A stretch of DNA of 64,000 nucleotides from Fidelibacterota bacterium. Lineage in GTDB: Bacteria; Fidelibacterota; Marinisomatia; SCGC-AAA003-L08; D37C17. Numbering within the stretch: position 1 is the first letter of the stretch; the number at the start of each line of letters is the position of its first letter. Positions 1 to 64,000 of the stretch are shown one piece after another. The translations under genes were made by a program, and so were the position numbers. The stretch is from NCBI GenBank assembly GCA_002717625.1, contig PBEF01000002.1:224133-288132 (forward strand), given 5' to 3'. Under the pieces are notes generated by a model, which searched no databases, had not been told where the DNA came from, and saw nothing but the letters and a program-made list of their open reading frames with translations.

Positions 1-1985
1 TCGCATTAGCATCTCCTTCCGGATCTCCTAAGATAAAGTAGCCATTAGACAAAGCTGTTTTAGTGTTTCCGAATTGATCCTCAATTGTTGCGCGCATTAA
101 CCCATAGATTCTTTCAGGAATTTGTCCATTTAGAGATAAATCTACAGGGTATTCAGAGGTATTCAATGCATCTAGGCCAGATGCTACTTCAACAAAAAAA
201 CCTCCTATTTCAAATGATATCTCAATAGAGAGTCCATTTGGATTTAAATTATCATCTGTTGAAGGACAGCTGATCTGTGCTTGATTATAATCAATGATTT
301 GATCTCCAACAGCAGGGTACTCGATAAATATATTAGGATCAACTGCATCAAGTGATATAATAGAAGATTGGCCAAAATCTTCAATGGAAAATTGTTCTGG
401 ATCAAGTATATTTTGTTCATTAATTGTAATTGGTTGATCTGTTGCATCAAAGCCTGTATTCCCAAATACATCTACAGCAAATACCATTAAATATGTTATA
501 AGTTGATTGATATCGGGATTCCAATTATCAAAATATGTTATATTAAATGTCCCTGAATTTTCTATGTAGCCAATCTCATCACCAGATTCATTTAAAATAA
601 ATGGAACATTTCCAGTTAAGCCATCCTGAGAACCAAATATTGTAATTGGTAAGTCAGCAAGATTATCATCAAATGCATTCCAATTAATTGTAATAGTATC
701 TCCAGCATTAAAAGATTCACCATTGTTTGGATATATTATATTTATCTGCGGACTTACAAGATCAATTGATATTAATGAGGATTGTCCCGAATCATTAATT
801 ACATATTGCTCTATATCTATAGATTGCTCATTGATTGTTACAGGTTGATCTGTTGCATCAAAGCCTGTATTCCCAAATTCATCAAATGCATAAACCATAA
901 AATATGTTGCAAGCTGATCAGTATTAGGACTCCAATTGTTAAAGTATGTTATGTCAAATGTCCCTGTATTCTCTATGTATCTAATCTCATCACCTGTTTC
1001 ATTTAATATAAGCGGAACATTACCAGTTAAGCCATCTTGTGAACCAAATATTGTGATTGGTAAATTTGACAAGTTATCATCTGACGCATCCCATGTGATA
1101 ATAATATCTTCTCCTGGAATAAATGATTCACCATTATTAGGTGATGTAACTACAACAGTAGGAGTAACAATATCAAGTGATACTAATGCTGATTGAGCTG
1201 TATCATTAATATAAGAATCTACTATATTAGAATCATCATCATTGTCATTCCATAGGGGGATATCATCTGAAGATTCTGCCCAGTAATTTATTCCATTTAA
1301 ACCACTGTTACTTGAATCAACCCCTAATGCTGTATTTGAGGTTGTATCAAACTTCCAATAACCTATTAAATTTTCATTAATAGAACTAACATCAGTATTA
1401 CTATAGTAGCTAACCTCTGATTGGGTTAATGCTCTATTCCATATTTGAACTTCATCTATGTTCCCTTTAAAGTCATCACTATCACCACCATCATTCCCAA
1501 ATCCATCACCACCAATCTTTAAAGGGTAATTTGTATTTTGAGGCCCTGAATTTGTTTGTGGTGTAGTATCCATTAAAACGCCATCTAAATAAATGTAGTT
1601 GTATGTACCATCAAAAACATAAGCAATATGATGCCAGTCTTGATCTGTTAACAAAGGCATTGATGCACCGCTTGTTGACTGTCCATCGCAAACGACACCT
1701 TTTATAACACCATCTGATTGCCTCCAAATTAAGTAGTATGATATTCCTTCTAGGTTCCCTCCAAGGTCTCCGTTATCTGATTTAGTTATTATATTTGCCC
1801 ATGTCTCTTGATTTAAGCCATCTGGCTTTATCCAAGCCATAATAGTGCCTTCTGAAGATAAATCTAACGGACTATTTGAAACATCTGGAATATTTATTTT
1901 ACTATATCCATCAAAATAAGCAGAATACTCATTTGAACAGAGTATAGATAGAAAAAAGAATATTATATATATAATGTTTTTATGC
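1..1985 (-). CDS. Secreted LamG (concanavalin-like) domain protein with tandem ~137-aa repeats; 3' end beyond the window
   Basis: Minus frame open from ATG at 1985 (MHKNIIYIIFFLSILCSNEYSAYFDGYSKINIPDVSNSPLDLSSEGTIMAWIKPDG...) to the window edge, not in the ORF track because it has no stop in window. LamG-like text: 'DQDWHHIAYVFDGTYNYIYLDGVLMD...LKIGGDGFG...FKGNIDEVQIWNRALTQSEV'. Confidence 0.85.
389..1210 (-). repeat. Two in-frame tandem copies of a 411-bp (137-aa) repeat
   Basis: 'ggttgatctgttgcatcaaagcctgtattcccaaa' at 432 and again at 843; 'INDxxQSxLxSxDxVxP...PNNGESF...FGSQDGLTGNVP...FGNTGFDATDQPxTINEQ' occurs twice, starting at 1210 and 799 (offset 411). Confidence 0.85.
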
Positions 1986-1992
1986 ATATTCC

Positions 1993-3387
1993 TTATTCAC
2001 TAGCAGATAATGTTCGTGCGCAACGAAATCCTATATATGGTGTATATGTATAATAGGTTAGATCAAAAAAATTACTGTATTCAGACTCTATATATAGTTG
2101 GTAATAATTAAGATAAAGATTCTCTAAGGGGTTCATATTATCCTCATCAAGGACATCACACATCTCATAATCATCATTCAAAATCTGATTAGGAGCAATA
2201 TAAGATTGTCCTATAAAGGCTATATCACCATTCTTTGTATATGTGAATTCAGCAGCATTTCCAATTATGTGTCTAACATCTATCCCCGGAAGTACTCCAC
2301 CATTATTACCAGATAATAGTTCTCCTGAGCAGGTACTAATATTTGCAGCATTGCATGAGCCATTAATATGTTCATTGGAATAATCTCCTCCTACCCAATC
2401 TTCAAAATCATACAGAGGTATACCTACACGAAGCATTTCATCTATAGTAGGTAATCTTAGACCATAATGATAAGCAAAAGCAAGAGCTCCTTCAAAAGTA
2501 ACATTTACAATAGGCATAAGACCTGTTCCTGCGCTTACAACTAAGCTTAAATAATCAGCATTTTGTTCAGTTAAAGGATATACATGAGGATAGCTTCCAT
2601 CATCATTTGTTGGACCTACAAGATTTAGCCACATAATATATTCATTATCATTATTCCAATTAGGATTTTGATCTGGATAGGATGTATTTGAAGACCAACC
2701 ATAAAGAGTCCCAGATTCAGTATTTTGATTATAATTAATTTTAATTGATTTACCATTCTCAAGGTTGTATGTTCTATTAATAGTATAACCATCATTATTT
2801 TCAATTGAGATAGCATTATCTAATAATGAACTGATAAATGAGACATATTGTTGTGCTGATACTTCATTTTTCATGATTGCAAAGTCAGGGTCATCACTTA
2901 AATCTTCATCAAAAATATTCATAATATCTTCTTCTAAAGCCTCACAGTCATATAGATTAAATCTAAATGCTTCTCCTTCACTGAACATAATATGACTATA
3001 ATTAACAAATTCAAAAGAATCTGGTAATTCTGAAGCGGCGTATCCATTAGCATGTACATTGATATAAAAATCTCCAGATAGAACTTCTATTAAATCAGGG
3101 TGCGTTAAATAGCAAGAAGCTTGTTTTTCTAAACCTGTATAAGATACACCAAAGAAAACATCACCGAAGCAATCTTCTAAATAAAAAGGTTCTGTAAAAT
3201 CTCCACCTTGTATTGAAATATTAATATCATATGATGTGTATAATTCGTTAGGATAGAGTTCATAGCTCACATCTAGTATTTTTGAACCATCTGTTCTTTG
3301 AGAGGCTTGGACATTATGCACAACCTCACCATCTGTTTGTGCATATATTGAAGCAATAAAAAGTAGTATAAATAGCTTCTTATTCAT
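1993..3387 (-). CDS. Secreted formylglycine-generating-enzyme-like (SUMF1/FGE-sulfatase fold) protein
   Basis: Signal peptide; 'MPIVNVTFEGALAFAYHYGLRLPTIDEM...GNAAEFTY...IGFRCAR'; SD AAGGAG upstream of ATG. Confidence 0.7.
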   Translation of the reverse strand: MNKKLFILLFIASIYAQTDGEVVHNVQASQRTDGSKILDVSYELYPNELYTSYDINISIQGGDFTEPFYLEDCFGDVFFGVSYTGLEKQASCYLTHPDLIEVLSGDFYINVHANGYAASELPDSFEFVNYSHIMFSEGEAFRFNLYDCEALEEDIMNIFDEDLSDDPDFAIMKNEVSAQQYVSFISSLLDNAISIENNDGYTINRTYNLENGKSIKINYNQNTESGTLYGWSSNTSYPDQNPNWNNDNEYIMWLNLVGPTNDDGSYPHVYPLTEQNADYLSLVVSAGTGLMPIVNVTFEGALAFAYHYGLRLPTIDEMLRVGIPLYDFEDWVGGDYSNEHINGSCNAANISTCSGELLSGNNGGVLPGIDVRHIIGNAAEFTYTKNGDIAFIGQSYIAPNQILNDDYEMCDVLDEDNMNPLENLYLNYYQLYIESEYSNFFDLTYYTYTPYIGFRCARTLSASE

Positions 3388-3416
3388 AGTGTTTCTCCTT
3401 TAATTGTATATAATTA

Positions 3417-5636
3417 TTAATTTAAAATAATGCCTACTAAGGCAACAATATCGTTAATGTTGTATAATTCATCTCCATTAAGATCAGCTTCACATAGCAA
3501 TATAGGATCTATTATTAAAGCTGTTTCTAGTATATGGCCTATTAATGATATGACATCAGTTACATTTACGCTTCCATCACCATTAACATCACCAATTCCT
3601 TCACAGAATAAAACATCTGCCTGATAATCAATTTCAGTATCAATTGTTTTAACTACCTCAACATCATCATCATCTAATAGCCAAACTCTATAGTTTAAGG
3701 TTGCAGATGATGTGCCTGCAGGAAGGTAATTGCCATTTGAAAGGTTATCTTCAAAATTAGATATTCCATCAATATTTTCTACAAAACACCAATCTGCATT
3801 TTCTCCTGTTCCTGGAACAAGACAGCAATCATCAAAACAGTCTACTAAAGATTCATCTGGATCACACACACCATCATCATTACAAGTTCTAGTAGTGCTT
3901 CCTTGGTGGTTTGTTACCTTACCATAAACATTAAATCTATCCCAATCTCTATCATCTACAGTAGATACTGTTTGATTATGTAGAAATAATCCTACTGTAA
4001 ATTCATCTACAATATAAGTATTATTATCAAACATCATTGTATTGTTAAGCATTTGAGGTGATGCAGGCATCATTTCATATTCAGATTGGCCAAAATATCC
4101 TGTAGAAAAATGTATTTGATTATCAGGAAGATAACCCATGATTCTATCACCATCTTCATAGCAATAATCAAAACCACAGGGGAGAGTTAAAAATTGTGTG
4201 TGAACCTCTTGCATAGATCCTGTTCGTATATCTATAGTAGATAAAGTAACAGATCCTGTTGTATCATGGTCATCGCAATCATCAGTGTGAACTCCATCAG
4301 TATCATATATTGAAATAAATTCATAGCCTTGCTCTTGTAAGTCTAATATAGCTTCTCTTGTAATTACTATTGTTTGATCTTCCATCCATGCCCAATCAAG
4401 CAAAACAGAGGATTGGTCTTCATGCATAAAATGAGCATTTATTTCTCCTTCTGGATTTCCAAGAATAAATTCATCAGAGCATTCTATCTCTGATGATGCA
4501 CCAGTTGAGTCTGAAGCAACAATTTTAAAATTAGCAAATATGGTTTCAGCCTCAATAGCATTACCATTTATATCTGTTGATAAATCAACTATAGCCGAAC
4601 CATTTCTAAGATCAATGTTATTCTCTACTTCTACTAAACCTCCACCCATATAATATGAACAATTAAAACTAAGAGTTATTCCTAAAGAATCAGAACCCTC
4701 ATATTCCCATCTAACATTAACATTAGTATAGTCTTCTATATAATCACCACCTTGAGGAGAAATTAAAGTTAAGGCAAGATCAAGCTCTACTTGTTCCTCA
4801 CAATCCCCACCATCATTATCATAGCAACTTACATCGAAGTTATAGTTAGAATCACTTCCATCTTGACACCATCCATCGCCTATATAAAACGCATCTATAC
4901 AGACTTCTGGATTATTGCAATCTGGCACCTCACCACTAGTACATCCATTATATAAACATGTTCCATCATCTATAGTTGCTTCTGGATTGTAGTTATCTGC
5001 AGTTTCATCAGTACAACCGTATATATTTTCTTGAGTCTCCTCGCAATCACCGCCATCGTTATCATAGCATGTTAGGTCACATCCAAATTGTTGTTCCTCA
5101 CCATCACACCAATTATCACCAAGCCATCCCTCAGGACAGCAGTCTCCATCACCAGAACAATCAAGAATCAAACCAGAACCACAACCATTCTCATCATATT
5201 CACATGTGCCATCATCATAGTTAGCTTGAGAATTATAGTTTATTGCATCGCTATCAGTGCATCCATAAATAAGCGTAATATTGCAGTCTTCATAGCATAA
5301 AGTGCAATCTACATTGTAAAAGGCTTCATCGTTTAATATTTGCTCGCAGGTAAAGCCAGCCTGTAGCATTTGCCCACACTCTGTTTGGAGACATGTAGGG
5401 TTAAAATAATAACAATTACCATCATCGATAGTTGCCATAGGATTATAATTTGTAGCAAGAGGGTCAGTGCAACCAGATATATCTATATCAAAGCCACTGC
5501 CTCCATTACAGTCGACCCAAGAATATTGTCCTGTTAGATCATTAAACTCCCAGCACATTCCATCGTAAGGGTCCGGTTGAGAAAATAACATTGATAGTAA
5601 TAGTATGGGCAAGGCATAAAATTTAATTGAATTCAT
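3417..5636 (-). CDS. Secreted Cys-rich protein: three GCTD/NYNP/DDGTC motifs, two LNR (Lin12/Notch)-like repeats, C-terminal dockerin-like module
   Basis: Signal peptide; 'GCTDPLATNYNPMATIDDGNCYY' etc.; 'CCPEGWLGDNWCDGEEQQFGCDLTCYDNDGGDCEE'; C-term 'GDVNGDGSVNVTDVISLIGHIL...ADLNGDELYNINDIVALVGIILN'; strong SD TAGGAGG. Confidence 0.85.
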   Translation of the reverse strand: MNSIKFYALPILLLSMLFSQPDPYDGMCWEFNDLTGQYSWVDCNGGSGFDIDISGCTDPLATNYNPMATIDDGNCYYFNPTCLQTECGQMLQAGFTCEQILNDEAFYNVDCTLCYEDCNITLIYGCTDSDAINYNSQANYDDGTCEYDENGCGSGLILDCSGDGDCCPEGWLGDNWCDGEEQQFGCDLTCYDNDGGDCEETQENIYGCTDETADNYNPEATIDDGTCLYNGCTSGEVPDCNNPEVCIDAFYIGDGWCQDGSDSNYNFDVSCYDNDGGDCEEQVELDLALTLISPQGGDYIEDYTNVNVRWEYEGSDSLGITLSFNCSYYMGGGLVEVENNIDLRNGSAIVDLSTDINGNAIEAETIFANFKIVASDSTGASSEIECSDEFILGNPEGEINAHFMHEDQSSVLLDWAWMEDQTIVITREAILDLQEQGYEFISIYDTDGVHTDDCDDHDTTGSVTLSTIDIRTGSMQEVHTQFLTLPCGFDYCYEDGDRIMGYLPDNQIHFSTGYFGQSEYEMMPASPQMLNNTMMFDNNTYIVDEFTVGLFLHNQTVSTVDDRDWDRFNVYGKVTNHQGSTTRTCNDDGVCDPDESLVDCFDDCCLVPGTGENADWCFVENIDGISNFEDNLSNGNYLPAGTSSATLNYRVWLLDDDDVEVVKTIDTEIDYQADVLFCEGIGDVNGDGSVNVTDVISLIGHILETALIIDPILLCEADLNGDELYNINDIVALVGIILN

Positions 5637-5764
5637 AGTATTCCTCCTATTTTAGCAAGGTTATTTTTTAATTGTAATATTATCAGCTATATTCATCATT
5701 TAAAGATAGGGTTAAAATATATTTATTCCAAAAAAGTTTAACGGAGAAGAAGGGGAGAGATAGG

Positions 5765-8700
5765 TTATTTTAAAAGATTTAAATAGTATTTGTATTTAAA
5801 TTTGTTGACTTTTTTATATAATTTAGAATAAAGATTTGAAGCTTTCTTTTTAGCACTATTATCATTTAAATATTTATATATGTTAAAGTATATATAAGCT
5901 TTAGTCTCATCTGATTTTCCTTCTATATGCTTTAATAAATTATTTGCTTTAGAGTCTATCTGCAAAGCACAAATATTTTCTTCTATGCTAACTTCAGTTT
6001 TAAATTCCGTGTGATTTATTTTTGATGATAATTTTTTAGCCTTATTTAAATTCAATAAAGCTTCTTCTTTATTATTATTTAACCTATTTAATTTTGATAG
6101 TAAAATCAGACTTTTAATTAAATATATGGTATCGTTTATTTCTTCAAAAAACAATATTGCTTTATTTATTCTCTCAATACCTGACTTATATTCATTATTA
6201 AATAAGAATATTTCGGCCATTAAAAAATCACCAAGATACAAACCTCTTTTATTATTCATTTCAGAAAATAATTTTAAACCAATAGATAGCGTTTCTTTAG
6301 CTTCGTTAATGCTTCCAGATTCAAAGTATGTTATCGCGAGATTACAATGGCTGCTTGCTATTCCATATTTATCATTAATTGCTTTAGAAAGCTCTATAGC
6401 TTTATTTAATGATTTTTTAGATTCTTTATAATCGACATTTTCTCTAGATATAATTCCTAATCCATCATAGGCATTGGCCTGTTGAAATTTGTCTCCCATT
6501 TTAGAGGATATATCTATTTGTTTTTTATAATTCTTTATTGCTTTATCATATTCTTTTATATTTTTATAAATGATTCCTTTATTGCCATATGTTTGACTTT
6601 GTGCATTTAGGTCGTATATGTCTTCAGCTGTTGACATTACCTCTTCATATATTTTTAAAGATTTATCATATTCTCCTCTTATATTATGAATCAAAGCAAT
6701 GTTTCCAAGTCCTTGGAGAATCATTTGTCTTGAATCATGCTTTTTTGCAATATTATATTTTTCTTTAAAGTGAATTAAAGCTTGATTAAGATCACCTTGT
6801 TGAAATAAAACCATTCCTATATGGCCTTGGGAAGCAGCGATTCCGAGCTCATCTTTTTCATTTTTAAATAATTCTAATTCTTCTTTAAATCCTTTTAATG
6901 CCTCGTTTGTATTCCCAATATCATGTTCGCAATGAGCTAAACTCCCTTTAATTGTTGCTATATTTATAGTATTTGCATCATTTTCAGCTATTTTTAAGCA
7001 TTTTCGAAGGCATCCTGTGGCTTCCTTATGTTCACGTTTATTGCTATGATATTCACCTAGATTCTTGAATATATTGTAGTTTATATTTTGATTTTTAATA
7101 TTATACTTTAATAACTCATCTAAAATCTTTTTAGATTGATCCCATTTACCTATTTGCAGAAAAACTCTAGACAATTCTACTTTTGATTGGTAGTATAGTT
7201 TGTAACAGTAGTTTTCTTCTAAATCTAGATTTTCTGAGGTTATTTTTTCTTTATAGGGATTTTTTTCTGTTATTATTACAGCTATTCTTTCAAAGCATTG
7301 AATTGCATGAGTAAAATCAAATAAACTTTGATGTTTTTTCCCAGCAAGGTATAGATATTCTAAAGCTTTATCGTAATTTTCTGATATGTCATAATGTATT
7401 GCTAGGTCAAAATAGAAAGTTTCAATTTTATCTGAAAAATATTCTTCTATAATTTCAGCAACGGCTTTATGTAGTAAGATCTTATTTGATATTAATATAG
7501 TGCTGTAAGCAACATCTCTTGTTAACATATGTTTGAATTTATAGTGATCTAATTCATTAATGTAGTGATGTATAAAGTCTTCATTTTCAAGAGTATGTAC
7601 AGGTTTATCTATATCATCATTCACCCCAAGTTTTTTTTCTAATTGAGATAAGATTTGAATAAAAAAGTCTTCTCCTATAATTGTTGCTTTTTGTAGCAAT
7701 AGTTTTAATGTTTTTTCAAGACTATCAATTCTTGCAAGAATCAGAGCATTAATACTTCTTGGAACTTCATATACGTTTTTAATTCCCCTGCTTTCATCGA
7801 TTGATTCTGCATAGTTATTTTTTTCTTTAAGTAAAGAAATCCATTCTTCGATAAAAAAGGGGTTTCCCTTAGATTTGTCGATTAAATCAGAAATTACTTT
7901 AGACTCAAGCTTTAAATCTTTAGTTGATCTTTTAATCAGTTTTATAGAATCTTCTTTTTTCAAGCAAGAAAGATTAATCTCTTTAAAATTTAAATTTTCT
8001 TTTAATTGATTTTGGATTTTATACTCAGTTCGATATGTTGCGAGGATTAAAATTTGAGAGAAAGAGCTTTCATCTCTGTTGTTTTCTATGTTTAACGTAT
8101 TAATTATATAATCAAGCATAGAGGTTGACATCTTGTCAATCCAATGCAGGTCATCAAGAACTAATATATAAGGCAAATTATTTGAATTTGCTTTATTGCA
8201 TATGGCCTTTAATAATGTTTTGATAGATATGTTTAGATGGTTTTGCAATTCATTTCTATCTTTTAATCTGCTGTCTTGATATGATAGTCCAATTAAAAAT
8301 CCGATAAAGGGTATAGCTGATTCTATCTGCTCTTTATAATGAGAGTTTTCTTTTTTTAAATTTGCAATTCCTTCTTCAAATTTATTTTTAGTTTCCTGTT
8401 TAGAATCCATTTGTGAAATCTTAAAAACATCTTTTATTAATCTTATAAACAGGTAATATGGTTTAGATGATATATTTGAAGCATGACAGATAGATAAATG
8501 TTTATTTTTATTTATTTTTAAATACTCGCTTATTAGTCTGGTTTTCCCTGTTCCTGCTTCTGCTGTTATACCTATGAAGTTAATTTTATCAAAGATATTA
8601 TTCTTGATTTCTTTAATTTGCTTTAAATAAACTTTTTGCAGTGTGCTTATTTCTTTTTCTCGTCCAATAAAAGGGGTTGAAAGATTTATGCTTAAATCTT

Positions 8701-9355
8701 TTTTTGAGTCTACTAAAAAAACAGATATAGGCTCGCTTTTTCCTTTAACTTTTATAGTACCATGATCTTTAAAGATGAAATGATCTTGAATAAGCTCCAT
8801 AGTTTCTTCTGGGATCATAATCGAGTTAACAGGTGCATTAGATTCCATCCTTGCAGCTAGATTGACAGTGTCTCCATATACGGTATAATCTCCTTCTCTT
8901 TCTTTTCCTACAGCCCCTGTTGTAACCATGCCCGTATTGATACCTATGCGCAGTGATAGATCTATATTTAAATCCTTATATTTATCTGATTTTTTTAAAA
9001 TTTGGTTAAACTGAGCAAGTTTCTTAAGCATAAACATCGCAGTGTTAACAGACCTTTGAGTATCTACTTCACTGGCTTTCTTTGCTCCAAACAAAGCCAT
9101 TATTTGATCTCCCGTATATTTGTCTACGTATCCACCATGAAGCTCAACGCAATGTGAGAATATTTTCATGAGCTGATCTACTAAGGTTTGAACCTCTTCA
9201 TGGTCTAAGGATTCAGATAGAGCTGTGAAGCCTTTAACATCTGCGAATAGAATGGCTACCATTCGCCTTTCACCTTCCTTCAGGCGAATAGTTTTATCTT
9301 CAACTTTATCTATATTTAATAGGCTGTCATCAAATAATTGATTAAAATCTTCCAT
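5765..9355 (-). CDS. Class III adenylate/guanylate cyclase domain + AAA/NTPase + TPR repeats
   Basis: 'MVAILFADVKGFTALSESLDHEEV...YTGDQIMALFGA...GINTGMVTTGAVGKEREGDYTVYGDTVNLAARME'; 'PFIGREKEISTLQ...GITAEAGTGKTRLISEYL'; multiple TPRs. Confidence 0.9.
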   Translation of the reverse strand: MEDFNQLFDDSLLNIDKVEDKTIRLKEGERRMVAILFADVKGFTALSESLDHEEVQTLVDQLMKIFSHCVELHGGYVDKYTGDQIMALFGAKKASEVDTQRSVNTAMFMLKKLAQFNQILKKSDKYKDLNIDLSLRIGINTGMVTTGAVGKEREGDYTVYGDTVNLAARMESNAPVNSIMIPEETMELIQDHFIFKDHGTIKVKGKSEPISVFLVDSKKDLSINLSTPFIGREKEISTLQKVYLKQIKEIKNNIFDKINFIGITAEAGTGKTRLISEYLKINKNKHLSICHASNISSKPYYLFIRLIKDVFKISQMDSKQETKNKFEEGIANLKKENSHYKEQIESAIPFIGFLIGLSYQDSRLKDRNELQNHLNISIKTLLKAICNKANSNNLPYILVLDDLHWIDKMSTSMLDYIINTLNIENNRDESSFSQILILATYRTEYKIQNQLKENLNFKEINLSCLKKEDSIKLIKRSTKDLKLESKVISDLIDKSKGNPFFIEEWISLLKEKNNYAESIDESRGIKNVYEVPRSINALILARIDSLEKTLKLLLQKATIIGEDFFIQILSQLEKKLGVNDDIDKPVHTLENEDFIHHYINELDHYKFKHMLTRDVAYSTILISNKILLHKAVAEIIEEYFSDKIETFYFDLAIHYDISENYDKALEYLYLAGKKHQSLFDFTHAIQCFERIAVIITEKNPYKEKITSENLDLEENYCYKLYYQSKVELSRVFLQIGKWDQSKKILDELLKYNIKNQNINYNIFKNLGEYHSNKREHKEATGCLRKCLKIAENDANTINIATIKGSLAHCEHDIGNTNEALKGFKEELELFKNEKDELGIAASQGHIGMVLFQQGDLNQALIHFKEKYNIAKKHDSRQMILQGLGNIALIHNIRGEYDKSLKIYEEVMSTAEDIYDLNAQSQTYGNKGIIYKNIKEYDKAIKNYKKQIDISSKMGDKFQQANAYDGLGIISRENVDYKESKKSLNKAIELSKAINDKYGIASSHCNLAITYFESGSINEAKETLSIGLKLFSEMNNKRGLYLGDFLMAEIFLFNNEYKSGIERINKAILFFEEINDTIYLIKSLILLSKLNRLNNNKEEALLNLNKAKKLSSKINHTEFKTEVSIEENICALQIDSKANNLLKHIEGKSDETKAYIYFNIYKYLNDNSAKKKASNLYSKLYKKVNKFKYKYYLNLLK

Positions 9356-9416
9356 AGTGCTGTTATTTTGTTAATAAAATAACTAATTTATTATACCTTA
9401 TTTTACGATTTATTAA

Positions 9417-9442
9417 ATGAAATAGAAAATTTCTTATTTCAT
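9417..9442. promoter_or_regulatory. Imperfect 26-nt dyad in the divergent cyclase/leuS intergenic region
   Basis: ATGAAATAGAAAATTTCTTATTTCAT: 11 of 13 symmetric positions complementary; a second dyad GTTATTTT-gttaat-AAAATAAC lies at 9362-9383. Confidence 0.3.
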
Positions 9443-9505
9443 AATTGTAAGTTATATATAAATATGATTGTTATAATTTTAATATAAAGTAATTTATTAG
9501 ATTGA

Positions 9506-11890
9506 ATGGATTATAATTTTAAAGAAATAGAAAAAAAATGGCAATTGTTTTGGTCCGAGAACTCAGATTTAAAAACAGATTACGATGATTTTGAAAATAA
9601 AAAATATTGCCTTACGATGTTTAGTTATCCATCAGGGGATAAATTGCATATAGGACATTGGTATAATTATGGTCCTTCAGATACACTTGCAAGGTACTTA
9701 AAAATGAAAGGTTTTAATGTTTTTCAGCCTCAAGGGTTTGATGCTTTTGGTCTTCCAGCTGAGAATTACGCAATTAAACATGGTGTTCATCCCCATAAGA
9801 GTACGCATAGTAATATATCTACAATGAAAAAACAACTTGAATCAATTGGAGCTCTTTATAATTGGGATAAGGAAGTTATTACTTCTGATAAAGAGTATTA
9901 CAGATGGACTCAATGGCTATTCTTGAAATTATATGAAAATAATTTAGCATATAGGAAAGAGGCAATGGTGAATTGGGATCCTGTGGATCAGACTGTGCTT
10001 GCTAATGAACAAGTTTTAGCAGATGGGACATCTGATCGTTCAGGAGCTCTTGTGGTACAAAAACCTTTAGTTCAATGGTTTTTCAAGATAACAGACTATG
10101 CAGAAGAACTTCTTGGTTACGAAGGACTTTCTTGGCCTAAAAAAACTATAGCAATGCAAAAAAATTGGATTGGGAAGAGCAAGGGCGCAAGAGTTACTTT
10201 TAATGTCTGTGATTCAGATTTTAAAATAGATATTTTTACAACAAGGCCAGATACGTTATTTGGAGCTACTTATCTTGTGGTTGCTCCCGAGCATAATTTG
10301 ATATTAGACTTAAATTTAATTAATAATAAAGAGATTAAAGCTTATTGTGACCAAGCTGCAAATAAAAGTGAACTACAAAGGTCTGATTTAGATAAAAGTA
10401 AAACAGGTGTTTTCTCTGGTATCTATGCTGCACATCCTTTGACAGGTAAGCAAATACCCATATGGATAGCTGATTATGTGATGATGAATTATGGAACAGG
10501 AGCAATTATGGCCGTTCCTGGTCATGACCAAAGAGATTATGAATTTGCTGAAAAATATGATATTAATATTATTAAGGTTGTTGATGATGGTAATGATGTT
10601 AGCATAGAAGATCAAGCCTTTACAGATTATGGAACTTGTATAAATTCTGATTTTTTAAACAACCTTAAAACAAAAGATGCAATTGATAAAATGACGGTTT
10701 ATCTTGAAAATGAAAAGATAGGGGAGAGTTCGATTACATATAGATTGAAAGATTGGTTGATATCAAGGCAGAGATATTGGGGTACCCCTATACCAATTGT
10801 ATATGATCCAGATGGAAACCCTCATCCTATTCCTGATGAATATTTGCCTTGGACTTTACCTGATGATGTAGAGTATAAGCCTAAAGGAACATCTCCCTTA
10901 GGATCTTCAAAAGAGCTTCTTGAAAGAACGGAGAAAATATTCGGAAAAGGTTGGAAGCCTGAAATTGATACGATGGATACATTCGTATGTTCATCATGGT
11001 ACTATTTACGCTACCCTGATTCAGCCAATTCATCTGAACCTTTTAGCTATGAATCAACAAAATGGCTTCCAGTAGATTATTATATTGGTGGGGCAGAGCA
11101 TGCAACAATGCACTTGCTGTATGCTCGTTTTATCACGAAAGCATTAAATACATTGAAAATTATTGATTTTAATGAGCCTTTTACCAGTCTGTATCATCAG
11201 GGAACAATTACTAAAGATGGCGCTAAAATGTCTAAATCTAAAGGAAATACCGTCTCTCCTGATATTTTTCTAGATCAATATGGTTCTGATACATTTCGAT
11301 GTTATTTGATGTTTATGGGACCTTATGATGAAGGTGGTGATTGGAACGATAAAGGTATAAAGGGGATTAGCAAATTTTTATCCAGAGCTTACAGACTTTG
11401 CCAACAAACTGTTGATTATAAAGAAACAAGTGATGATTTGTTTGTTGTTCATTCAACTATACAGGCAGTTACAAATAATTTAGATGAAATGAAATTCAAT
11501 ACAGCACTTAGTAGATTAATGGAGTTTGTTAACTACTTTTATGCTAAAGGCATTACAGCCTCAACCAAAATGATATTTATTCAACTTTTATCTCCATTAG
11601 CACCTCATATTTCAGAAGAGTTGTGGTCATACGAAAATAATACAAGTGTATTTATATCATCATGGCCTATTTGTGATTCTAAATATTTAGAAAAAGATAC
11701 AATTAAAATCATGGTTCAAGTTAATGGAAAATTAAGAGCTAGCATTGAAGTTGATAAAAGTATAAATAAAGATAAATTGGTTCAGATTGCAAAAGAAAAT
11801 CAAAATGTAAGTAAATTTATTTTAAATAAAGAAATTATTAGGGAAATTTATGTCCCTAATAAAATAATTAATATTGTAATTAAGGAGTAA
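9506..11890 (+). CDS. leuS: Leucyl-tRNA synthetase
   Basis: HIGH motif 'KLHIGHWYNYGPSD', CP1 editing motifs 'TTRPDTLFGATY' and 'MNYGTGAIMAVPGHDQRD', KMSKS 'AKMSKSKGN'. Confidence 0.97.
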   Translation: MDYNFKEIEKKWQLFWSENSDLKTDYDDFENKKYCLTMFSYPSGDKLHIGHWYNYGPSDTLARYLKMKGFNVFQPQGFDAFGLPAENYAIKHGVHPHKSTHSNISTMKKQLESIGALYNWDKEVITSDKEYYRWTQWLFLKLYENNLAYRKEAMVNWDPVDQTVLANEQVLADGTSDRSGALVVQKPLVQWFFKITDYAEELLGYEGLSWPKKTIAMQKNWIGKSKGARVTFNVCDSDFKIDIFTTRPDTLFGATYLVVAPEHNLILDLNLINNKEIKAYCDQAANKSELQRSDLDKSKTGVFSGIYAAHPLTGKQIPIWIADYVMMNYGTGAIMAVPGHDQRDYEFAEKYDINIIKVVDDGNDVSIEDQAFTDYGTCINSDFLNNLKTKDAIDKMTVYLENEKIGESSITYRLKDWLISRQRYWGTPIPIVYDPDGNPHPIPDEYLPWTLPDDVEYKPKGTSPLGSSKELLERTEKIFGKGWKPEIDTMDTFVCSSWYYLRYPDSANSSEPFSYESTKWLPVDYYIGGAEHATMHLLYARFITKALNTLKIIDFNEPFTSLYHQGTITKDGAKMSKSKGNTVSPDIFLDQYGSDTFRCYLMFMGPYDEGGDWNDKGIKGISKFLSRAYRLCQQTVDYKETSDDLFVVHSTIQAVTNNLDEMKFNTALSRLMEFVNYFYAKGITASTKMIFIQLLSPLAPHISEELWSYENNTSVFISSWPICDSKYLEKDTIKIMVQVNGKLRASIEVDKSINKDKLVQIAKENQNVSKFILNKEIIREIYVPNKIINIVIKE

Positions 11891-11891
11891 T

Positions 11892-13925
11892 ATGAAGAAT
11901 AACCCATTGTTTATAGATTATAAGTTACCATTTAACACAATCCCTTTTGATGAGATTAAGACAGAAGACTTTCTTCCAGCTATACATAAAGCTATTGAAG
12001 ACAGCAATGCCAAGATAGAGGCTATCACATCATCTGTGGATATTCCTAGTTTTGAAAATACAGTGCTGGCTTTTGAAACCTCACACGAAGATTTAGGGCG
12101 TATTGTTGGTATATATTGGCATTTGTTCGCTGCTAATAGCGAAGGAGAATTTAAAAAACTTGCTGAGGAAATTAGTCCTTTGCTATCAAGCCATACGAAT
12201 GATTATATGTTGAATGCAAAGCTATTTTCTAGAATAGAATCTGTCTATAAAAATGATACTAATGTTGATTATGACGAACATGATAGTAAGCTTATTGAAA
12301 ATGTTTATAAAATGTTTTTAAGAAATGGAGCATCTTTAGATGATGAGAATAAAGAAAATTTAAGAAATCTAGATCAAGAACTATCTATGCTTTCCCCAAA
12401 GTTTTCAAATAATGTTCTTGATGCTCAGAATGCGTTTGAATTATGGGTAACAGATGAATCTGATTTAGATGGTCTTCCAAAAGACGCTATAAGTGCAGCC
12501 TCTCATGCAGCAAAAGCAAAAAACAAAGAAGGACAATGGCTGTTTACGCTGCAAATGGCTAGCTATATTCCATTTATGACATATTCAAATAAACGTCATT
12601 TGAGAGAGAAACTGTTTAAAGGTCATGGTGGATTGTGCAATGGAGGAAAATTTGATAATAGCACTATTATTACAAAAATTGTTGAATTAAAACATAAAAG
12701 AGCACAATTGTTGGGATATAAATCTCATGCAGATTTTGTTTTAGAAAGAAGAATGGCTGAAAATATTGAAAATGTTTATGAGCTTCTAGATAATCTTTAT
12801 GATTATTCTTATTCTGCTGCAAAATCAGAACTTGAAGAAATAGAAGCCTATGCTTTTGAAAAAGACTCCTTAGAGTCTTTTTATCAGTGGGATTTTATGT
12901 ATTATAAAGAGCAGTTAAAAAAAGAAAAATATAATTTTGACTCAGAGGAATTGCGACCATATTTTAAGTCAGAAAATGTAATTAAAGGTGTTTTTGAGGT
13001 TGCGAAAAGACTATATGGTTTAACATTTAAAAAATTAGATGATATACAGACATGGCACGAAGAGGTGGATTGTTTTGAAGTTAACAATGAGGATGGTTCA
13101 CATGTTGGTATTATGTATATTGATTTATTCCCTAGAGAAACAAAGCGTAGTGGTGCTTGGATGAATGCTTTGCTTGAAAATGGCCTTTATAAAGGTGAAG
13201 TTAGAAGACCCCATGTTCTTTTTGTTGCAAGTCTAACCCCTTCAACAGATGAAAAGCCTTCTTTATTAAATTATCGTGAAGTTGAAACTATTTTCCATGA
13301 ATTCGGGCATTGTTTGCATGGGTTGCTTTCTGATGGTAAATATCAAACAACTAGTGGTACTAATGTTTTTTGGGATTTTGTAGAGCTTCCTTCTCAAATT
13401 ATGGAGAATTGGGTAGGTGAACCAGAAGCTCTGAAGTTATTTGCAACTCATTATGAAACAGGAGAGGTGATTCCCGATGAGCTTATTGCCAAAATTAAAC
13501 AGTCTTCTAATTTTGGTGCAGGATATTTATCTCTAAGACAGTTGTCATTAGGATATCTTGATATGGCATGGTATACCAATCTTGATAAGGTTGATGATGT
13601 TGAATCCTTTGAGCGTAAAGCTACTGAAAAAACACAGTTGTTTCCTAGTGTAGATGGCATGACAGTTTCTAACTCTTTTGGGCATATTTTTTCAGGAGGT
13701 TATTCAGCAGGCTATTACTCTTATAAATGGGCGGAGGTTCTTGATGCTGATGCATTTGAGAAGTTTAAAGAAGACGGTATTTTTAATAGAGAGACAGCTC
13801 AATCGTTTAGAGATAATATATTGTCAAAAGGAGGCCTTAAACATCCAATGGAACTATATAAAGCCTTTAGAGGTAGAGAGCCTAAAGTAGAAGCTTTATT
13901 GAAGAGAGATGAATTAATTAAATAA
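11892..13925 (+). CDS. M3 family oligopeptidase (oligopeptidase A / dipeptidyl carboxypeptidase type)
   Basis: Zn motif 'VETIFHEFGHCLHGLLSD'; 'SFGHIFSGGYSAGYYSYKWAEVLDADAFE'. Confidence 0.93.
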   Translation: MKNNPLFIDYKLPFNTIPFDEIKTEDFLPAIHKAIEDSNAKIEAITSSVDIPSFENTVLAFETSHEDLGRIVGIYWHLFAANSEGEFKKLAEEISPLLSSHTNDYMLNAKLFSRIESVYKNDTNVDYDEHDSKLIENVYKMFLRNGASLDDENKENLRNLDQELSMLSPKFSNNVLDAQNAFELWVTDESDLDGLPKDAISAASHAAKAKNKEGQWLFTLQMASYIPFMTYSNKRHLREKLFKGHGGLCNGGKFDNSTIITKIVELKHKRAQLLGYKSHADFVLERRMAENIENVYELLDNLYDYSYSAAKSELEEIEAYAFEKDSLESFYQWDFMYYKEQLKKEKYNFDSEELRPYFKSENVIKGVFEVAKRLYGLTFKKLDDIQTWHEEVDCFEVNNEDGSHVGIMYIDLFPRETKRSGAWMNALLENGLYKGEVRRPHVLFVASLTPSTDEKPSLLNYREVETIFHEFGHCLHGLLSDGKYQTTSGTNVFWDFVELPSQIMENWVGEPEALKLFATHYETGEVIPDELIAKIKQSSNFGAGYLSLRQLSLGYLDMAWYTNLDKVDDVESFERKATEKTQLFPSVDGMTVSNSFGHIFSGGYSAGYYSYKWAEVLDADAFEKFKEDGIFNRETAQSFRDNILSKGGLKHPMELYKAFRGREPKVEALLKRDELIK

Positions 13926-13935
13926 AGAGGTTAGA

Positions 13936-16900
13936 ATGTTTAGAAAAAAAATAACATGGATAGTATTAACAGTTTTATTTGTTTTAACATTAGGAGCATC
14001 ATTTAGTTTATTTAAAAATGCTTTTCCCATACTTAATATTGATTTGAAAATGTCAAGACAGGATGCTTTTGATAAATCTGCAATATTATCTTCTAAAATG
14101 AATTTAGGACCAATTGATTATGATCAGGCCGCTACCTTTGGATCTGATAATAATGCTCAAAACTATATTGAATTAGACGCTGGAGGCTCTAAAGCCTTTA
14201 TTGAAATGTTAGATAAGGATATTTATAAAGCGTATACATGGAAAGTAAGGCATTATAAAGAAAATCAAGTAAATGAAGCCTGGTTTATGTTCTCTCCAGA
14301 AGGAGAACTTTATGGCTTTGAAGAAAAATTATCTGAGGATTTATTTCTTGAACCTTTAAGTTCAAAAAAGGCTAGAAAGTTAGCTGAGTCTTTATCTACA
14401 GATAGATGTGGTATTGATTTTAGTGTGTTTGAGTTAGTCGAAGAGTCTGAGGATATAAAGCCTTCAGAAAGGCTTGATAGAGCTTTTGTCTATAAAAGAA
14501 TTGATCATTCTATAGGAGAAGAAGGTGAGTATAGATTGAAGCTTATTGTTAGTGGAAATAAACTAACAGCAGTCAAGCGATATGTTAAGGTTCCCGAAAC
14601 ATTTAAGAGAACGTATGAAGAAATGAGATCTTTTAATAATACTATCGCAATGATTGCAAGTTACGGCCTTTTTATCTTTTATATAGTTGGAGGTATTGTT
14701 GTAGGACTGTTTATTCTTAATAGGCAAAAATGGTTGTTGTGGAAAACTGCAATTTATTGGGCATTATTTATTTCTATTCTTCAAACAGTCTCTGGTTTGA
14801 ATTTCTTACCTTTAAGCTGGTTGGGATACGATACTGCTATTTCAACGCAAAACTTTTTAATGCAACAAATTTTATATTCTTTAATCAATGGTATTGTTGA
14901 TTTTATTTTAATTTTATTATCTTTTGTTGCAGCAGAGAGTCTATCTAGAAAAGCTTTTCCTGAGCATGTACAATTTTGGAGATTATGGTCAGGGAGAAAT
15001 GCTTATACTTCTGAGGTTGCAGGGCAGACGATAGGTGGATATCTTCTGATTGGAGTTGATTTACTCTTTGTAACTTCTTTCTACATGATTACTGCTAATT
15101 ATTTTGGTTGGTGGGTTCCTACTTCAACTTTATTCCAGCCTGATATGATAGCGACTCCTTTTCCATGGTTATCTGCTGTTGGGATGTCTTTACATGCAGG
15201 GTTCTGGGAGGAATGTTTATTTAGGGCTGTTCCTTTAGCTGGAGCTGCATTAATTGGTAGGCGGTATGGGAATGAAAAAATATGGGTAATATCAGCAATG
15301 TTATTGCAGGCGATAATATTTGCAGGAGCACATGCAAATTACCCTTCCTATCCTGCTTATTCTCGTTTAGTTGAGCTGATTATACCATCATTACTTTTTG
15401 GTTTTATATACTTGAAATTCGGCTTATTACCAGTGATAATATCACATTTTGGTTATGATGTTGTTTGGTTCTCTATGCCTATATTTACATCTGTATCTTC
15501 AGATTTGATGTTTGATAAAATTATGGTATTTGTTTTAACATTGATTCCTGTATGGGTAGTATTAAGAGCAAAACTTAAATCAAAATCTTTAACTGATATT
15601 GATATTTCTGAATATAATAAAGCATTTGAAGTTCAGGATAAAGCACCACTTGAAGTTGAAAAAGATCAAAATGAAGTAGAGGAGCTGAAAATAAATAAGA
15701 ACTATAAGCGTAACTTATATTCTTCTGTATTAGTTGTATTAGCTGTTGTATTTGCTGCTTTTAATGAAAAATCATATTCTAACCTTAGTTTGGAAATTAA
15801 CAGGTCTGAAGCTATTTCTTTATCTGAAAAATACTTAGATCAAAGTGGTGTGAAATTAAGCCCAGATATTTGGACATGTCTATCTGGTGTTTATACAGGA
15901 AGTCTAGATGCTGATGATAAATTCATATGGAAGGAAGAAGGGGAAGAGGTTTATAATTCTCTTATTGGGGATTATCTTTCTAATGTGATCTGGAATATTA
16001 GATATGTTAAGTTTGATGGAGATGTTAATGATAAAACAGAAGAATATGCTGTTTTAATTAACCCTGATGGTTCATTGAATCAAATTAGGCATAAAATTCC
16101 AGAAAATGAAAGTGGTGCTAGATTAAAAGAAAAATCAGCTAGAAATATAGCTGTGAATTATCTTAAAAATAAATTCGGTTTATCCGAAGGAGATATTCAA
16201 GATGTGTCTTCTGAAATATCAAATCTTCCAAATAGAGATGATTGGACATTTATTTTTTCTGATAATGCAACTCACTTATTAAAGGATGGTGATTTACGTA
16301 TTAAAATCAATATCTCTGGAGATAGCGTTACATCATTTAAGAAATATGTTTATTTACCAGAAGAATGGGAAAGAAAGGAGAAAAATAATGCAACATTTGC
16401 AAATATGATTAAGATGGTATGTTATTTTTCATTAGTCTTTTTCATTCTGTATGCTGCAGCAGCATCTATTGCTAGATGGAGTAAAGGAAAGTTTAATTTT
16501 AAAATATTTAAATTTGCATTTGCTGTTTTATCTACTTTATCTATTTTGAATACAATTAATAGCTATCCATCAATGGTATCAGGTTTTTCATCAGCAAAGC
16601 CATTTATGAATCAGATTATAATGTCTCTTGGAGGATCCTTTTTATATGGTATTATTTTTGCATTTATGGTATCAGCTATTTTAGGGAATAGCTCCTTGAA
16701 GATTAAAAAGTCTTCACATATTTTTAGTTATCTTGAAATTGCATTGCTATCTATTTGGGGAATCTGTTTAATGACATTTGCTTACAGTCTTAAACAGATT
16801 AATCCATTATGGATATCTGGAGCAGGTGGAGCTAATGTTTATTTTCCCGTGTTTGGTTATGTTGCATCTAATATCTCTGCTTACTTTGATAAGTTTATCA

Positions 16901-17289
16901 TTTTGATGTTCGTATTAACATTATTAAATGATATAACTGATTGTAGTAGGCGTAAAAAGTTTTTAAGTTTCTTTTTACCTCTATTATTTACAGCACTTAT
17001 TGTTGGTACAGAATTTGGTTCATCTGGAGGTCCAGATAATATGCTTAGATGGTTTTATATCGCAATGTTTTATGGAGCGACTTTATCTGGTCTGTATATA
17101 TCCTATATTGTTTATGATATGACTATTATTCCTGTTGTAGTAGCTATAGTAGCTTCCTTTGAATTAGCTGCATTGGCAGGTACAGGAACATATCCAGGAA
17201 TGTTGGTTAGTGCTATTATCTCGATTTTATTAATATTGTTTTCAAGTTATAAGATAAGATCATATTTACTTAATAATATGGAGAAATAA
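13936..17289 (+). CDS. Large CPBP (Abi/CAAX-protease-like) intramembrane protease with internally duplicated architecture
   Basis: 'HAGFWEECLFRAVPLAGAALIG' (EExxxR), 'FAGAHANYPSYPAYSRLVELIIPSLLFGFIYLKFGLLPVIISHFGYDVVW'; two soluble + multi-TM halves. Confidence 0.85.
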   Translation: MFRKKITWIVLTVLFVLTLGASFSLFKNAFPILNIDLKMSRQDAFDKSAILSSKMNLGPIDYDQAATFGSDNNAQNYIELDAGGSKAFIEMLDKDIYKAYTWKVRHYKENQVNEAWFMFSPEGELYGFEEKLSEDLFLEPLSSKKARKLAESLSTDRCGIDFSVFELVEESEDIKPSERLDRAFVYKRIDHSIGEEGEYRLKLIVSGNKLTAVKRYVKVPETFKRTYEEMRSFNNTIAMIASYGLFIFYIVGGIVVGLFILNRQKWLLWKTAIYWALFISILQTVSGLNFLPLSWLGYDTAISTQNFLMQQILYSLINGIVDFILILLSFVAAESLSRKAFPEHVQFWRLWSGRNAYTSEVAGQTIGGYLLIGVDLLFVTSFYMITANYFGWWVPTSTLFQPDMIATPFPWLSAVGMSLHAGFWEECLFRAVPLAGAALIGRRYGNEKIWVISAMLLQAIIFAGAHANYPSYPAYSRLVELIIPSLLFGFIYLKFGLLPVIISHFGYDVVWFSMPIFTSVSSDLMFDKIMVFVLTLIPVWVVLRAKLKSKSLTDIDISEYNKAFEVQDKAPLEVEKDQNEVEELKINKNYKRNLYSSVLVVLAVVFAAFNEKSYSNLSLEINRSEAISLSEKYLDQSGVKLSPDIWTCLSGVYTGSLDADDKFIWKEEGEEVYNSLIGDYLSNVIWNIRYVKFDGDVNDKTEEYAVLINPDGSLNQIRHKIPENESGARLKEKSARNIAVNYLKNKFGLSEGDIQDVSSEISNLPNRDDWTFIFSDNATHLLKDGDLRIKINISGDSVTSFKKYVYLPEEWERKEKNNATFANMIKMVCYFSLVFFILYAAAASIARWSKGKFNFKIFKFAFAVLSTLSILNTINSYPSMVSGFSSAKPFMNQIIMSLGGSFLYGIIFAFMVSAILGNSSLKIKKSSHIFSYLEIALLSIWGICLMTFAYSLKQINPLWISGAGGANVYFPVFGYVASNISAYFDKFIILMFVLTLLNDITDCSRRKKFLSFFLPLLFTALIVGTEFGSSGGPDNMLRWFYIAMFYGATLSGLYISYIVYDMTIIPVVVAIVASFELAALAGTGTYPGMLVSAIISILLILFSSYKIRSYLLNNMEK

Positions 17290-17291
17290 GT

Positions 17292-18089
17292 ATGAATTTT
17301 TATATCATTATATGTCTTTTAATTGGCAACATTTTGGCTTTTAGTTCTGGTGGTTATATGGAACTAGATTTAGGAAAAAATATTACTAATGGTGAGTATG
17401 AAAAATACAATGATGATGGTTTTGCAATAAGGGTAGCTTATTCAAATAATATTGATTCGAGTGATTTTTTTAGATGGCAAGTTTCAGGTCAGTATATTTC
17501 TTTTTACTCAAATACTTATTATGATGAGTTTGCTATGGCATCAGGAGCATCTGGCCCTAGCATAAAAGTTACCAATGCAGAAGATGGTTATATTTTTCAA
17601 GGTGGCATTAAATTTATTCCCGAATTAGGATTGTTCCAAAATAAAGGTATTTTTAAGCCATATGCAACAGCAGGACTTGGTTTTGGTTATTTTTTAGAGT
17701 ATACAAAATATGAAGATCCTGATGTTAACGGCAGCTGGTGTGCAATTTGGGATTGGTGGTGTGATGATGATGGCGGAAGTCTTTTTAGGTTAGATGATAT
17801 AGAGCAAGATGAGTTTAACTTTATGTACTCAATAGAATTAGGTGCTAATTTTATTATTCCTAAATGGGGTGATGGTGGTTTTGATTTTGGAATCAGATAT
17901 ACAATGTCTCCTAAAATGAAACCAATATATGCATATGAGGTTAATGCGAATGCCGAAGAATTATCTAGATTTGCAAATAAAATTAATGCTGATTATATTA
18001 CGATTTACTTTGGTGGTACATGGCCGATTAGAACTGAGGATAGAAGAAAAACTAAGTCTATTAATAAACCTATAGATTTTGATATATAA
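17292..18089 (+). CDS. Outer-membrane beta-barrel-like protein
   Basis: Signal peptide, alternating amphipathic strands, 'FKPYATAGLGFGYFLE...FNFMYSIELGANFIIPKWGDGGFDFGIRYTMSP'. Confidence 0.65.
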   Translation: MNFYIIICLLIGNILAFSSGGYMELDLGKNITNGEYEKYNDDGFAIRVAYSNNIDSSDFFRWQVSGQYISFYSNTYYDEFAMASGASGPSIKVTNAEDGYIFQGGIKFIPELGLFQNKGIFKPYATAGLGFGYFLEYTKYEDPDVNGSWCAIWDWWCDDDGGSLFRLDDIEQDEFNFMYSIELGANFIIPKWGDGGFDFGIRYTMSPKMKPIYAYEVNANAEELSRFANKINADYITIYFGGTWPIRTEDRRKTKSINKPIDFDI

Positions 18090-18105
18090 ATAAGTAAGCA
18101 GGGTA

Positions 18106-18123
18106 ATACCTATTTTTAGGTAT
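18106..18123. terminator. Possible bidirectional terminator hairpin between convergent genes
   Basis: ATACCTA-TTTT-TAGGTAT, perfect 7-bp stem; AT-rich flanks but no strong T-tract. Confidence 0.4.
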
Positions 18124-18193
18124 AATTAAAATTAGACATAATATATATTATCAATATATTGATTGTGTATTTTTAAATGAGGTTTCTGATTAT

Positions 18194-19924
18194 TTAGGCA
18201 CTCAAAATAAGATCAACTAGAAGAACAATATCTATAACATTTGAAGCCCCATCATTGTTAATATCACCATTTTGATTATATTCTCCTGATATAATAAGAT
18301 TTACAAGAATTACAATATCAATAATGTTAATGATATTGTTTTGATCAAGATCTCCAATAGATATATTGTCGTATTCACAGGTGTTATCATCTATGGTTGC
18401 TGTTGGGTCATAATTGTCAGCTTCAGGATCAGTGCATCCTGTTGTTATCCATCCACACGCATTAGGCCCACCATAAACGCCTATATCATTAAGAGCTTCT
18501 CCTTGTGATGGCGGAAAACAAAGATCATTATAGGCCCCAGAAGGATCTCCTGCATCAATACATGGTGATGATGGATGCAGTTCAAAATTATAAAAGTCTG
18601 AGAATCCAGGGTTTTGATCAGTATTTCCTTCTCCTGAATATCCCCCCATTATATTGCTATAAGTTACAGAATTGCAATTTTGAATTTGATCATTAGCATT
18701 AAAGAATATAATACTATTTTTAACAGTATTAACATTATATGCTCCTCTATAATTACTTACAACTGTTGAGTTTATGAGAGAATTTGAATTTTCTACAGCC
18801 CAATTACTATCATTATTGGCAACAATACAGTTATAGATATCATGAACTTCAATAATACCACTATTATTATTAAGAACTTTAGTATTAATAATGTCTGGAC
18901 CATAGCTACTGCTATTTGCTCTAATAGCACTATTGCCGTGCCCCTCAAATATTGAGTTTTTAATCTCACCGCGTACTTCACTTTGTGAATAACCTGATTG
19001 ATAAAAACCATAATTATTATCTAAAAAAGTACAATTATCAATAATATAATCGTTTTCATTGATATATATAGCATAGTTGTTAATATCTTGGAATAAAGAA
19101 TTGTAGACTTTAAGAGAAGTATGAGTCCCCGCGTCAATCCCTCTATCATCATTATTAATAAACTTACAATTATCAAATTCGATGTTTGTATAACTATTAA
19201 TTTGAGTTCCAAGATTACAGTTCTCAAAATTTGTATTTATAATTGTATGATAAGCTCCCCCGCTTTGAGATTGAATGTTAATACCATAATAAAAATTATT
19301 AAACTCAGAATCTCTAATAGATAAAGGAATATTCCCTCCATAATAAAGACCGGTTCCAGTCCCTGGGTTATCAGCATTTAAGATAACACCATCTAAAATT
19401 AGATAAGTATTCTCAGAGTTGATATAATAATTATTACCTCCATCTTCAATTAAGCTATTAGATAGAGTTAAGTCTGTAAATGTATCATTTGAGTTAAGAG
19501 CATATCCTGAGAATGCATGTATATATACATTATCTATGGTAGTATCCTGAGAATAATAGGACGAGAGCGCGCTGGTATGTGTATTTGTAATCTCTGCATA
19601 TGTGATATAACTTGCGCCTGTAGAATACTGGAAATTAATTCCTCCCCAAGAACATCCATCTCCTATACATGAGAATGTAATATTACTCTCTTGTGTGCCT
19701 ATCGCCTGGAGTTCTCCTGTAATAAGAAGATTGTAATCTCCCATAAATTGAACCTCTACACCTGGATCTATTGCTAGCGATGTATAAGGATCAACCTGGA
19801 TATCTCCTATAATAAGATACGGCGAATTATCAAGAGTCCATGTACCTGAGACTGGGCCGGACACTTCCTCTTGTGAAATTAAAATTGAAAAACATGCAAA
19901 AATTAGTATTAGTTTTTTTTTCAT
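18194..19924 (-). CDS. Secreted right-handed beta-helix protein with GCTD motif and C-terminal dockerin-like module
   Basis: Repeated 'IxNSxFExxxxxAI' strands; 'GCTDPEADNYDPTATIDDNTCEYD'; 'GDLDQNNIINIIDIVILVNLII...GDINNDGASNVIDIVLLVDLILSA'. Confidence 0.85.
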   Translation of the reverse strand: MKKKLILIFACFSILISQEEVSGPVSGTWTLDNSPYLIIGDIQVDPYTSLAIDPGVEVQFMGDYNLLITGELQAIGTQESNITFSCIGDGCSWGGINFQYSTGASYITYAEITNTHTSALSSYYSQDTTIDNVYIHAFSGYALNSNDTFTDLTLSNSLIEDGGNNYYINSENTYLILDGVILNADNPGTGTGLYYGGNIPLSIRDSEFNNFYYGINIQSQSGGAYHTIINTNFENCNLGTQINSYTNIEFDNCKFINNDDRGIDAGTHTSLKVYNSLFQDINNYAIYINENDYIIDNCTFLDNNYGFYQSGYSQSEVRGEIKNSIFEGHGNSAIRANSSSYGPDIINTKVLNNNSGIIEVHDIYNCIVANNDSNWAVENSNSLINSTVVSNYRGAYNVNTVKNSIIFFNANDQIQNCNSVTYSNIMGGYSGEGNTDQNPGFSDFYNFELHPSSPCIDAGDPSGAYNDLCFPPSQGEALNDIGVYGGPNACGWITTGCTDPEADNYDPTATIDDNTCEYDNISIGDLDQNNIINIIDIVILVNLIISGEYNQNGDINNDGASNVIDIVLLVDLILSA

Positions 19925-19970
19925 TTCATTTTACCTTTTAATAAACACAGTTATTTTATTTTAATATATT

Positions 19971-21179
19971 TTATAATTCATCTGATATTTGAATGGCGTC
20001 CTGATCTTTATGACTATCTAACAATTCAACATCCTTTAGCTTCCTATCAATAGCACGTGTTCGAGTTCCTTGTAATGACTCTAGAGATGTGGATGCTGTT
20101 TTAAGTTGACTTTGAACCTTAGATAAATGCCCTTCAAATTTTGAAAATTCAGATTTAACACCTGCTAGAATATTCCAAACTTCGCTGCTACGCTCTTGTA
20201 CAAGGAGCGTCCTGAAGCCCATTTGTAAGCTATTTAACAATGCGGATAATGTTGTTGGTCCTGTTAATGCTATTTTATACTTTGAACGCAATGTTTCCAT
20301 TATCCCAGGCTCTCTTAGTACTTCAGCGAACAAACCTTCTATTGGTAAAAACATAATAGCAAAATCAGTCGTATTTGGAACAGAAATATATTTAGTTGAA
20401 ATATCCTTAGCAAAACCATCAATCGCGCGAACAAGAGCCTTCCTAGCCGTATCTACAGCATCTTTATCTGCTACTTCATACGCATCAAGTAAAGCTTCAT
20501 AGCTTTCAGTTGGAAATTTAGAATCAATCGGAAGCCATAATGTACCATCGGTATCTTTACCAGGCATCTTAACAGCATACTCTACAGAACCATTATAATC
20601 TGGGTTTGTTGCTACATTATTTCCATATTGATCAGGAGTTAAAATTTGCTCTAAAATATTACCTAATTGATATTCTCCAAATACACCTTTTGTTTTAACG
20701 TTTGATAAAACTTTTTTAAGATCCCCTACTCCTGTTGCAATTGTTTGCATCTCACCAAGACCTTTATGTACTTCTTCTAATCTTTCACTTACAAGTTTAA
20801 AGGATTCGCCTATTCTTTTTTCCAAAGTTTTTTGAAGTTTCTCATCAACAGTTTCACGCATTTTATCAAGTTGCTTGGTGTTATCATCACGAATATCTTT
20901 TAATTGATTGTTAATTGTTTCCCTAACATCTTTGATATTCTTACCAAATTTTTCTTCAAATTGATTAAGTGTTTTTGATAATTCTTGACGGTTTTCAAGT
21001 GAAGTTTTGTTTAGCTCTTCCCTATTTCTTCCAATCTCATCATGAATTAATTTTATTTTTTCATCAAGAGATGATTGGAATTTCATATCATTTGGGTTTG
21101 ATGCATTTTGAGATTTGAAATGCAATGCAAGCAAAACAATCGATAGTAGTATTAATATTCCTAGAAGAGTTTCAATCAT
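19971..21179 (-). CDS. rmuC: DNA recombination protein RmuC
   Basis: N-terminal TM + coiled coil, 'TKGVFGEYQLGNILEQILTPDQY...DSKFPTESYEALLDA...SKYISVPNTTDFAIMFLPIEGLFAEVL'. Confidence 0.92.
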   Translation of the reverse strand: MIETLLGILILLSIVLLALHFKSQNASNPNDMKFQSSLDEKIKLIHDEIGRNREELNKTSLENRQELSKTLNQFEEKFGKNIKDVRETINNQLKDIRDDNTKQLDKMRETVDEKLQKTLEKRIGESFKLVSERLEEVHKGLGEMQTIATGVGDLKKVLSNVKTKGVFGEYQLGNILEQILTPDQYGNNVATNPDYNGSVEYAVKMPGKDTDGTLWLPIDSKFPTESYEALLDAYEVADKDAVDTARKALVRAIDGFAKDISTKYISVPNTTDFAIMFLPIEGLFAEVLREPGIMETLRSKYKIALTGPTTLSALLNSLQMGFRTLLVQERSSEVWNILAGVKSEFSKFEGHLSKVQSQLKTASTSLESLQGTRTRAIDRKLKDVELLDSHKDQDAIQISDEL

Positions 21180-21187
21180 GATTAAAT

Positions 21188-24100
21188 TTAATTATCTAAT
21201 ATAATATTAATTAATGCTATGATATCAATAATATCAACAAGACCATTTCCGCTAACATCAAATTGAGAGGTATCATTGTTATCGCTATATAAAATAAAGT
21301 TTACAAGAGATACTACATCAATGATATCAACTGATCCGTCCATATTAATATCTCCATGCTGACTCTCAATTGTTATTGTAAGTATATCTGAAGCTTCTGA
21401 TATATTCTCATTTTCATCATATGCAATTAAATAATATTCAAAACTACCAATGGAAACCTCAAAATCAACGTAAGTATTAGATGTGACATAATCAAAAAAT
21501 TCATTGTTTTTATAGAGTTCATAATACAAAAGGTCAGGATCTAACGATTCCTCCCATTCAAGATTAATAGTACCATCATTAAAGGATCCCATTAATCCTG
21601 ATGGTATAGAAGGGGATAAATTATCTATTGAATAAGCACCTATCTCATTGCTTTCATAGAAAATATCTTGCTCTGCTGTATGTGCTTTTACTTTAAATGT
21701 TGTATAAAGCGTATCTCCATCAATAATGGATGTTTCTATTGTTGGAGCTGTAAAGGTATAAGAGTCTTCGTAACTTGCGGGGATATCTCCTAAATGTTCC
21801 CATCCACGCTGGTTTGGTACAAATCTCCATGCAGAATAATTTGTTATCAGGGTATTTGGAAGAACATCAAGTGAATTTGCCTGCCAATTAATAAATGTAT
21901 AGCCTCCCTGATCATTTGGAACATCATATGCTGAAATAAAAGAAGGTCCATATATACAACCCGTATCTAAGTTTGCATCAGATTCATAGTTTTGTGCACC
22001 CTCATCCATGCAACCCGGTATGTATAGTTGTTGATTAAAAAATAATGCTCCCATATCTGTAACTGTTCCATCAGGATCTAAAGGAGAATTCGGATTTCCT
22101 GCATCAATACAGCTTGATGTGAACAATAAATTGTAATCATCATTGCTAGAATCTATAAATTCTGGATCAGATTGGATGTTGTTTAGATAAATAATATCAT
22201 CAAAACCTATGATTCCTGTAAGTCCACCTGCTATATTTGAGAAGCTTATAATTAACTCAGAGCCACTTTGTATGTTGATTTGAGCCCCATCTTGAGATTG
22301 ATTTGCCCATAGAATGCTATTTTGGATAACAGGATATGTGCTGTTTATATATATACCAGAACCAACTAAATTAGAGGTGTTATATGCAATGGTATTATTG
22401 AAAATAATTGGGCTTGATGCTACATTGAGGTATAACCCTCCTCCTTTATTAACAGCATTGTTTTTATAGATTAAATTATTTTGGATAGATGTGTTATCAT
22501 GTTCAGAGTATATCCCTGATCCATTAAGAGCATAGTTATAGGCAATCTTTGAGTCGTTTAGCTCAAAAACACTTATAGCATTGTTTCCTCCTCCTATCCA
22601 AACAGCCCCCCCTTTTCCAGGAGTTGTATTATACATTATTTCAGATTCTTTGATATTTAAATGATTTATATTCCCTATGAAAGCATAAACACCAGCGCCA
22701 CCATCATCGGTTTCTGAATTTGTGAATAGAGTATTATTGTTAATCTGGCAATTCTCAAAGCTAGTTATTCCTTCATAAGTAGTGGTCATATTATTGTATA
22801 TATAAATACCGCCACCTTTTTTTAGCGCTGTATTTCCAGATATACTTGTATTTTTTATTGTATGCATATATTCAGACATTTGACTTTTTATATATATTCC
22901 CCCACCATAAGCATCACCTTGATAAAGTAATGATCCTGCTGTATTGTTATCGATAAAAGAGCCTTCTATGTAGGCGTTCCCACTATAGCTATCGCCATAA
23001 TAAATTCCCCCACCACCATTGTACCCTGAAGTATTATAGCTAACAGAGGAATTTAGAAGAGTGAAGTCTAAATCGCTGCCATCTCTAAACATGATTCCTC
23101 CACCTTTACCTGAAGTACTTACTTTTGATGTATTGTTATTAACCTCTGAATTTTCTATATGTAATATATTTTCACTAGAACCGTTATAAAGAAATATTCC
23201 TGCTCCAGAATAATAACCTTCATTATTATTGATTTGTGAATTTCTTGATATTAAAGATGAATTATACATGAAAATTCCTCCTCCATTATCCATTCCTGCA
23301 GGTGAAAAATCAACTGTTAATTTATTATTATTAACAGAACTGTTATCTAGCGTTAAAAAGGAATTATGTAGATAAACACCTCCCCCACCATTTCTTTCTG
23401 TATCACCAACTATATCGCTAGGACCTTCTTTGTAATTACCATTAATATTTGTATTGTTAAAATGAACACTATCAGAATCTAAAATATAGATTCCAAATCC
23501 ACCACAATAGTAATTTTCTCCACCATAATTAGTATCTCTCACATTAAACTCATTGTTGATAATGCTTACATTGGTTAGAGTTAAGTTGTTACCATTTTTA
23601 ACCCAGGCACCAACACCACCTTTATGGTTATGACCGCTAGATACTCTAGGCACATTCAATTTATTATCTTTAACAATTAGATTTTCTAATGATACATTAT
23701 TAGATTCTTCTATTCTAATACCAGCTCCCCAGCTATAATAACCATTTTGAGTTACAAACATATGCCCATTCTGGATTGTAAAACCATTAAGAGTGCTATT
23801 TTCAGCTTCATGGAAATTGACACATCGATAACTATTGACCCCATTGATAATAGTATTATGAATATAGGTTGTATCTTGATCTAAAATATATTTTGACATT
23901 ACAGTTATACCAGACTTCATTATGATTTCGCCATTATAAGTTCCAGGATCAACAAGTATGCTATCCCCTTGATTTGCGGTATCAATTCCACCTTGAAGAT
24001 CTAGCCCATTATGACCTGGAACTAAAATCCAATTACTGCTAACAGTCATCCCGGATAGAGGAATTTCAACTAGTGGCATATTTGGATCATTTGTAGATAT

Positions 24101-25588
24101 GGTTAATATATCTTCATACTCATTTAAGCCTGCAATGCTATCATCAGGTATAAATGTAACGCTTAAATTATTATTCTCCCCAGGTATGATAGTAAAAGGG
24201 CTTTCTACTTCTATTTCAAAATAATTTGTATTAAAACTAAAGTCAAGATATAAATCAGCTGTTCCATTATTTTCTAAATGAAGAGATAATTCTATTTCTT
24301 GATCAGCTGGGATTGCAGGAAAGTTCATTTCAGTTGAATTAGCTGCATATACTTCCCAGTTTATAAGCGGGGCAATTCCTTGCGCATTAAAACTATATTC
24401 GTAGATAGAATCAGATTGATAGTAAATATCATCATGCTCTACCTCTAGAGTCATAGAATAATTATAAGATTCTGATGGAGAAAATATTACATCTATAGGG
24501 GATGACTCTCCTGGTTCAATTAAAATTGGGAATGTAGATATAATTTCAAAATCATTTTCATACCCATTATTGCCTTGAATGTTTGCGTTTATTAGATTTA
24601 GAGTATATGAACCTGTATTTTCAAAGTATACACTGAATGTATCAGAATCTAGTACGTTTGTATTATCAATTGAAATATCTTGAGCAATAGAGATTTCAGG
24701 TGTTCCTGCTTCACCCGAAAGTAAAATAGAAAAACTATTATCAGGTAATGCATCTGTTGCAAAAGTTAGATCTAATTGATGGTAATGATTAGGAGAATCT
24801 GGATTAAAAGTAATGTTTATATCATATGATTCTTCTGGTTGAAGAGTAATAGGGAATTCTGGATAATCGATATCATATGCATATACTAAAGATTGTTCGC
24901 TATTATCTGATATAGAGAATATCGTTACAGGGCTTCCTCCTGATGAGGTTAGGGTTAAAGGTAGAGTGGTTGGTGTTCCAAATTGTGTAACTCCAAAATC
25001 TAAATTAGAATAAGATAGAGATGGAACTGAGGTATAATTAGAGTTTTCTAATCCTGGAGATCCCATGTTAACACCTAAATTATCATAAGGAGTAGTTCCT
25101 GCAGTCCAATTTACAGGAATGCTATTATCATTAAATGGATTGTTAAGTTCCATTGACATCGCATCATTTAAAGGCCAATTAGCAATATCATAGAGTACAG
25201 TATCTATTAGATTTCCATTATTGTCATATAAATTTACCAAGCCATCAAAAGCATTATCTAAAAACTCATTGCCTACTCCCCATTCGTAATCAAAAGCCAT
25301 ACCTTGGTTTAGTCCAGTGTTATTTGTCATTCCAATTGTAAAATAAGAATGAGCAGAAATCACAATAGATGGAAATGTTATAGTTGCTGGAAATTCATTT
25401 TGGATAGACCAGTTTTCAAGATTAATATCTTCATCGGAAGTATTGTATAACTCTATATATTCACTAAATTGTCCACCTAAATCATTAATAGGCGCAACCA
25501 TTAGTTCATTGATTACAATCTGTGAAAATAGCAATGTAAAGTAAATATTGATTAGTAGTATGTTTTTCATATATAAAAGCTCTCCCAT
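21188..25588 (-). CDS. Secreted lamin-tail / ASPM-SPD2-Hydin-like / right-handed beta-helix / FN3-like protein with C-terminal dockerin-like module
   Basis: 'IVINELMVAPINDLGGQFSEYIELYNTSDEDINLENW' (LTD-like); 'LDFGVTQFGTPTTLPLTLTSSGGSPVTI'; many 'GGGIYI..N' beta-helix turns; 'GCMDEGAQNYESDANLDTGCIYG'; 'GDINMDGSVDIIDVVSLVNFIL...DVSGNGLVDIIDIIALINIILDN'. Likely true start at internal ATG 25570 (MKNILLINIYF). Confidence 0.88.
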   Translation of the reverse strand: MGELLYMKNILLINIYFTLLFSQIVINELMVAPINDLGGQFSEYIELYNTSDEDINLENWSIQNEFPATITFPSIVISAHSYFTIGMTNNTGLNQGMAFDYEWGVGNEFLDNAFDGLVNLYDNNGNLIDTVLYDIANWPLNDAMSMELNNPFNDNSIPVNWTAGTTPYDNLGVNMGSPGLENSNYTSVPSLSYSNLDFGVTQFGTPTTLPLTLTSSGGSPVTIFSISDNSEQSLVYAYDIDYPEFPITLQPEESYDINITFNPDSPNHYHQLDLTFATDALPDNSFSILLSGEAGTPEISIAQDISIDNTNVLDSDTFSVYFENTGSYTLNLINANIQGNNGYENDFEIISTFPILIEPGESSPIDVIFSPSESYNYSMTLEVEHDDIYYQSDSIYEYSFNAQGIAPLINWEVYAANSTEMNFPAIPADQEIELSLHLENNGTADLYLDFSFNTNYFEIEVESPFTIIPGENNNLSVTFIPDDSIAGLNEYEDILTISTNDPNMPLVEIPLSGMTVSSNWILVPGHNGLDLQGGIDTANQGDSILVDPGTYNGEIIMKSGITVMSKYILDQDTTYIHNTIINGVNSYRCVNFHEAENSTLNGFTIQNGHMFVTQNGYYSWGAGIRIEESNNVSLENLIVKDNKLNVPRVSSGHNHKGGVGAWVKNGNNLTLTNVSIINNEFNVRDTNYGGENYYCGGFGIYILDSDSVHFNNTNINGNYKEGPSDIVGDTERNGGGGVYLHNSFLTLDNSSVNNNKLTVDFSPAGMDNGGGIFMYNSSLISRNSQINNNEGYYSGAGIFLYNGSSENILHIENSEVNNNTSKVSTSGKGGGIMFRDGSDLDFTLLNSSVSYNTSGYNGGGGIYYGDSYSGNAYIEGSFIDNNTAGSLLYQGDAYGGGIYIKSQMSEYMHTIKNTSISGNTALKKGGGIYIYNNMTTTYEGITSFENCQINNNTLFTNSETDDGGAGVYAFIGNINHLNIKESEIMYNTTPGKGGAVWIGGGNNAISVFELNDSKIAYNYALNGSGIYSEHDNTSIQNNLIYKNNAVNKGGGLYLNVASSPIIFNNTIAYNTSNLVGSGIYINSTYPVIQNSILWANQSQDGAQINIQSGSELIISFSNIAGGLTGIIGFDDIIYLNNIQSDPEFIDSSNDDYNLLFTSSCIDAGNPNSPLDPDGTVTDMGALFFNQQLYIPGCMDEGAQNYESDANLDTGCIYGPSFISAYDVPNDQGGYTFINWQANSLDVLPNTLITNYSAWRFVPNQRGWEHLGDIPASYEDSYTFTAPTIETSIIDGDTLYTTFKVKAHTAEQDIFYESNEIGAYSIDNLSPSIPSGLMGSFNDGTINLEWEESLDPDLLYYELYKNNEFFDYVTSNTYVDFEVSIGSFEYYLIAYDENENISEASDILTITIESQHGDINMDGSVDIIDVVSLVNFILYSDNNDTSQFDVSGNGLVDIIDIIALINIILDN

Positions 25589-25620
25589 ATTCTTTTAAAG
25601 TCTAAAAAAATCTTAAATAG

Positions 25621-25637
25621 CGGTAGTTTTCTTACCG
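25621..25637 (-). terminator. Possible terminator hairpin after the polysaccharide deacetylase gene
   Basis: Minus strand CGGTA-agaaaac-TACCG followed by CTATTTAAGATTTTTTT. Confidence 0.35.
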
Positions 25638-25691
25638 TGAAAATGAATGGATGATATTAGCCATTTTTGTAGTATAAAAGCAATACAGAAT

Positions 25692-26549
25692 TTATAATTT
25701 AGATTGACTTAATTTTTCTAATTCTGAGATAGTTGTAACTCTGTATCCTTTTTCTTTTAAACCCTTGAGTGTAAGCTCTATAGCTTCATAGTTCCATTCT
25801 CGTATACCTTTCTCTGGCATGTGGATTAATAAAATAGAACCTGGTTTAGTTTTTTTAAGAATAAATTTTGATATCCATTTTGCATCTGGGATTGATGTGT
25901 CATTTGCAAATCCATCACATATAATATGGGTATACCCTTTTTCATCTAGAACATTTTGCATGGTTTTAGAGAATTTTGCGTGTGGCGCTCTGTAGTATTT
26001 TGGGATATTATCTGTATACTGTCTTAGTATTTGATCTGTTTGCATGAAGTCTTGTTCAAACTGTTCTTCTGAATAATTATTATATAGCCAATCATACATT
26101 CCATGATTTGCTATTTCATGTCCATCGCTAAGCAGTCTTTGAATTTTTTCTTTATCTGTATGCATGCAGTGGCTACCTGTTGTAAAGAACGTTGCTTTTG
26201 CATCATACTTTTTAAAGAGTTTTCTCACCTCTTCTGTCATATCTCCATCTGGGTTGTCTTTTCCACAAAAACCATCATCTATTGTAAAGGCTACGATTTT
26301 TTCATCAGTATCAAAATAAACAACGGTAGATTTTGGAAAAATAAGGTTTGCCATAAAACGCATTCCAGGCATGCTTAATGTGGACCATGTAGCTTTTCTG
26401 ATCCATAGTTTAAAGTTAGATAAATCCTCTGTTAACTTAGGGTCATTATCTCTACCTAATGATTGATTTAAAGGATTATTGTATTTATATAAATTATTAT
26501 CTGCTGCAACTAGAGTTGATATGAAGTAGAGTGTAAAAAGAAACTTCAT
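25692..26549 (-). CDS. Polysaccharide deacetylase (NodB/CE4 family), secreted
   Basis: Signal peptide; 'VAFTIDDGFCGKDNPDG...DAKATFFTTGSHC...HEIANHGMYDW...YYRAPHAKF...GSILLIHM'. Confidence 0.92.
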   Translation of the reverse strand: MKFLFTLYFISTLVAADNNLYKYNNPLNQSLGRDNDPKLTEDLSNFKLWIRKATWSTLSMPGMRFMANLIFPKSTVVYFDTDEKIVAFTIDDGFCGKDNPDGDMTEEVRKLFKKYDAKATFFTTGSHCMHTDKEKIQRLLSDGHEIANHGMYDWLYNNYSEEQFEQDFMQTDQILRQYTDNIPKYYRAPHAKFSKTMQNVLDEKGYTHIICDGFANDTSIPDAKWISKFILKKTKPGSILLIHMPEKGIREWNYEAIELTLKGLKEKGYRVTTISELEKLSQSKL

Positions 26550-29500
26550 TAGAAATCTAATATTAGATTAACAAGCGTAATGATATCTAGAATATCAACA
26601 ATTCCACTGTTATCTAAATCTGCTATGCATAGCTGGTCTTGATTTAAGTTTTCTTCAAATACAAATGGCACTAAAAGAGTTATATCTAAAACATTATACT
26701 CTTGGTCATTATTTAAATCACCAGAATTGCAATAAAAAGCCTCAAATACGCCATTTCTTTTATAGTTAGACCTAAAGATACTCCAAGAATCATTTAAGCT
26801 GCTTGATTGCTTAAAATCAATTCCATGTAAAGAATTAACAGTTCCAGCTAAAATATCAAGGTCTCCATCTTGATCAACATCTACAATTGTAGGAGCGCTT
26901 GAAAATTCAAATTGATATTCTATTGGGGTATTAGAAAAGTTGCTTAAATCCGAGTTTAAGACAGTTAAATATCCAGCTTCATCCAAAATTACAAGTTCAT
27001 CTGATTGGTTATTATCAATATCCGCTGATAAAACAGAAGAGGAAACACTCCCCCCTGTTTGAATTAAGAAGGTGTTGTTTGGATTGCCATTGATGCTTAT
27101 ACCATGTACCTCACCATTAGAGTTTCCAAAAACAATATACGGATAATCATCTTTATTATAGACTGAAGGAGATGTCGTGATTGAATAATCTGTTTCATAT
27201 GTAAAACGAATAGAGCCATCACTATTTAAAGCATATAATGTTCCATCATCATTTCCTGATAGTATGATAGGGCTTTCTCCATTATCTAGAATAATAGGAG
27301 CTGTTTTAAATTTATCATTACCTGAAAAAGGAAATCCTGAGGCAATACTACCATCATCTAAAATCATATAAAGGTTATCGTTTTCTGTGCCAAATACAAT
27401 ATCATCTAGCCCGTTATCATTAAAGTCAAACAGCGCTACGCCTGCCCTTATTTTCTCTCCTATATCTAAAGGAAAGTTAGAAACATCTGTTCCATCATGA
27501 TTAATAACATATAATTTTTTATTAGAACCAGAAAAACCTCCAACTGCAATCTCTAGTTCAGGGTCTGCATCTATATTACCTATTGCAGGGGTTCCAATAA
27601 GAAAGCTCTCTGCATCATACTCAAATAATAAAGAGTTATACGTAAAGGCATATATCTTTTTACTTTTTGATGTGAATACAATTTCATCAGAGCCATCATT
27701 ATTTATATCAGCAACAGCAGCAGCTCCCCATATCTGACTTCCAGTATCAAATGGAAATATATCAGTTTGTATTTCATTTCCCCATGGATCTAAGCATCTT
27801 ATAACTCCTGTAAAATCAGCAAAATAAACTTCTTTTTCTCCATCATTATTTAAATCTATAACAGTTGGAGCGCCTGAAACTTGACTGCTTGTAAAGAATG
27901 GAAAGCCTTGTTGCAGGAGATTTATATTTATAGAAAAAGTTGTTTGTTCTGTAAATGAAAGTTCTTCTCCGGCTTCAATATAGTCTGCAGTGATATCGAA
28001 TGTTAAAGGAATGTCCCCTAGCATGATTTCATTGGGAATATTAATAATATAAGATTCATAGATAGCCTCATCATATTCTAAAACCTCATTATAAGTATTT
28101 GAGGGTTCATTGATAATGATATTGTTAGAAGAGAGTACTGTTGTTATGTTACTTGCATTAATACCATCTGAAAAGTTTGATAAAGAAAGATTAAGGATAA
28201 TTTCTTCTCCAGGATTAATATTGCCATCTTCATCGCTATCATATAAAAGAGCATCTATTTGAGATACTAATATAAGATTTGTTATTGAAAATTCTATAGT
28301 CTCTAAATCTTCACCTACATATGATATATTGATTCCCCCGCTACTACCATCTGTTAGAAAACAAGATGGATTTGTTGTATCATTAAATTTTGTACGCCCT
28401 GTTCCCTGGCTAAATATAGCTGCTCCAAAAGAGCCACTAGATTCAGTGGTTCCTCCGTATCTATATAGATAAAGTCCATCTGGAGGCCCATTTGCATTTC
28501 CATTGTAATTTGTATTTACTCTATAGATTAATAAACCATTATCATCACCTGGAGTATTAATTTCATATAAGCCTTCTTTAACTCTGTATTCAACAACAAA
28601 AAACTCATTATTTGATAAAGGTGATTTGATTTTATAAATATTATTCTCACTTGAAGAGAGAGGATTTATCTGATAAATTCCTCCGTATTGTATTTCAGGT
28701 AATGATGTAATCCAATCAGTGTATTGATATTTCATATAGGCGCTCATTGATTGAGGTATATCAGAAGAAGCATCCATTACATCCCATCCTCCAACTGCAA
28801 CAGGTGCTACATCATCATAGTAGTGGTATAAATCAGGGGCTCCTAAAGAATGAAAAAATTCATGAGCTAGAGTACCTACTGTAAAATAGCCGCCTTGATC
28901 TAGATTTAAATTATAATCATAGACTTTTGCTCCGTTAATGTATACATCATGTGTATATAAAACCCATCTATGCGGCCATAAAAGATCAGACCAGCCTGTT
29001 GGTGCTCCGCTAACTAAAAAGGTTACATTGTCAATAAGTCCATCATCGTTAGAATCAATATCTAATGTGCTTGGGATATCTGTTGCAACAAATTCCATTG
29101 CATTCTTTAGTAGTAAATGTTCTCTTGTTCTCGCCTGATTATCATTTTGATATCCTATTGGATTAGTTGTTTCATTGTAAGGCTTATAATAATCTCTTGT
29201 ATATTGATCCTGATATGATAGGTTAGTATCCATGCCGCAAGCTGGATAATGATGCGTATTAATAGTTAATAATTCATATGAAACTTCATGGAAGTAATGA
29301 TACAAAGAAGGTCCTTCTGGATCATTGAATGGTTGATCATAATACTCCCTTGTTTCTACAAACTCTTCTTCATCTGCGAATCTAATAAAAACATTTAAAT
29401 TATTAATAGTTCCAATTGAAGGAGCATCCCTAGTTTCAAAGTCACTATAATAATTTTCTCTTATCTCTAGATACTCTTCTTTTGAAATGCCAATATTTTT

Positions 29501-29773
29501 AGACAGTCCTATATTTATTGGAGATACGCTGTCTACTTTAAATTGAGTTGGGATTATTTTATCATCTATTTTTTTTGCATAATAGTAATAACCATCTTTG
29601 GGATGTTGAGTAATAGTATACCCTTTATCATCATGTAATCTTTGATAGAATTCATCTCCAGATATCAGGCAGTTTAATATGCTTCCATCTGGTTGCTCTA
29701 AAGCAACAGGCATATTTTTAAAATTATTTGTTATGCCAATATTTAATAATATGAATAAGAATGTAATAAGCAT
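26549..29773 (-). CDS. Secreted M6-family metalloprotease with FG-GAP/VCBS-like repeats and C-terminal dockerin-like module
   Basis: 'VGTLAHEFFHSLGAPDLYHYYDD...GGWDVMD'; repeated 'DINNDGSDEIVF' / 'DVDQDGDLDILAG'; C-term 'GDLNNDQEYNVLDITLLVPFVF...ADLDNSGIVDILDIITLVNLILDF'. Stop/start overlap TAATG with the downstream deacetylase. Confidence 0.92.
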   Translation of the reverse strand: MLITFLFILLNIGITNNFKNMPVALEQPDGSILNCLISGDEFYQRLHDDKGYTITQHPKDGYYYYAKKIDDKIIPTQFKVDSVSPINIGLSKNIGISKEEYLEIRENYYSDFETRDAPSIGTINNLNVFIRFADEEEFVETREYYDQPFNDPEGPSLYHYFHEVSYELLTINTHHYPACGMDTNLSYQDQYTRDYYKPYNETTNPIGYQNDNQARTREHLLLKNAMEFVATDIPSTLDIDSNDDGLIDNVTFLVSGAPTGWSDLLWPHRWVLYTHDVYINGAKVYDYNLNLDQGGYFTVGTLAHEFFHSLGAPDLYHYYDDVAPVAVGGWDVMDASSDIPQSMSAYMKYQYTDWITSLPEIQYGGIYQINPLSSSENNIYKIKSPLSNNEFFVVEYRVKEGLYEINTPGDDNGLLIYRVNTNYNGNANGPPDGLYLYRYGGTTESSGSFGAAIFSQGTGRTKFNDTTNPSCFLTDGSSGGINISYVGEDLETIEFSITNLILVSQIDALLYDSDEDGNINPGEEIILNLSLSNFSDGINASNITTVLSSNNIIINEPSNTYNEVLEYDEAIYESYIINIPNEIMLGDIPLTFDITADYIEAGEELSFTEQTTFSININLLQQGFPFFTSSQVSGAPTVIDLNNDGEKEVYFADFTGVIRCLDPWGNEIQTDIFPFDTGSQIWGAAAVADINNDGSDEIVFTSKSKKIYAFTYNSLLFEYDAESFLIGTPAIGNIDADPELEIAVGGFSGSNKKLYVINHDGTDVSNFPLDIGEKIRAGVALFDFNDNGLDDIVFGTENDNLYMILDDGSIASGFPFSGNDKFKTAPIILDNGESPIILSGNDDGTLYALNSDGSIRFTYETDYSITTSPSVYNKDDYPYIVFGNSNGEVHGISINGNPNNTFLIQTGGSVSSSVLSADIDNNQSDELVILDEAGYLTVLNSDLSNFSNTPIEYQFEFSSAPTIVDVDQDGDLDILAGTVNSLHGIDFKQSSSLNDSWSIFRSNYKRNGVFEAFYCNSGDLNNDQEYNVLDITLLVPFVFEENLNQDQLCIADLDNSGIVDILDIITLVNLILDF

Positions 29774-29825
29774 ATTGTAATATATTAAGTTTATTAAGTA
29801 AATATACTATAACAGTTTGTAATCG

Positions 29826-30575
29826 TTATTTAGATATAAACTCTTTTATTTTTTTGAAATATTCCTCTCTAGCTATCATTAGAATATTGTTATGGTTTGC
29901 CCCATTGACTCTATATAATTCTTTGGTAGTAGAAGGTGATTCTAAAATCATAATTTCCGCTTGACTAAAAGGAACAATATCATCTAGATCTGCATGTATT
30001 ATAAATAGCTTTCCATCATATCCTTTTAGCTTTTGTAGGTTCATAAACCCATCTTCTAATGAAAAATCAATCTGTTCAGGCGTAACACCAATTAAATTTA
30101 AAAGAGGATCTTCTGTTGCAAAGCCACTTTCTATAATACACCCATCTATTGATTTACTATGATTGTTTATGATTTCAAATGCAGAAGCACTTCCAAGTGA
30201 TCTTCCCATAATAATAATTTTGCCTTCATATTTATTCTTTTCAAGGTATTCTTTTATGTATATAAATGCTGTATTTGCATCTTGATGAAGGTTTTCTTTT
30301 GTAGGAGTTCCTGTTGATAGCCCATATCCTTGGTAGTCTACAACAATAAAGTTTATATTAAATCTATTATAGTAGTTTGCGATATCATCATATTCTTGAG
30401 CTAATTCAGCATTGCCATGAAAAAAAATAATTGTAGGAAAATCTCTGTTTGATAAAAAGAACCTAGCTCCTATTTTCTCACCATTTAAAGTTTTGATTAA
30501 ATGATCTTTTTTATCTTCAGGAATATTTGATTTTCTGGGATAAAATATTGAGTTTATAATTTGTTCTTTATTCAT
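29826..30575 (-). CDS. Alpha/beta hydrolase
   Basis: 'PTIIFFHGNAELAQEY...VDYQGYGLSTGTP...IIMGRSLGSASAFEI...LFIIHADLDDIVPFSQAE'. Confidence 0.88.
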   Translation of the reverse strand: MNKEQIINSIFYPRKSNIPEDKKDHLIKTLNGEKIGARFFLSNRDFPTIIFFHGNAELAQEYDDIANYYNRFNINFIVVDYQGYGLSTGTPTKENLHQDANTAFIYIKEYLEKNKYEGKIIIMGRSLGSASAFEIINNHSKSIDGCIIESGFATEDPLLNLIGVTPEQIDFSLEDGFMNLQKLKGYDGKLFIIHADLDDIVPFSQAEIMILESPSTTKELYRVNGANHNNILMIAREEYFKKIKEFISK

Positions 30576-31371
30576 AGATAGTTCCGTTTAATACATCAAC
30601 AAATAATTCAGGTGATTCTAGATGCGTATTATGCATTGTATCTTTGATAATATATTGTTTCACATATTGATTCATTTGAGTCATCTTTTTCCCGATTTTT
30701 ATGTAATTATCATCCTCAGAACCATTAATGATAGATATAGGAAAAGAGAACTCCTGGAATTGTGATTCATAATAACGCATGTTTCCTGAGCTGAAAATTT
30801 TAAGTGACTTAGCTAATTGGTCTTTATCTTGATTGCGTCTTGTCTCTTTTTGTTTTTCCCATGCCTTTTTGTTTCTATTTTTTTGATTTGAAAAAAAATC
30901 ATTTTTTTCCCATGATTTTAAAAATTTAGGTAAATCTATAATTATTTGTTCTGAGAGTTCTTTATCCGCATCATATCTTTCTATGCGCTCATCCCTATCC
31001 TCTATTCCCAGATTAGAGCTTTCAAGTATAAGAGAATTTATTTTTTCTGGGTATTTTGATGCGAATGCTACTGCTAGCCTTCCACCCATTGAGTAAGCAC
31101 ACAGATTAATTTTTTGAATATCTAAGGTATGCAAGATAAGATAGAACTCACTACACCAGTCTGATATTGTATAGTCTTCATCTGTGTTTTTGAATATACT
31201 TTTTCCATGACCAGGAAGGTCCATAGCATAAGAATGCTTATTTAATAAATCTATGGTTTCTATCCATGAATTATGCGACCCTGTAAATCCGTGTAAAAAG
31301 AAAAATGGTATTTCCTCATTTTTATTAAATGATTTTATAAAGAATTTTGATTTACTTGTTTTGATAATCAT
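30568..31371 (-). CDS. Alpha/beta hydrolase (MenH-like)
   Basis: 'PFFFLHGFTGSHNSWIETIDLL...AMDLPGHGKS...INLCAYSMGGRLAVAFASKYPEKINSLILESSNLGI'. Confidence 0.85.
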   Translation of the reverse strand: MIIKTSKSKFFIKSFNKNEEIPFFFLHGFTGSHNSWIETIDLLNKHSYAMDLPGHGKSIFKNTDEDYTISDWCSEFYLILHTLDIQKINLCAYSMGGRLAVAFASKYPEKINSLILESSNLGIEDRDERIERYDADKELSEQIIIDLPKFLKSWEKNDFFSNQKNRNKKAWEKQKETRRNQDKDQLAKSLKIFSSGNMRYYESQFQEFSFPISIINGSEDDNYIKIGKKMTQMNQYVKQYIIKDTMHNTHLESPELFVDVLNGTIYE

Positions 31372-31375
31372 GCTA

Positions 31376-32383
31376 CTAATCGTTTATAATTATGTTAACA
31401 ATAAGTATAATATCCTGAATATTTATTGTATTGTCTTGGTTGAGGTCAGATAGGTAGTACTCTATTCCAATAGCCTCTTGATTTAATATTATATTAAGTA
31501 AATTAATAATATCGAGTATATCTATAATAAAATCTCTATTTACATCTCCTAGAGAATATTCAAATTCATTTTCATACCATGTATCAAATTTGCTTTGCAG
31601 TGTATCTACAGGGTCTATCCATTCTCCTGTTTGAGCATAATAAGGAACAACATTTGGAATGTTTAAGTCCATGTAAAATTCATTTGTATCAGATGGTTTT
31701 GCAACACGTATGAAAGCAGATAGAGTAGATATCCCCTCATCTAAACATCTGGTATCTGCTCCTGGAATTTTAGCTCCTTGTAATGCAGCCATTAGTTTTT
31801 GATCTAAAGGCCCATTTTTTAATAGGAAATTATTTTCCATATTAAGCAGGACATCTTCATTTAATAGTATATTACCCTGTATTGCATAATCAATGCCATT
31901 AATATGCCCTTTCCAGCTTGAACAGTTTTCTCCTGTAAATGATGCGCTTCTTGGATAAGGAATATCTGTACATAGAGCTGCTTCATTGCTTCCAGGATTA
32001 CCGTACCATTGCGTATTGCCTATTTCATTGCATTCTTGCTCATAAAGTATCCCATAGTTATTTTCAATACCAAGATCAGCAACACCATATTGTCTGATTG
32101 CAGGATTATTTTGGGCATCATTTTCTTCTAATAAAGATATGATTTCTTCAGGAGAATAGCCTTCTTCCATTAAAGTTGATGCATATTGTTGATTTACTGA
32201 TAACCAGTATGATTGAGTATGTATAGCTCCTACTCCTGGATGTATATCGCTTATAATAATAGAATTAGCAATACATGAGCCTCCTGCACTTCCAATTTCC
32301 CCAGTTTGACTATCAGTAGCTATAATTGAAAAGGTTGCATATGTATAACCTGATAACAGAATATATACCCATTGTTTAAACAT
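31376..32383 (-). CDS. DUF1028 (Ntn-hydrolase-like) secreted protein with C-terminal dockerin-like module
   Basis: 'ATFSIIATDSQTGEIGSAGGSCIANSIIISDIHPGVGAIHTQSYWL'; 'GDVNRDFIIDILDIINLLNIILN...SDLNQDNTINIQDIILIVNIIIND'. Confidence 0.85.
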   Translation of the reverse strand: MFKQWVYILLSGYTYATFSIIATDSQTGEIGSAGGSCIANSIIISDIHPGVGAIHTQSYWLSVNQQYASTLMEEGYSPEEIISLLEENDAQNNPAIRQYGVADLGIENNYGILYEQECNEIGNTQWYGNPGSNEAALCTDIPYPRSASFTGENCSSWKGHINGIDYAIQGNILLNEDVLLNMENNFLLKNGPLDQKLMAALQGAKIPGADTRCLDEGISTLSAFIRVAKPSDTNEFYMDLNIPNVVPYYAQTGEWIDPVDTLQSKFDTWYENEFEYSLGDVNRDFIIDILDIINLLNIILNQEAIGIEYYLSDLNQDNTINIQDIILIVNIIIND

Positions 32384-32384
32384 C

Positions 32385-32876
32385 TTAAGATTTCATATTT
32401 ACAAATTGTAATGGTATATCAAGGTTCTTTTCTTTAAGAGCAGTGATTACCTCTTGAAGGTCATCTATCTTTTTACCCGTTACTCTAACTTGCTCTCCTT
32501 GAACTTGCGAATTAACTTTTAATTTTAGATCTTTAATTAAAGAGTTGATTTTTTTCCCATCCTCCTTAGATATTCCAGATTTAAGGTCAACTTTTTGACG
32601 AAGCTTCATTCCAGATGCATTCTCAACCCCATTATATTTATATGCTTTTATGGAAACGGTTCTACTGATAGATCTATTTTCAAGCATATCAACTATAGTT
32701 GTCATCTGATAATCGTTATCAGCATTTATTATTATATTGTTATCACCTTTATTTAAAGTAATACTTGAAGATGAGCCTTTGAAGTCATATCTATTCCCAA
32801 TATCACGCTTAACCATATTTACAGCATTATCTACTTCTTGTATATCTAATTTACTAACTACATCAAATGATGGCAT
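32385..32876 (-). CDS. yajQ: YajQ family nucleotide-binding protein
   Basis: 'MPSFDVVSKLDIQEVDNAVNMVKRDIGNRYDFKGSSSSITLNK...SGISKEDGKKINSLIKDLKLKVNSQVQGEQVRVTGKKIDDLQEVI'. Confidence 0.95.
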   Translation of the reverse strand: MPSFDVVSKLDIQEVDNAVNMVKRDIGNRYDFKGSSSSITLNKGDNNIIINADNDYQMTTIVDMLENRSISRTVSIKAYKYNGVENASGMKLRQKVDLKSGISKEDGKKINSLIKDLKLKVNSQVQGEQVRVTGKKIDDLQEVITALKEKNLDIPLQFVNMKS

Positions 32877-32885
32877 AGTACCTCC

Positions 32886-33200
32886 TTATTTTTCTATATT
32901 AGACAGCATCCAGTTTTTATAATCTTTATTTTCAATTGAAATTGATGTTTTGATAATCTCTGGAGTATCATAATTATGTATTGATTTTATTAATGATGTA
33001 ACTCTCTCAGATAAAGAATCTAAAGTTTTAATATCAACTTTATATTCTTTAGATACAGATTTTTCTCCATTCCATATGTAATAAGAAAGTACAGAATCTG
33101 AAATCTGCACACATGGAGAACAATTTGATTCTAGAATTTGAGTTGATAATTTTTCAGCAATATCTTTTTTATCCGTTGTAGTTGTTATTTTACAGAACAT
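32886..33200 (-). CDS. cutA: CutA divalent-cation tolerance protein
   Basis: 'TTTDKKDIAEKLSTQILESNCSPCVQISDSVLSYYIWNGEKSVSKEYKVDIKT'. Confidence 0.9.
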   Translation of the reverse strand: MFCKITTTTDKKDIAEKLSTQILESNCSPCVQISDSVLSYYIWNGEKSVSKEYKVDIKTLDSLSERVTSLIKSIHNYDTPEIIKTSISIENKDYKNWMLSNIEK

Positions 33201-33201
33201 A

Positions 33202-36200
33202 TTAATTTGGAAGTTTTAAATTAGGCTTATTCTTAAAATCTCCCTTTAAAACACTTCCTTTTTTATTTAGATCTTTGCTTACAAGTTCTATCCCTTTATC
33301 TAATTGTGTATCTATACCGTTACGATAATCTTTAGGAGTTATATGCACTTCTATATCTACATCTGTTCCGTAATTTTCAACTTTCCAACCTACATCTTTA
33401 AACCAAAATGAGAATTCTGGCTGAGAGGTTACTGTTCCATCTACCAATGAATTTCGAGGCCATATTCCAATAACTCCTCCCCATGTTCTCCTACCTATTA
33501 ATTTACCTAAGTTCATTAATTTCCATGAGTGTGAAAAAATATCTCCATCTGAACCAGCATATTCATTAGTGATTGCAACCATTGGGCCTCCTGGAGATTC
33601 TGATGGGTAGGGCTCTACACCCATCCATCGAGTTATATCAAATCCTAATCTTTTTTTCGCAAGCTTGCTTAGTAAAATTTGAGAAACATGTCCCCCACCA
33701 TTATATCTAACATCAACAATAAGGCCATCATAAACTATTTCAGCTAAAAAGTAACGATGGAATTCAGCATATCCATCAGCTCCCATATCAGGAATATGTA
33801 CGTAGCCAATTTTATTTTTAGATTTTTTATGAACATATTCTCTGTTTTTTTCCACCCAATCTCTATAGTGTAGATGTCCTTCATGATGAATTGTTCGTGT
33901 TAAAACTTTATTTATTTTTTTTGTTCCTTTAGGTTGTATAGATAATTGAATATCTTTATTTACTTGATTAACCAGGAGTTCATTTGGAGTGATCTTTTTA
34001 GTTAGCTTCACGTTATTTATTTCTTTTAAAATATCTCCTTCTTTAACATTTAATCCTGGAGAATATAATGGTGACTGTTTTGAATCCCAAAGATCGCCCT
34101 TTGCAATAGACTCAATAGCATAACCTTTAGCAACATCTTTATATTTAAATGAAGCTCCAAGCATTCCAATGCTATAATATCTTCCGGGGATATAATCTCC
34201 TCCAAATTCATAGCAGTGAGAAGTCCCTAGTTCTCCTTGCATTTCCCATACGATATCAGAGAATTCACTTCTACTTCCAGCTCTATCAACGAGGCTTTTA
34301 TATCTATTGTAAACCTTTTCCCAGTTTATTTTAGACATATCAGGGACCCAAAAGAAATCTCTTTGTAATCGCCATGCCTCTCTATACATCTGATGCCATT
34401 CTTGATTTATATCTATATTTAGTCGGATTCTTTGAAAATCTATTAAGCCAGTTTTTTTATTTGCATCAGGTTTAGCTAATAAATCCTTTGCTACAGGTGT
34501 CTTAACATCTAATATTCTAATATTCTTATTTGAACTAATAGTAATTTTTCCATTTCTGTTATCAATATTAAATCCAGATACATTTGATAGATATATTTTT
34601 TCTTCAAGTTCATTTAAGTCGTAATATTTAATTGTTCCTTTTGACTGCCCATCTAAATCGTACCATCCATCTGTTCTAGAACCTTCTACAGGCCAATTAA
34701 GATAGTATAGTTTATTATCAAAAAAACCAATAGAACTACCCAGTATTGATTCTCTAACAGGAATTTGCATTATTCTATTTTTTATTCCTTTAAAATCTAT
34801 TTTAACTTTAACGGCCTTTTCTTTTTTCTTCTTAGTATCCTTCTTTTTTGAAGATTCTTCATTTAATTGAATTTGTTTAATAAAAGGTGACTTTATATTT
34901 TTATTTAAAGCAATAATGTAAGGTTTTTCACTGCAGGTAAAGTTTAAATCAAATTGTATGCTATCATAAACAGGGTTAAAGGTACGTTTTGATGTAAACG
35001 CAAGGTAAGACCCTGTATTATCAAAAACGGGTGAATAATCACTGTTTATTGGGTCTGTGACATCGTGGCTCTTTTTATTTGTAAGATCATAAATTTTTAT
35101 AATTGAAACTCTAGATGTTTTAGAACAAGTGTAAGCAATATAGTTTCCATCAGGAGACCAATTACATTGCATAACATGATTAGAGCTATGATCTATTACT
35201 TTCACAGAGTCTTTTTTCAAATCTATAAGGAGGAGTTTATGTTGATGGTTAACAATAGCAATTTGGTCTTGCTTAGGAGATTTCTTTAAAGATATAGGTC
35301 TTCCTATTTTAGATTTTAAAACTTTTAATCTTTTTGAATTTAATATATTATAGGTTTCTAATCTTTCTTCTCCTCCATCATCTGAACATGTCAATAGAGT
35401 TTTATCATCTGTCAAGAATGTAGAGTAGCCGTATCGAACTCCTTGGGTCTTTCCTAATTGTATAACAGGTCCTTCCCAATTACCCATAGAGAATAGTTTT
35501 CCTCGAGTAACAACAGTTGAAATGTTTCCTTTCGAATTAGTTGATATATTTTCCAAATAATGAAACGCTGAGTCAAACTTTCTACTTTTTTTAATAAAAC
35601 CACTATTATAGATAATATCAATTTTTTTATCTATATCAGATTTAATATTATAGCTATACAAATCTGCTCCGCTATGATATACTATTGAGGTTCCATCTGT
35701 AGAAGCATTTCTTGCATAGTAATTTTTATGAAAAGTATGTTGTTTTAAATTTTTTCCATTTTGATTGCATGAGTAGATATTACATATACCATCATGATCA
35801 GATAAAAAGTAAATTTTATCATTTATAACCATAGGACAAGCCATATTTCCATTTATATTTATTAGCTTAGTAAAATCTCCTGTATTTTTTTTATCTATCC
35901 ATAATTCTCCTGCAGTTCCTCCTTTGTATCTTTTCCATCTAGCAGGATCTTGAGTATTTCGTCCTAATACTGTAAAGTTTTTAGAATATGCAATATTTGA
36001 AGCAACTCCATAATTTAATGCTTTAGATTCCCCACCTTTAATATTAATTATTCTTAAATCAGAGATTCTTGAAAAAGCTTGCTTTAAATCAGAGGCATAT
36101 ACTATTTCATTATTATTTTTCCATGTTGCTATTTTACTGATAAATGCACCGTCAAAAGTTAACCTCTTTGATATCCCTCCGCTACTAGGCATGATATATA

Positions 36201-36399
36201 TTTCAGTATTTCCATCTTCTCTTCCTACATAAGCTATCCATTTTCCATCAGGCGAAAAGGATGGACTTGAAATTTGTCCTATATTGTTTGTTAGTCTTAT
36301 CGCTGTAGAAGAATTATTAGATATAGTCCATATGTCATCTTCAGAAATAAAAGCAATTTGATTACCATGTATTGTCGGAAAGCGATAGTAGCCTTGCAT
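33202..36399 (-). CDS. Tricorn-protease-like S41 peptidase (WD40/TolB-like propeller + PDZ + S41)
   Basis: 'MQGYYRFPTIHGNQIAFISEDDIW', 'SPSFSPDGKWIAYVGREDGNTEIY', 'DGLIVDVRYNGGGHVSQ', catalytic 'NEYAGSDGDIFSHSWK'. Confidence 0.93.
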   Translation of the reverse strand: MQGYYRFPTIHGNQIAFISEDDIWTISNNSSTAIRLTNNIGQISSPSFSPDGKWIAYVGREDGNTEIYIMPSSGGISKRLTFDGAFISKIATWKNNNEIVYASDLKQAFSRISDLRIINIKGGESKALNYGVASNIAYSKNFTVLGRNTQDPARWKRYKGGTAGELWIDKKNTGDFTKLININGNMACPMVINDKIYFLSDHDGICNIYSCNQNGKNLKQHTFHKNYYARNASTDGTSIVYHSGADLYSYNIKSDIDKKIDIIYNSGFIKKSRKFDSAFHYLENISTNSKGNISTVVTRGKLFSMGNWEGPVIQLGKTQGVRYGYSTFLTDDKTLLTCSDDGGEERLETYNILNSKRLKVLKSKIGRPISLKKSPKQDQIAIVNHQHKLLLIDLKKDSVKVIDHSSNHVMQCNWSPDGNYIAYTCSKTSRVSIIKIYDLTNKKSHDVTDPINSDYSPVFDNTGSYLAFTSKRTFNPVYDSIQFDLNFTCSEKPYIIALNKNIKSPFIKQIQLNEESSKKKDTKKKKEKAVKVKIDFKGIKNRIMQIPVRESILGSSIGFFDNKLYYLNWPVEGSRTDGWYDLDGQSKGTIKYYDLNELEEKIYLSNVSGFNIDNRNGKITISSNKNIRILDVKTPVAKDLLAKPDANKKTGLIDFQRIRLNIDINQEWHQMYREAWRLQRDFFWVPDMSKINWEKVYNRYKSLVDRAGSRSEFSDIVWEMQGELGTSHCYEFGGDYIPGRYYSIGMLGASFKYKDVAKGYAIESIAKGDLWDSKQSPLYSPGLNVKEGDILKEINNVKLTKKITPNELLVNQVNKDIQLSIQPKGTKKINKVLTRTIHHEGHLHYRDWVEKNREYVHKKSKNKIGYVHIPDMGADGYAEFHRYFLAEIVYDGLIVDVRYNGGGHVSQILLSKLAKKRLGFDITRWMGVEPYPSESPGGPMVAITNEYAGSDGDIFSHSWKLMNLGKLIGRRTWGGVIGIWPRNSLVDGTVTSQPEFSFWFKDVGWKVENYGTDVDIEVHITPKDYRNGIDTQLDKGIELVSKDLNKKGSVLKGDFKNKPNLKLPN

Positions 36400-36481
36400 A
36401 AAATCTCCATTTTTTCTTTAATGTATAGTATGCAAATTTAATTTTATTAGATAAATATTATAAAACTATTTTATATTTTAT

Positions 36482-36660
36482 TAAATATTCGTGAGAGATT
36501 ATTAATTTTTCAGAACTTTCAACTTATTTTATAGGTGCTTTACTTCTGCATTCAAAAGCAGGCCTTACATTTTTAATGTTGAAGGAAACTTGCGATTGTA
36601 GAGGAGGTACCGTTCGTACTTTTTAAAAGTGCTCTGAAAAATTTCTCTTGCGAATATTTA
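36482..36660 (+). ncRNA. Candidate structured ncRNA with long closing stem (6S RNA-like); strand tentative
   Basis: Ends pair in helices of 10+7+11+5 bp (36482-36491/36651-36660; 36492-36498/36644-36650; 36504-36514/36633-36643; 36515-36519/36626-36630), with internal hairpins CTGC..GCAG (36546-36561), CCTTACATT..AATGTtgAAGG (36563-36585), GTAC-cgttc-GTAC (36607-36619). The two non-Watson-Crick pairs are U-G and G-U on the plus strand but mismatches on the minus strand. The element covers the hflX stop codon. Confidence 0.45.
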
Positions 36661-37911
36661 TTTAACCTCAATTTTATTTAGAATTTTACTATAATCCTTT
36701 TTGTTACAAAATAACTCTAATTGTATATTCTCATAATTATCTACTCTTTGTCTTATAATAGCTTTTTTATAAATGTAATCAATCAGGTAAGATTTATCAT
36801 AAGGCAGGTTAATTGAGTATTTTTTATAATCTTTCGTAACAATATCTTCTATTTTTTCCATTAAATCGTCAAGCATTAATTCTCTTAGAGTAGATATTTT
36901 TAAAGGGTTATTATATTTTGTATTTATTTTATTTAGAGTAGTTTTATTATTAATTAAATCTATTTTATTAAAAACTAATATTGAAGGCCTTGTATGAGCT
37001 TCAAGGTATTTCAATGTATTCTCAATTGTGGCAATATGTCCTTCATAGTCCTTAGCTGATATATCTATGACTTTAATTATAAGATCAGCATCTTTTATTT
37101 CAGATAATGTTGTTCTAAATGATGCTACTAAATTGTGAGGTAGTTTACGTATAAAACCTACTGTATCACTTAGTAATATTTCTTGTTTACTTTCAGGTAG
37201 CTTGACTCTTTTAGTGGTTGTCTCTAAAGTGGCGAACAATTGATCTTTAATGTAGGCATTATAGCCTGATAGTTTTTTTAATAATGATGATTTTCCTGCA
37301 TTGGTATATCCTACTAATGATACTTTAAATACTGTACTTCTAGACTTTTTTTGATTATCTCTATGTTTTTCTATTTTAGAAAGTTGCTGTTTTATTTTTT
37401 TTATATCATTTCTGATAATACGTCTATCAATTTCTATTTGCTTTTCTCCAGGGCCTCCTCTTGTTCCTATGCCCCCCATTTGTCTTTCTAAATGGGTCCA
37501 CATACCGGTTAGCCTTGGCATCATATATTCAAGTGTTGCTAATTTTACTTGAGCTCGAGATTCATTAGTTTTAGCATTTTTATTAAATATGTTTAATATT
37601 AGATATGTCCTATCTATAATTTCAATTTTATCTTTAGTTAATTTTTTGATATTCTTATAATGATTTGGCTTTAATTCATCATTTATAAAAATTGTTTTAA
37701 TATCAAGTATGGAGATTTTATCTAAAATTCCTTTTATTTTACCCTTACCAATATATGTTGATGGATCAATAGATATTCTTTTTTGAGTCTCTACGACTGA
37801 TATGTTATAATTAATTGTTTGAGCTAGAAGTTTCATTTCTTCTATTTCTTCATTTATTTCGTCTGTATTTGAATCAGGAAGAATTAATGATACTAATATG
37901 CTATCAGTCAT
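36658..37911 (-). CDS. hflX: GTPase HflX
   Basis: 'GGIGTRGGPGEKQIEIDRRII...VSLVGYTNAGKSSLLKKLS...LSDTVGFIRKLPHNLVASFRTTLSEI'. Confidence 0.95.
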   Translation of the reverse strand: MTDSILVSLILPDSNTDEINEEIEEMKLLAQTINYNISVVETQKRISIDPSTYIGKGKIKGILDKISILDIKTIFINDELKPNHYKNIKKLTKDKIEIIDRTYLILNIFNKNAKTNESRAQVKLATLEYMMPRLTGMWTHLERQMGGIGTRGGPGEKQIEIDRRIIRNDIKKIKQQLSKIEKHRDNQKKSRSTVFKVSLVGYTNAGKSSLLKKLSGYNAYIKDQLFATLETTTKRVKLPESKQEILLSDTVGFIRKLPHNLVASFRTTLSEIKDADLIIKVIDISAKDYEGHIATIENTLKYLEAHTRPSILVFNKIDLINNKTTLNKINTKYNNPLKISTLRELMLDDLMEKIEDIVTKDYKKYSINLPYDKSYLIDYIYKKAIIRQRVDNYENIQLELFCNKKDYSKILNKIEVK

Positions 37912-39868
37912 TTTTAATATAAATATTAACTATAAACATTTCTAGAAAGATAAGTACAAGCACTAAGTAAAGAAATACTCTCCATAGTTCATTCCCTATT
38001 ATTCTATTATTTATATAGTTTGATGCTTCATTAGCTGTTTTAAATAAATTGATTTTACTATCAAGTATATTTTCTAGCTCATTGTAGGATAAATGTTTTG
38101 CTGTTAATTCTTGATTTCCAAGATTAACAGCTATATAGCTTTCTTTGTTTTGAATTGTTTTTTTGTAAAAGCCAAGTTCGTTAAAGAAAGATTTTGTATT
38201 TGAACTACTAATATTTATAGTATTTTCTTTTGGAGATATTAATTGAGAATTTCCAACCAGTTTTATTTCAGAAATAGGTTTATCGATTTCATGATAATCT
38301 AATAGATTTTCATTTATGATTAAATATTGCATAAAAGGAATAATACTGCCTTTTAGTATCCAATTAGAAGAATTTAAATTTAAAGAAATAGATAAGATAT
38401 TTAGCTCTATATTTTTATTTTCAGGTAAAAATCGATTTAAGAGCGCATTATTATCTTCTAAGCTGATAATTGTATTATTATTTGATTTTATAGCAATATA
38501 ATTAAATATTTTGATGTTTCTAGAAGGATAATTTTTATACAGACTATATATAAAATCATCTTTTATATATTCAGGTTTCATTTCAAGATAATCATCATCT
38601 TGATATATTATTCTATTTGATTTTACTGTATTAAAATCTTCTATGAAATATCCAATTTTATTAAAGTTTAAATCATTTATATCTGGAATAATAATTATTT
38701 TAAAATTATCATTTTGTTTATTTGCATATATCTTATCACTTAATTCCTTTGTTATGTTATCTAAGCCTATTATAAACAGAATATTAGTATCAATTTTTTT
38801 ATTAATATAGCTGTTAAGAGTATGGTACTGTGTTTTTATAATATCAGAGCTTAGGTTAAATGAGTTCAATATATTATCTAAGTATATATTTCTATCATTT
38901 GATATAATATCTATATCAATAATATTTTTAATGTTTATTGTGAAATAATAATCATTATCATAAGATATTTGATCCTCTGATAATTCTACTTTACATAAAT
39001 GTTGTCCATATGAAGGAATAGAAGTTTCAAATTCAATAGTGGTAGATTTTTTTGCTGCTAAATTAAGTTGATGTTTCCCAACTTTAGTATCATTAATAAT
39101 TAGGTTTATAAAATTATTTTCAATATCATTTTTACCATTATTTTGAATAGACACAAATAATTTAAATTTATCAGATGGTAAAAGAATTTTTTTATCAGTT
39201 TTTATACTCGCTACAGATAGATTGTTTGTTTTGTTATCCGTATACAGATAGCTTACATAAAGATTTTTTTCTTCAGGAATATTGATATTCGATATAGGTA
39301 AATGTTCTTGACCATCGCTTACAATAAAAAGAAATGTATTTAAGTTATCTGTATTGTCTTTTATTATTTTATTTATTAATTCAAAATCTACACTTCTCAA
39401 TGTAGTTTTTATTTTAATAGAGTTTAAATTTAAATCTTTCTTTTTACCATTATATATAGTTTCATTTTTACCTAACGTAATTAGTTTTATTTTTGAATTT
39501 TCTCCAAATGGTTCGATGGTGTTTTTAACGATATCTTTTACTTTTTCGTCTAAAGCGGATGACATTGATACTGAATTATCAATAGCTATTAAAACTAAAG
39601 CTTCAGCGTTTTTATTATTTTGATATAGTGAGTTATATGTTGGACGTGACATCATTAGGATAAAAAACAAAATAATTAAAGTCCTTATAATTAAAAGGAT
39701 TATATTAATTATATTGATTTTTTTTATTGATTCATTTTTTATTTTATGAAGAAAAAATAAAGAGCTAAAATCTATATTTAATAGTTTATTTTTATTGAAT
39801 AAATATATTAATAATGGTACCGATATTAGGGGGAGTAACCATAGATAAATACTAGAGATGAAATTCAT
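37904..39868 (-). CDS. BatA/vWA-type membrane protein
   Basis: N-term 'MNFISSIYLWLLPLISVPLLIYLFNKNKL...[20 protein letters not shown]'; vWA-like 'ALVLIAIDNSVSMSSAL...FIVSDGQEH'. Confidence 0.8.
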   Translation of the reverse strand: MNFISSIYLWLLPLISVPLLIYLFNKNKLLNIDFSSLFFLHKIKNESIKKINIINIILLIIRTLIILFFILMMSRPTYNSLYQNNKNAEALVLIAIDNSVSMSSALDEKVKDIVKNTIEPFGENSKIKLITLGKNETIYNGKKKDLNLNSIKIKTTLRSVDFELINKIIKDNTDNLNTFLFIVSDGQEHLPISNINIPEEKNLYVSYLYTDNKTNNLSVASIKTDKKILLPSDKFKLFVSIQNNGKNDIENNFINLIINDTKVGKHQLNLAAKKSTTIEFETSIPSYGQHLCKVELSEDQISYDNDYYFTINIKNIIDIDIISNDRNIYLDNILNSFNLSSDIIKTQYHTLNSYINKKIDTNILFIIGLDNITKELSDKIYANKQNDNFKIIIIPDINDLNFNKIGYFIEDFNTVKSNRIIYQDDDYLEMKPEYIKDDFIYSLYKNYPSRNIKIFNYIAIKSNNNTIISLEDNNALLNRFLPENKNIELNILSISLNLNSSNWILKGSIIPFMQYLIINENLLDYHEIDKPISEIKLVGNSQLISPKENTINISSSNTKSFFNELGFYKKTIQNKESYIAVNLGNQELTAKHLSYNELENILDSKINLFKTANEASNYINNRIIGNELWRVFLYLVLVLIFLEMFIVNIYIKND

Positions 39869-39884
39869 ATTTAATTAAATATTA

Positions 39885-40541
39885 TCAATGAGTATTTAAT
39901 AAATCGTTATATCTTTGTTCTATATTAGAGGCTCCATATAATGCTGAACCAACTATTGTTACGTCAATACCGGTGTCGTATACTTTTTTTATTGTAGATA
40001 AATTAACCCCTCCATCTACTCCAATTACAATATTATGATTTTTAGACATTTCAACAATAGATTCCATTGTTTTAAGTGTAGGCTCAATGAAAGATTGTCC
40101 TCCAAAACCTGGGAAAACAGACATAATTAATATATAATCAAGACAATCTAAGTATTTCTCTATATGTTTGTAATCTGTATCTGGATTAATAGCTATTCCA
40201 GCCATTTTATTGTATGATCTGATAAGTTTAAGATCTTTGGTAATATTTTTACTGGCTTCATAGTGTATTATGATTGTATCTGACCCAGCATCCGCATAAT
40301 GTTTTATGTATTTTTCGGGATTTGAAATCATTAAATGAGTTTCAAGATGAAGATTTGTTATTTCTCTTATTTGCTTAATAATAAATGGACCAAATGTTAA
40401 ATTAGGTACAAAATGTCCATCCATAACATCAACATGCAGCCTATCTACACCGAGTTCTTCAACAATATTAATATCTTCTTTTAATCTTGTGAAATTTGCG
40501 GATAAAATTGAAGGTGATATGTTTCTTTGCTTATTTTTCAT
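39885..40541 (-). CDS. rpe: Ribulose-phosphate 3-epimerase
   Basis: 'ISPSILSANFTRLKEDI...DRLHVDVMDGHFVPNLTFGP...SVFPGFGGQSFI...IGVDGGVN...VGSALYGA'. Confidence 0.96.
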   Translation of the reverse strand: MKNKQRNISPSILSANFTRLKEDINIVEELGVDRLHVDVMDGHFVPNLTFGPFIIKQIREITNLHLETHLMISNPEKYIKHYADAGSDTIIIHYEASKNITKDLKLIRSYNKMAGIAINPDTDYKHIEKYLDCLDYILIMSVFPGFGGQSFIEPTLKTMESIVEMSKNHNIVIGVDGGVNLSTIKKVYDTGIDVTIVGSALYGASNIEQRYNDLLNTH

Positions 40542-41253
40542 CAGTTGAAATTATTAAATTTATTTCAATTGGCATAGATAAACGTTTAAAAGCAGGTTGA
40601 TCTTGTTGGATAACTGTATTATTTAATAAGCTATCTACATATTCATATTCTTTTTTCCCAACTAGCAATCCTGATTCATATATTTTTTTAATAGCTCTAT
40701 TTAGACTTAAGTTTACTAGACTTGGAACCACATAATAATCAGGTGGCATTCCAGAGCTAACAATAAGTGTAATTTTATCTTTCTTCGTTATTTTTTTACC
40801 CTTTTTAGGATATTGGCTGATAATATTATCTTTATTTACACTTTCACTGTATTCATATATTAAGGTATCTATTAAGATTCCTATTCTATCTAATTGGAGT
40901 GTAGTAGTTCTAAAAGATTTATTTGTAAAATCATCTAGAATAATATCATTTTCCTGGCCTATAACCGTTAATTTAACATCTCTTTTTTCCTTAACTTTTG
41001 TAAATGCTCTAGGTGACATATTTAAAACTTCATATGGGGAATAACCTTCTTTGTATTTAGTGTAAAAAATTTTAACATTAAAATTGCTAAGTTCTTCTTT
41101 AGCCTGCTCAATATTTAACCCCCTTACATCTGGAAGATATAGTTCTTTATTTTTATTTGCTATGGATGGTAGTGCAATATAATTAATTGCTAAAATAAAA
41201 ATGATAGCAATAAAGATTGCTGCTGTTATATATCTTGTAATATTTTTAAACAT
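40531..41253 (-). CDS. Membrane-anchored PASTA-domain protein (three PASTA-like repeats, no kinase domain)
   Basis: Single N-terminal TM; 'PDVRGLNIEQAKEEL', 'NIISQYPKKGKKITKKDKITLIVSSG', 'VPSLVNLSLNRAIKKIYESGLLVG'. Confidence 0.88.
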   Translation of the reverse strand: MFKNITRYITAAIFIAIIFILAINYIALPSIANKNKELYLPDVRGLNIEQAKEELSNFNVKIFYTKYKEGYSPYEVLNMSPRAFTKVKEKRDVKLTVIGQENDIILDDFTNKSFRTTTLQLDRIGILIDTLIYEYSESVNKDNIISQYPKKGKKITKKDKITLIVSSGMPPDYYVVPSLVNLSLNRAIKKIYESGLLVGKKEYEYVDSLLNNTVIQQDQPAFKRLSMPIEINLIISTDEK

Positions 41254-42562
41254 TTTTCTTTATTTTTATTGCAAACATACCTTCATAACCATTCTCATCT
41301 GGAAGTATAGTTATTCCTCCTAATTCATTAATGAAATTTTCAGGTATATTTTTATTATTGATTTTTGAAATATGAAAATCATCATTTTCAGCAATAAATC
41401 TTTCTATATTTTTATGGTTTTCATCATTGAATATAGAACATGTACTATAAATAATCTCACCTTTTTTTGCTAAATTATTTTTCATATTATTCAATATATC
41501 ATATTGTGTTTTCTGAATATTTTTTAAACTATTTTTTGAGAGTGTCCATTTTATATCTGGATTTTTTCTTATTGTGCCTGAGCTACTACAAGGTAAATCT
41601 AGTAGTATTTTATTGTATTTTTTATTAGCTCTGAATCTGATTGAATCTTCACATATAAAGGATGTATCTTTTATACCCATTATACTGAAATTTGACTTTA
41701 TTTGATTTATTCTTTTTTTATTAATATCTAAGCATGTTAGATTAGCTCCTCCACCATTTAATTCTGCTATAAAGGCTGCTTTTCCTCCAGGAGCACTGCA
41801 AGCATCTAATATAGTATCATTTTTTGATGGAGAGAGTAAATTTACAACTAATCCAGATGAAGGATTTTGAATATAGATAAATCCTTTTTTAATAAGATCT
41901 AAGATAATATTTTTACTATCAAATTTATCGATTTTAATATAATTAGAAAGCAGTTTGTCCTCTGAAAATGAAATATTATTTTTTATTAATATTTGAGAGA
42001 GTTCAGCTAGGTTAGTTTTAAAAGCATTTATCCTTATCCATATTGGTGGAATATTGGAACTAGATTCACATATAGAGTATAATTTATTATCATATAATCT
42101 TCTAATTTTATTTAAAATCCAATCAGGATAGCTAAAGTAAATTTCAGGTCGGTTTGTTTTTAGTTGGTCAGTTTTTTTTAATGCTGATTTACTTATTTTT
42201 CTCAAAATTGCATTGATGAAATTAAATGATTTTTTATGTTTTCTTTTACTTAGTTCTACAGTCGTATTAATTGAAGCGTAATCAGGAACTGAATCACAAA
42301 ATAGCAATTGATATGTGCCTATATATAGTAATGTTAAGGTTCTTGCATCAATCTTTTTAAATTTAGAGTATTGATATATATTTTCATCTAATATTCTTTT
42401 ATCTCTTACTACTCCTTTTACAATATTTAGAATAAAAGCTTTATCTGTATAGCTTGTTTCATCTTTTATGTATTTAGTAATTAGGATTTTTAAAGATTTT
42501 TTATCACTAAAAAATGCATAAAGCGTATCAAATATTATATCTCTTGGATTTTTTTTACTCAA
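41246..42562 (-). CDS. rsmB: 16S rRNA (cytosine-967-C5)-methyltransferase RsmB (TTG start)
   Basis: NusB-like N-term; 'DACSAPGGKAAFIAEL...ILLDLPCSSSGTIRKNPDIKW...IIYSTCSIFNDENHKNIE'; first codon is TTG on the minus strand. Confidence 0.93.
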   Translation of the reverse strand: MSKKNPRDIIFDTLYAFFSDKKSLKILITKYIKDETSYTDKAFILNIVKGVVRDKRILDENIYQYSKFKKIDARTLTLLYIGTYQLLFCDSVPDYASINTTVELSKRKHKKSFNFINAILRKISKSALKKTDQLKTNRPEIYFSYPDWILNKIRRLYDNKLYSICESSSNIPPIWIRINAFKTNLAELSQILIKNNISFSEDKLLSNYIKIDKFDSKNIILDLIKKGFIYIQNPSSGLVVNLLSPSKNDTILDACSAPGGKAAFIAELNGGGANLTCLDINKKRINQIKSNFSIMGIKDTSFICEDSIRFRANKKYNKILLDLPCSSSGTIRKNPDIKWTLSKNSLKNIQKTQYDILNNMKNNLAKKGEIIYSTCSIFNDENHKNIERFIAENDDFHISKINNKNIPENFINELGGITILPDENGYEGMFAIKIKKNV

Positions 42563-43475
42563 ATGTATTAAAGTCTTTTTTAAAAGTATTTGAAAAATCT
42601 GTTGCTGATATAATTTTTCCTCCTTCTAACTGAACTTTTGATACAATAAGTTCTCCTTCGCCTGTATTAATATAAAGCTTGTTTTTCTTGTAGTAAAATT
42701 CCCCTGCTTTTATATTTAATTTAATGTTTTTAGTATAAGATGTATCAAAAAATTTAATTCTCTTTTTTATATAGTGTGTATATGCTCCTTTATATGATAG
42801 TGCTCGTATTTTATTGTGTATTTGACAAGAGGTGTTATTCCAGTTTATAATAAAGTCTTCTTTTAGTATTTTTGGAGCCTGTGAAGCCTTTAGCTGATTT
42901 TTAAAAGCTGGAATATCTCCAGATGAAATAATATTTATGGTTTTAGTTAAAACATCTTTACTTAAGAGTGTTAACCCTGAATAAACTTCTTGGAATTGAT
43001 CCCTTTCATTTAAAATATATTTTTGCTGATAAATAATTTTACCTTGATCAATTTTTTTATTTATAAAAAATGTTGTTAGGCCCGTTTCTTTATCTCCGTT
43101 CATTATAGAGTATTGTATAGGAGATGCACCTCTGTATTTAGGTAATAAAGAAGCATGTAAGTTGATAGCTCCATATTTTAAATATGAATAAACTTTTTCG
43201 TTAAGATATCTGTATGCAACAATTATAAATAAATCAGCATTTATCTTTTTTAAAATATTAATTGTTTCAGATGAATTAGGATTATCTGTTTCAAGTATTT
43301 TATTCGAATATTTTAAAGCAGTTTTTTTTACAGGAGTAGATTGTTTTTTTAAACCTCTACCCATTTTTTTATCAATATTTGTTACAACCAATTTAATATT
43401 CAAATTTTTCATATCATTTAAATATTCTAAAGATTTAGCTGCAAATAGCGGATTTCCAAAAAAAACAATATTCAT
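42555..43475 (-). CDS. fmt: Methionyl-tRNA formyltransferase
   Basis: 'MNIVFFGNPLFAAKSLEYL...LINLHASLLPKYRGASPIQYSIMNGDKETGLTTFFI'-type text (AINLHASLLPKYRGASPIQ). Confidence 0.96.
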   Translation of the reverse strand: MNIVFFGNPLFAAKSLEYLNDMKNLNIKLVVTNIDKKMGRGLKKQSTPVKKTALKYSNKILETDNPNSSETINILKKINADLFIIVAYRYLNEKVYSYLKYGAINLHASLLPKYRGASPIQYSIMNGDKETGLTTFFINKKIDQGKIIYQQKYILNERDQFQEVYSGLTLLSKDVLTKTINIISSGDIPAFKNQLKASQAPKILKEDFIINWNNTSCQIHNKIRALSYKGAYTHYIKKRIKFFDTSYTKNIKLNIKAGEFYYKKNKLYINTGEGELIVSKVQLEGGKIISATDFSNTFKKDFNTFE

Positions 43476-43484
43476 TTTTAAGTT

Positions 43485-43793
43485 TTATTTAGTATATATT
43501 GAATTAATATATTTTCTTAAAACATCAATTTTATTACTATTAACTTCTATTTCTACTATTTCTTTGTCTTTGCCTTTGATGTTAGTTATATTGCCGACAA
43601 TTCCCCCTTTAGTAATAATTCTATCGCCTTTTTTGATATTTGCAAGCATATCTGAATGCTCTTTCTGTTGCTTTACTTGTGGACGAATCATTATGAAGTA
43701 GATTACAATAAAAATTAAAAGATAAATTGGTAATGGTCCTAAGGTCTGTAAAATATTAGCTTTTAAATTATATATATGGATTAAATTTATCAT
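43485..43793 (-). CDS. yajC: Preprotein translocase subunit YajC
   Basis: 'IYFIMIRPQVKQQKEHSDMLANIKKGDRIITKGGIVGNITNI'. Confidence 0.93.
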   Translation of the reverse strand: MINLIHIYNLKANILQTLGPLPIYLLIFIVIYFIMIRPQVKQQKEHSDMLANIKKGDRIITKGGIVGNITNIKGKDKEIVEIEVNSNKIDVLRKYINSIYTK

Positions 43794-43834
43794 ATCATAT
43801 TTTATTAAAATTTTATCTAAATATATAATTAATT

Positions 43835-44779
43835 ATGTTCAATATATCAAATTTAGAGATATCAAATTCAGCAGTATTAGCTCCAATGGCAGGTATTACT
43901 GATCATCCATTTAGACAAATATGTAAAAGTTTTGGAGCAGGCTTAGTCTATACAGAATTTGTAAGCGCTGATGGTATTATAAGGGAAAATAAAAAAACTT
44001 TAGATATGATAAAATTTGATGAGAGTGAAAGACCTATAGGGGTACAAATTTTTGGAGATGACCCTGAAGTAGTTGCTGGATCTGCAGTTTATATAAATAA
44101 GCATTTTAAACCTGATATTATAGATATTAATTATGGGTGTCCTGTTCCAAAAGTTACTAAAAGAGGTGCTGGGTCAGCAGCGCTAAAAGATCTGTGCATT
44201 ATGCAAGATATCACTGAAGCTGTTGTAGAATCTGTTTTTCCTACTCCTGTAACTGTAAAAATGCGAACTGGTTGGAATGCTGACAATGTTGTATCAACAA
44301 AAGCTGGAATGCTTTTAGAGTCAATTGGCGTCAAGGCTATTGCCTTGCATGGAAGAACAACAAGTCAAAAATTCACAGGTTGCGCTGATTGGACTTATAT
44401 TAAAGAGCTTAAAGAAGCTGTTAATATACCCGTTATAGGTAATGGAGATGTTTCATCTTTTGAGGATTACAAAAAGATAAAAGAATTTACTAATTGTGAT
44501 GCTGTTATGATAGGTAGAGCTGCTTTAGGAAACCCTTGGATTTTTTCTAATATCTTAAATTCTAATGATAAAAAGCCAAATATTGATGAAATAAAAAAAG
44601 TATGCTTAAAACATATAGAGTTATTAATTGAAAATAAATCTGAAAAAGTTTCATTAAATTTATCTAAAAAGCACCTTTCTTATTATTTGAAGAATTTTGA
44701 CCAAGCTGGTTTATTTAGGAAGGATGTTATGCGATGTGACGATATTAAGCAGGTAATTAAAATTATAAGTAGTATATAG
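43835..44779 (+). CDS. dusB: tRNA-dihydrouridine synthase
   Basis: 'LAPMAGITDHPFRQICKSFGAGLVYTEFVSADG...DINYGCPVPKVTKRGAGSAAL...ALHGRTTSQKFTGCADWTYI...IGNGDV'. Confidence 0.95.
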   Translation: MFNISNLEISNSAVLAPMAGITDHPFRQICKSFGAGLVYTEFVSADGIIRENKKTLDMIKFDESERPIGVQIFGDDPEVVAGSAVYINKHFKPDIIDINYGCPVPKVTKRGAGSAALKDLCIMQDITEAVVESVFPTPVTVKMRTGWNADNVVSTKAGMLLESIGVKAIALHGRTTSQKFTGCADWTYIKELKEAVNIPVIGNGDVSSFEDYKKIKEFTNCDAVMIGRAALGNPWIFSNILNSNDKKPNIDEIKKVCLKHIELLIENKSEKVSLNLSKKHLSYYLKNFDQAGLFRKDVMRCDDIKQVIKIISSI

Positions 44780-44786
44780 TAATGAT

Positions 44787-46928
44787 TTATAATTTAATAT
44801 ATTTATCTAACAATAAATTGAATTCAATTTCATTAACAGGTTCACTTATTATATACCCCTGTATTTTATCACAGGCATAATTCTTTAATAGCTTTATTTG
44901 CTGTTCTGTTTCAACGCCTTCAGCTATAACCTTCATCCCTAATTTATGTCCTAGGTCAATAACTATATTAGCAATAGCAACATTTTTTTCTTTACCATCT
45001 CTACCAATTGAAGATATAAAAGATTGATCTATTTTTAATGTATCTATAGGGAATTTTTTCAAATAACTTAAAGATGAGTAGCCTGTTCCAAAATCATCAA
45101 TAGAAATTTTAACTCCCATTTCTTTAATTTTATTTAGAACATTAATTGTTTTTTCAGCATCATCCATTAATATTGTCTCTGTTAATTCTAACTCTAAATA
45201 TTCAGGATTTAGATTAGTTTTTTCTAACGTTGCTTGAATTATTTCTAATAAATCTGATTGCATGAATTGTTTAGCAGATATATTCACGGCACATGTAAGT
45301 TTGAATCCTTCATCATGCCACTTCTTATTTTGAATACATGCTTGCTCAATAATCCATTTTCCTAAAGGGATGATTAAATTGGTTTCTTCTGCTATAGGTA
45401 TAAATTTATATGGAGGAAGTATTCCTTTATCAGGAGTGTTCCATCTAACAAGAGATTCAAAACCTATAATTTTTCCTGTTTTTAAATCCATTTGAGGTTG
45501 AAATAAAAGTAGAAATTCTTCATTCTTTATAGCTTTGTATAAATTGTTTTCATTTGACATTCTTTCTGTGATTTCTTTATTCATTTTGGGTTTAAAGAAT
45601 TGAAATTGATTTTTACCTTTTTCTTTGGCTTTATACATAGCAGCATCAGCATTTTTAATCAAAGTTTCAATATCTTCTCCATCTTGAGGATAAATAGATA
45701 TACCTATACTTGCAGTTATTCTTAGGTCTTGACCATCAATAGTAACATTTCTGAATTCCTCATTCAATATTCTATTTGAGAGGATAGATATATCTTGCAT
45801 ACTTTTAATTCTTGAAAGTATAATTGTAAATTCATCTCCTCCCCATCTTGAAACTGTATCTGTTTTTCTTAAGCATTTTTTTAATCTGCTTGCAATAATT
45901 TTTAATAGTGAATCTCCAGAAGTATGCCCCATAGAATCGTTAACATATTTAAAATTATCTAAATCAACAAACATCACAGCAACATTTTGCTGCTCTCTAT
46001 TTGCATTATGCAAAGCTTGATTTAGACGATCGTTAAATAAGACCCTATTTGTAAGACCTGTTAGCTGATCATAATATGCCTTTTTTTTAATTTCTAGACT
46101 GTCAAGCTTTCTTGTTATCGCCATTGCTATCTGATCTGATGCAAATGTTAGAATTTTTTGATCTTCTTCTGTAAATCTGATTTTTTTATCGTAGCTTTGA
46201 ACAACTACAGCTCCAATTGTTTCATTGGAATTATTTTTTAAAGGTACTCCTAGCCAATCAACAGATTTTTGACCCTGTACATTGATTTTTTCATTTTTAA
46301 TAAAGCGTTCACATTGATCAGGGTTGACAAGTATAGATTCTCCAGTTTTTAAAACGTACTCTGTTAAACCATTGCCAATTGTTTTAGATTTTGGCCTGCC
46401 ATCATATTGATCAATAAAATAAGGAAAATTTATAATATTTTTATCCCAATCTGCAGTTGCTATGTAAAAATTTTCTGTATAGATAACTTCTTCTAATATT
46501 TTATGTATTAAAGGATATAATTGGTCTAAATCGTTTACAAAATGACTGGACTCTGCTATTTTATAAACACAGTCTTTTAGCTTTAAATCTCTTTGCTTTT
46601 TACTTCGATCTGAAATTATCGTAAAATCTAATTCTTGTTCTTTATTTGTATTTATAAAGGTTGATTTTAGTGATAAAAATTTATTATCATATATTACTGA
46701 GTATTTATTTGACTTATATTGTTTAAATAAGCTTGATTTTTCTTTTATTTTTTCTATATTTTTTTCACTGAAGATATCTTTTAGATTAGTGAAAACAGCT
46801 TTATTGGAATTCGATACGATTTTATTAAGATTTTGATTGTGGTAAATAATTTCAAATTTTTTATTAAAAATAATAATAGCTTCATCTCTATTATCAAATA
46901 AATCTTTATATATGTTTAAATGGTTCAT
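44787..46928 (-). CDS. PAS-GAF-GGDEF-EAL cyclic-di-GMP signalling protein
   Basis: 'SRWGGDEFTIIL', 'IGFESLVRW', 'ELTETILMD', 'DDFGTGYSSLSYLKKFPIDTLKIDQSFI', 'IAEGVETEQQ'. Confidence 0.95.
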   Translation of the reverse strand: MNHLNIYKDLFDNRDEAIIIFNKKFEIIYHNQNLNKIVSNSNKAVFTNLKDIFSEKNIEKIKEKSSLFKQYKSNKYSVIYDNKFLSLKSTFINTNKEQELDFTIISDRSKKQRDLKLKDCVYKIAESSHFVNDLDQLYPLIHKILEEVIYTENFYIATADWDKNIINFPYFIDQYDGRPKSKTIGNGLTEYVLKTGESILVNPDQCERFIKNEKINVQGQKSVDWLGVPLKNNSNETIGAVVVQSYDKKIRFTEEDQKILTFASDQIAMAITRKLDSLEIKKKAYYDQLTGLTNRVLFNDRLNQALHNANREQQNVAVMFVDLDNFKYVNDSMGHTSGDSLLKIIASRLKKCLRKTDTVSRWGGDEFTIILSRIKSMQDISILSNRILNEEFRNVTIDGQDLRITASIGISIYPQDGEDIETLIKNADAAMYKAKEKGKNQFQFFKPKMNKEITERMSNENNLYKAIKNEEFLLLFQPQMDLKTGKIIGFESLVRWNTPDKGILPPYKFIPIAEETNLIIPLGKWIIEQACIQNKKWHDEGFKLTCAVNISAKQFMQSDLLEIIQATLEKTNLNPEYLELELTETILMDDAEKTINVLNKIKEMGVKISIDDFGTGYSSLSYLKKFPIDTLKIDQSFISSIGRDGKEKNVAIANIVIDLGHKLGMKVIAEGVETEQQIKLLKNYACDKIQGYIISEPVNEIEFNLLLDKYIKL

Positions 46929-47539
46929 TTTATTTTAATATTTTCAGGGCCAATCATACCTCCAGAAATAATAATTTTTAATCCTTCTTCCACTGTAAGA
47001 TTGATAGGACGTGTATCAGATTCTTTAACGAATAAAAGATATCCAGATGTTGGATTTGGTGTTGTAGGTACAAAAATATTGTAAAATAAACCTTCATCGC
47101 TTTTTGTTTCTCCTGTAACCATACATATAGTCCATAGGCCTTTTTTAGGATATTCAATTAATACAACCTTTTGAAATGATTTGCTATTAGGCATAGCTAG
47201 CGTAGATGTTATCTGCTTAATAGATTTATATACTTTACTAACAATAGGAATTCTATTTAATAAATTTTCAAAAATTTTATAGATTTTTTTACCAAGTACA
47301 TTAGACACTATCAATCCTAAGAGATATAGAAAAATAATTGTCAGAATAAAACCAAATAAATATTCTAGATAAATTAAATTTTTAAGATTTAAATCTTGTT
47401 TGCTGAAGACAAAACCTACAATACCTTTTCCCGGTTTAGAAAAAAACATAAATAAGCTTTTTATTATCCAATATGTAAGTGCTATTGGAATAACAGACAT
47501 TAATCCAGTAATAATATATTTTTGTAAATTTTTATTCAT
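46925..47539 (-). CDS. DUF502 family membrane protein
   Basis: 'YIITGLMSVIPIALTYWII...RIPIVSKVYKSIKQITSTL...FQKVVLIEYPKKGLWTICMVTGE...VFVPTTPNPTSGYLLFV'-type sequence. Confidence 0.92.
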   Translation of the reverse strand: MNKNLQKYIITGLMSVIPIALTYWIIKSLFMFFSKPGKGIVGFVFSKQDLNLKNLIYLEYLFGFILTIIFLYLLGLIVSNVLGKKIYKIFENLLNRIPIVSKVYKSIKQITSTLAMPNSKSFQKVVLIEYPKKGLWTICMVTGETKSDEGLFYNIFVPTTPNPTSGYLLFVKESDTRPINLTVEEGLKIIISGGMIGPENIKIK

Positions 47540-47586
47540 TTTTATCCATTTCTTTTAAATAGTTATCTATATAAGATAAGTTTATT

Positions 47587-49320
47587 TTAGTGTCTCTCAA
47601 ACCTTTTATCTAAATCCTCTAAAGGTAGATTTATTATGATAGGTCTTCCATGGGGACAATAATAAGGATGCTCTGTTGAAAACAGCTCATCTATAAGTTC
47701 TTTGCATTCTTCAGAACTTAATTTATCTCCAGCTTTTATAGCTGCTTTACATGCATATGTAGATGCCATATACTCTATAAATTCAGATTTTGTATTTTTT
47801 GTTTTTATATAATGTTCAATTATTTCATTAATTGTCTCTTCTTCTTTACCAATAGGAAGATTACTTGGTGAGCCTTCAATGACAATTTGATTATCTCCAA
47901 ATTCTCTAAATTCAAAACCTATTTTTTTCAAGTAATACATTATTTCCAATAAGTAAGTATAATTCTCAGGGTTAAATTTTACGATTTGAGGAAATAGTAT
48001 CTTCTGAGAAGATAGGCCTTCCCCTTCTTCGATACTTTTTTTAGAAGATTCATAAAGGATTCTTTCATGAGCTACGTGCTGATCTATTATAATTATACCA
48101 GAAGTTATCTCTGTTATAATATATTTATTATGTATTTGCCAGACATTATTTGATTCAATTTCAATTTTATGTTCTTCTGTTCTATTTAGTCTGATTTCTG
48201 CATTTTTAATATTTTGAGTGTAATTTGGAGAATTAGAAGCTGTTAAAATATGTTCTGATGTTATTTCCTTTGAAGAAAATGGAATTTCAGAAGTTTGAAT
48301 ATTTTCTGATAATGGTATTGGATTATAAGACGGAATAGTTTTTGTTATATTTTTTAAAGCTTCTGAAATTGAAAGTTTGAAAATATGCTGAATTTGTAGT
48401 TCGTTTTCAAATTTAACTTCTTGTTTTTTTGGATGTACATTAACGTCAAGATAGTTTGATGGCAAATCTAAGAATAATATAAAAAAGGGATATTCCCCTC
48501 TAGCTATTAAGCTTCTATATGAATTATAAATACTCATATTAATCAATTTATCTTTTATGTATCTACCATTTATATATAAGAATTGATTCCCCCTGGATTG
48601 CTTTACAAGAGATAGGTTACCAATGTATCCTGAAATCTTATAATTATCTTTTTGAAATTTTATTTCTATTAATGAATTGGATATACCGTTTGTATATAAG
48701 GCGCATATTCTATTTATTAGGCTACTCCCCTTTAAATCATATACAATTTTTCCATTATTTATTAATTTCATATTTATTCTAGAATAGTGTAAGCTGAAAA
48801 TTTTAAACAAAGAGAGAATTTTTCTATATTCATAATTTTCACCCTTTAGAAATTTTTTTCTTGCAGGTAAATTGTTAAAAATATTTTTAATTTCTATAGA
48901 TGTTCCACATTCTATACTTGAGGGTTTCAAATGGACTTCTTTACCATATGATATTTTATATTCATGACCGACTTCTTTTTGTGCTCTTGATTTGATTACA
49001 ACTTCAGAAATAGATGCAATGCTAGGTAGTGCTTCTCCTCTAAAACCTAAAGTATTGATTTTATTTAAATCTTCAGCATTTTTTATTTTACTTGTAGCAA
49101 ATCTTTTAAAGGCTGCTTTAATTTCATCTTTATTTATACCTATACCATTATCATTTATTATGATTTTCTTTTTCCCGCCATCAAATAATATAATTTCTAT
49201 ACTATCAGAACTTGCATCTATTGAGTTTTCTAAAAGTTCCTTAACTATAGAAGCAGGATCATCAACAACTTCTCCTGCTGCAATTTGATTTATTAAATTT
49301 GAAGGTAATTTTTTAATCAT
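47587..49320 (-). CDS. mutL: DNA mismatch repair protein MutL
   Basis: 'IKKLPSNLINQIAAGEVVDDPASIVKELLENSIDASS...DNGIGI...LGFRGEALPSIASIS...DQHVAHERILYE...YYCPHGRPIII'. Confidence 0.97.
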   Translation of the reverse strand: MIKKLPSNLINQIAAGEVVDDPASIVKELLENSIDASSDSIEIILFDGGKKKIIINDNGIGINKDEIKAAFKRFATSKIKNAEDLNKINTLGFRGEALPSIASISEVVIKSRAQKEVGHEYKISYGKEVHLKPSSIECGTSIEIKNIFNNLPARKKFLKGENYEYRKILSLFKIFSLHYSRINMKLINNGKIVYDLKGSSLINRICALYTNGISNSLIEIKFQKDNYKISGYIGNLSLVKQSRGNQFLYINGRYIKDKLINMSIYNSYRSLIARGEYPFFILFLDLPSNYLDVNVHPKKQEVKFENELQIQHIFKLSISEALKNITKTIPSYNPIPLSENIQTSEIPFSSKEITSEHILTASNSPNYTQNIKNAEIRLNRTEEHKIEIESNNVWQIHNKYIITEITSGIIIIDQHVAHERILYESSKKSIEEGEGLSSQKILFPQIVKFNPENYTYLLEIMYYLKKIGFEFREFGDNQIVIEGSPSNLPIGKEEETINEIIEHYIKTKNTKSEFIEYMASTYACKAAIKAGDKLSSEECKELIDELFSTEHPYYCPHGRPIIINLPLEDLDKRFERH

Positions 49321-50984
49321 TTTAAATCTTTCTTAACTATTTCATTGATTTTTAAAAATAAGTCCTCAGCCTCATTGATATGATAATTAACTTCCTCAAT
49401 ATATTTTAATTTTATATTTTCATTTAGCTCATTTGCATTTATTATTACATTCATAGCAGCTCCTTTAGTAGCAGCATATAGCATAAATAACGCTACCCCA
49501 ACATCTGTTATTGAATTTTTATTACATATATCAGCTAATTTCATTATATTCTTTAAACACTTAATAGATAATTGCAATATTTCCATAGGTACATCAGCTG
49601 CTTTAATAATAGCCTTCTCTATTGCCTTATCTCTATTTTTTTTATCATTTTTTGTTTTTTTAGGTAATCTATATGCATCAATTACAGAATCATATGCAGA
49701 GGTATCCATATCTACAAGAAGTAACATTCTATCTTTATACTTTTGACACATTTCTCCAATATGTATATATTCTTTTTGATAACCCTCTAATCCTTTTTTA
49801 TTGTATGATAATTCTGAAACCATAGAAGCTAGCGCCATCCCAAGAGAACCTGCTATAGCACTAATACTCCCTCCTCCTGGAGTTGGTGTTCCTGATGCGG
49901 TTATATCAATGAAATCATTTATTTTAAAGTTTGATAATGAATTTTCATTTTTAAAAACTCTATATTCAATAATTTTTTCATTTAAAATAAAATTTTCAAT
50001 ATCTGATAGTCCTAATGATTGAATTGCTATATTTAGAATATCTTTTTCATTTATCCCTGTTGTATTTTTTTGTTTTTTAAGATAATATTTTCCTGCATCA
50101 ATTAGAGCGCTTTTAGGCACAAGACCGACTATCTCACTACCTGTCACTCTAACGCCTCTTTTTCTAGCCTGTTTCCTTACTTCTTCAAACGTTTTATGTA
50201 TTGATGTTTTTTTATAATTTGTTAAATTAATTGATACTTGAGCTTGCTTGTATTCATCAATATACCAACCAACAGCTTTACAATTCTTTAAAGTTCCTGG
50301 CTTTTTAAGCATATTACCATTTTTATCTCTAATAATTTTATTATCCTTATCTCTCTTTGCTCTTCCCGCTTCTCTAATGTCTAATGCAATGTCTGTTGCA
50401 ATTTTTTTGTTAGCCGTATTTAAGTTGATATTATATGCAATCAAGAAATCTCTTACTCCAATTGCTGTTACCCCGCTTTTTTTATTATTTTCAGCTGACC
50501 CAAAATCGGGAGCCCACTCCTTCTGTTTTATTTTATCAAACATCCCCTCATATTCACCTTTTCTAATATGGGCTAAATTTTTACGAGATTTAGATGTTGC
50601 TGAATATTCATATAAATAGACAGGTATTTTAAGCTCATCAGCTACTTTTTTAGCTAAAATATTGGAATATTTTACACACTCTTTAATTGTTACATTTTTT
50701 ATTGGGATTAATGGGCAAACATCTGTTGCTCCCATTCTTGCATGTGCTCCTTTATGCGTATTCATATCAATTAATTCAGCAGCTTTTTTAATTAATTCAA
50801 AAGCACCATTTATAATATTATCAGGTGAACCAACAAATGTTATTACAGTTCTATTTGTATCAAAGCCTGGATCAATATCTAATAGATGTAAATCAGGATT
50901 TGATTTAACAGTATTAGCAATTTTATTTATAATTTCTTTATTTCTACCTTCGCTAATATTAGGTACGCATTCAATTAATTTCAT
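49317..50984 (-). CDS. ftcD: Bifunctional glutamate formimidoyltransferase / formimidoyltetrahydrofolate cyclodeaminase
   Basis: 'MKLIECVPNISEGRNKEIINKIA...HKGAHARMGATDVCPLIPI...ITGSEIVGLVPKSAL' type N-domain plus cyclodeaminase C-domain 'ASGTPTPGGGSISAIAGSLGMALASMVSELS'. Confidence 0.95.
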   Translation of the reverse strand: MKLIECVPNISEGRNKEIINKIANTVKSNPDLHLLDIDPGFDTNRTVITFVGSPDNIINGAFELIKKAAELIDMNTHKGAHARMGATDVCPLIPIKNVTIKECVKYSNILAKKVADELKIPVYLYEYSATSKSRKNLAHIRKGEYEGMFDKIKQKEWAPDFGSAENNKKSGVTAIGVRDFLIAYNINLNTANKKIATDIALDIREAGRAKRDKDNKIIRDKNGNMLKKPGTLKNCKAVGWYIDEYKQAQVSINLTNYKKTSIHKTFEEVRKQARKRGVRVTGSEIVGLVPKSALIDAGKYYLKKQKNTTGINEKDILNIAIQSLGLSDIENFILNEKIIEYRVFKNENSLSNFKINDFIDITASGTPTPGGGSISAIAGSLGMALASMVSELSYNKKGLEGYQKEYIHIGEMCQKYKDRMLLLVDMDTSAYDSVIDAYRLPKKTKNDKKNRDKAIEKAIIKAADVPMEILQLSIKCLKNIMKLADICNKNSITDVGVALFMLYAATKGAAMNVIINANELNENIKLKYIEEVNYHINEAEDLFLKINEIVKKDLK

Positions 50985-51101
50985 TTATCCTCTCAAGTAG
51001 TTGACAATATATATGATAATAAAAAATACTAAAATATTTCTAAATAGTATTTTTTTTGAAGAAAAACTTCTCCAATTATTATCTCTAAGATTTTTAAACA
51101 T
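50985..51101 (-). CDS. Unlisted 38-aa predicted single-pass membrane micro-protein
   Basis: Minus-strand ATG at 51101: MFKNLRDNNWRSFSSKKILFRNILVFFIIIYIVNYLRG*. Start overlaps the M50 protease stop (TAATG) and the stop abuts the ftcD ATG (TAAATG). Below the ORF-track length cutoff. Confidence 0.6.
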   Translation of the reverse strand: MFKNLRDNNWRSFSSKKILFRNILVFFIIIYIVNYLRG

Positions 51102-51763
51102 TATATAAAAATTTTAAGTATAAATAGAACTATAGTATCAAAAATTGTTCTAATAAATACATATAAAGGTTCTATAATTATTCCAATAAGTGAATATCCT
51201 GTAATAAGACCAAAAAGAATTAAGCCTAGTAATATTCTTGGTCCATAAATATTTAAGTTTTGCGCTAATTCATGATTGTATTTAGATATAATATTTCCAA
51301 AAATTTGTCCTCCATCAAGAGGGAAAAATGGTAATAGGTTAAATAAAGCTAAAAAAATATTGATTTGAATGAAAATATGGAAGAAAAGTCTAAAGCTTTC
51401 ACTAGCTAAAGATGGTATTACGCTATAAATGAAATACATAATAAAAACTCCTAAAAATGCTAAAGCTAGATTTGATAATGGTCCTGCAGCAGCAACTTTA
51501 ATTATATCAACATTTGGATTTTTTAATTTATAAGGATTAACAGGTACAGGTTTAGCATAACCAAAGCCTATAAACAATAGCATTATAGTCCCTGTTGGAT
51601 CTAAATGTTTTATTGGATTAAGAGTTAGTCTACCTTCCTTATAAGCAGTATCATCTCCATTTATATATGCTACAATACCATGTGAAAATTCATGAACGCA
51701 TAGCGAGAAAACTAAAGCTGGTAATAATAATATTAATATTTGTGGATCTAATCTTAGTAGCAT
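51101..51763 (-). CDS. Site-2 protease family (M50) membrane metalloprotease
   Basis: 'LVFSLCVHEFSHGIVAYINGD' (HExxH), 'NLLPFFPLDGGQIFG' (NxxPxxxLDGG-type). Confidence 0.93.
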   Translation of the reverse strand: MLLRLDPQILILLLPALVFSLCVHEFSHGIVAYINGDDTAYKEGRLTLNPIKHLDPTGTIMLLFIGFGYAKPVPVNPYKLKNPNVDIIKVAAAGPLSNLALAFLGVFIMYFIYSVIPSLASESFRLFFHIFIQINIFLALFNLLPFFPLDGGQIFGNIISKYNHELAQNLNIYGPRILLGLILFGLITGYSLIGIIIEPLYVFIRTIFDTIVLFILKIFI

Positions 51764-51764
51764 T

Positions 51765-52688
51765 TTATCCTCTAGGATGAAATTCTTTATGTATTTCTTT
51801 TAAATATGTTTGATCTAAATGTGTATATATTTGAGTAGTTGATATGCTTGAATGACCCAATAATTCCTGTACCATTCGAAGTCCAGCTCCACCCTCTAAT
51901 AAATGTGATGCAAAACTGTGCCTAAATGTATGAGGGGAAACATTCTTTTCAATTCCAACATTTTTAATTCTATTTTTAATAATATTCCAAACAGTTTTCC
52001 TTGATATAGCAGTTCCTCTATTGCTTAAAAATAAAATTCCTCTGTTATTACCTTTTCTTGCATAAAAAGGTCTTATATTGTTTATATATTCAATCATATC
52101 CTGTTTAGCTTTAAATCCAAATGGTACAATTCTTTCTTTATTTCCTTTCCCAAAAATTTTAATTACATCATCTTCAATAAATAAATTAGTTAATGTTAAA
52201 TTAATTAATTCTGATACTCTAATTCCACATGAATATAATATAGATACAATTGCCTTATCTCTAAGATCTATAGCCTTCTCAGTATTTAATGAGTTTAGCA
52301 CTAAATCTATTTCTTCTATAGATAAGATAGATGGAATTTTCCTGTTTTGTTTAGGAGGAATTATAATTTTAGTGGGATCATCTTTTAAAATTTGATTATT
52401 AATTAAATATTTAAAAAAATTTTTAATACTAGATATGGATCTATTTATAGATGATTTTTTTTTCTCAACCTTTAAATCATTTGATATATACGTACCTAAT
52501 GTTTCTATATAATCACTTATATGTGATGCTTTAATTTGTCCAAAATCATTAACTTGATAAGTTATTTTCATGTAATCGGTAAAATTACTCAAATCATGCA
52601 TATAAGCATTAATTGTATGTGATGATAATTTCTTCTCATATTGCAAATGTGCCAAATAAATTTTAATTTGATTTAAAAGCTTATTCAC
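51765..52688 (-). CDS. Tyrosine recombinase XerC/XerD family
   Basis: SAM-like N-term; 'YSCGIRVSELINL', 'FGKGNKERIVPFG', 'SPHTFRHSFASHLLEGGAGLRMVQELLGHSSISTTQIYTHLD'. Confidence 0.93.
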   Translation of the reverse strand: MNKLLNQIKIYLAHLQYEKKLSSHTINAYMHDLSNFTDYMKITYQVNDFGQIKASHISDYIETLGTYISNDLKVEKKKSSINRSISSIKNFFKYLINNQILKDDPTKIIIPPKQNRKIPSILSIEEIDLVLNSLNTEKAIDLRDKAIVSILYSCGIRVSELINLTLTNLFIEDDVIKIFGKGNKERIVPFGFKAKQDMIEYINNIRPFYARKGNNRGILFLSNRGTAISRKTVWNIIKNRIKNVGIEKNVSPHTFRHSFASHLLEGGAGLRMVQELLGHSSISTTQIYTHLDQTYLKEIHKEFHPRG

Positions 52689-52690
52689 CT

Positions 52691-53461
52691 TTAGTTACCT
52701 TGATTATTAGATTTATCTCTAAACTTTTCAACAAGGTAGTCAAATGCTGTATTTAAACCTCTGGTTTCTAATATTTCTACTTTCATATTTGGGCTAATTA
52801 TTGATACAGCAGGAATTCCTGTTGGCCTTATGATAGAATGTAATAATTTATTTTCATCAATTAAGATCGGAATTTTTTCATCTGGATAGGTATTATACCA
52901 TTCATAGGCAGTATCGTATGTAGCTGTATCTCTAAATTCATCTTCATATAAAATAGTTATAAAGTAGATTTCATCATTTTTTATTAAGTCATATATAAAA
53001 TCATATTCATTTCTCCATATTGGAGTTTTTTTTATTTCATCTTCATCCCAAGATAGCCATGAAGAAAGCATATGGCAAGGGCTGCACCATGCTGTCCCCA
53101 TTTCAATAATAATATATTTATTTTCATCATTTGCAAAGTCATAAATATCTACTTTTTCTCCGAATTGATCTATTGCTACAAAATGAGGAAATGTATCTCC
53201 TACATTAAGATTGCAAAAATAATCTTTTCTTAAATTATGTTGAATGCAGCTTGAATTAATGCAGTCATTATTATCTTTGCATTCACAGCCTAAGCCATTA
53301 GGACAAGTCAATTTATTTGTATTGCTGCTATTTATAATTAATTCTTTGTTTTTATTGATAGGCCAACCACCTTCATAAGAAAAAAAATCTTTATTTTGAT
53401 TTTGAGCTGGGGTTTGCATCAAAATCAAATTAATAAATATGATATATATTAATTTAATCAT
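52691..53461 (-). CDS. Secreted thioredoxin/TlpA-like redox protein
   Basis: 'YIIIEMGTAWCSPCHMLSSWL' (CxxC), 'IPILIDENKLLHSIIRPTGIPAVSIISP' (cis-Pro). Confidence 0.8.
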   Translation of the reverse strand: MIKLIYIIFINLILMQTPAQNQNKDFFSYEGGWPINKNKELIINSSNTNKLTCPNGLGCECKDNNDCINSSCIQHNLRKDYFCNLNVGDTFPHFVAIDQFGEKVDIYDFANDENKYIIIEMGTAWCSPCHMLSSWLSWDEDEIKKTPIWRNEYDFIYDLIKNDEIYFITILYEDEFRDTATYDTAYEWYNTYPDEKIPILIDENKLLHSIIRPTGIPAVSIISPNMKVEILETRGLNTAFDYLVEKFRDKSNNQGN

Positions 53462-53463
53462 AA

Positions 53464-54126
53464 TTAATTTTTATTTATAAAAGTTGGTAATTCAGGTAAA
53501 TTGCTATTGCTTACAGGGTCAATCTTTAAAATTTCCAATTTTTCTATTTCACCTAATTTATTAAATTCAAAAATCCATGGCTCGCACCAACCAATTTCTG
53601 TTTTTAGAATTAATTCAGATGAATAATTAAGTAATTCTTTAACTATTGCTCTGATGCTATTGCCATGAGCTGCAATTATAATATTGTTACCCTTCAAGAT
53701 AAGTTTTAGTATTTTTTTAAAATACGGCAAAGTTCTATCGCATGTCATTTTTAAAGATTCACCACCAGGAGGAGGTATGTCATAACTCCTTCTCCAAATT
53801 TGCACCTGGTCTTCTCCAAATTCTTTAGCCGCATCAGATTTATTTCTTCCTATTAAATCTCCATAATCTCTTTCGTTGAGAGCTTCATTTTTAATAGGTG
53901 ATAATTGTGAATTTAGTTGTTTTAAAATAATAGATAAGGTTTCTTGAGCTCTTGTTAAATTTGAAGTATAAGCATAGTCAAATACAAGATTATTTTTATT
54001 TAGCAATTTCCCTGCTTTAACAGCTTCATTTCTTCCTTTATCAGTTAAATCAACATCTTTCCATCCTGTAAATCTATTTTCAAGATTATATATTGATTGA
54101 CCATGTCTTACAAGTATTAATTTCAT
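53464..54126 (-). CDS. gpmA: 2,3-bisphosphoglycerate-dependent phosphoglycerate mutase
   Basis: 'LILVRHGQSIYNLENRFTGWKDVDLTDKGRNEAVKAGK...ALNERDYGDLIGRNK...PPGGESLKMT...IIAAHGNSIRAIVK'. Confidence 0.95.
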   Translation of the reverse strand: MKLILVRHGQSIYNLENRFTGWKDVDLTDKGRNEAVKAGKLLNKNNLVFDYAYTSNLTRAQETLSIILKQLNSQLSPIKNEALNERDYGDLIGRNKSDAAKEFGEDQVQIWRRSYDIPPPGGESLKMTCDRTLPYFKKILKLILKGNNIIIAAHGNSIRAIVKELLNYSSELILKTEIGWCEPWIFEFNKLGEIEKLEILKIDPVSNSNLPELPTFINKN

Positions 54127-54127
54127 A

Positions 54128-54469
54128 TTATCCTGGAGGCCAAGAAAGCTTTCTTCCTGCTAATAGATGCATATGTATATGAAAAACTGTTTGTCCAGCA
54201 TCTTCATTGCAGTTAAAAACAAGCCTATAACCATTATTTTTAATTTTCAATTTTTCAGCAATTTCTTTAACCACTATAAACATTTCTCCTAAAATCTCTT
54301 TGTCTTCTAAGGATATTTCATTTATAGTTGGAATTTCTTTTTTGGGAATAATTAATATATGTACAGGAGCTGCAGGATTAAGATCCTTAAAGGCTAAGAC
54401 TGTATCATTCTCATATACTATATCGGCATTAATTTCCTTATCAATAATTTTTTTAAATATTGTAGACAT
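54128..54469 (-). CDS. HIT-family protein (HinT-like)
   Basis: 'MSTIFKKIIDKEINADIVYENDTVLAFKDLNPAAPVHILIIPKKEI...GQTVFHIHMHLLAGRKLSWPPG'. Confidence 0.95.
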   Translation of the reverse strand: MSTIFKKIIDKEINADIVYENDTVLAFKDLNPAAPVHILIIPKKEIPTINEISLEDKEILGEMFIVVKEIAEKLKIKNNGYRLVFNCNEDAGQTVFHIHMHLLAGRKLSWPPG

Positions 54470-54471
54470 TT

Positions 54472-57147
54472 TTAATTTTCAAAAATAATATTCAATAAAG
54501 ATACGACATCTAAAACATCTATAGTCATATCATTATTTATATCTCCCGTATTATTATAAGTAGAAGAATCAAGAATCAAATTTACTAATAAAACAACATC
54601 TAAGACATTTATAAAATTATCAAAATTAAGATCTCCCAGAATAGGGTTGTCTGCGTTAAACATACCATAGAACAGTCCTCTGCCATGTGACGCGGCAAGA
54701 ATCATATTATCAGATCTAATTGAAAGCATATCTACCCTCACATTGCCTAATCCATTGCTAGATGGGAACCATGTAGGGTTATTCTCTTGTAAGTTGTTAG
54801 TCTCCCATACCCCTATTTCTGTTGCTAGCAAAGCGTAGTTATTATCATCAGGGTGTAGGGTTCCCCATCTTACAGGCATATCAGGTAAATTGTTTTCCTT
54901 TTCTAACCATGATAATCCTCCATCTAAAGAGTACCAAACTGAAGAAACGCCATAATTTGAAAATGTAACTAATATTTCATTTCCATTATTGCTAATATCA
55001 ATTGAAGAAATATTGGCCGTAGGAAAAGATTGGTTTGTGATTTCAATGGCATTTGTACTACTATTTATATTGTTCACTTTATATAGTCTGCCAGATTGAG
55101 TCCCTAAAAATAACTTTTTTTCATTATTATTTAAGTGTGATAATTTTAAAGCTGAAAAATATATGCTTGTGTTAGTGTTGAGCTGGATAGTAGAGGCATC
55201 AAAATCCTCTTCTATTTTAATAATTCTATTATTTTGCCCACCATTAAATCTAATTTTATTTGCATATAAAATATTGTTATCGCTATCATAATCTGAAGGG
55301 TTAATAAAAACTCCACTATTATTGTTTTCATAATTAAATTCATTAGTAGAGTAATTAAATTGATACCAAGCGTTATAATAAGTAGATGTTAGCAATAATG
55401 GATCATTGTCATCAAAAAAACAATATGCTCCATCACCCCCCGTAATCATGTTGGATATATCTAAAGATTCACCCTCATTTTCTATTTTAAAGTATAATGT
55501 TCCATTATCTTGTAAACCTCCAACAACTTCAACAAATTCAAGATTGGGAGATATATCACAAGTATAAAATTGAAGAGTGTTGTAACCTTGGTTCCTTTCA
55601 ATAAAAATTGGTTCATATTCTGGTAAATGTGAAGTGTTTGAATAAAAAACACCTCCATCAGTTGTTACTAGTATGGTATTTGGATTGTTAGGCTGAAAAA
55701 CTATTTGATGTATATCTGCATGCACATATCTATCACCTCCATTGGAATACATTAAGTCCCATTCTGATAAATCTGTCCATGTATTTCCTCCATCATTTGA
55801 TTTATATAATTCTAACCCTCCTGCAAATATAATATTAGGATTTTCAGGATGCACAGAAATAGCTAATGCATGCCAAGCTAAAGAAGCCCATTCATTAGGT
55901 GATGCTGTGGGTATATTCACATAGTTCCATGAATTCCCTGAATCAGTTGTTCTTATGATAAATTCTCCATAAGATAGATTGAATCCCATATTATTTAAAA
56001 AGCCTGCTCCTATAGTTGCATAAACATATTCGGGATTTAGTAAGGATGAAGAGAGTATTACTCTTCCAGGTATATTGTTTCCATTACTAGATTCTATTTC
56101 ATTTTTATAATCAGAATTTGTATGCCATGTTCCTAAATCTCCCGTATTTGAAGTTAATATAGTTGCTCCTCCTTCTCCATCTAGATTCTTCATAGTACCT
56201 ATAAATATTTTTCCAGATGATGTTATTTCTATATCTGATGGGGAATAAGGCTTGTTTTCTCCTGGTATATTAGGCAGAAGTTGCTCCCATGAAATCCCAT
56301 AATCTATTGATCTGTACAATCCATCTGAAGGTAGACTCTCATGTTCTTCACCTTGATAAGTACCGGATACAACACATGCATATAATTCTGATAAATTGTT
56401 TCGATTTTTCACCTCTATATCTGTAATATATTCAAACTCATAAGTTGATTCTAACAACTCCCATGATTGTCCCCCATTAAGGCTTTTCCATATTCCAACA
56501 CCTCTAGAGGAGGACTCTCTATATGTTGTAATTGCGGTATTAGCTTCGCCTGTTGAAACATAAAAAATTTCTGTATTATTTGGGTCAAATGTTATTTTAG
56601 ATACACTTAAATTATCCCAAAAATCATCCACGGGTTGCCATCTACTACTTTCATCATGAATATTATTATTATACCATAAGCCCCCACTAACACCTGCAGC
56701 CCAGACTTTACTATAAGTGGGATCATTTGGGTCAAACATAATGGTTCTTGTTCTTCCTCCCATATTAGTTGGAATGTTTTGCCAAGCAATACTCCTATCA
56801 TTATTTTCAATATCAATAATTTGTTTTTCTAAAAAAGCTCTATATAAACGTTCTGATGGAACATATCCTAGCTCTGGATCAATTGTCATAAATTTATTCT
56901 GAAATGTTGCCATATGAGGGTGTTCAGGTTTTGGTATATTTTTTAATTCTTCAGATGAATAACTAGGAATCATATTGTATTCTTCTGATAAAAAAGTTTC
57001 ATATTGTTGTCTTTTATCTTTAATTGGTATAAAAAAATACGCTAAGAGTAATAGCAAAATAACAAATGGAGTAGATTTTAAAAAAGATTTAACATTCAGA
57101 TACATTAACAGCAAGCCCTCCCTTTGATGTTTCTTTATATATTTCAT
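54472..57147 (-). CDS. Secreted/anchored BNR/sortilin-like beta-propeller protein with C-terminal dockerin-like module
   Basis: Repeated 'SxDxGxSWxxL' (e.g. 'KSLNGGQSWELLE', 'KSNDGGNTWTDLS', 'SLDGGLSWLEKE'); C-term 'GDLNFDNFINVLDVVLLVNLILD...GDINNDMTIDVLDVVSLLNIIFEN'. Likely true start at 57105 ([14 protein letters not shown]). Confidence 0.9.
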   Translation of the reverse strand: MKYIKKHQREGLLLMYLNVKSFLKSTPFVILLLLLAYFFIPIKDKRQQYETFLSEEYNMIPSYSSEELKNIPKPEHPHMATFQNKFMTIDPELGYVPSERLYRAFLEKQIIDIENNDRSIAWQNIPTNMGGRTRTIMFDPNDPTYSKVWAAGVSGGLWYNNNIHDESSRWQPVDDFWDNLSVSKITFDPNNTEIFYVSTGEANTAITTYRESSSRGVGIWKSLNGGQSWELLESTYEFEYITDIEVKNRNNLSELYACVVSGTYQGEEHESLPSDGLYRSIDYGISWEQLLPNIPGENKPYSPSDIEITSSGKIFIGTMKNLDGEGGATILTSNTGDLGTWHTNSDYKNEIESSNGNNIPGRVILSSSLLNPEYVYATIGAGFLNNMGFNLSYGEFIIRTTDSGNSWNYVNIPTASPNEWASLAWHALAISVHPENPNIIFAGGLELYKSNDGGNTWTDLSEWDLMYSNGGDRYVHADIHQIVFQPNNPNTILVTTDGGVFYSNTSHLPEYEPIFIERNQGYNTLQFYTCDISPNLEFVEVVGGLQDNGTLYFKIENEGESLDISNMITGGDGAYCFFDDNDPLLLTSTYYNAWYQFNYSTNEFNYENNNSGVFINPSDYDSDNNILYANKIRFNGGQNNRIIKIEEDFDASTIQLNTNTSIYFSALKLSHLNNNEKKLFLGTQSGRLYKVNNINSSTNAIEITNQSFPTANISSIDISNNGNEILVTFSNYGVSSVWYSLDGGLSWLEKENNLPDMPVRWGTLHPDDNNYALLATEIGVWETNNLQENNPTWFPSSNGLGNVRVDMLSIRSDNMILAASHGRGLFYGMFNADNPILGDLNFDNFINVLDVVLLVNLILDSSTYNNTGDINNDMTIDVLDVVSLLNIIFEN

Positions 57148-58447
57148 TCATATTTTTACCTGTTTCCCACATTGTTTTGATTACCTCATCCAATGAAACT
57201 TTGTGCTCACCTGATCCATTAAGAGATATTCTGCTAGCATTTATAGCTTTAATAGCTCCCATAGCATTTCTTTCTATGCAGGGAATTTGTACCATTCCAT
57301 TTATAGGATCACATGTTAGGCCTAAATTATGCTCCATGGCAATTTCAGCTGCATTTTCAATTTGTTCATTAGTTCCTCCTAGTGCTGATGTTAAACCTGC
57401 TGCAGCCATTGAGCAAGCAACACCAACTTCTCCCTGACAACCAGCATCTGCTCCTGATATAGATGCATTATTTTTATATAGACCTCCAATTGCAGAAGCT
57501 GTTAATAAAAAATCTATTATTCCTTTATCATTAGATTCTTTTGTAAACTCGATATAATATTTTATAACAGCAGGTATTATCCCAGCTGCACCATTCGTTG
57601 GAGCAGTGACAACTCTTCCAAATGAAGCATTTTCCTCAGATACAGCTATTGCAAATATGTTTACCCAATCTAAAACATCAAGTGGGTCATAAGTTTCATC
57701 TTTTTTAATTAATCTTTTATATAGATAATTAGCTCTTTTTTTAATTTGCATCTTACCTGATAATTGTCCAGTTTCCTGCATTCCTTTATATATAGATTTA
57801 TTCATTTCTTTCCAAATAGAAAGCACATCATTATCAATTTCTCTTTCTGTTTTTGTTTTATTTAAATCTTTTTCATTGGTCCTAATAATATTTGGAATGC
57901 TTATACCTTCATTTTTTCCTATTTCTAAAAGTTTATTTGCGGAATTATAATCATAGCGCACCTTAATTATTTTGTTTTTTTTTTGATTTTCTTGATCGAT
58001 AACAAAACCCCCACCAATAGAATAGTAAGTTTTTTCTAAAATTAAATCATTTTTTTTAGAAAATGCTGAATAAATGATTTTATTAGAAAATCTTGATTTG
58101 GAATTAAGTTTATAATTGAATTTCAAATCATCTTTAATATTAAATTTTATATCTAAACTATCTATGTATATAGAATTATCTTTAATAGATGAGCTAATCT
58201 TAGAAATCGTAACATTGTTTGGTTTATAACCTAGAAGACCAGCAGCTATGCCTAAATCTGTGCCATGACCCTTGCCTGTTAATGCTAAGGATCCATATAC
58301 ACCAACTTTAATTCTATATATTTTATGTTTTTTCTTTAAAAAAGTAAGGCTTTTTATAAATAGATTTGAAGCGTTAAGAGGTCCCATTGTATGTGAACTA
58401 GAGGGTCCTATTCCAATTTTAAATAAATCAAAAAAACTTACGTACAT
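57089..58447 (-). CDS. sdaA: L-serine dehydratase (ammonia-lyase)
   Basis: '[18 protein letters not shown]...[24 protein letters not shown]...[24 protein letters not shown]'. Confidence 0.96.
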
Positions 58448-58450
58448 TTT

Positions 58451-58954
58451 TTAATCCGAAATTTCTTTGAATAAATATAAATACTTTTTGTATCCCTTTT
58501 CTTTTAACTTATCATAAGGAATAAACTCTAAAGAGGCTGAATTTATACAGTATCTAAGACCTGTAGGATTTGGTCCATCTGTAAATACATGGCCAAGGTG
58601 TGAATTTGACTTTTTAGACTTAACTTCAGTACGTTTATAGCCTAATTTATAATCATCTTCAAATAAAAACTCATCTTTATTAATAAGTTCATAAAAAGAT
58701 GGCCATCCACTACCCGAATCATATTTGTGAACTGAGCAGAATAAAGGGACTCCTGATATTATATCAACATAAAGACCTGGTTCTTTTTTATTCCAAAATT
58801 CATTATCGAAAGGGGGCTCTGTGCCACAATTTTGAGTTACATCAAATTGTCGCTTTGTTAGTTTTTTTATTTTTTCATTATCCATAATATATTCTGAAGC
58901 TATAACAATTTTTAAAGATAACAACACTATCCAAATATATACATACATAAACAT
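58451..58954 (-). CDS. msrB: Peptide-methionine (R)-S-oxide reductase, with N-terminal hydrophobic (export/anchor) segment
   Basis: '[44 protein letters not shown]...[23 protein letters not shown]'; N-term '[20 protein letters not shown]'. Confidence 0.94.
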
Positions 58955-59019
58955 ATAATTTGAGGCGCAGATAAATTGAGTTAATTATTTAATAGCAAAG
59001 ATAAAAAATACAGATAATT

Positions 59020-59238
59020 TCAACCTTCTATTTTAGTTACACTCTTAGCTCTATCTCCTTGCTCATCTTTGTGAAGGATAAATTCTACTTCTTCTCCATC
59101 TTTAAGAGCTTTATAACCTTCTTGAATTATTTCAGAAAAATGAACAAATATATCTTTTTCTCCTTCAGACTCAATAAACCCATATCCTTTTTTTGAGTCA
59201 AACCACTTAACCTTACCTTTTATTTTTTCATCAGACAT
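59020..59238 (-). CDS. Cold-shock domain protein
   Basis: 'GKVKWFDSKKGYGFIESEGEKDIFVHFSEI'; strong SD GGGAGGAG. Confidence 0.96.
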   Translation of the reverse strand: MSDEKIKGKVKWFDSKKGYGFIESEGEKDIFVHFSEIIQEGYKALKDGEEVEFILHKDEQGDRAKSVTKIEG

Positions 59239-59316
59239 CTTAAACTCCTCCCATATAGCACTGATAATTATTTATAAATTAAAATTAAGAATGATTCTTT
59301 TTATATCCAAATATTT

Positions 59317-59808
59317 TTAACTGACTAAGATGTCTTTAATTGTAAAACCTGTTAAAGAAATTAATGTGACAATTATACCACTTATTAAAACACCTAAAAT
59401 AATTCCGATTACACTACGGGTTCTTGATATAGAAAGGAGATATGCTGCTAAAGAGCCTGTCCATACTCCTGTAAAAGGCAATGGGATTCCTATAAATAAT
59501 ATCAATCCAATAGACTTATATTTATTAATCTTATTTGATGAACTATATGTTCTATTTATGATATAATCTATAGGCTTGCTAAAGTATTTATTTTTTCTTA
59601 AAAAAAACATTAAAGGAGATATAATATAGCGTACGCTAATACCTATAAAAATATTTCCTAAAACTGAAAAAAGGAATACTTTTTCCCAGTAAATTTCTTC
59701 TATTAATATAAAATAAGGGATAGATAATCTTAATTCTGTTATTGGAAACATTGAGTATAGAAAAATTTTCAGGGACTCAATATTAATATTTAAAATAGTA
59801 TCAAGCAA
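59317..59808 (-). CDS. Small multi-drug export family membrane protein
   Basis: 'LYSMFPITELRLSIPYFI...LFIGIPLPFTGVWTGSLAAYLL'. Confidence 0.85.
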   Translation of the reverse strand: MLDTILNINIESLKIFLYSMFPITELRLSIPYFILIEEIYWEKVFLFSVLGNIFIGISVRYIISPLMFFLRKNKYFSKPIDYIINRTYSSSNKINKYKSIGLILFIGIPLPFTGVWTGSLAAYLLSISRTRSVIGIILGVLISGIIVTLISLTGFTIKDILVS

Positions 59809-59829
59809 TTATCTACTTATATTATAAGA

Positions 59830-60375
59830 TTAATAAAGCAAGGCCCCTAATGTTATGCTAAGCTGGCCTGACTCTTTGTTTAAATTCATTAAATCTTCTA
59901 TTTGAGTTGTTATATAAGTTCCAAGAACAAAATGTTTAATTTCAGTCATTATACCAAATGACAAGTACTCTTCTTTATGCTTAAGCGAATAAGGCTCTAC
60001 CATATCAGGTTTTGGTTTTAAAAGAATTCTTGAGTAATAAATAAATGGTTTTAGATCTTTTTTCTTAAATCTTTTATGAATCGATATGCCCGTTTCCTTT
60101 GCTTTTCCTTCATAATAATCATCCATATTATGTTTATATGTTGTTAAATGCAGACCTAAGCCAAATTTTTTCTTTTTTATATGATAGGCAATACCTTGCA
60201 TACTTATTGATAAATCATCAATATTTATATACTTTCCAATCTTAATTTCTAATCCTGATTGTAAAAGGAGACCTAATGAAAAATTTGTTTTTTTAGAAAA
60301 AACACCTTCTCCTGTAAATTGGTACATTTGATTTTGACTAAAAACTGCTGCAAAATTACCCTTTTTAGGTATCAT
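59830..60375 (-). CDS. Outer-membrane-like protein (paralogue of next gene); true N-terminus probably upstream
   Basis: Beta-barrel-like text ending 'LSITLGALLY'; open frame continues 35 codons upstream of 60375 and encodes a signal-peptide-like 'KILIFVLFFCLAFHQTHEDFTTILGNPGGPA' without in-frame ATG/GTG/TTG. Confidence 0.65.
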   Translation of the reverse strand: MIPKKGNFAAVFSQNQMYQFTGEGVFSKKTNFSLGLLLQSGLEIKIGKYINIDDLSISMQGIAYHIKKKKFGLGLHLTTYKHNMDDYYEGKAKETGISIHKRFKKKDLKPFIYYSRILLKPKPDMVEPYSLKHKEEYLSFGIMTEIKHFVLGTYITTQIEDLMNLNKESGQLSITLGALLY

Positions 60376-60478
60376 TGCTGGTCCTCCAGGGTTTCCAAGG
60401 ATGGTTGTAAAATCTTCATGTGTTTGATGAAAAGCTAAACAAAAGAATAAGACAAATATTAATATTTTACATAAATAA

Positions 60479-61084
60479 TTAATTTAAAAATACTCCTAAG
60501 TTAACAGCAATTTCACCTTTACCATTATAGAATCCTTGATCTGCACCCATGGGCATTGTATAAGAAAATGAAAAAATCATCTGAGAAACAGATGTAAATC
60601 CTCCCAATGTAAGCAGTTTTAGATTTTGACCGCTTCCATATTGACGTAAACTATACTTTAAGTATGGAGTAAAAGCTTGCTTTGAAATCTTGTATGAAAA
60701 AGATGCTCCAAACTCTCTTGGTTTTTTATCATATTTAAGATTTGCATTATAGTGAAATCTATTGTTTATGCCAATAGTATAGTTTTTATCTTTTATATAA
60801 TAAGAAGCTCCTAAATAAGTATATTCATCATCATCTTCTAAGCTATTGCCAAAAGAAAACTCAATACCGCTGGGTAACAAGAGAGCTCCGTGAATATATT
60901 GAAACTGACCAATTTCTGTGTCGCTTGAAGGCTTTTGTGGTGTAATACTCAAACTTGAACTTATCGAAAAAGCTCCTTTATTTTTTTCCATAACAAATCC
61001 AATATTAGTACCTTCTGTAGACATTGATAAAACAATAGAATTGATACTAACAAGTATAATAAATGTTCTTATTGCAGTTTTCAT
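60479..61084 (-). CDS. Outer-membrane-like protein
   Basis: Signal peptide; barrel-like strands; 'GIEFSFGNSL...ASYYIKDKNYTIGINN...TPYLKYSLR...AVNLGVFLN', co-linear with the 59830 gene. Confidence 0.65.
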   Translation of the reverse strand: MKTAIRTFIILVSINSIVLSMSTEGTNIGFVMEKNKGAFSISSSLSITPQKPSSDTEIGQFQYIHGALLLPSGIEFSFGNSLEDDDEYTYLGASYYIKDKNYTIGINNRFHYNANLKYDKKPREFGASFSYKISKQAFTPYLKYSLRQYGSGQNLKLLTLGGFTSVSQMIFSFSYTMPMGADQGFYNGKGEIAVNLGVFLN

Positions 61085-61134
61085 AGAAGCTTAATTTAAT
61101 TAAAAATTTTTTTTACTAATAGCTAATTATTTGA

Positions 61135-61413
61135 CTAATACTTTTTTTTAGATTTTAAAATTTGCGTCTTAATGTTATCAAGAGCTCTAAATATTGTTTT
61201 TTCAAAAACAGATGAATGTGATTTAGTGATATATGAATTATTTTTAGAATGAGCGATAATTTCTACTTTTTCAGCTCTAGACTCCTTCGATAAAATAACA
61301 TCAATAGAATGTATCTCATTGTCAAACCTAGCAATTTTACTTATTTTATCTTCAATAAATTTTTTCAACTCATCACTAACTGTAATATTTCTTCCTGTTA
61401 TAGATATTTCCAT
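61135..61413 (-). CDS. hpf: Ribosome hibernation-promoting factor (short HPF/RaiA family)
   Basis: 'MEISITGRNITVSDELKKFIEDKISKIARFDNEIHSIDVILSKES'. Confidence 0.92.
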   Translation of the reverse strand: MEISITGRNITVSDELKKFIEDKISKIARFDNEIHSIDVILSKESRAEKVEIIAHSKNNSYITKSHSSVFEKTIFRALDNIKTQILKSKKKY

Positions 61414-61433
61414 AAATCTCCTTCTTAATAAGT

Positions 61434-62456
61434 TTAATTCTGAAATCTAATACCAACGGGCCTATGATCTGATATATAAAAATCATAGTAAGATTGATTA
61501 TTAGGGAAAAACACCTCATCTATTAATAGTGTTTGAGTGTCATATGAAAAATCAAATAATTCATTTGTAATTAATATATGGTCTAAATGGCTAGGCCATC
61601 CAGGAAATGACCAATATGCAGGTGAACCTGAAGCTATCTCTATATCTGTGAAATAATAATTATTCGGTTCATCTAGGAACGGGTCAAAAACATTGAATTG
61701 ATCTATCAGTAAGTCATTAAAGTCTCCAAGGACAATAACCTTATCATTGCTTAAATATGATGATATATAAGACTCAAGGGCTTCAGATGCCTGCAACCGT
61801 CTATTTTCAGAACCATCACAACATTTGTAATGTATGTTGATAATTATATAATTTGTATTATTATGAGTTATATCTAATACATAAGGTCTCCTCCAGGCAA
61901 ACTGATAATCATATTGTGATAAAATTGTATAAGGAGCTTGATTAATTTGTACTTCATTAAGATTGATCAGATAAGATAATGTTCCATAATTAGAATCATC
62001 ATCTGAGCGATAAAATACCCAATTATTACCTAAGTTTTCCTTGAGACTTTCTAAAGATTGTGTGCTTTCTATCTCTTGCAATGCAATAACATCAACTTCT
62101 AAATCTGGAATAATATCGGTTAGTTCATCTATAGTGTTATTATTTTTTGGGAAATTTTCTATGTTCCATGTTAATAGATCGAATGATTGATTGGAGCCAA
62201 AAGCATTTTCATTTGGCTCTGTATCATATAGCACAATATTAACCGTTGCAATAACATCCACTATATTAATTATTCCATCGCTATTTAAATCAGCTTCATT
62301 TAAATAAGCTGAATCATCTAAAATAATATTTACTAATTCTATAACATCTAGAATATTAACAACACCATCATTATTAATATCTCCAGGAGTTCTTATCTCT
62401 AAACTAGATAAAGCAAAAGAACATAATAAAATTGATATAATAGCTTTATTTTTCAA
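61434..62456 (-). CDS. Secreted endonuclease/exonuclease/phosphatase-fold protein with N-terminal dockerin-like module
   Basis: Signal peptide; dockerin-like residues 24-78 (62223-62387) 'PGDINNDGVVNILDVIELVNIILDDSAYLNEADLNSDGIINIVDVIATVNIVLYD'; EEP motifs 'LLTWNIENF', 'VIALQEIES', 'VLGDFNDLL', 'LDHILI', 'SDHRPVGI'. Confidence 0.92.
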   Translation of the reverse strand: MKNKAIISILLCSFALSSLEIRTPGDINNDGVVNILDVIELVNIILDDSAYLNEADLNSDGIINIVDVIATVNIVLYDTEPNENAFGSNQSFDLLTWNIENFPKNNNTIDELTDIIPDLEVDVIALQEIESTQSLESLKENLGNNWVFYRSDDDSNYGTLSYLINLNEVQINQAPYTILSQYDYQFAWRRPYVLDITHNNTNYIIINIHYKCCDGSENRRLQASEALESYISSYLSNDKVIVLGDFNDLLIDQFNVFDPFLDEPNNYYFTDIEIASGSPAYWSFPGWPSHLDHILITNELFDFSYDTQTLLIDEVFFPNNQSYYDFYISDHRPVGIRFQN

Positions 62457-62458
62457 AA

Positions 62459-63250
62459 TTAATCCTTTATGTATCTAAAATTTAATGGCTCTCCTTTAAT
62501 TGAAGATATTACAATATTATCTATACCTGAGGGTGCTTGATCGCTTTCAAAAGTTAGTAAAATACCACATCCTGATGGGATGACATCTCCTTCAAAAGAA
62601 AATGATAGCACCACATTTTTTCCAAAGGATGTTGTAAACCCTGATTTCTCAGCATCTCCTCCAGATGCTTGGCTAATTAAAGCATCTTGAAGGTTAAACT
62701 GGAAACCTCCAATATCATCTTTAGAATTATAGATAATACTATTTTCCGATATAGAAAGAGTGTTTGAAGGTAATTCACATCCCTTTTCTGAATCCTTAAT
62801 AGCTTTTTCTATACTTAAGGCTTCTTCTAGCTCTTCTGAAATATCAGCTTCTTTATAACTATCAATCTGTTTTTCAACAGTGATTTCAAACAAAGTATCA
62901 ATTCCTGCGGGGAGAGTCTTGCCTTCAAGAGAAAAACCTAATATTAAATTATTTTTTTCATTATACTTTAAGGTAAAGCCATTCTTCTTAGTTTGTCCTC
63001 CTCTAAAGACTATACTATTATCATTATATGTTTGTTTTAAATCTTTAAAATTAAATTGAAAACCAGCTAAATCTTCAGATGAATTATACATAACGCAATA
63101 GTTCCCATTTTTCATAAATTCAAACCATAATGTATTTTCGGTCAAATCCATTTCTTCAGCATATTTATTGACTAAAATAACTTGCTCTAAATCAAGAGCA
63201 AGGATTGGCATTATTAAACATGTATATAATAAAAAAAGTATTTTTTTCAT
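62459..63250 (-). CDS. Secreted protein with two cohesin-like repeats
   Basis: Signal peptide; repeat 1 'MYNSSEDLAGFQFNFKDL...GGQTKKNGFTLKYNEKNNLILGFSLEGKTLPAGIDTLFEI' (about 62870-63100), repeat 2 'IYNSKDDIGGFQFNLQDA..SGGDAEKSGFTTSFGKNVVLSFSFEGDVIPSGCGILLTF' (about 62462-62755). Confidence 0.6.
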   Translation of the reverse strand: MKKILFLLYTCLIMPILALDLEQVILVNKYAEEMDLTENTLWFEFMKNGNYCVMYNSSEDLAGFQFNFKDLKQTYNDNSIVFRGGQTKKNGFTLKYNEKNNLILGFSLEGKTLPAGIDTLFEITVEKQIDSYKEADISEELEEALSIEKAIKDSEKGCELPSNTLSISENSIIYNSKDDIGGFQFNLQDALISQASGGDAEKSGFTTSFGKNVVLSFSFEGDVIPSGCGILLTFESDQAPSGIDNIVISSIKGEPLNFRYIKD

Positions 63251-63323
63251 AAATTGTTTATCCCTCTTTAAAATTTGAATAATTAAATTTACAGAATAAA
63301 AATGAGAAGAGAAAAAAAATAAT

Positions 63324-63686
63324 TTAAGTATTTTTAATACAATTTCTACTTCTAGAAATTTTTCGATATATAATATTACCCAAAAGCGAACTAATGATAG
63401 GTATGTATAAAAATAAAATTATAGGCCAGAAAAAAGGTATGTAAAGCATTATGTATCTACAAGCATAAAACTCTATATAAACAGTATTTGATGTAGTTAT
63501 TAAAACTATTGATGTATCTAAAGTTTCTTGTGTGATATTATATTTATTTTTATCAAAATTATATTCAGAATTAGGGAGCCATTCAAAGCAATTAAAAACA
63601 TCAAGCTTTGATAGAGTGTTTTTTATCTTTTTGCAAAACGTGCAATTATTATCATATAAGATTTTATCCAAGGCTGCATATTTCAT
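63324..63686 (-). CDS. DCC-family (DUF393) thiol-disulfide oxidoreductase-like protein
   Basis: 'ILYDNNCTFCKKIKNTLSKLD' (DxxCxxC near N-term) and downstream hydrophobic segment. Confidence 0.65.
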   Translation of the reverse strand: MKYAALDKILYDNNCTFCKKIKNTLSKLDVFNCFEWLPNSEYNFDKNKYNITQETLDTSIVLITTSNTVYIEFYACRYIMLYIPFFWPIILFLYIPIISSLLGNIIYRKISRSRNCIKNT

Positions 63687-63877
63687 TAGTGATGTAATTT
63701 TTCAAGAAAGGTATATACTATAAAAACTAAAATTGTCGTAGTTAAAACAAATATACTATCTTTCTTTGTAAGTATACCATTTTTAAAAAGCTCTAAAAAT
63801 AGGCCTTTAAAAATAAATGAAAATGATATCCCTACAAGAATTATAGTAATAACAGCTAATATATTATTGATTCCCAT
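63686..63877 (-). CDS. Small two-TM hypothetical protein
   Basis: 63-aa ORF, two hydrophobic stretches, 1-nt overlap with the next gene. Confidence 0.5.
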   Translation of the reverse strand: MGINNILAVITIILVGISFSFIFKGLFLELFKNGILTKKDSIFVLTTTILVFIVYTFLEKLHH

Positions 63878-63887
63878 ATTTATAAAT

Positions 63888-64000
63888 TTATTTAATAAGC
63901 ATTACTTTTTGATTATCAACTACACCAGCTGCTATAACCTGTATATAATATATACCACTAGCAAAACCTGAAGCATCCCAATTAATTGAGTGTTCCCCGC
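63888..64000 (-). CDS. 3' end of a secreted protein with T9SS type A-like C-terminal sorting domain (5' part beyond the window)
   Basis: Minus frame '...GEHSINWDASGFASGIYYIQVIAAGVVDNQKVMLIK*', stop at 63888-63890. Confidence 0.75.
   Translation of the reverse strand, partial: GEHSINWDASGFASGIYYIQVIAAGVVDNQKVMLIK

Follow-up and report, generated by a model that had tools for sequence, protein, structure and literature searches.

In the clostridial cellulosome, type I dockerins are carried by exported enzymes and cohesins by non-catalytic proteins. Non-cellulosomal cohesin-dockerin display has been published for Cloacimonadota and for ANME archaea. In Ca. Stygibacter (Cloacimonadota), a cellulosome-like complex includes peptidases and other enzymes that are exported and bear dockerins at the C-terminus, together with one 3,755-aa scaffoldin-like protein that has tandem cohesins, carbohydrate-binding domains and a C-terminal sorting domain (PMC8542988). 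ANME archaea encode many non-cellulolytic dockerin and cohesin proteins, multi-cohesin members included, and their cargo comprises ABC-transporter binding proteins and S-layer proteins (PMC9012536). In Marinimicrobia, our literature search found no paper naming dockerins.

Here we describe a pair of adjacent genes in a 64,000-nucleotide stretch (the window), the end of which is also the end of its contig in a genome of 1.49 Mb and 23 contigs. One gene encodes an exported 263-aa protein with two cohesin-like repeats, and the other an exported 340-aa protein of the endonuclease/exonuclease/phosphatase (EEP) family with an N-terminal dockerin. The parts appear to match those of the published non-cellulosomal display systems. 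The division of type I dockerins and cohesins is that of the clostridial cellulosome, but a glycoside hydrolase was matched in none of the approximately 30 dockerin cargoes tested, the cohesin-like domain is divergent and short, and dockerins far outnumber cohesin-like domains. The combination that defines a cellulosome, a large tandem-cohesin scaffoldin with a carbohydrate-binding module and glycoside hydrolase cargo, was not found among the genome's cohesin-like proteins and the cargo sampled. C-terminal dockerins on exported peptidases and other enzymes, and tandem cohesins with a C-terminal sorting domain, are shared with Ca. Stygibacter; in place of its single scaffoldin there are here several small cohesin-like proteins, some of them lipoproteins and one a two-domain protein with no anchor (PMC8542988). 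The number of non-cellulolytic dockerin and cohesin proteins is reminiscent of ANME archaea, which differ in their cargo and in their archaeal envelope (PMC9012536).

We consider non-cellulosomal cohesin-dockerin surface display, with the 263-aa protein as a putative adaptor, to be the best overall explanation and a reasonably probable one. The first-pass annotation of the window had pictured a compact non-cellulosomal scaffold attaching proteases, beta-helix and propeller proteins and the EEP enzyme to the cell surface. The cohesin-like fold (for the second repeat), the dockerin and the non-cellulosomal cargo of that picture hold, and the co-occurrence of the two domains in the phylum agrees with it; a dedicated, conserved gene pair is not supported, and the 263-aa protein is unlikely to provide attachment to the cell by itself.

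The gene pair and its conservation

Both open reading frames were found where they had first been placed (Table 1), on the minus strand, as are all seven dockerin genes of the window. The TAA stop of the 263-aa gene occupies positions 62461-62459 and the TTG start of the EEP gene lies at 62456, leaving a gap of 2 nt; a short way 5' of the TTG is AAAGGA, a ribosome-site-like sequence. This spacing suggests co-expression of the two genes. The 340-aa protein matched Dockerin_1 at residues 24-68 (31.8 bits, cut-off 22.9) and Exo_endo_phos at residues 95-331 (52.6 bits, cut-off 24.5), and the Ca-binding duplication noticed earlier directly after its signal peptide is a type I dockerin by the Pfam cut-off. 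The two Ca-loop halves (GDINNDGVVNILD... and ADLNSDGIINIVD...) are identical at 13 of 22 positions, and both loops fit D-x-N-x-D-G-x-x-N-x-x-D. Membership in the EEP family by sequence is indicated by both the profile match and the catalytic motifs. NCBIfam matches of the protein were all below cut-off, and the PDB sequence search with the EEP domain gave no useful match and no solved relative.

Table 1. Features of the gene pair and its immediate neighbours (positions in the window)
Feature	Positions	Strand	Basis
Exported two-repeat cohesin-like protein, 263 aa	62459..63250	-	ORF, domain profile, AlphaFold models
Cohesin-like repeat 1, ~residues 37-152	62795..63142	-	Profile i-E 5e-24
Helical linker between repeats, residues 138-159	62774..62839	-	DSSP of lower-confidence model region
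Cohesin-like repeat 2, ~residues 156-263	62462..62785	-	pLDDT 94.6; top PDB fold matches cohesins
Exported EEP-family protein, 340 aa	61434..62456	-	PF03372 E 6.9e-14
N-terminal type I dockerin of EEP protein	62229..62387	-	PF00404 E 1.7e-7; own dockerin profile
EEP catalytic domain	61437..62174	-	PF03372; TWNIENF, LQEIE, GDFND, LDHI, SDHRP seen in translation
DCC1-like thiol-disulfide oxidoreductase, upstream of pair	63324..63686	-	PF04134
Ribosome hibernation factor family gene, downstream of pair	61135..61413	-	PF02482

The EEP enzyme with its N-terminal dockerin is kept in two sister species (61-62% identity), and in both of them the gene is also followed by a ribosome-hibernation-factor-like gene. 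Upstream of the EEP gene there is an LRR lipoprotein gene and no neighbour of the 263-aa type, and a different cohesin-like gene lies two genes downstream. Searches of the 22 other genomes of the family and of the species collection yielded no full-length relative of the 263-aa protein. Since the sister genomes keep the EEP enzyme without a 263-aa neighbour, a dedicated conserved operon, for which conservation in related genomes had been named as a check, is rejected.

Two further observations concern the gene upstream of the EEP gene. It encodes an LRR lipoprotein in a sister species (L080:5689-6399), whereas in another genus (L083:5040-5819) its product is LRR-like and has a dockerin at the C-terminus, which is possibly a second exchange of lipid anchor and dockerin if the two proteins are assumed to be homologous. 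In a further genome (G011, L082:2955-4523) its product has a C-terminal dockerin and a stretch that by eye resembles the cohesin-like domain.

The two neighbours need not be partners. In a real cohesin-dockerin system the 263-aa protein may serve other dockerins, while the EEP enzyme docks on lipoprotein or sorting-tail cohesins encoded elsewhere in the genome. The retention of the EEP dockerin in sister species with no 263-aa neighbour favours this explanation, and most core positions are common to the dockerins of the genome, so that specificity may be broad; the 2-nt spacing argues for the pairing. We regard this as a serious contender, although not as the probable outcome.

The cohesin-like repeats and their distribution

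The 263-aa protein consists of a signal peptide and two cohesin-like domains separated by a 22-residue helix. The profile seeded on repeat 2 recovered repeat 1, which supports repeat 1 as its homologue in one domain family and bears out the first description of two copies of one module; about 90 domain copies were found with this profile in related loci. Repeat 1 has the motifs GFQF ... GFTLKY ... LGFSLEGKTLPAG, and the last conserved strand motif is absent. No Pfam or NCBIfam family was matched by the protein; the cut-off of PF00963, which it did not reach, is passed by one other member of the domain family in the genome (30.5 bits, cut-off 24.1).

A cohesin-like jelly-roll fold of repeat 2 is supported by its AlphaFold model. 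The first five PDB fold matches (Foldseek) are cohesins, some of them solved in complexes with dockerins. The best match, the A. fulgidus cohesin 2xdh (E 6e-4, TM 0.55), is likewise a cohesin module outside any cellulosome; it is 15% identical over the alignment, and the family described here differs in its length of approximately 100 aa and in standing in tandem in a two-domain protein. The full-length model has two beta domains and the intervening helix, with repeat 1 at lower confidence and without the last strand. The cohesin-like character first proposed for both repeats is thus seen in the fold of repeat 2 and extends to repeat 1 by homology, the model of repeat 1 being too weak for a fold assignment. 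At the sequence level, the best PDB match of the family profile was a ruminococcal scaffoldin cohesin (5n5p, E 0.029) aligned over nearly the whole domain, and the third was another scaffoldin cohesin (E 1); the 263-aa sequence itself gave no useful match. Proven cohesins, with domains of approximately 140 aa, are weakly similar to this family in sequence.

Loci with relatives of the domain are almost all from Candidatus Neomarinimicrobiota (SAR406), the exceptions being one Kordia, one FCB-group bacterium, one unplaced bacterium and one record labelled archaeon. In Kordia jejudonensis (L148:4129-6594) a single chain combines two cohesin-like domains with a dockerin and a type IX sorting tail. 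No relative of a cohesin-like family member was found in the viral contigs searched. The 199 genomes searched in the phylum comprise 87 with both the cohesin-like domain and dockerins, 3 with the domain alone, 34 with dockerins alone and 75 with neither (per-genome counts of both in these searches are lower bounds). The association is strong in a Fisher test that treats related genomes as independent (p 7e-24) and also by genus (p 4e-6). Sorting-tail proteins (PF18962), taken as a control for surface proteins, occur in 197 of the 199 genomes, so a general disappearance of surface proteins does not explain the pattern. A survey of 41 genomes of the order showed both the domain and dockerins to be frequent in four families and close to missing from a fifth; one genome (G029) has few of either relative to its family and keeps the control. 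These observations support the conclusion that the domain tracks dockerins across the phylum. As the counts of the two are not significantly correlated within the window's own family (Spearman 0.28, p 0.20), presence and absence alone were used.

The same lack of correlation, like the weak sequence similarity to proven cohesins, is in line with an alternative in which the repeats are stalk or structural domains of cohesin fold, or carbohydrate-binding modules, that bind no dockerin and adjoin dockerin genes by chance. CBM2 domains are also among the Foldseek matches of repeat 2. Dockerin genes make up an estimated 6% or so of the genes in this genome, so a lone adjacency is unsurprising, and a co-directional dockerin gene adjoins three of approximately nine cohesin-like genes where about one would be expected (P about 0.03-0.08), just mildly above chance. 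Cohesins, however, head the fold list with higher TM than CBM2 domains, and dockerins accompany the domain almost wherever it occurs in the phylum, though sorting-tail proteins are near-universal there. We find this explanation unlikely.

Dockerin cargo and an apparent exchange of anchors

Pfam gave 83 dockerin matches in the genome, to which at least one further dockerin must be added; cohesin-like domains number 13. The 1085-aa C-terminal dockerin protein at 26552-29806 of the window was missed by the Pfam genome search and is clear with a profile made from the genome's own dockerins; by that profile the original count of seven dockerin proteins in the window, six of them C-terminal and one N-terminal, is exact. 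The great majority of dockerins in the genome are C-terminal, and three matches are internal and followed by a C-terminal sorting tail. Four are N-terminal (the EEP enzyme, a PNGase F-like protein, a multihaem cytochrome and a Cu-monooxygenase-like protein), and with four of approximately 80 the placement is unusual, not unique. The cargo sampled includes C10, C25 and trypsin-like peptidases, peptidyl-arginine deiminases, arylsulfotransferases, propellers, beta-helices, the PNGase F-like protein and the cytochrome. At the start of contig C2 (L154) two dockerin genes are present twice, approximately 3.8 kb apart, which may reflect a recent duplication or an assembly artefact. Elsewhere in the genome (L107:728-2807) an exported protein of 493 aa carries at its C-terminus a degenerate dockerin-like module that Pfam does not match, and 8 nt after its gene comes that of a cohesin-like lipoprotein of approximately 197 aa; this is a second tight pair of cargo and socket, here with an anchor.

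Of the 64 dockerin proteins whose N-terminal signal could be read, one has a lipobox. Among the seven complete cohesin-like proteins of the genome, three are lipoproteins, two have a sorting tail (judged by eye) and the 263-aa protein has neither. The biggest has three cohesin-like domains; multi-cohesin proteins of relatives are larger, with up to nine domains and in some cases sorting tails. The YTC at residues 9-11 of the 263-aa protein was discarded as a lipobox, as it is too near the start and too many hydrophobic residues follow. Having no lipobox or sorting tail, the protein judged by its sequence is unlikely to attach anything to the cell alone.

In the EEP family the lipobox and the dockerin appear to exclude each other. 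After two nucleotidase fusions had been set aside, 15 of 28 homologues have a lipobox (in three cases judged by eye, in two of the three across ambiguous bases), 10 a C-terminal and 3 an N-terminal dockerin; none has two of these and none is without one. Because relatives have a lipobox or a dockerin, apparently never both, it seems that the lipid anchor has been replaced by the dockerin. The proteins with N-terminal dockerins form one supported clade, and that of the window is by overall similarity closest to the lipoprotein forms (55-58%). This suggests that in this genus the dockerin took the place of the lipobox. The backbone of the tree is weak, and one change is all that its well-supported branches force. 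A dockerin acting mainly as an export or sorting signal, as its usual place at the extreme C-terminus, where type IX signals also sit, might hint, is very improbable in view of the four N-terminal dockerins, the few mid-protein ones that precede a C-terminal sorting tail and the lipobox place taken in the EEP family.

In the display system that we favour, dockerin cargo would be exported without an anchor and would stay at the surface through Ca-dependent binding to cohesin-like domains, which are borne by lipoproteins or by large proteins ending in type IX sorting tails. The 340-aa enzyme would belong to a set of over 80 cargo proteins that carry dockerins in the same cell. The 263-aa protein would belong, as a soluble protein with two sockets, to a divergent family of short non-cellulosomal cohesins in Neomarinimicrobiota and, with both sockets and no anchor, could serve as a small adaptor linking two dockerin proteins, its EEP operon partner plausibly among them. 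The EEP family would use a dockerin in lieu of a lipobox, in this genus at the lipobox's own N-terminal place. More broadly, and here we are tentative and inclined to doubt, docking might in this group be a general, evolutionarily interchangeable substitute for lipidation. Covalent lipid anchors and non-covalent dockerins at either end would then replace each other on surface enzymes, and very small adaptors of the 263-aa type, with two cohesins and no anchor, would assemble exchangeable cargo at the surface.

In a phylum with hardly any cultured members, small marine genomes hold dozens of genes for a predicted protein-docking system. The kind is best known from bacteria that degrade cellulose in gut and soil, and Pfam mostly fails to recognise the cohesin-like family involved here. 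The apparent swap of lipid anchor and dockerin within one enzyme family would offer a direct test of the purpose of non-cellulosomal dockerins.
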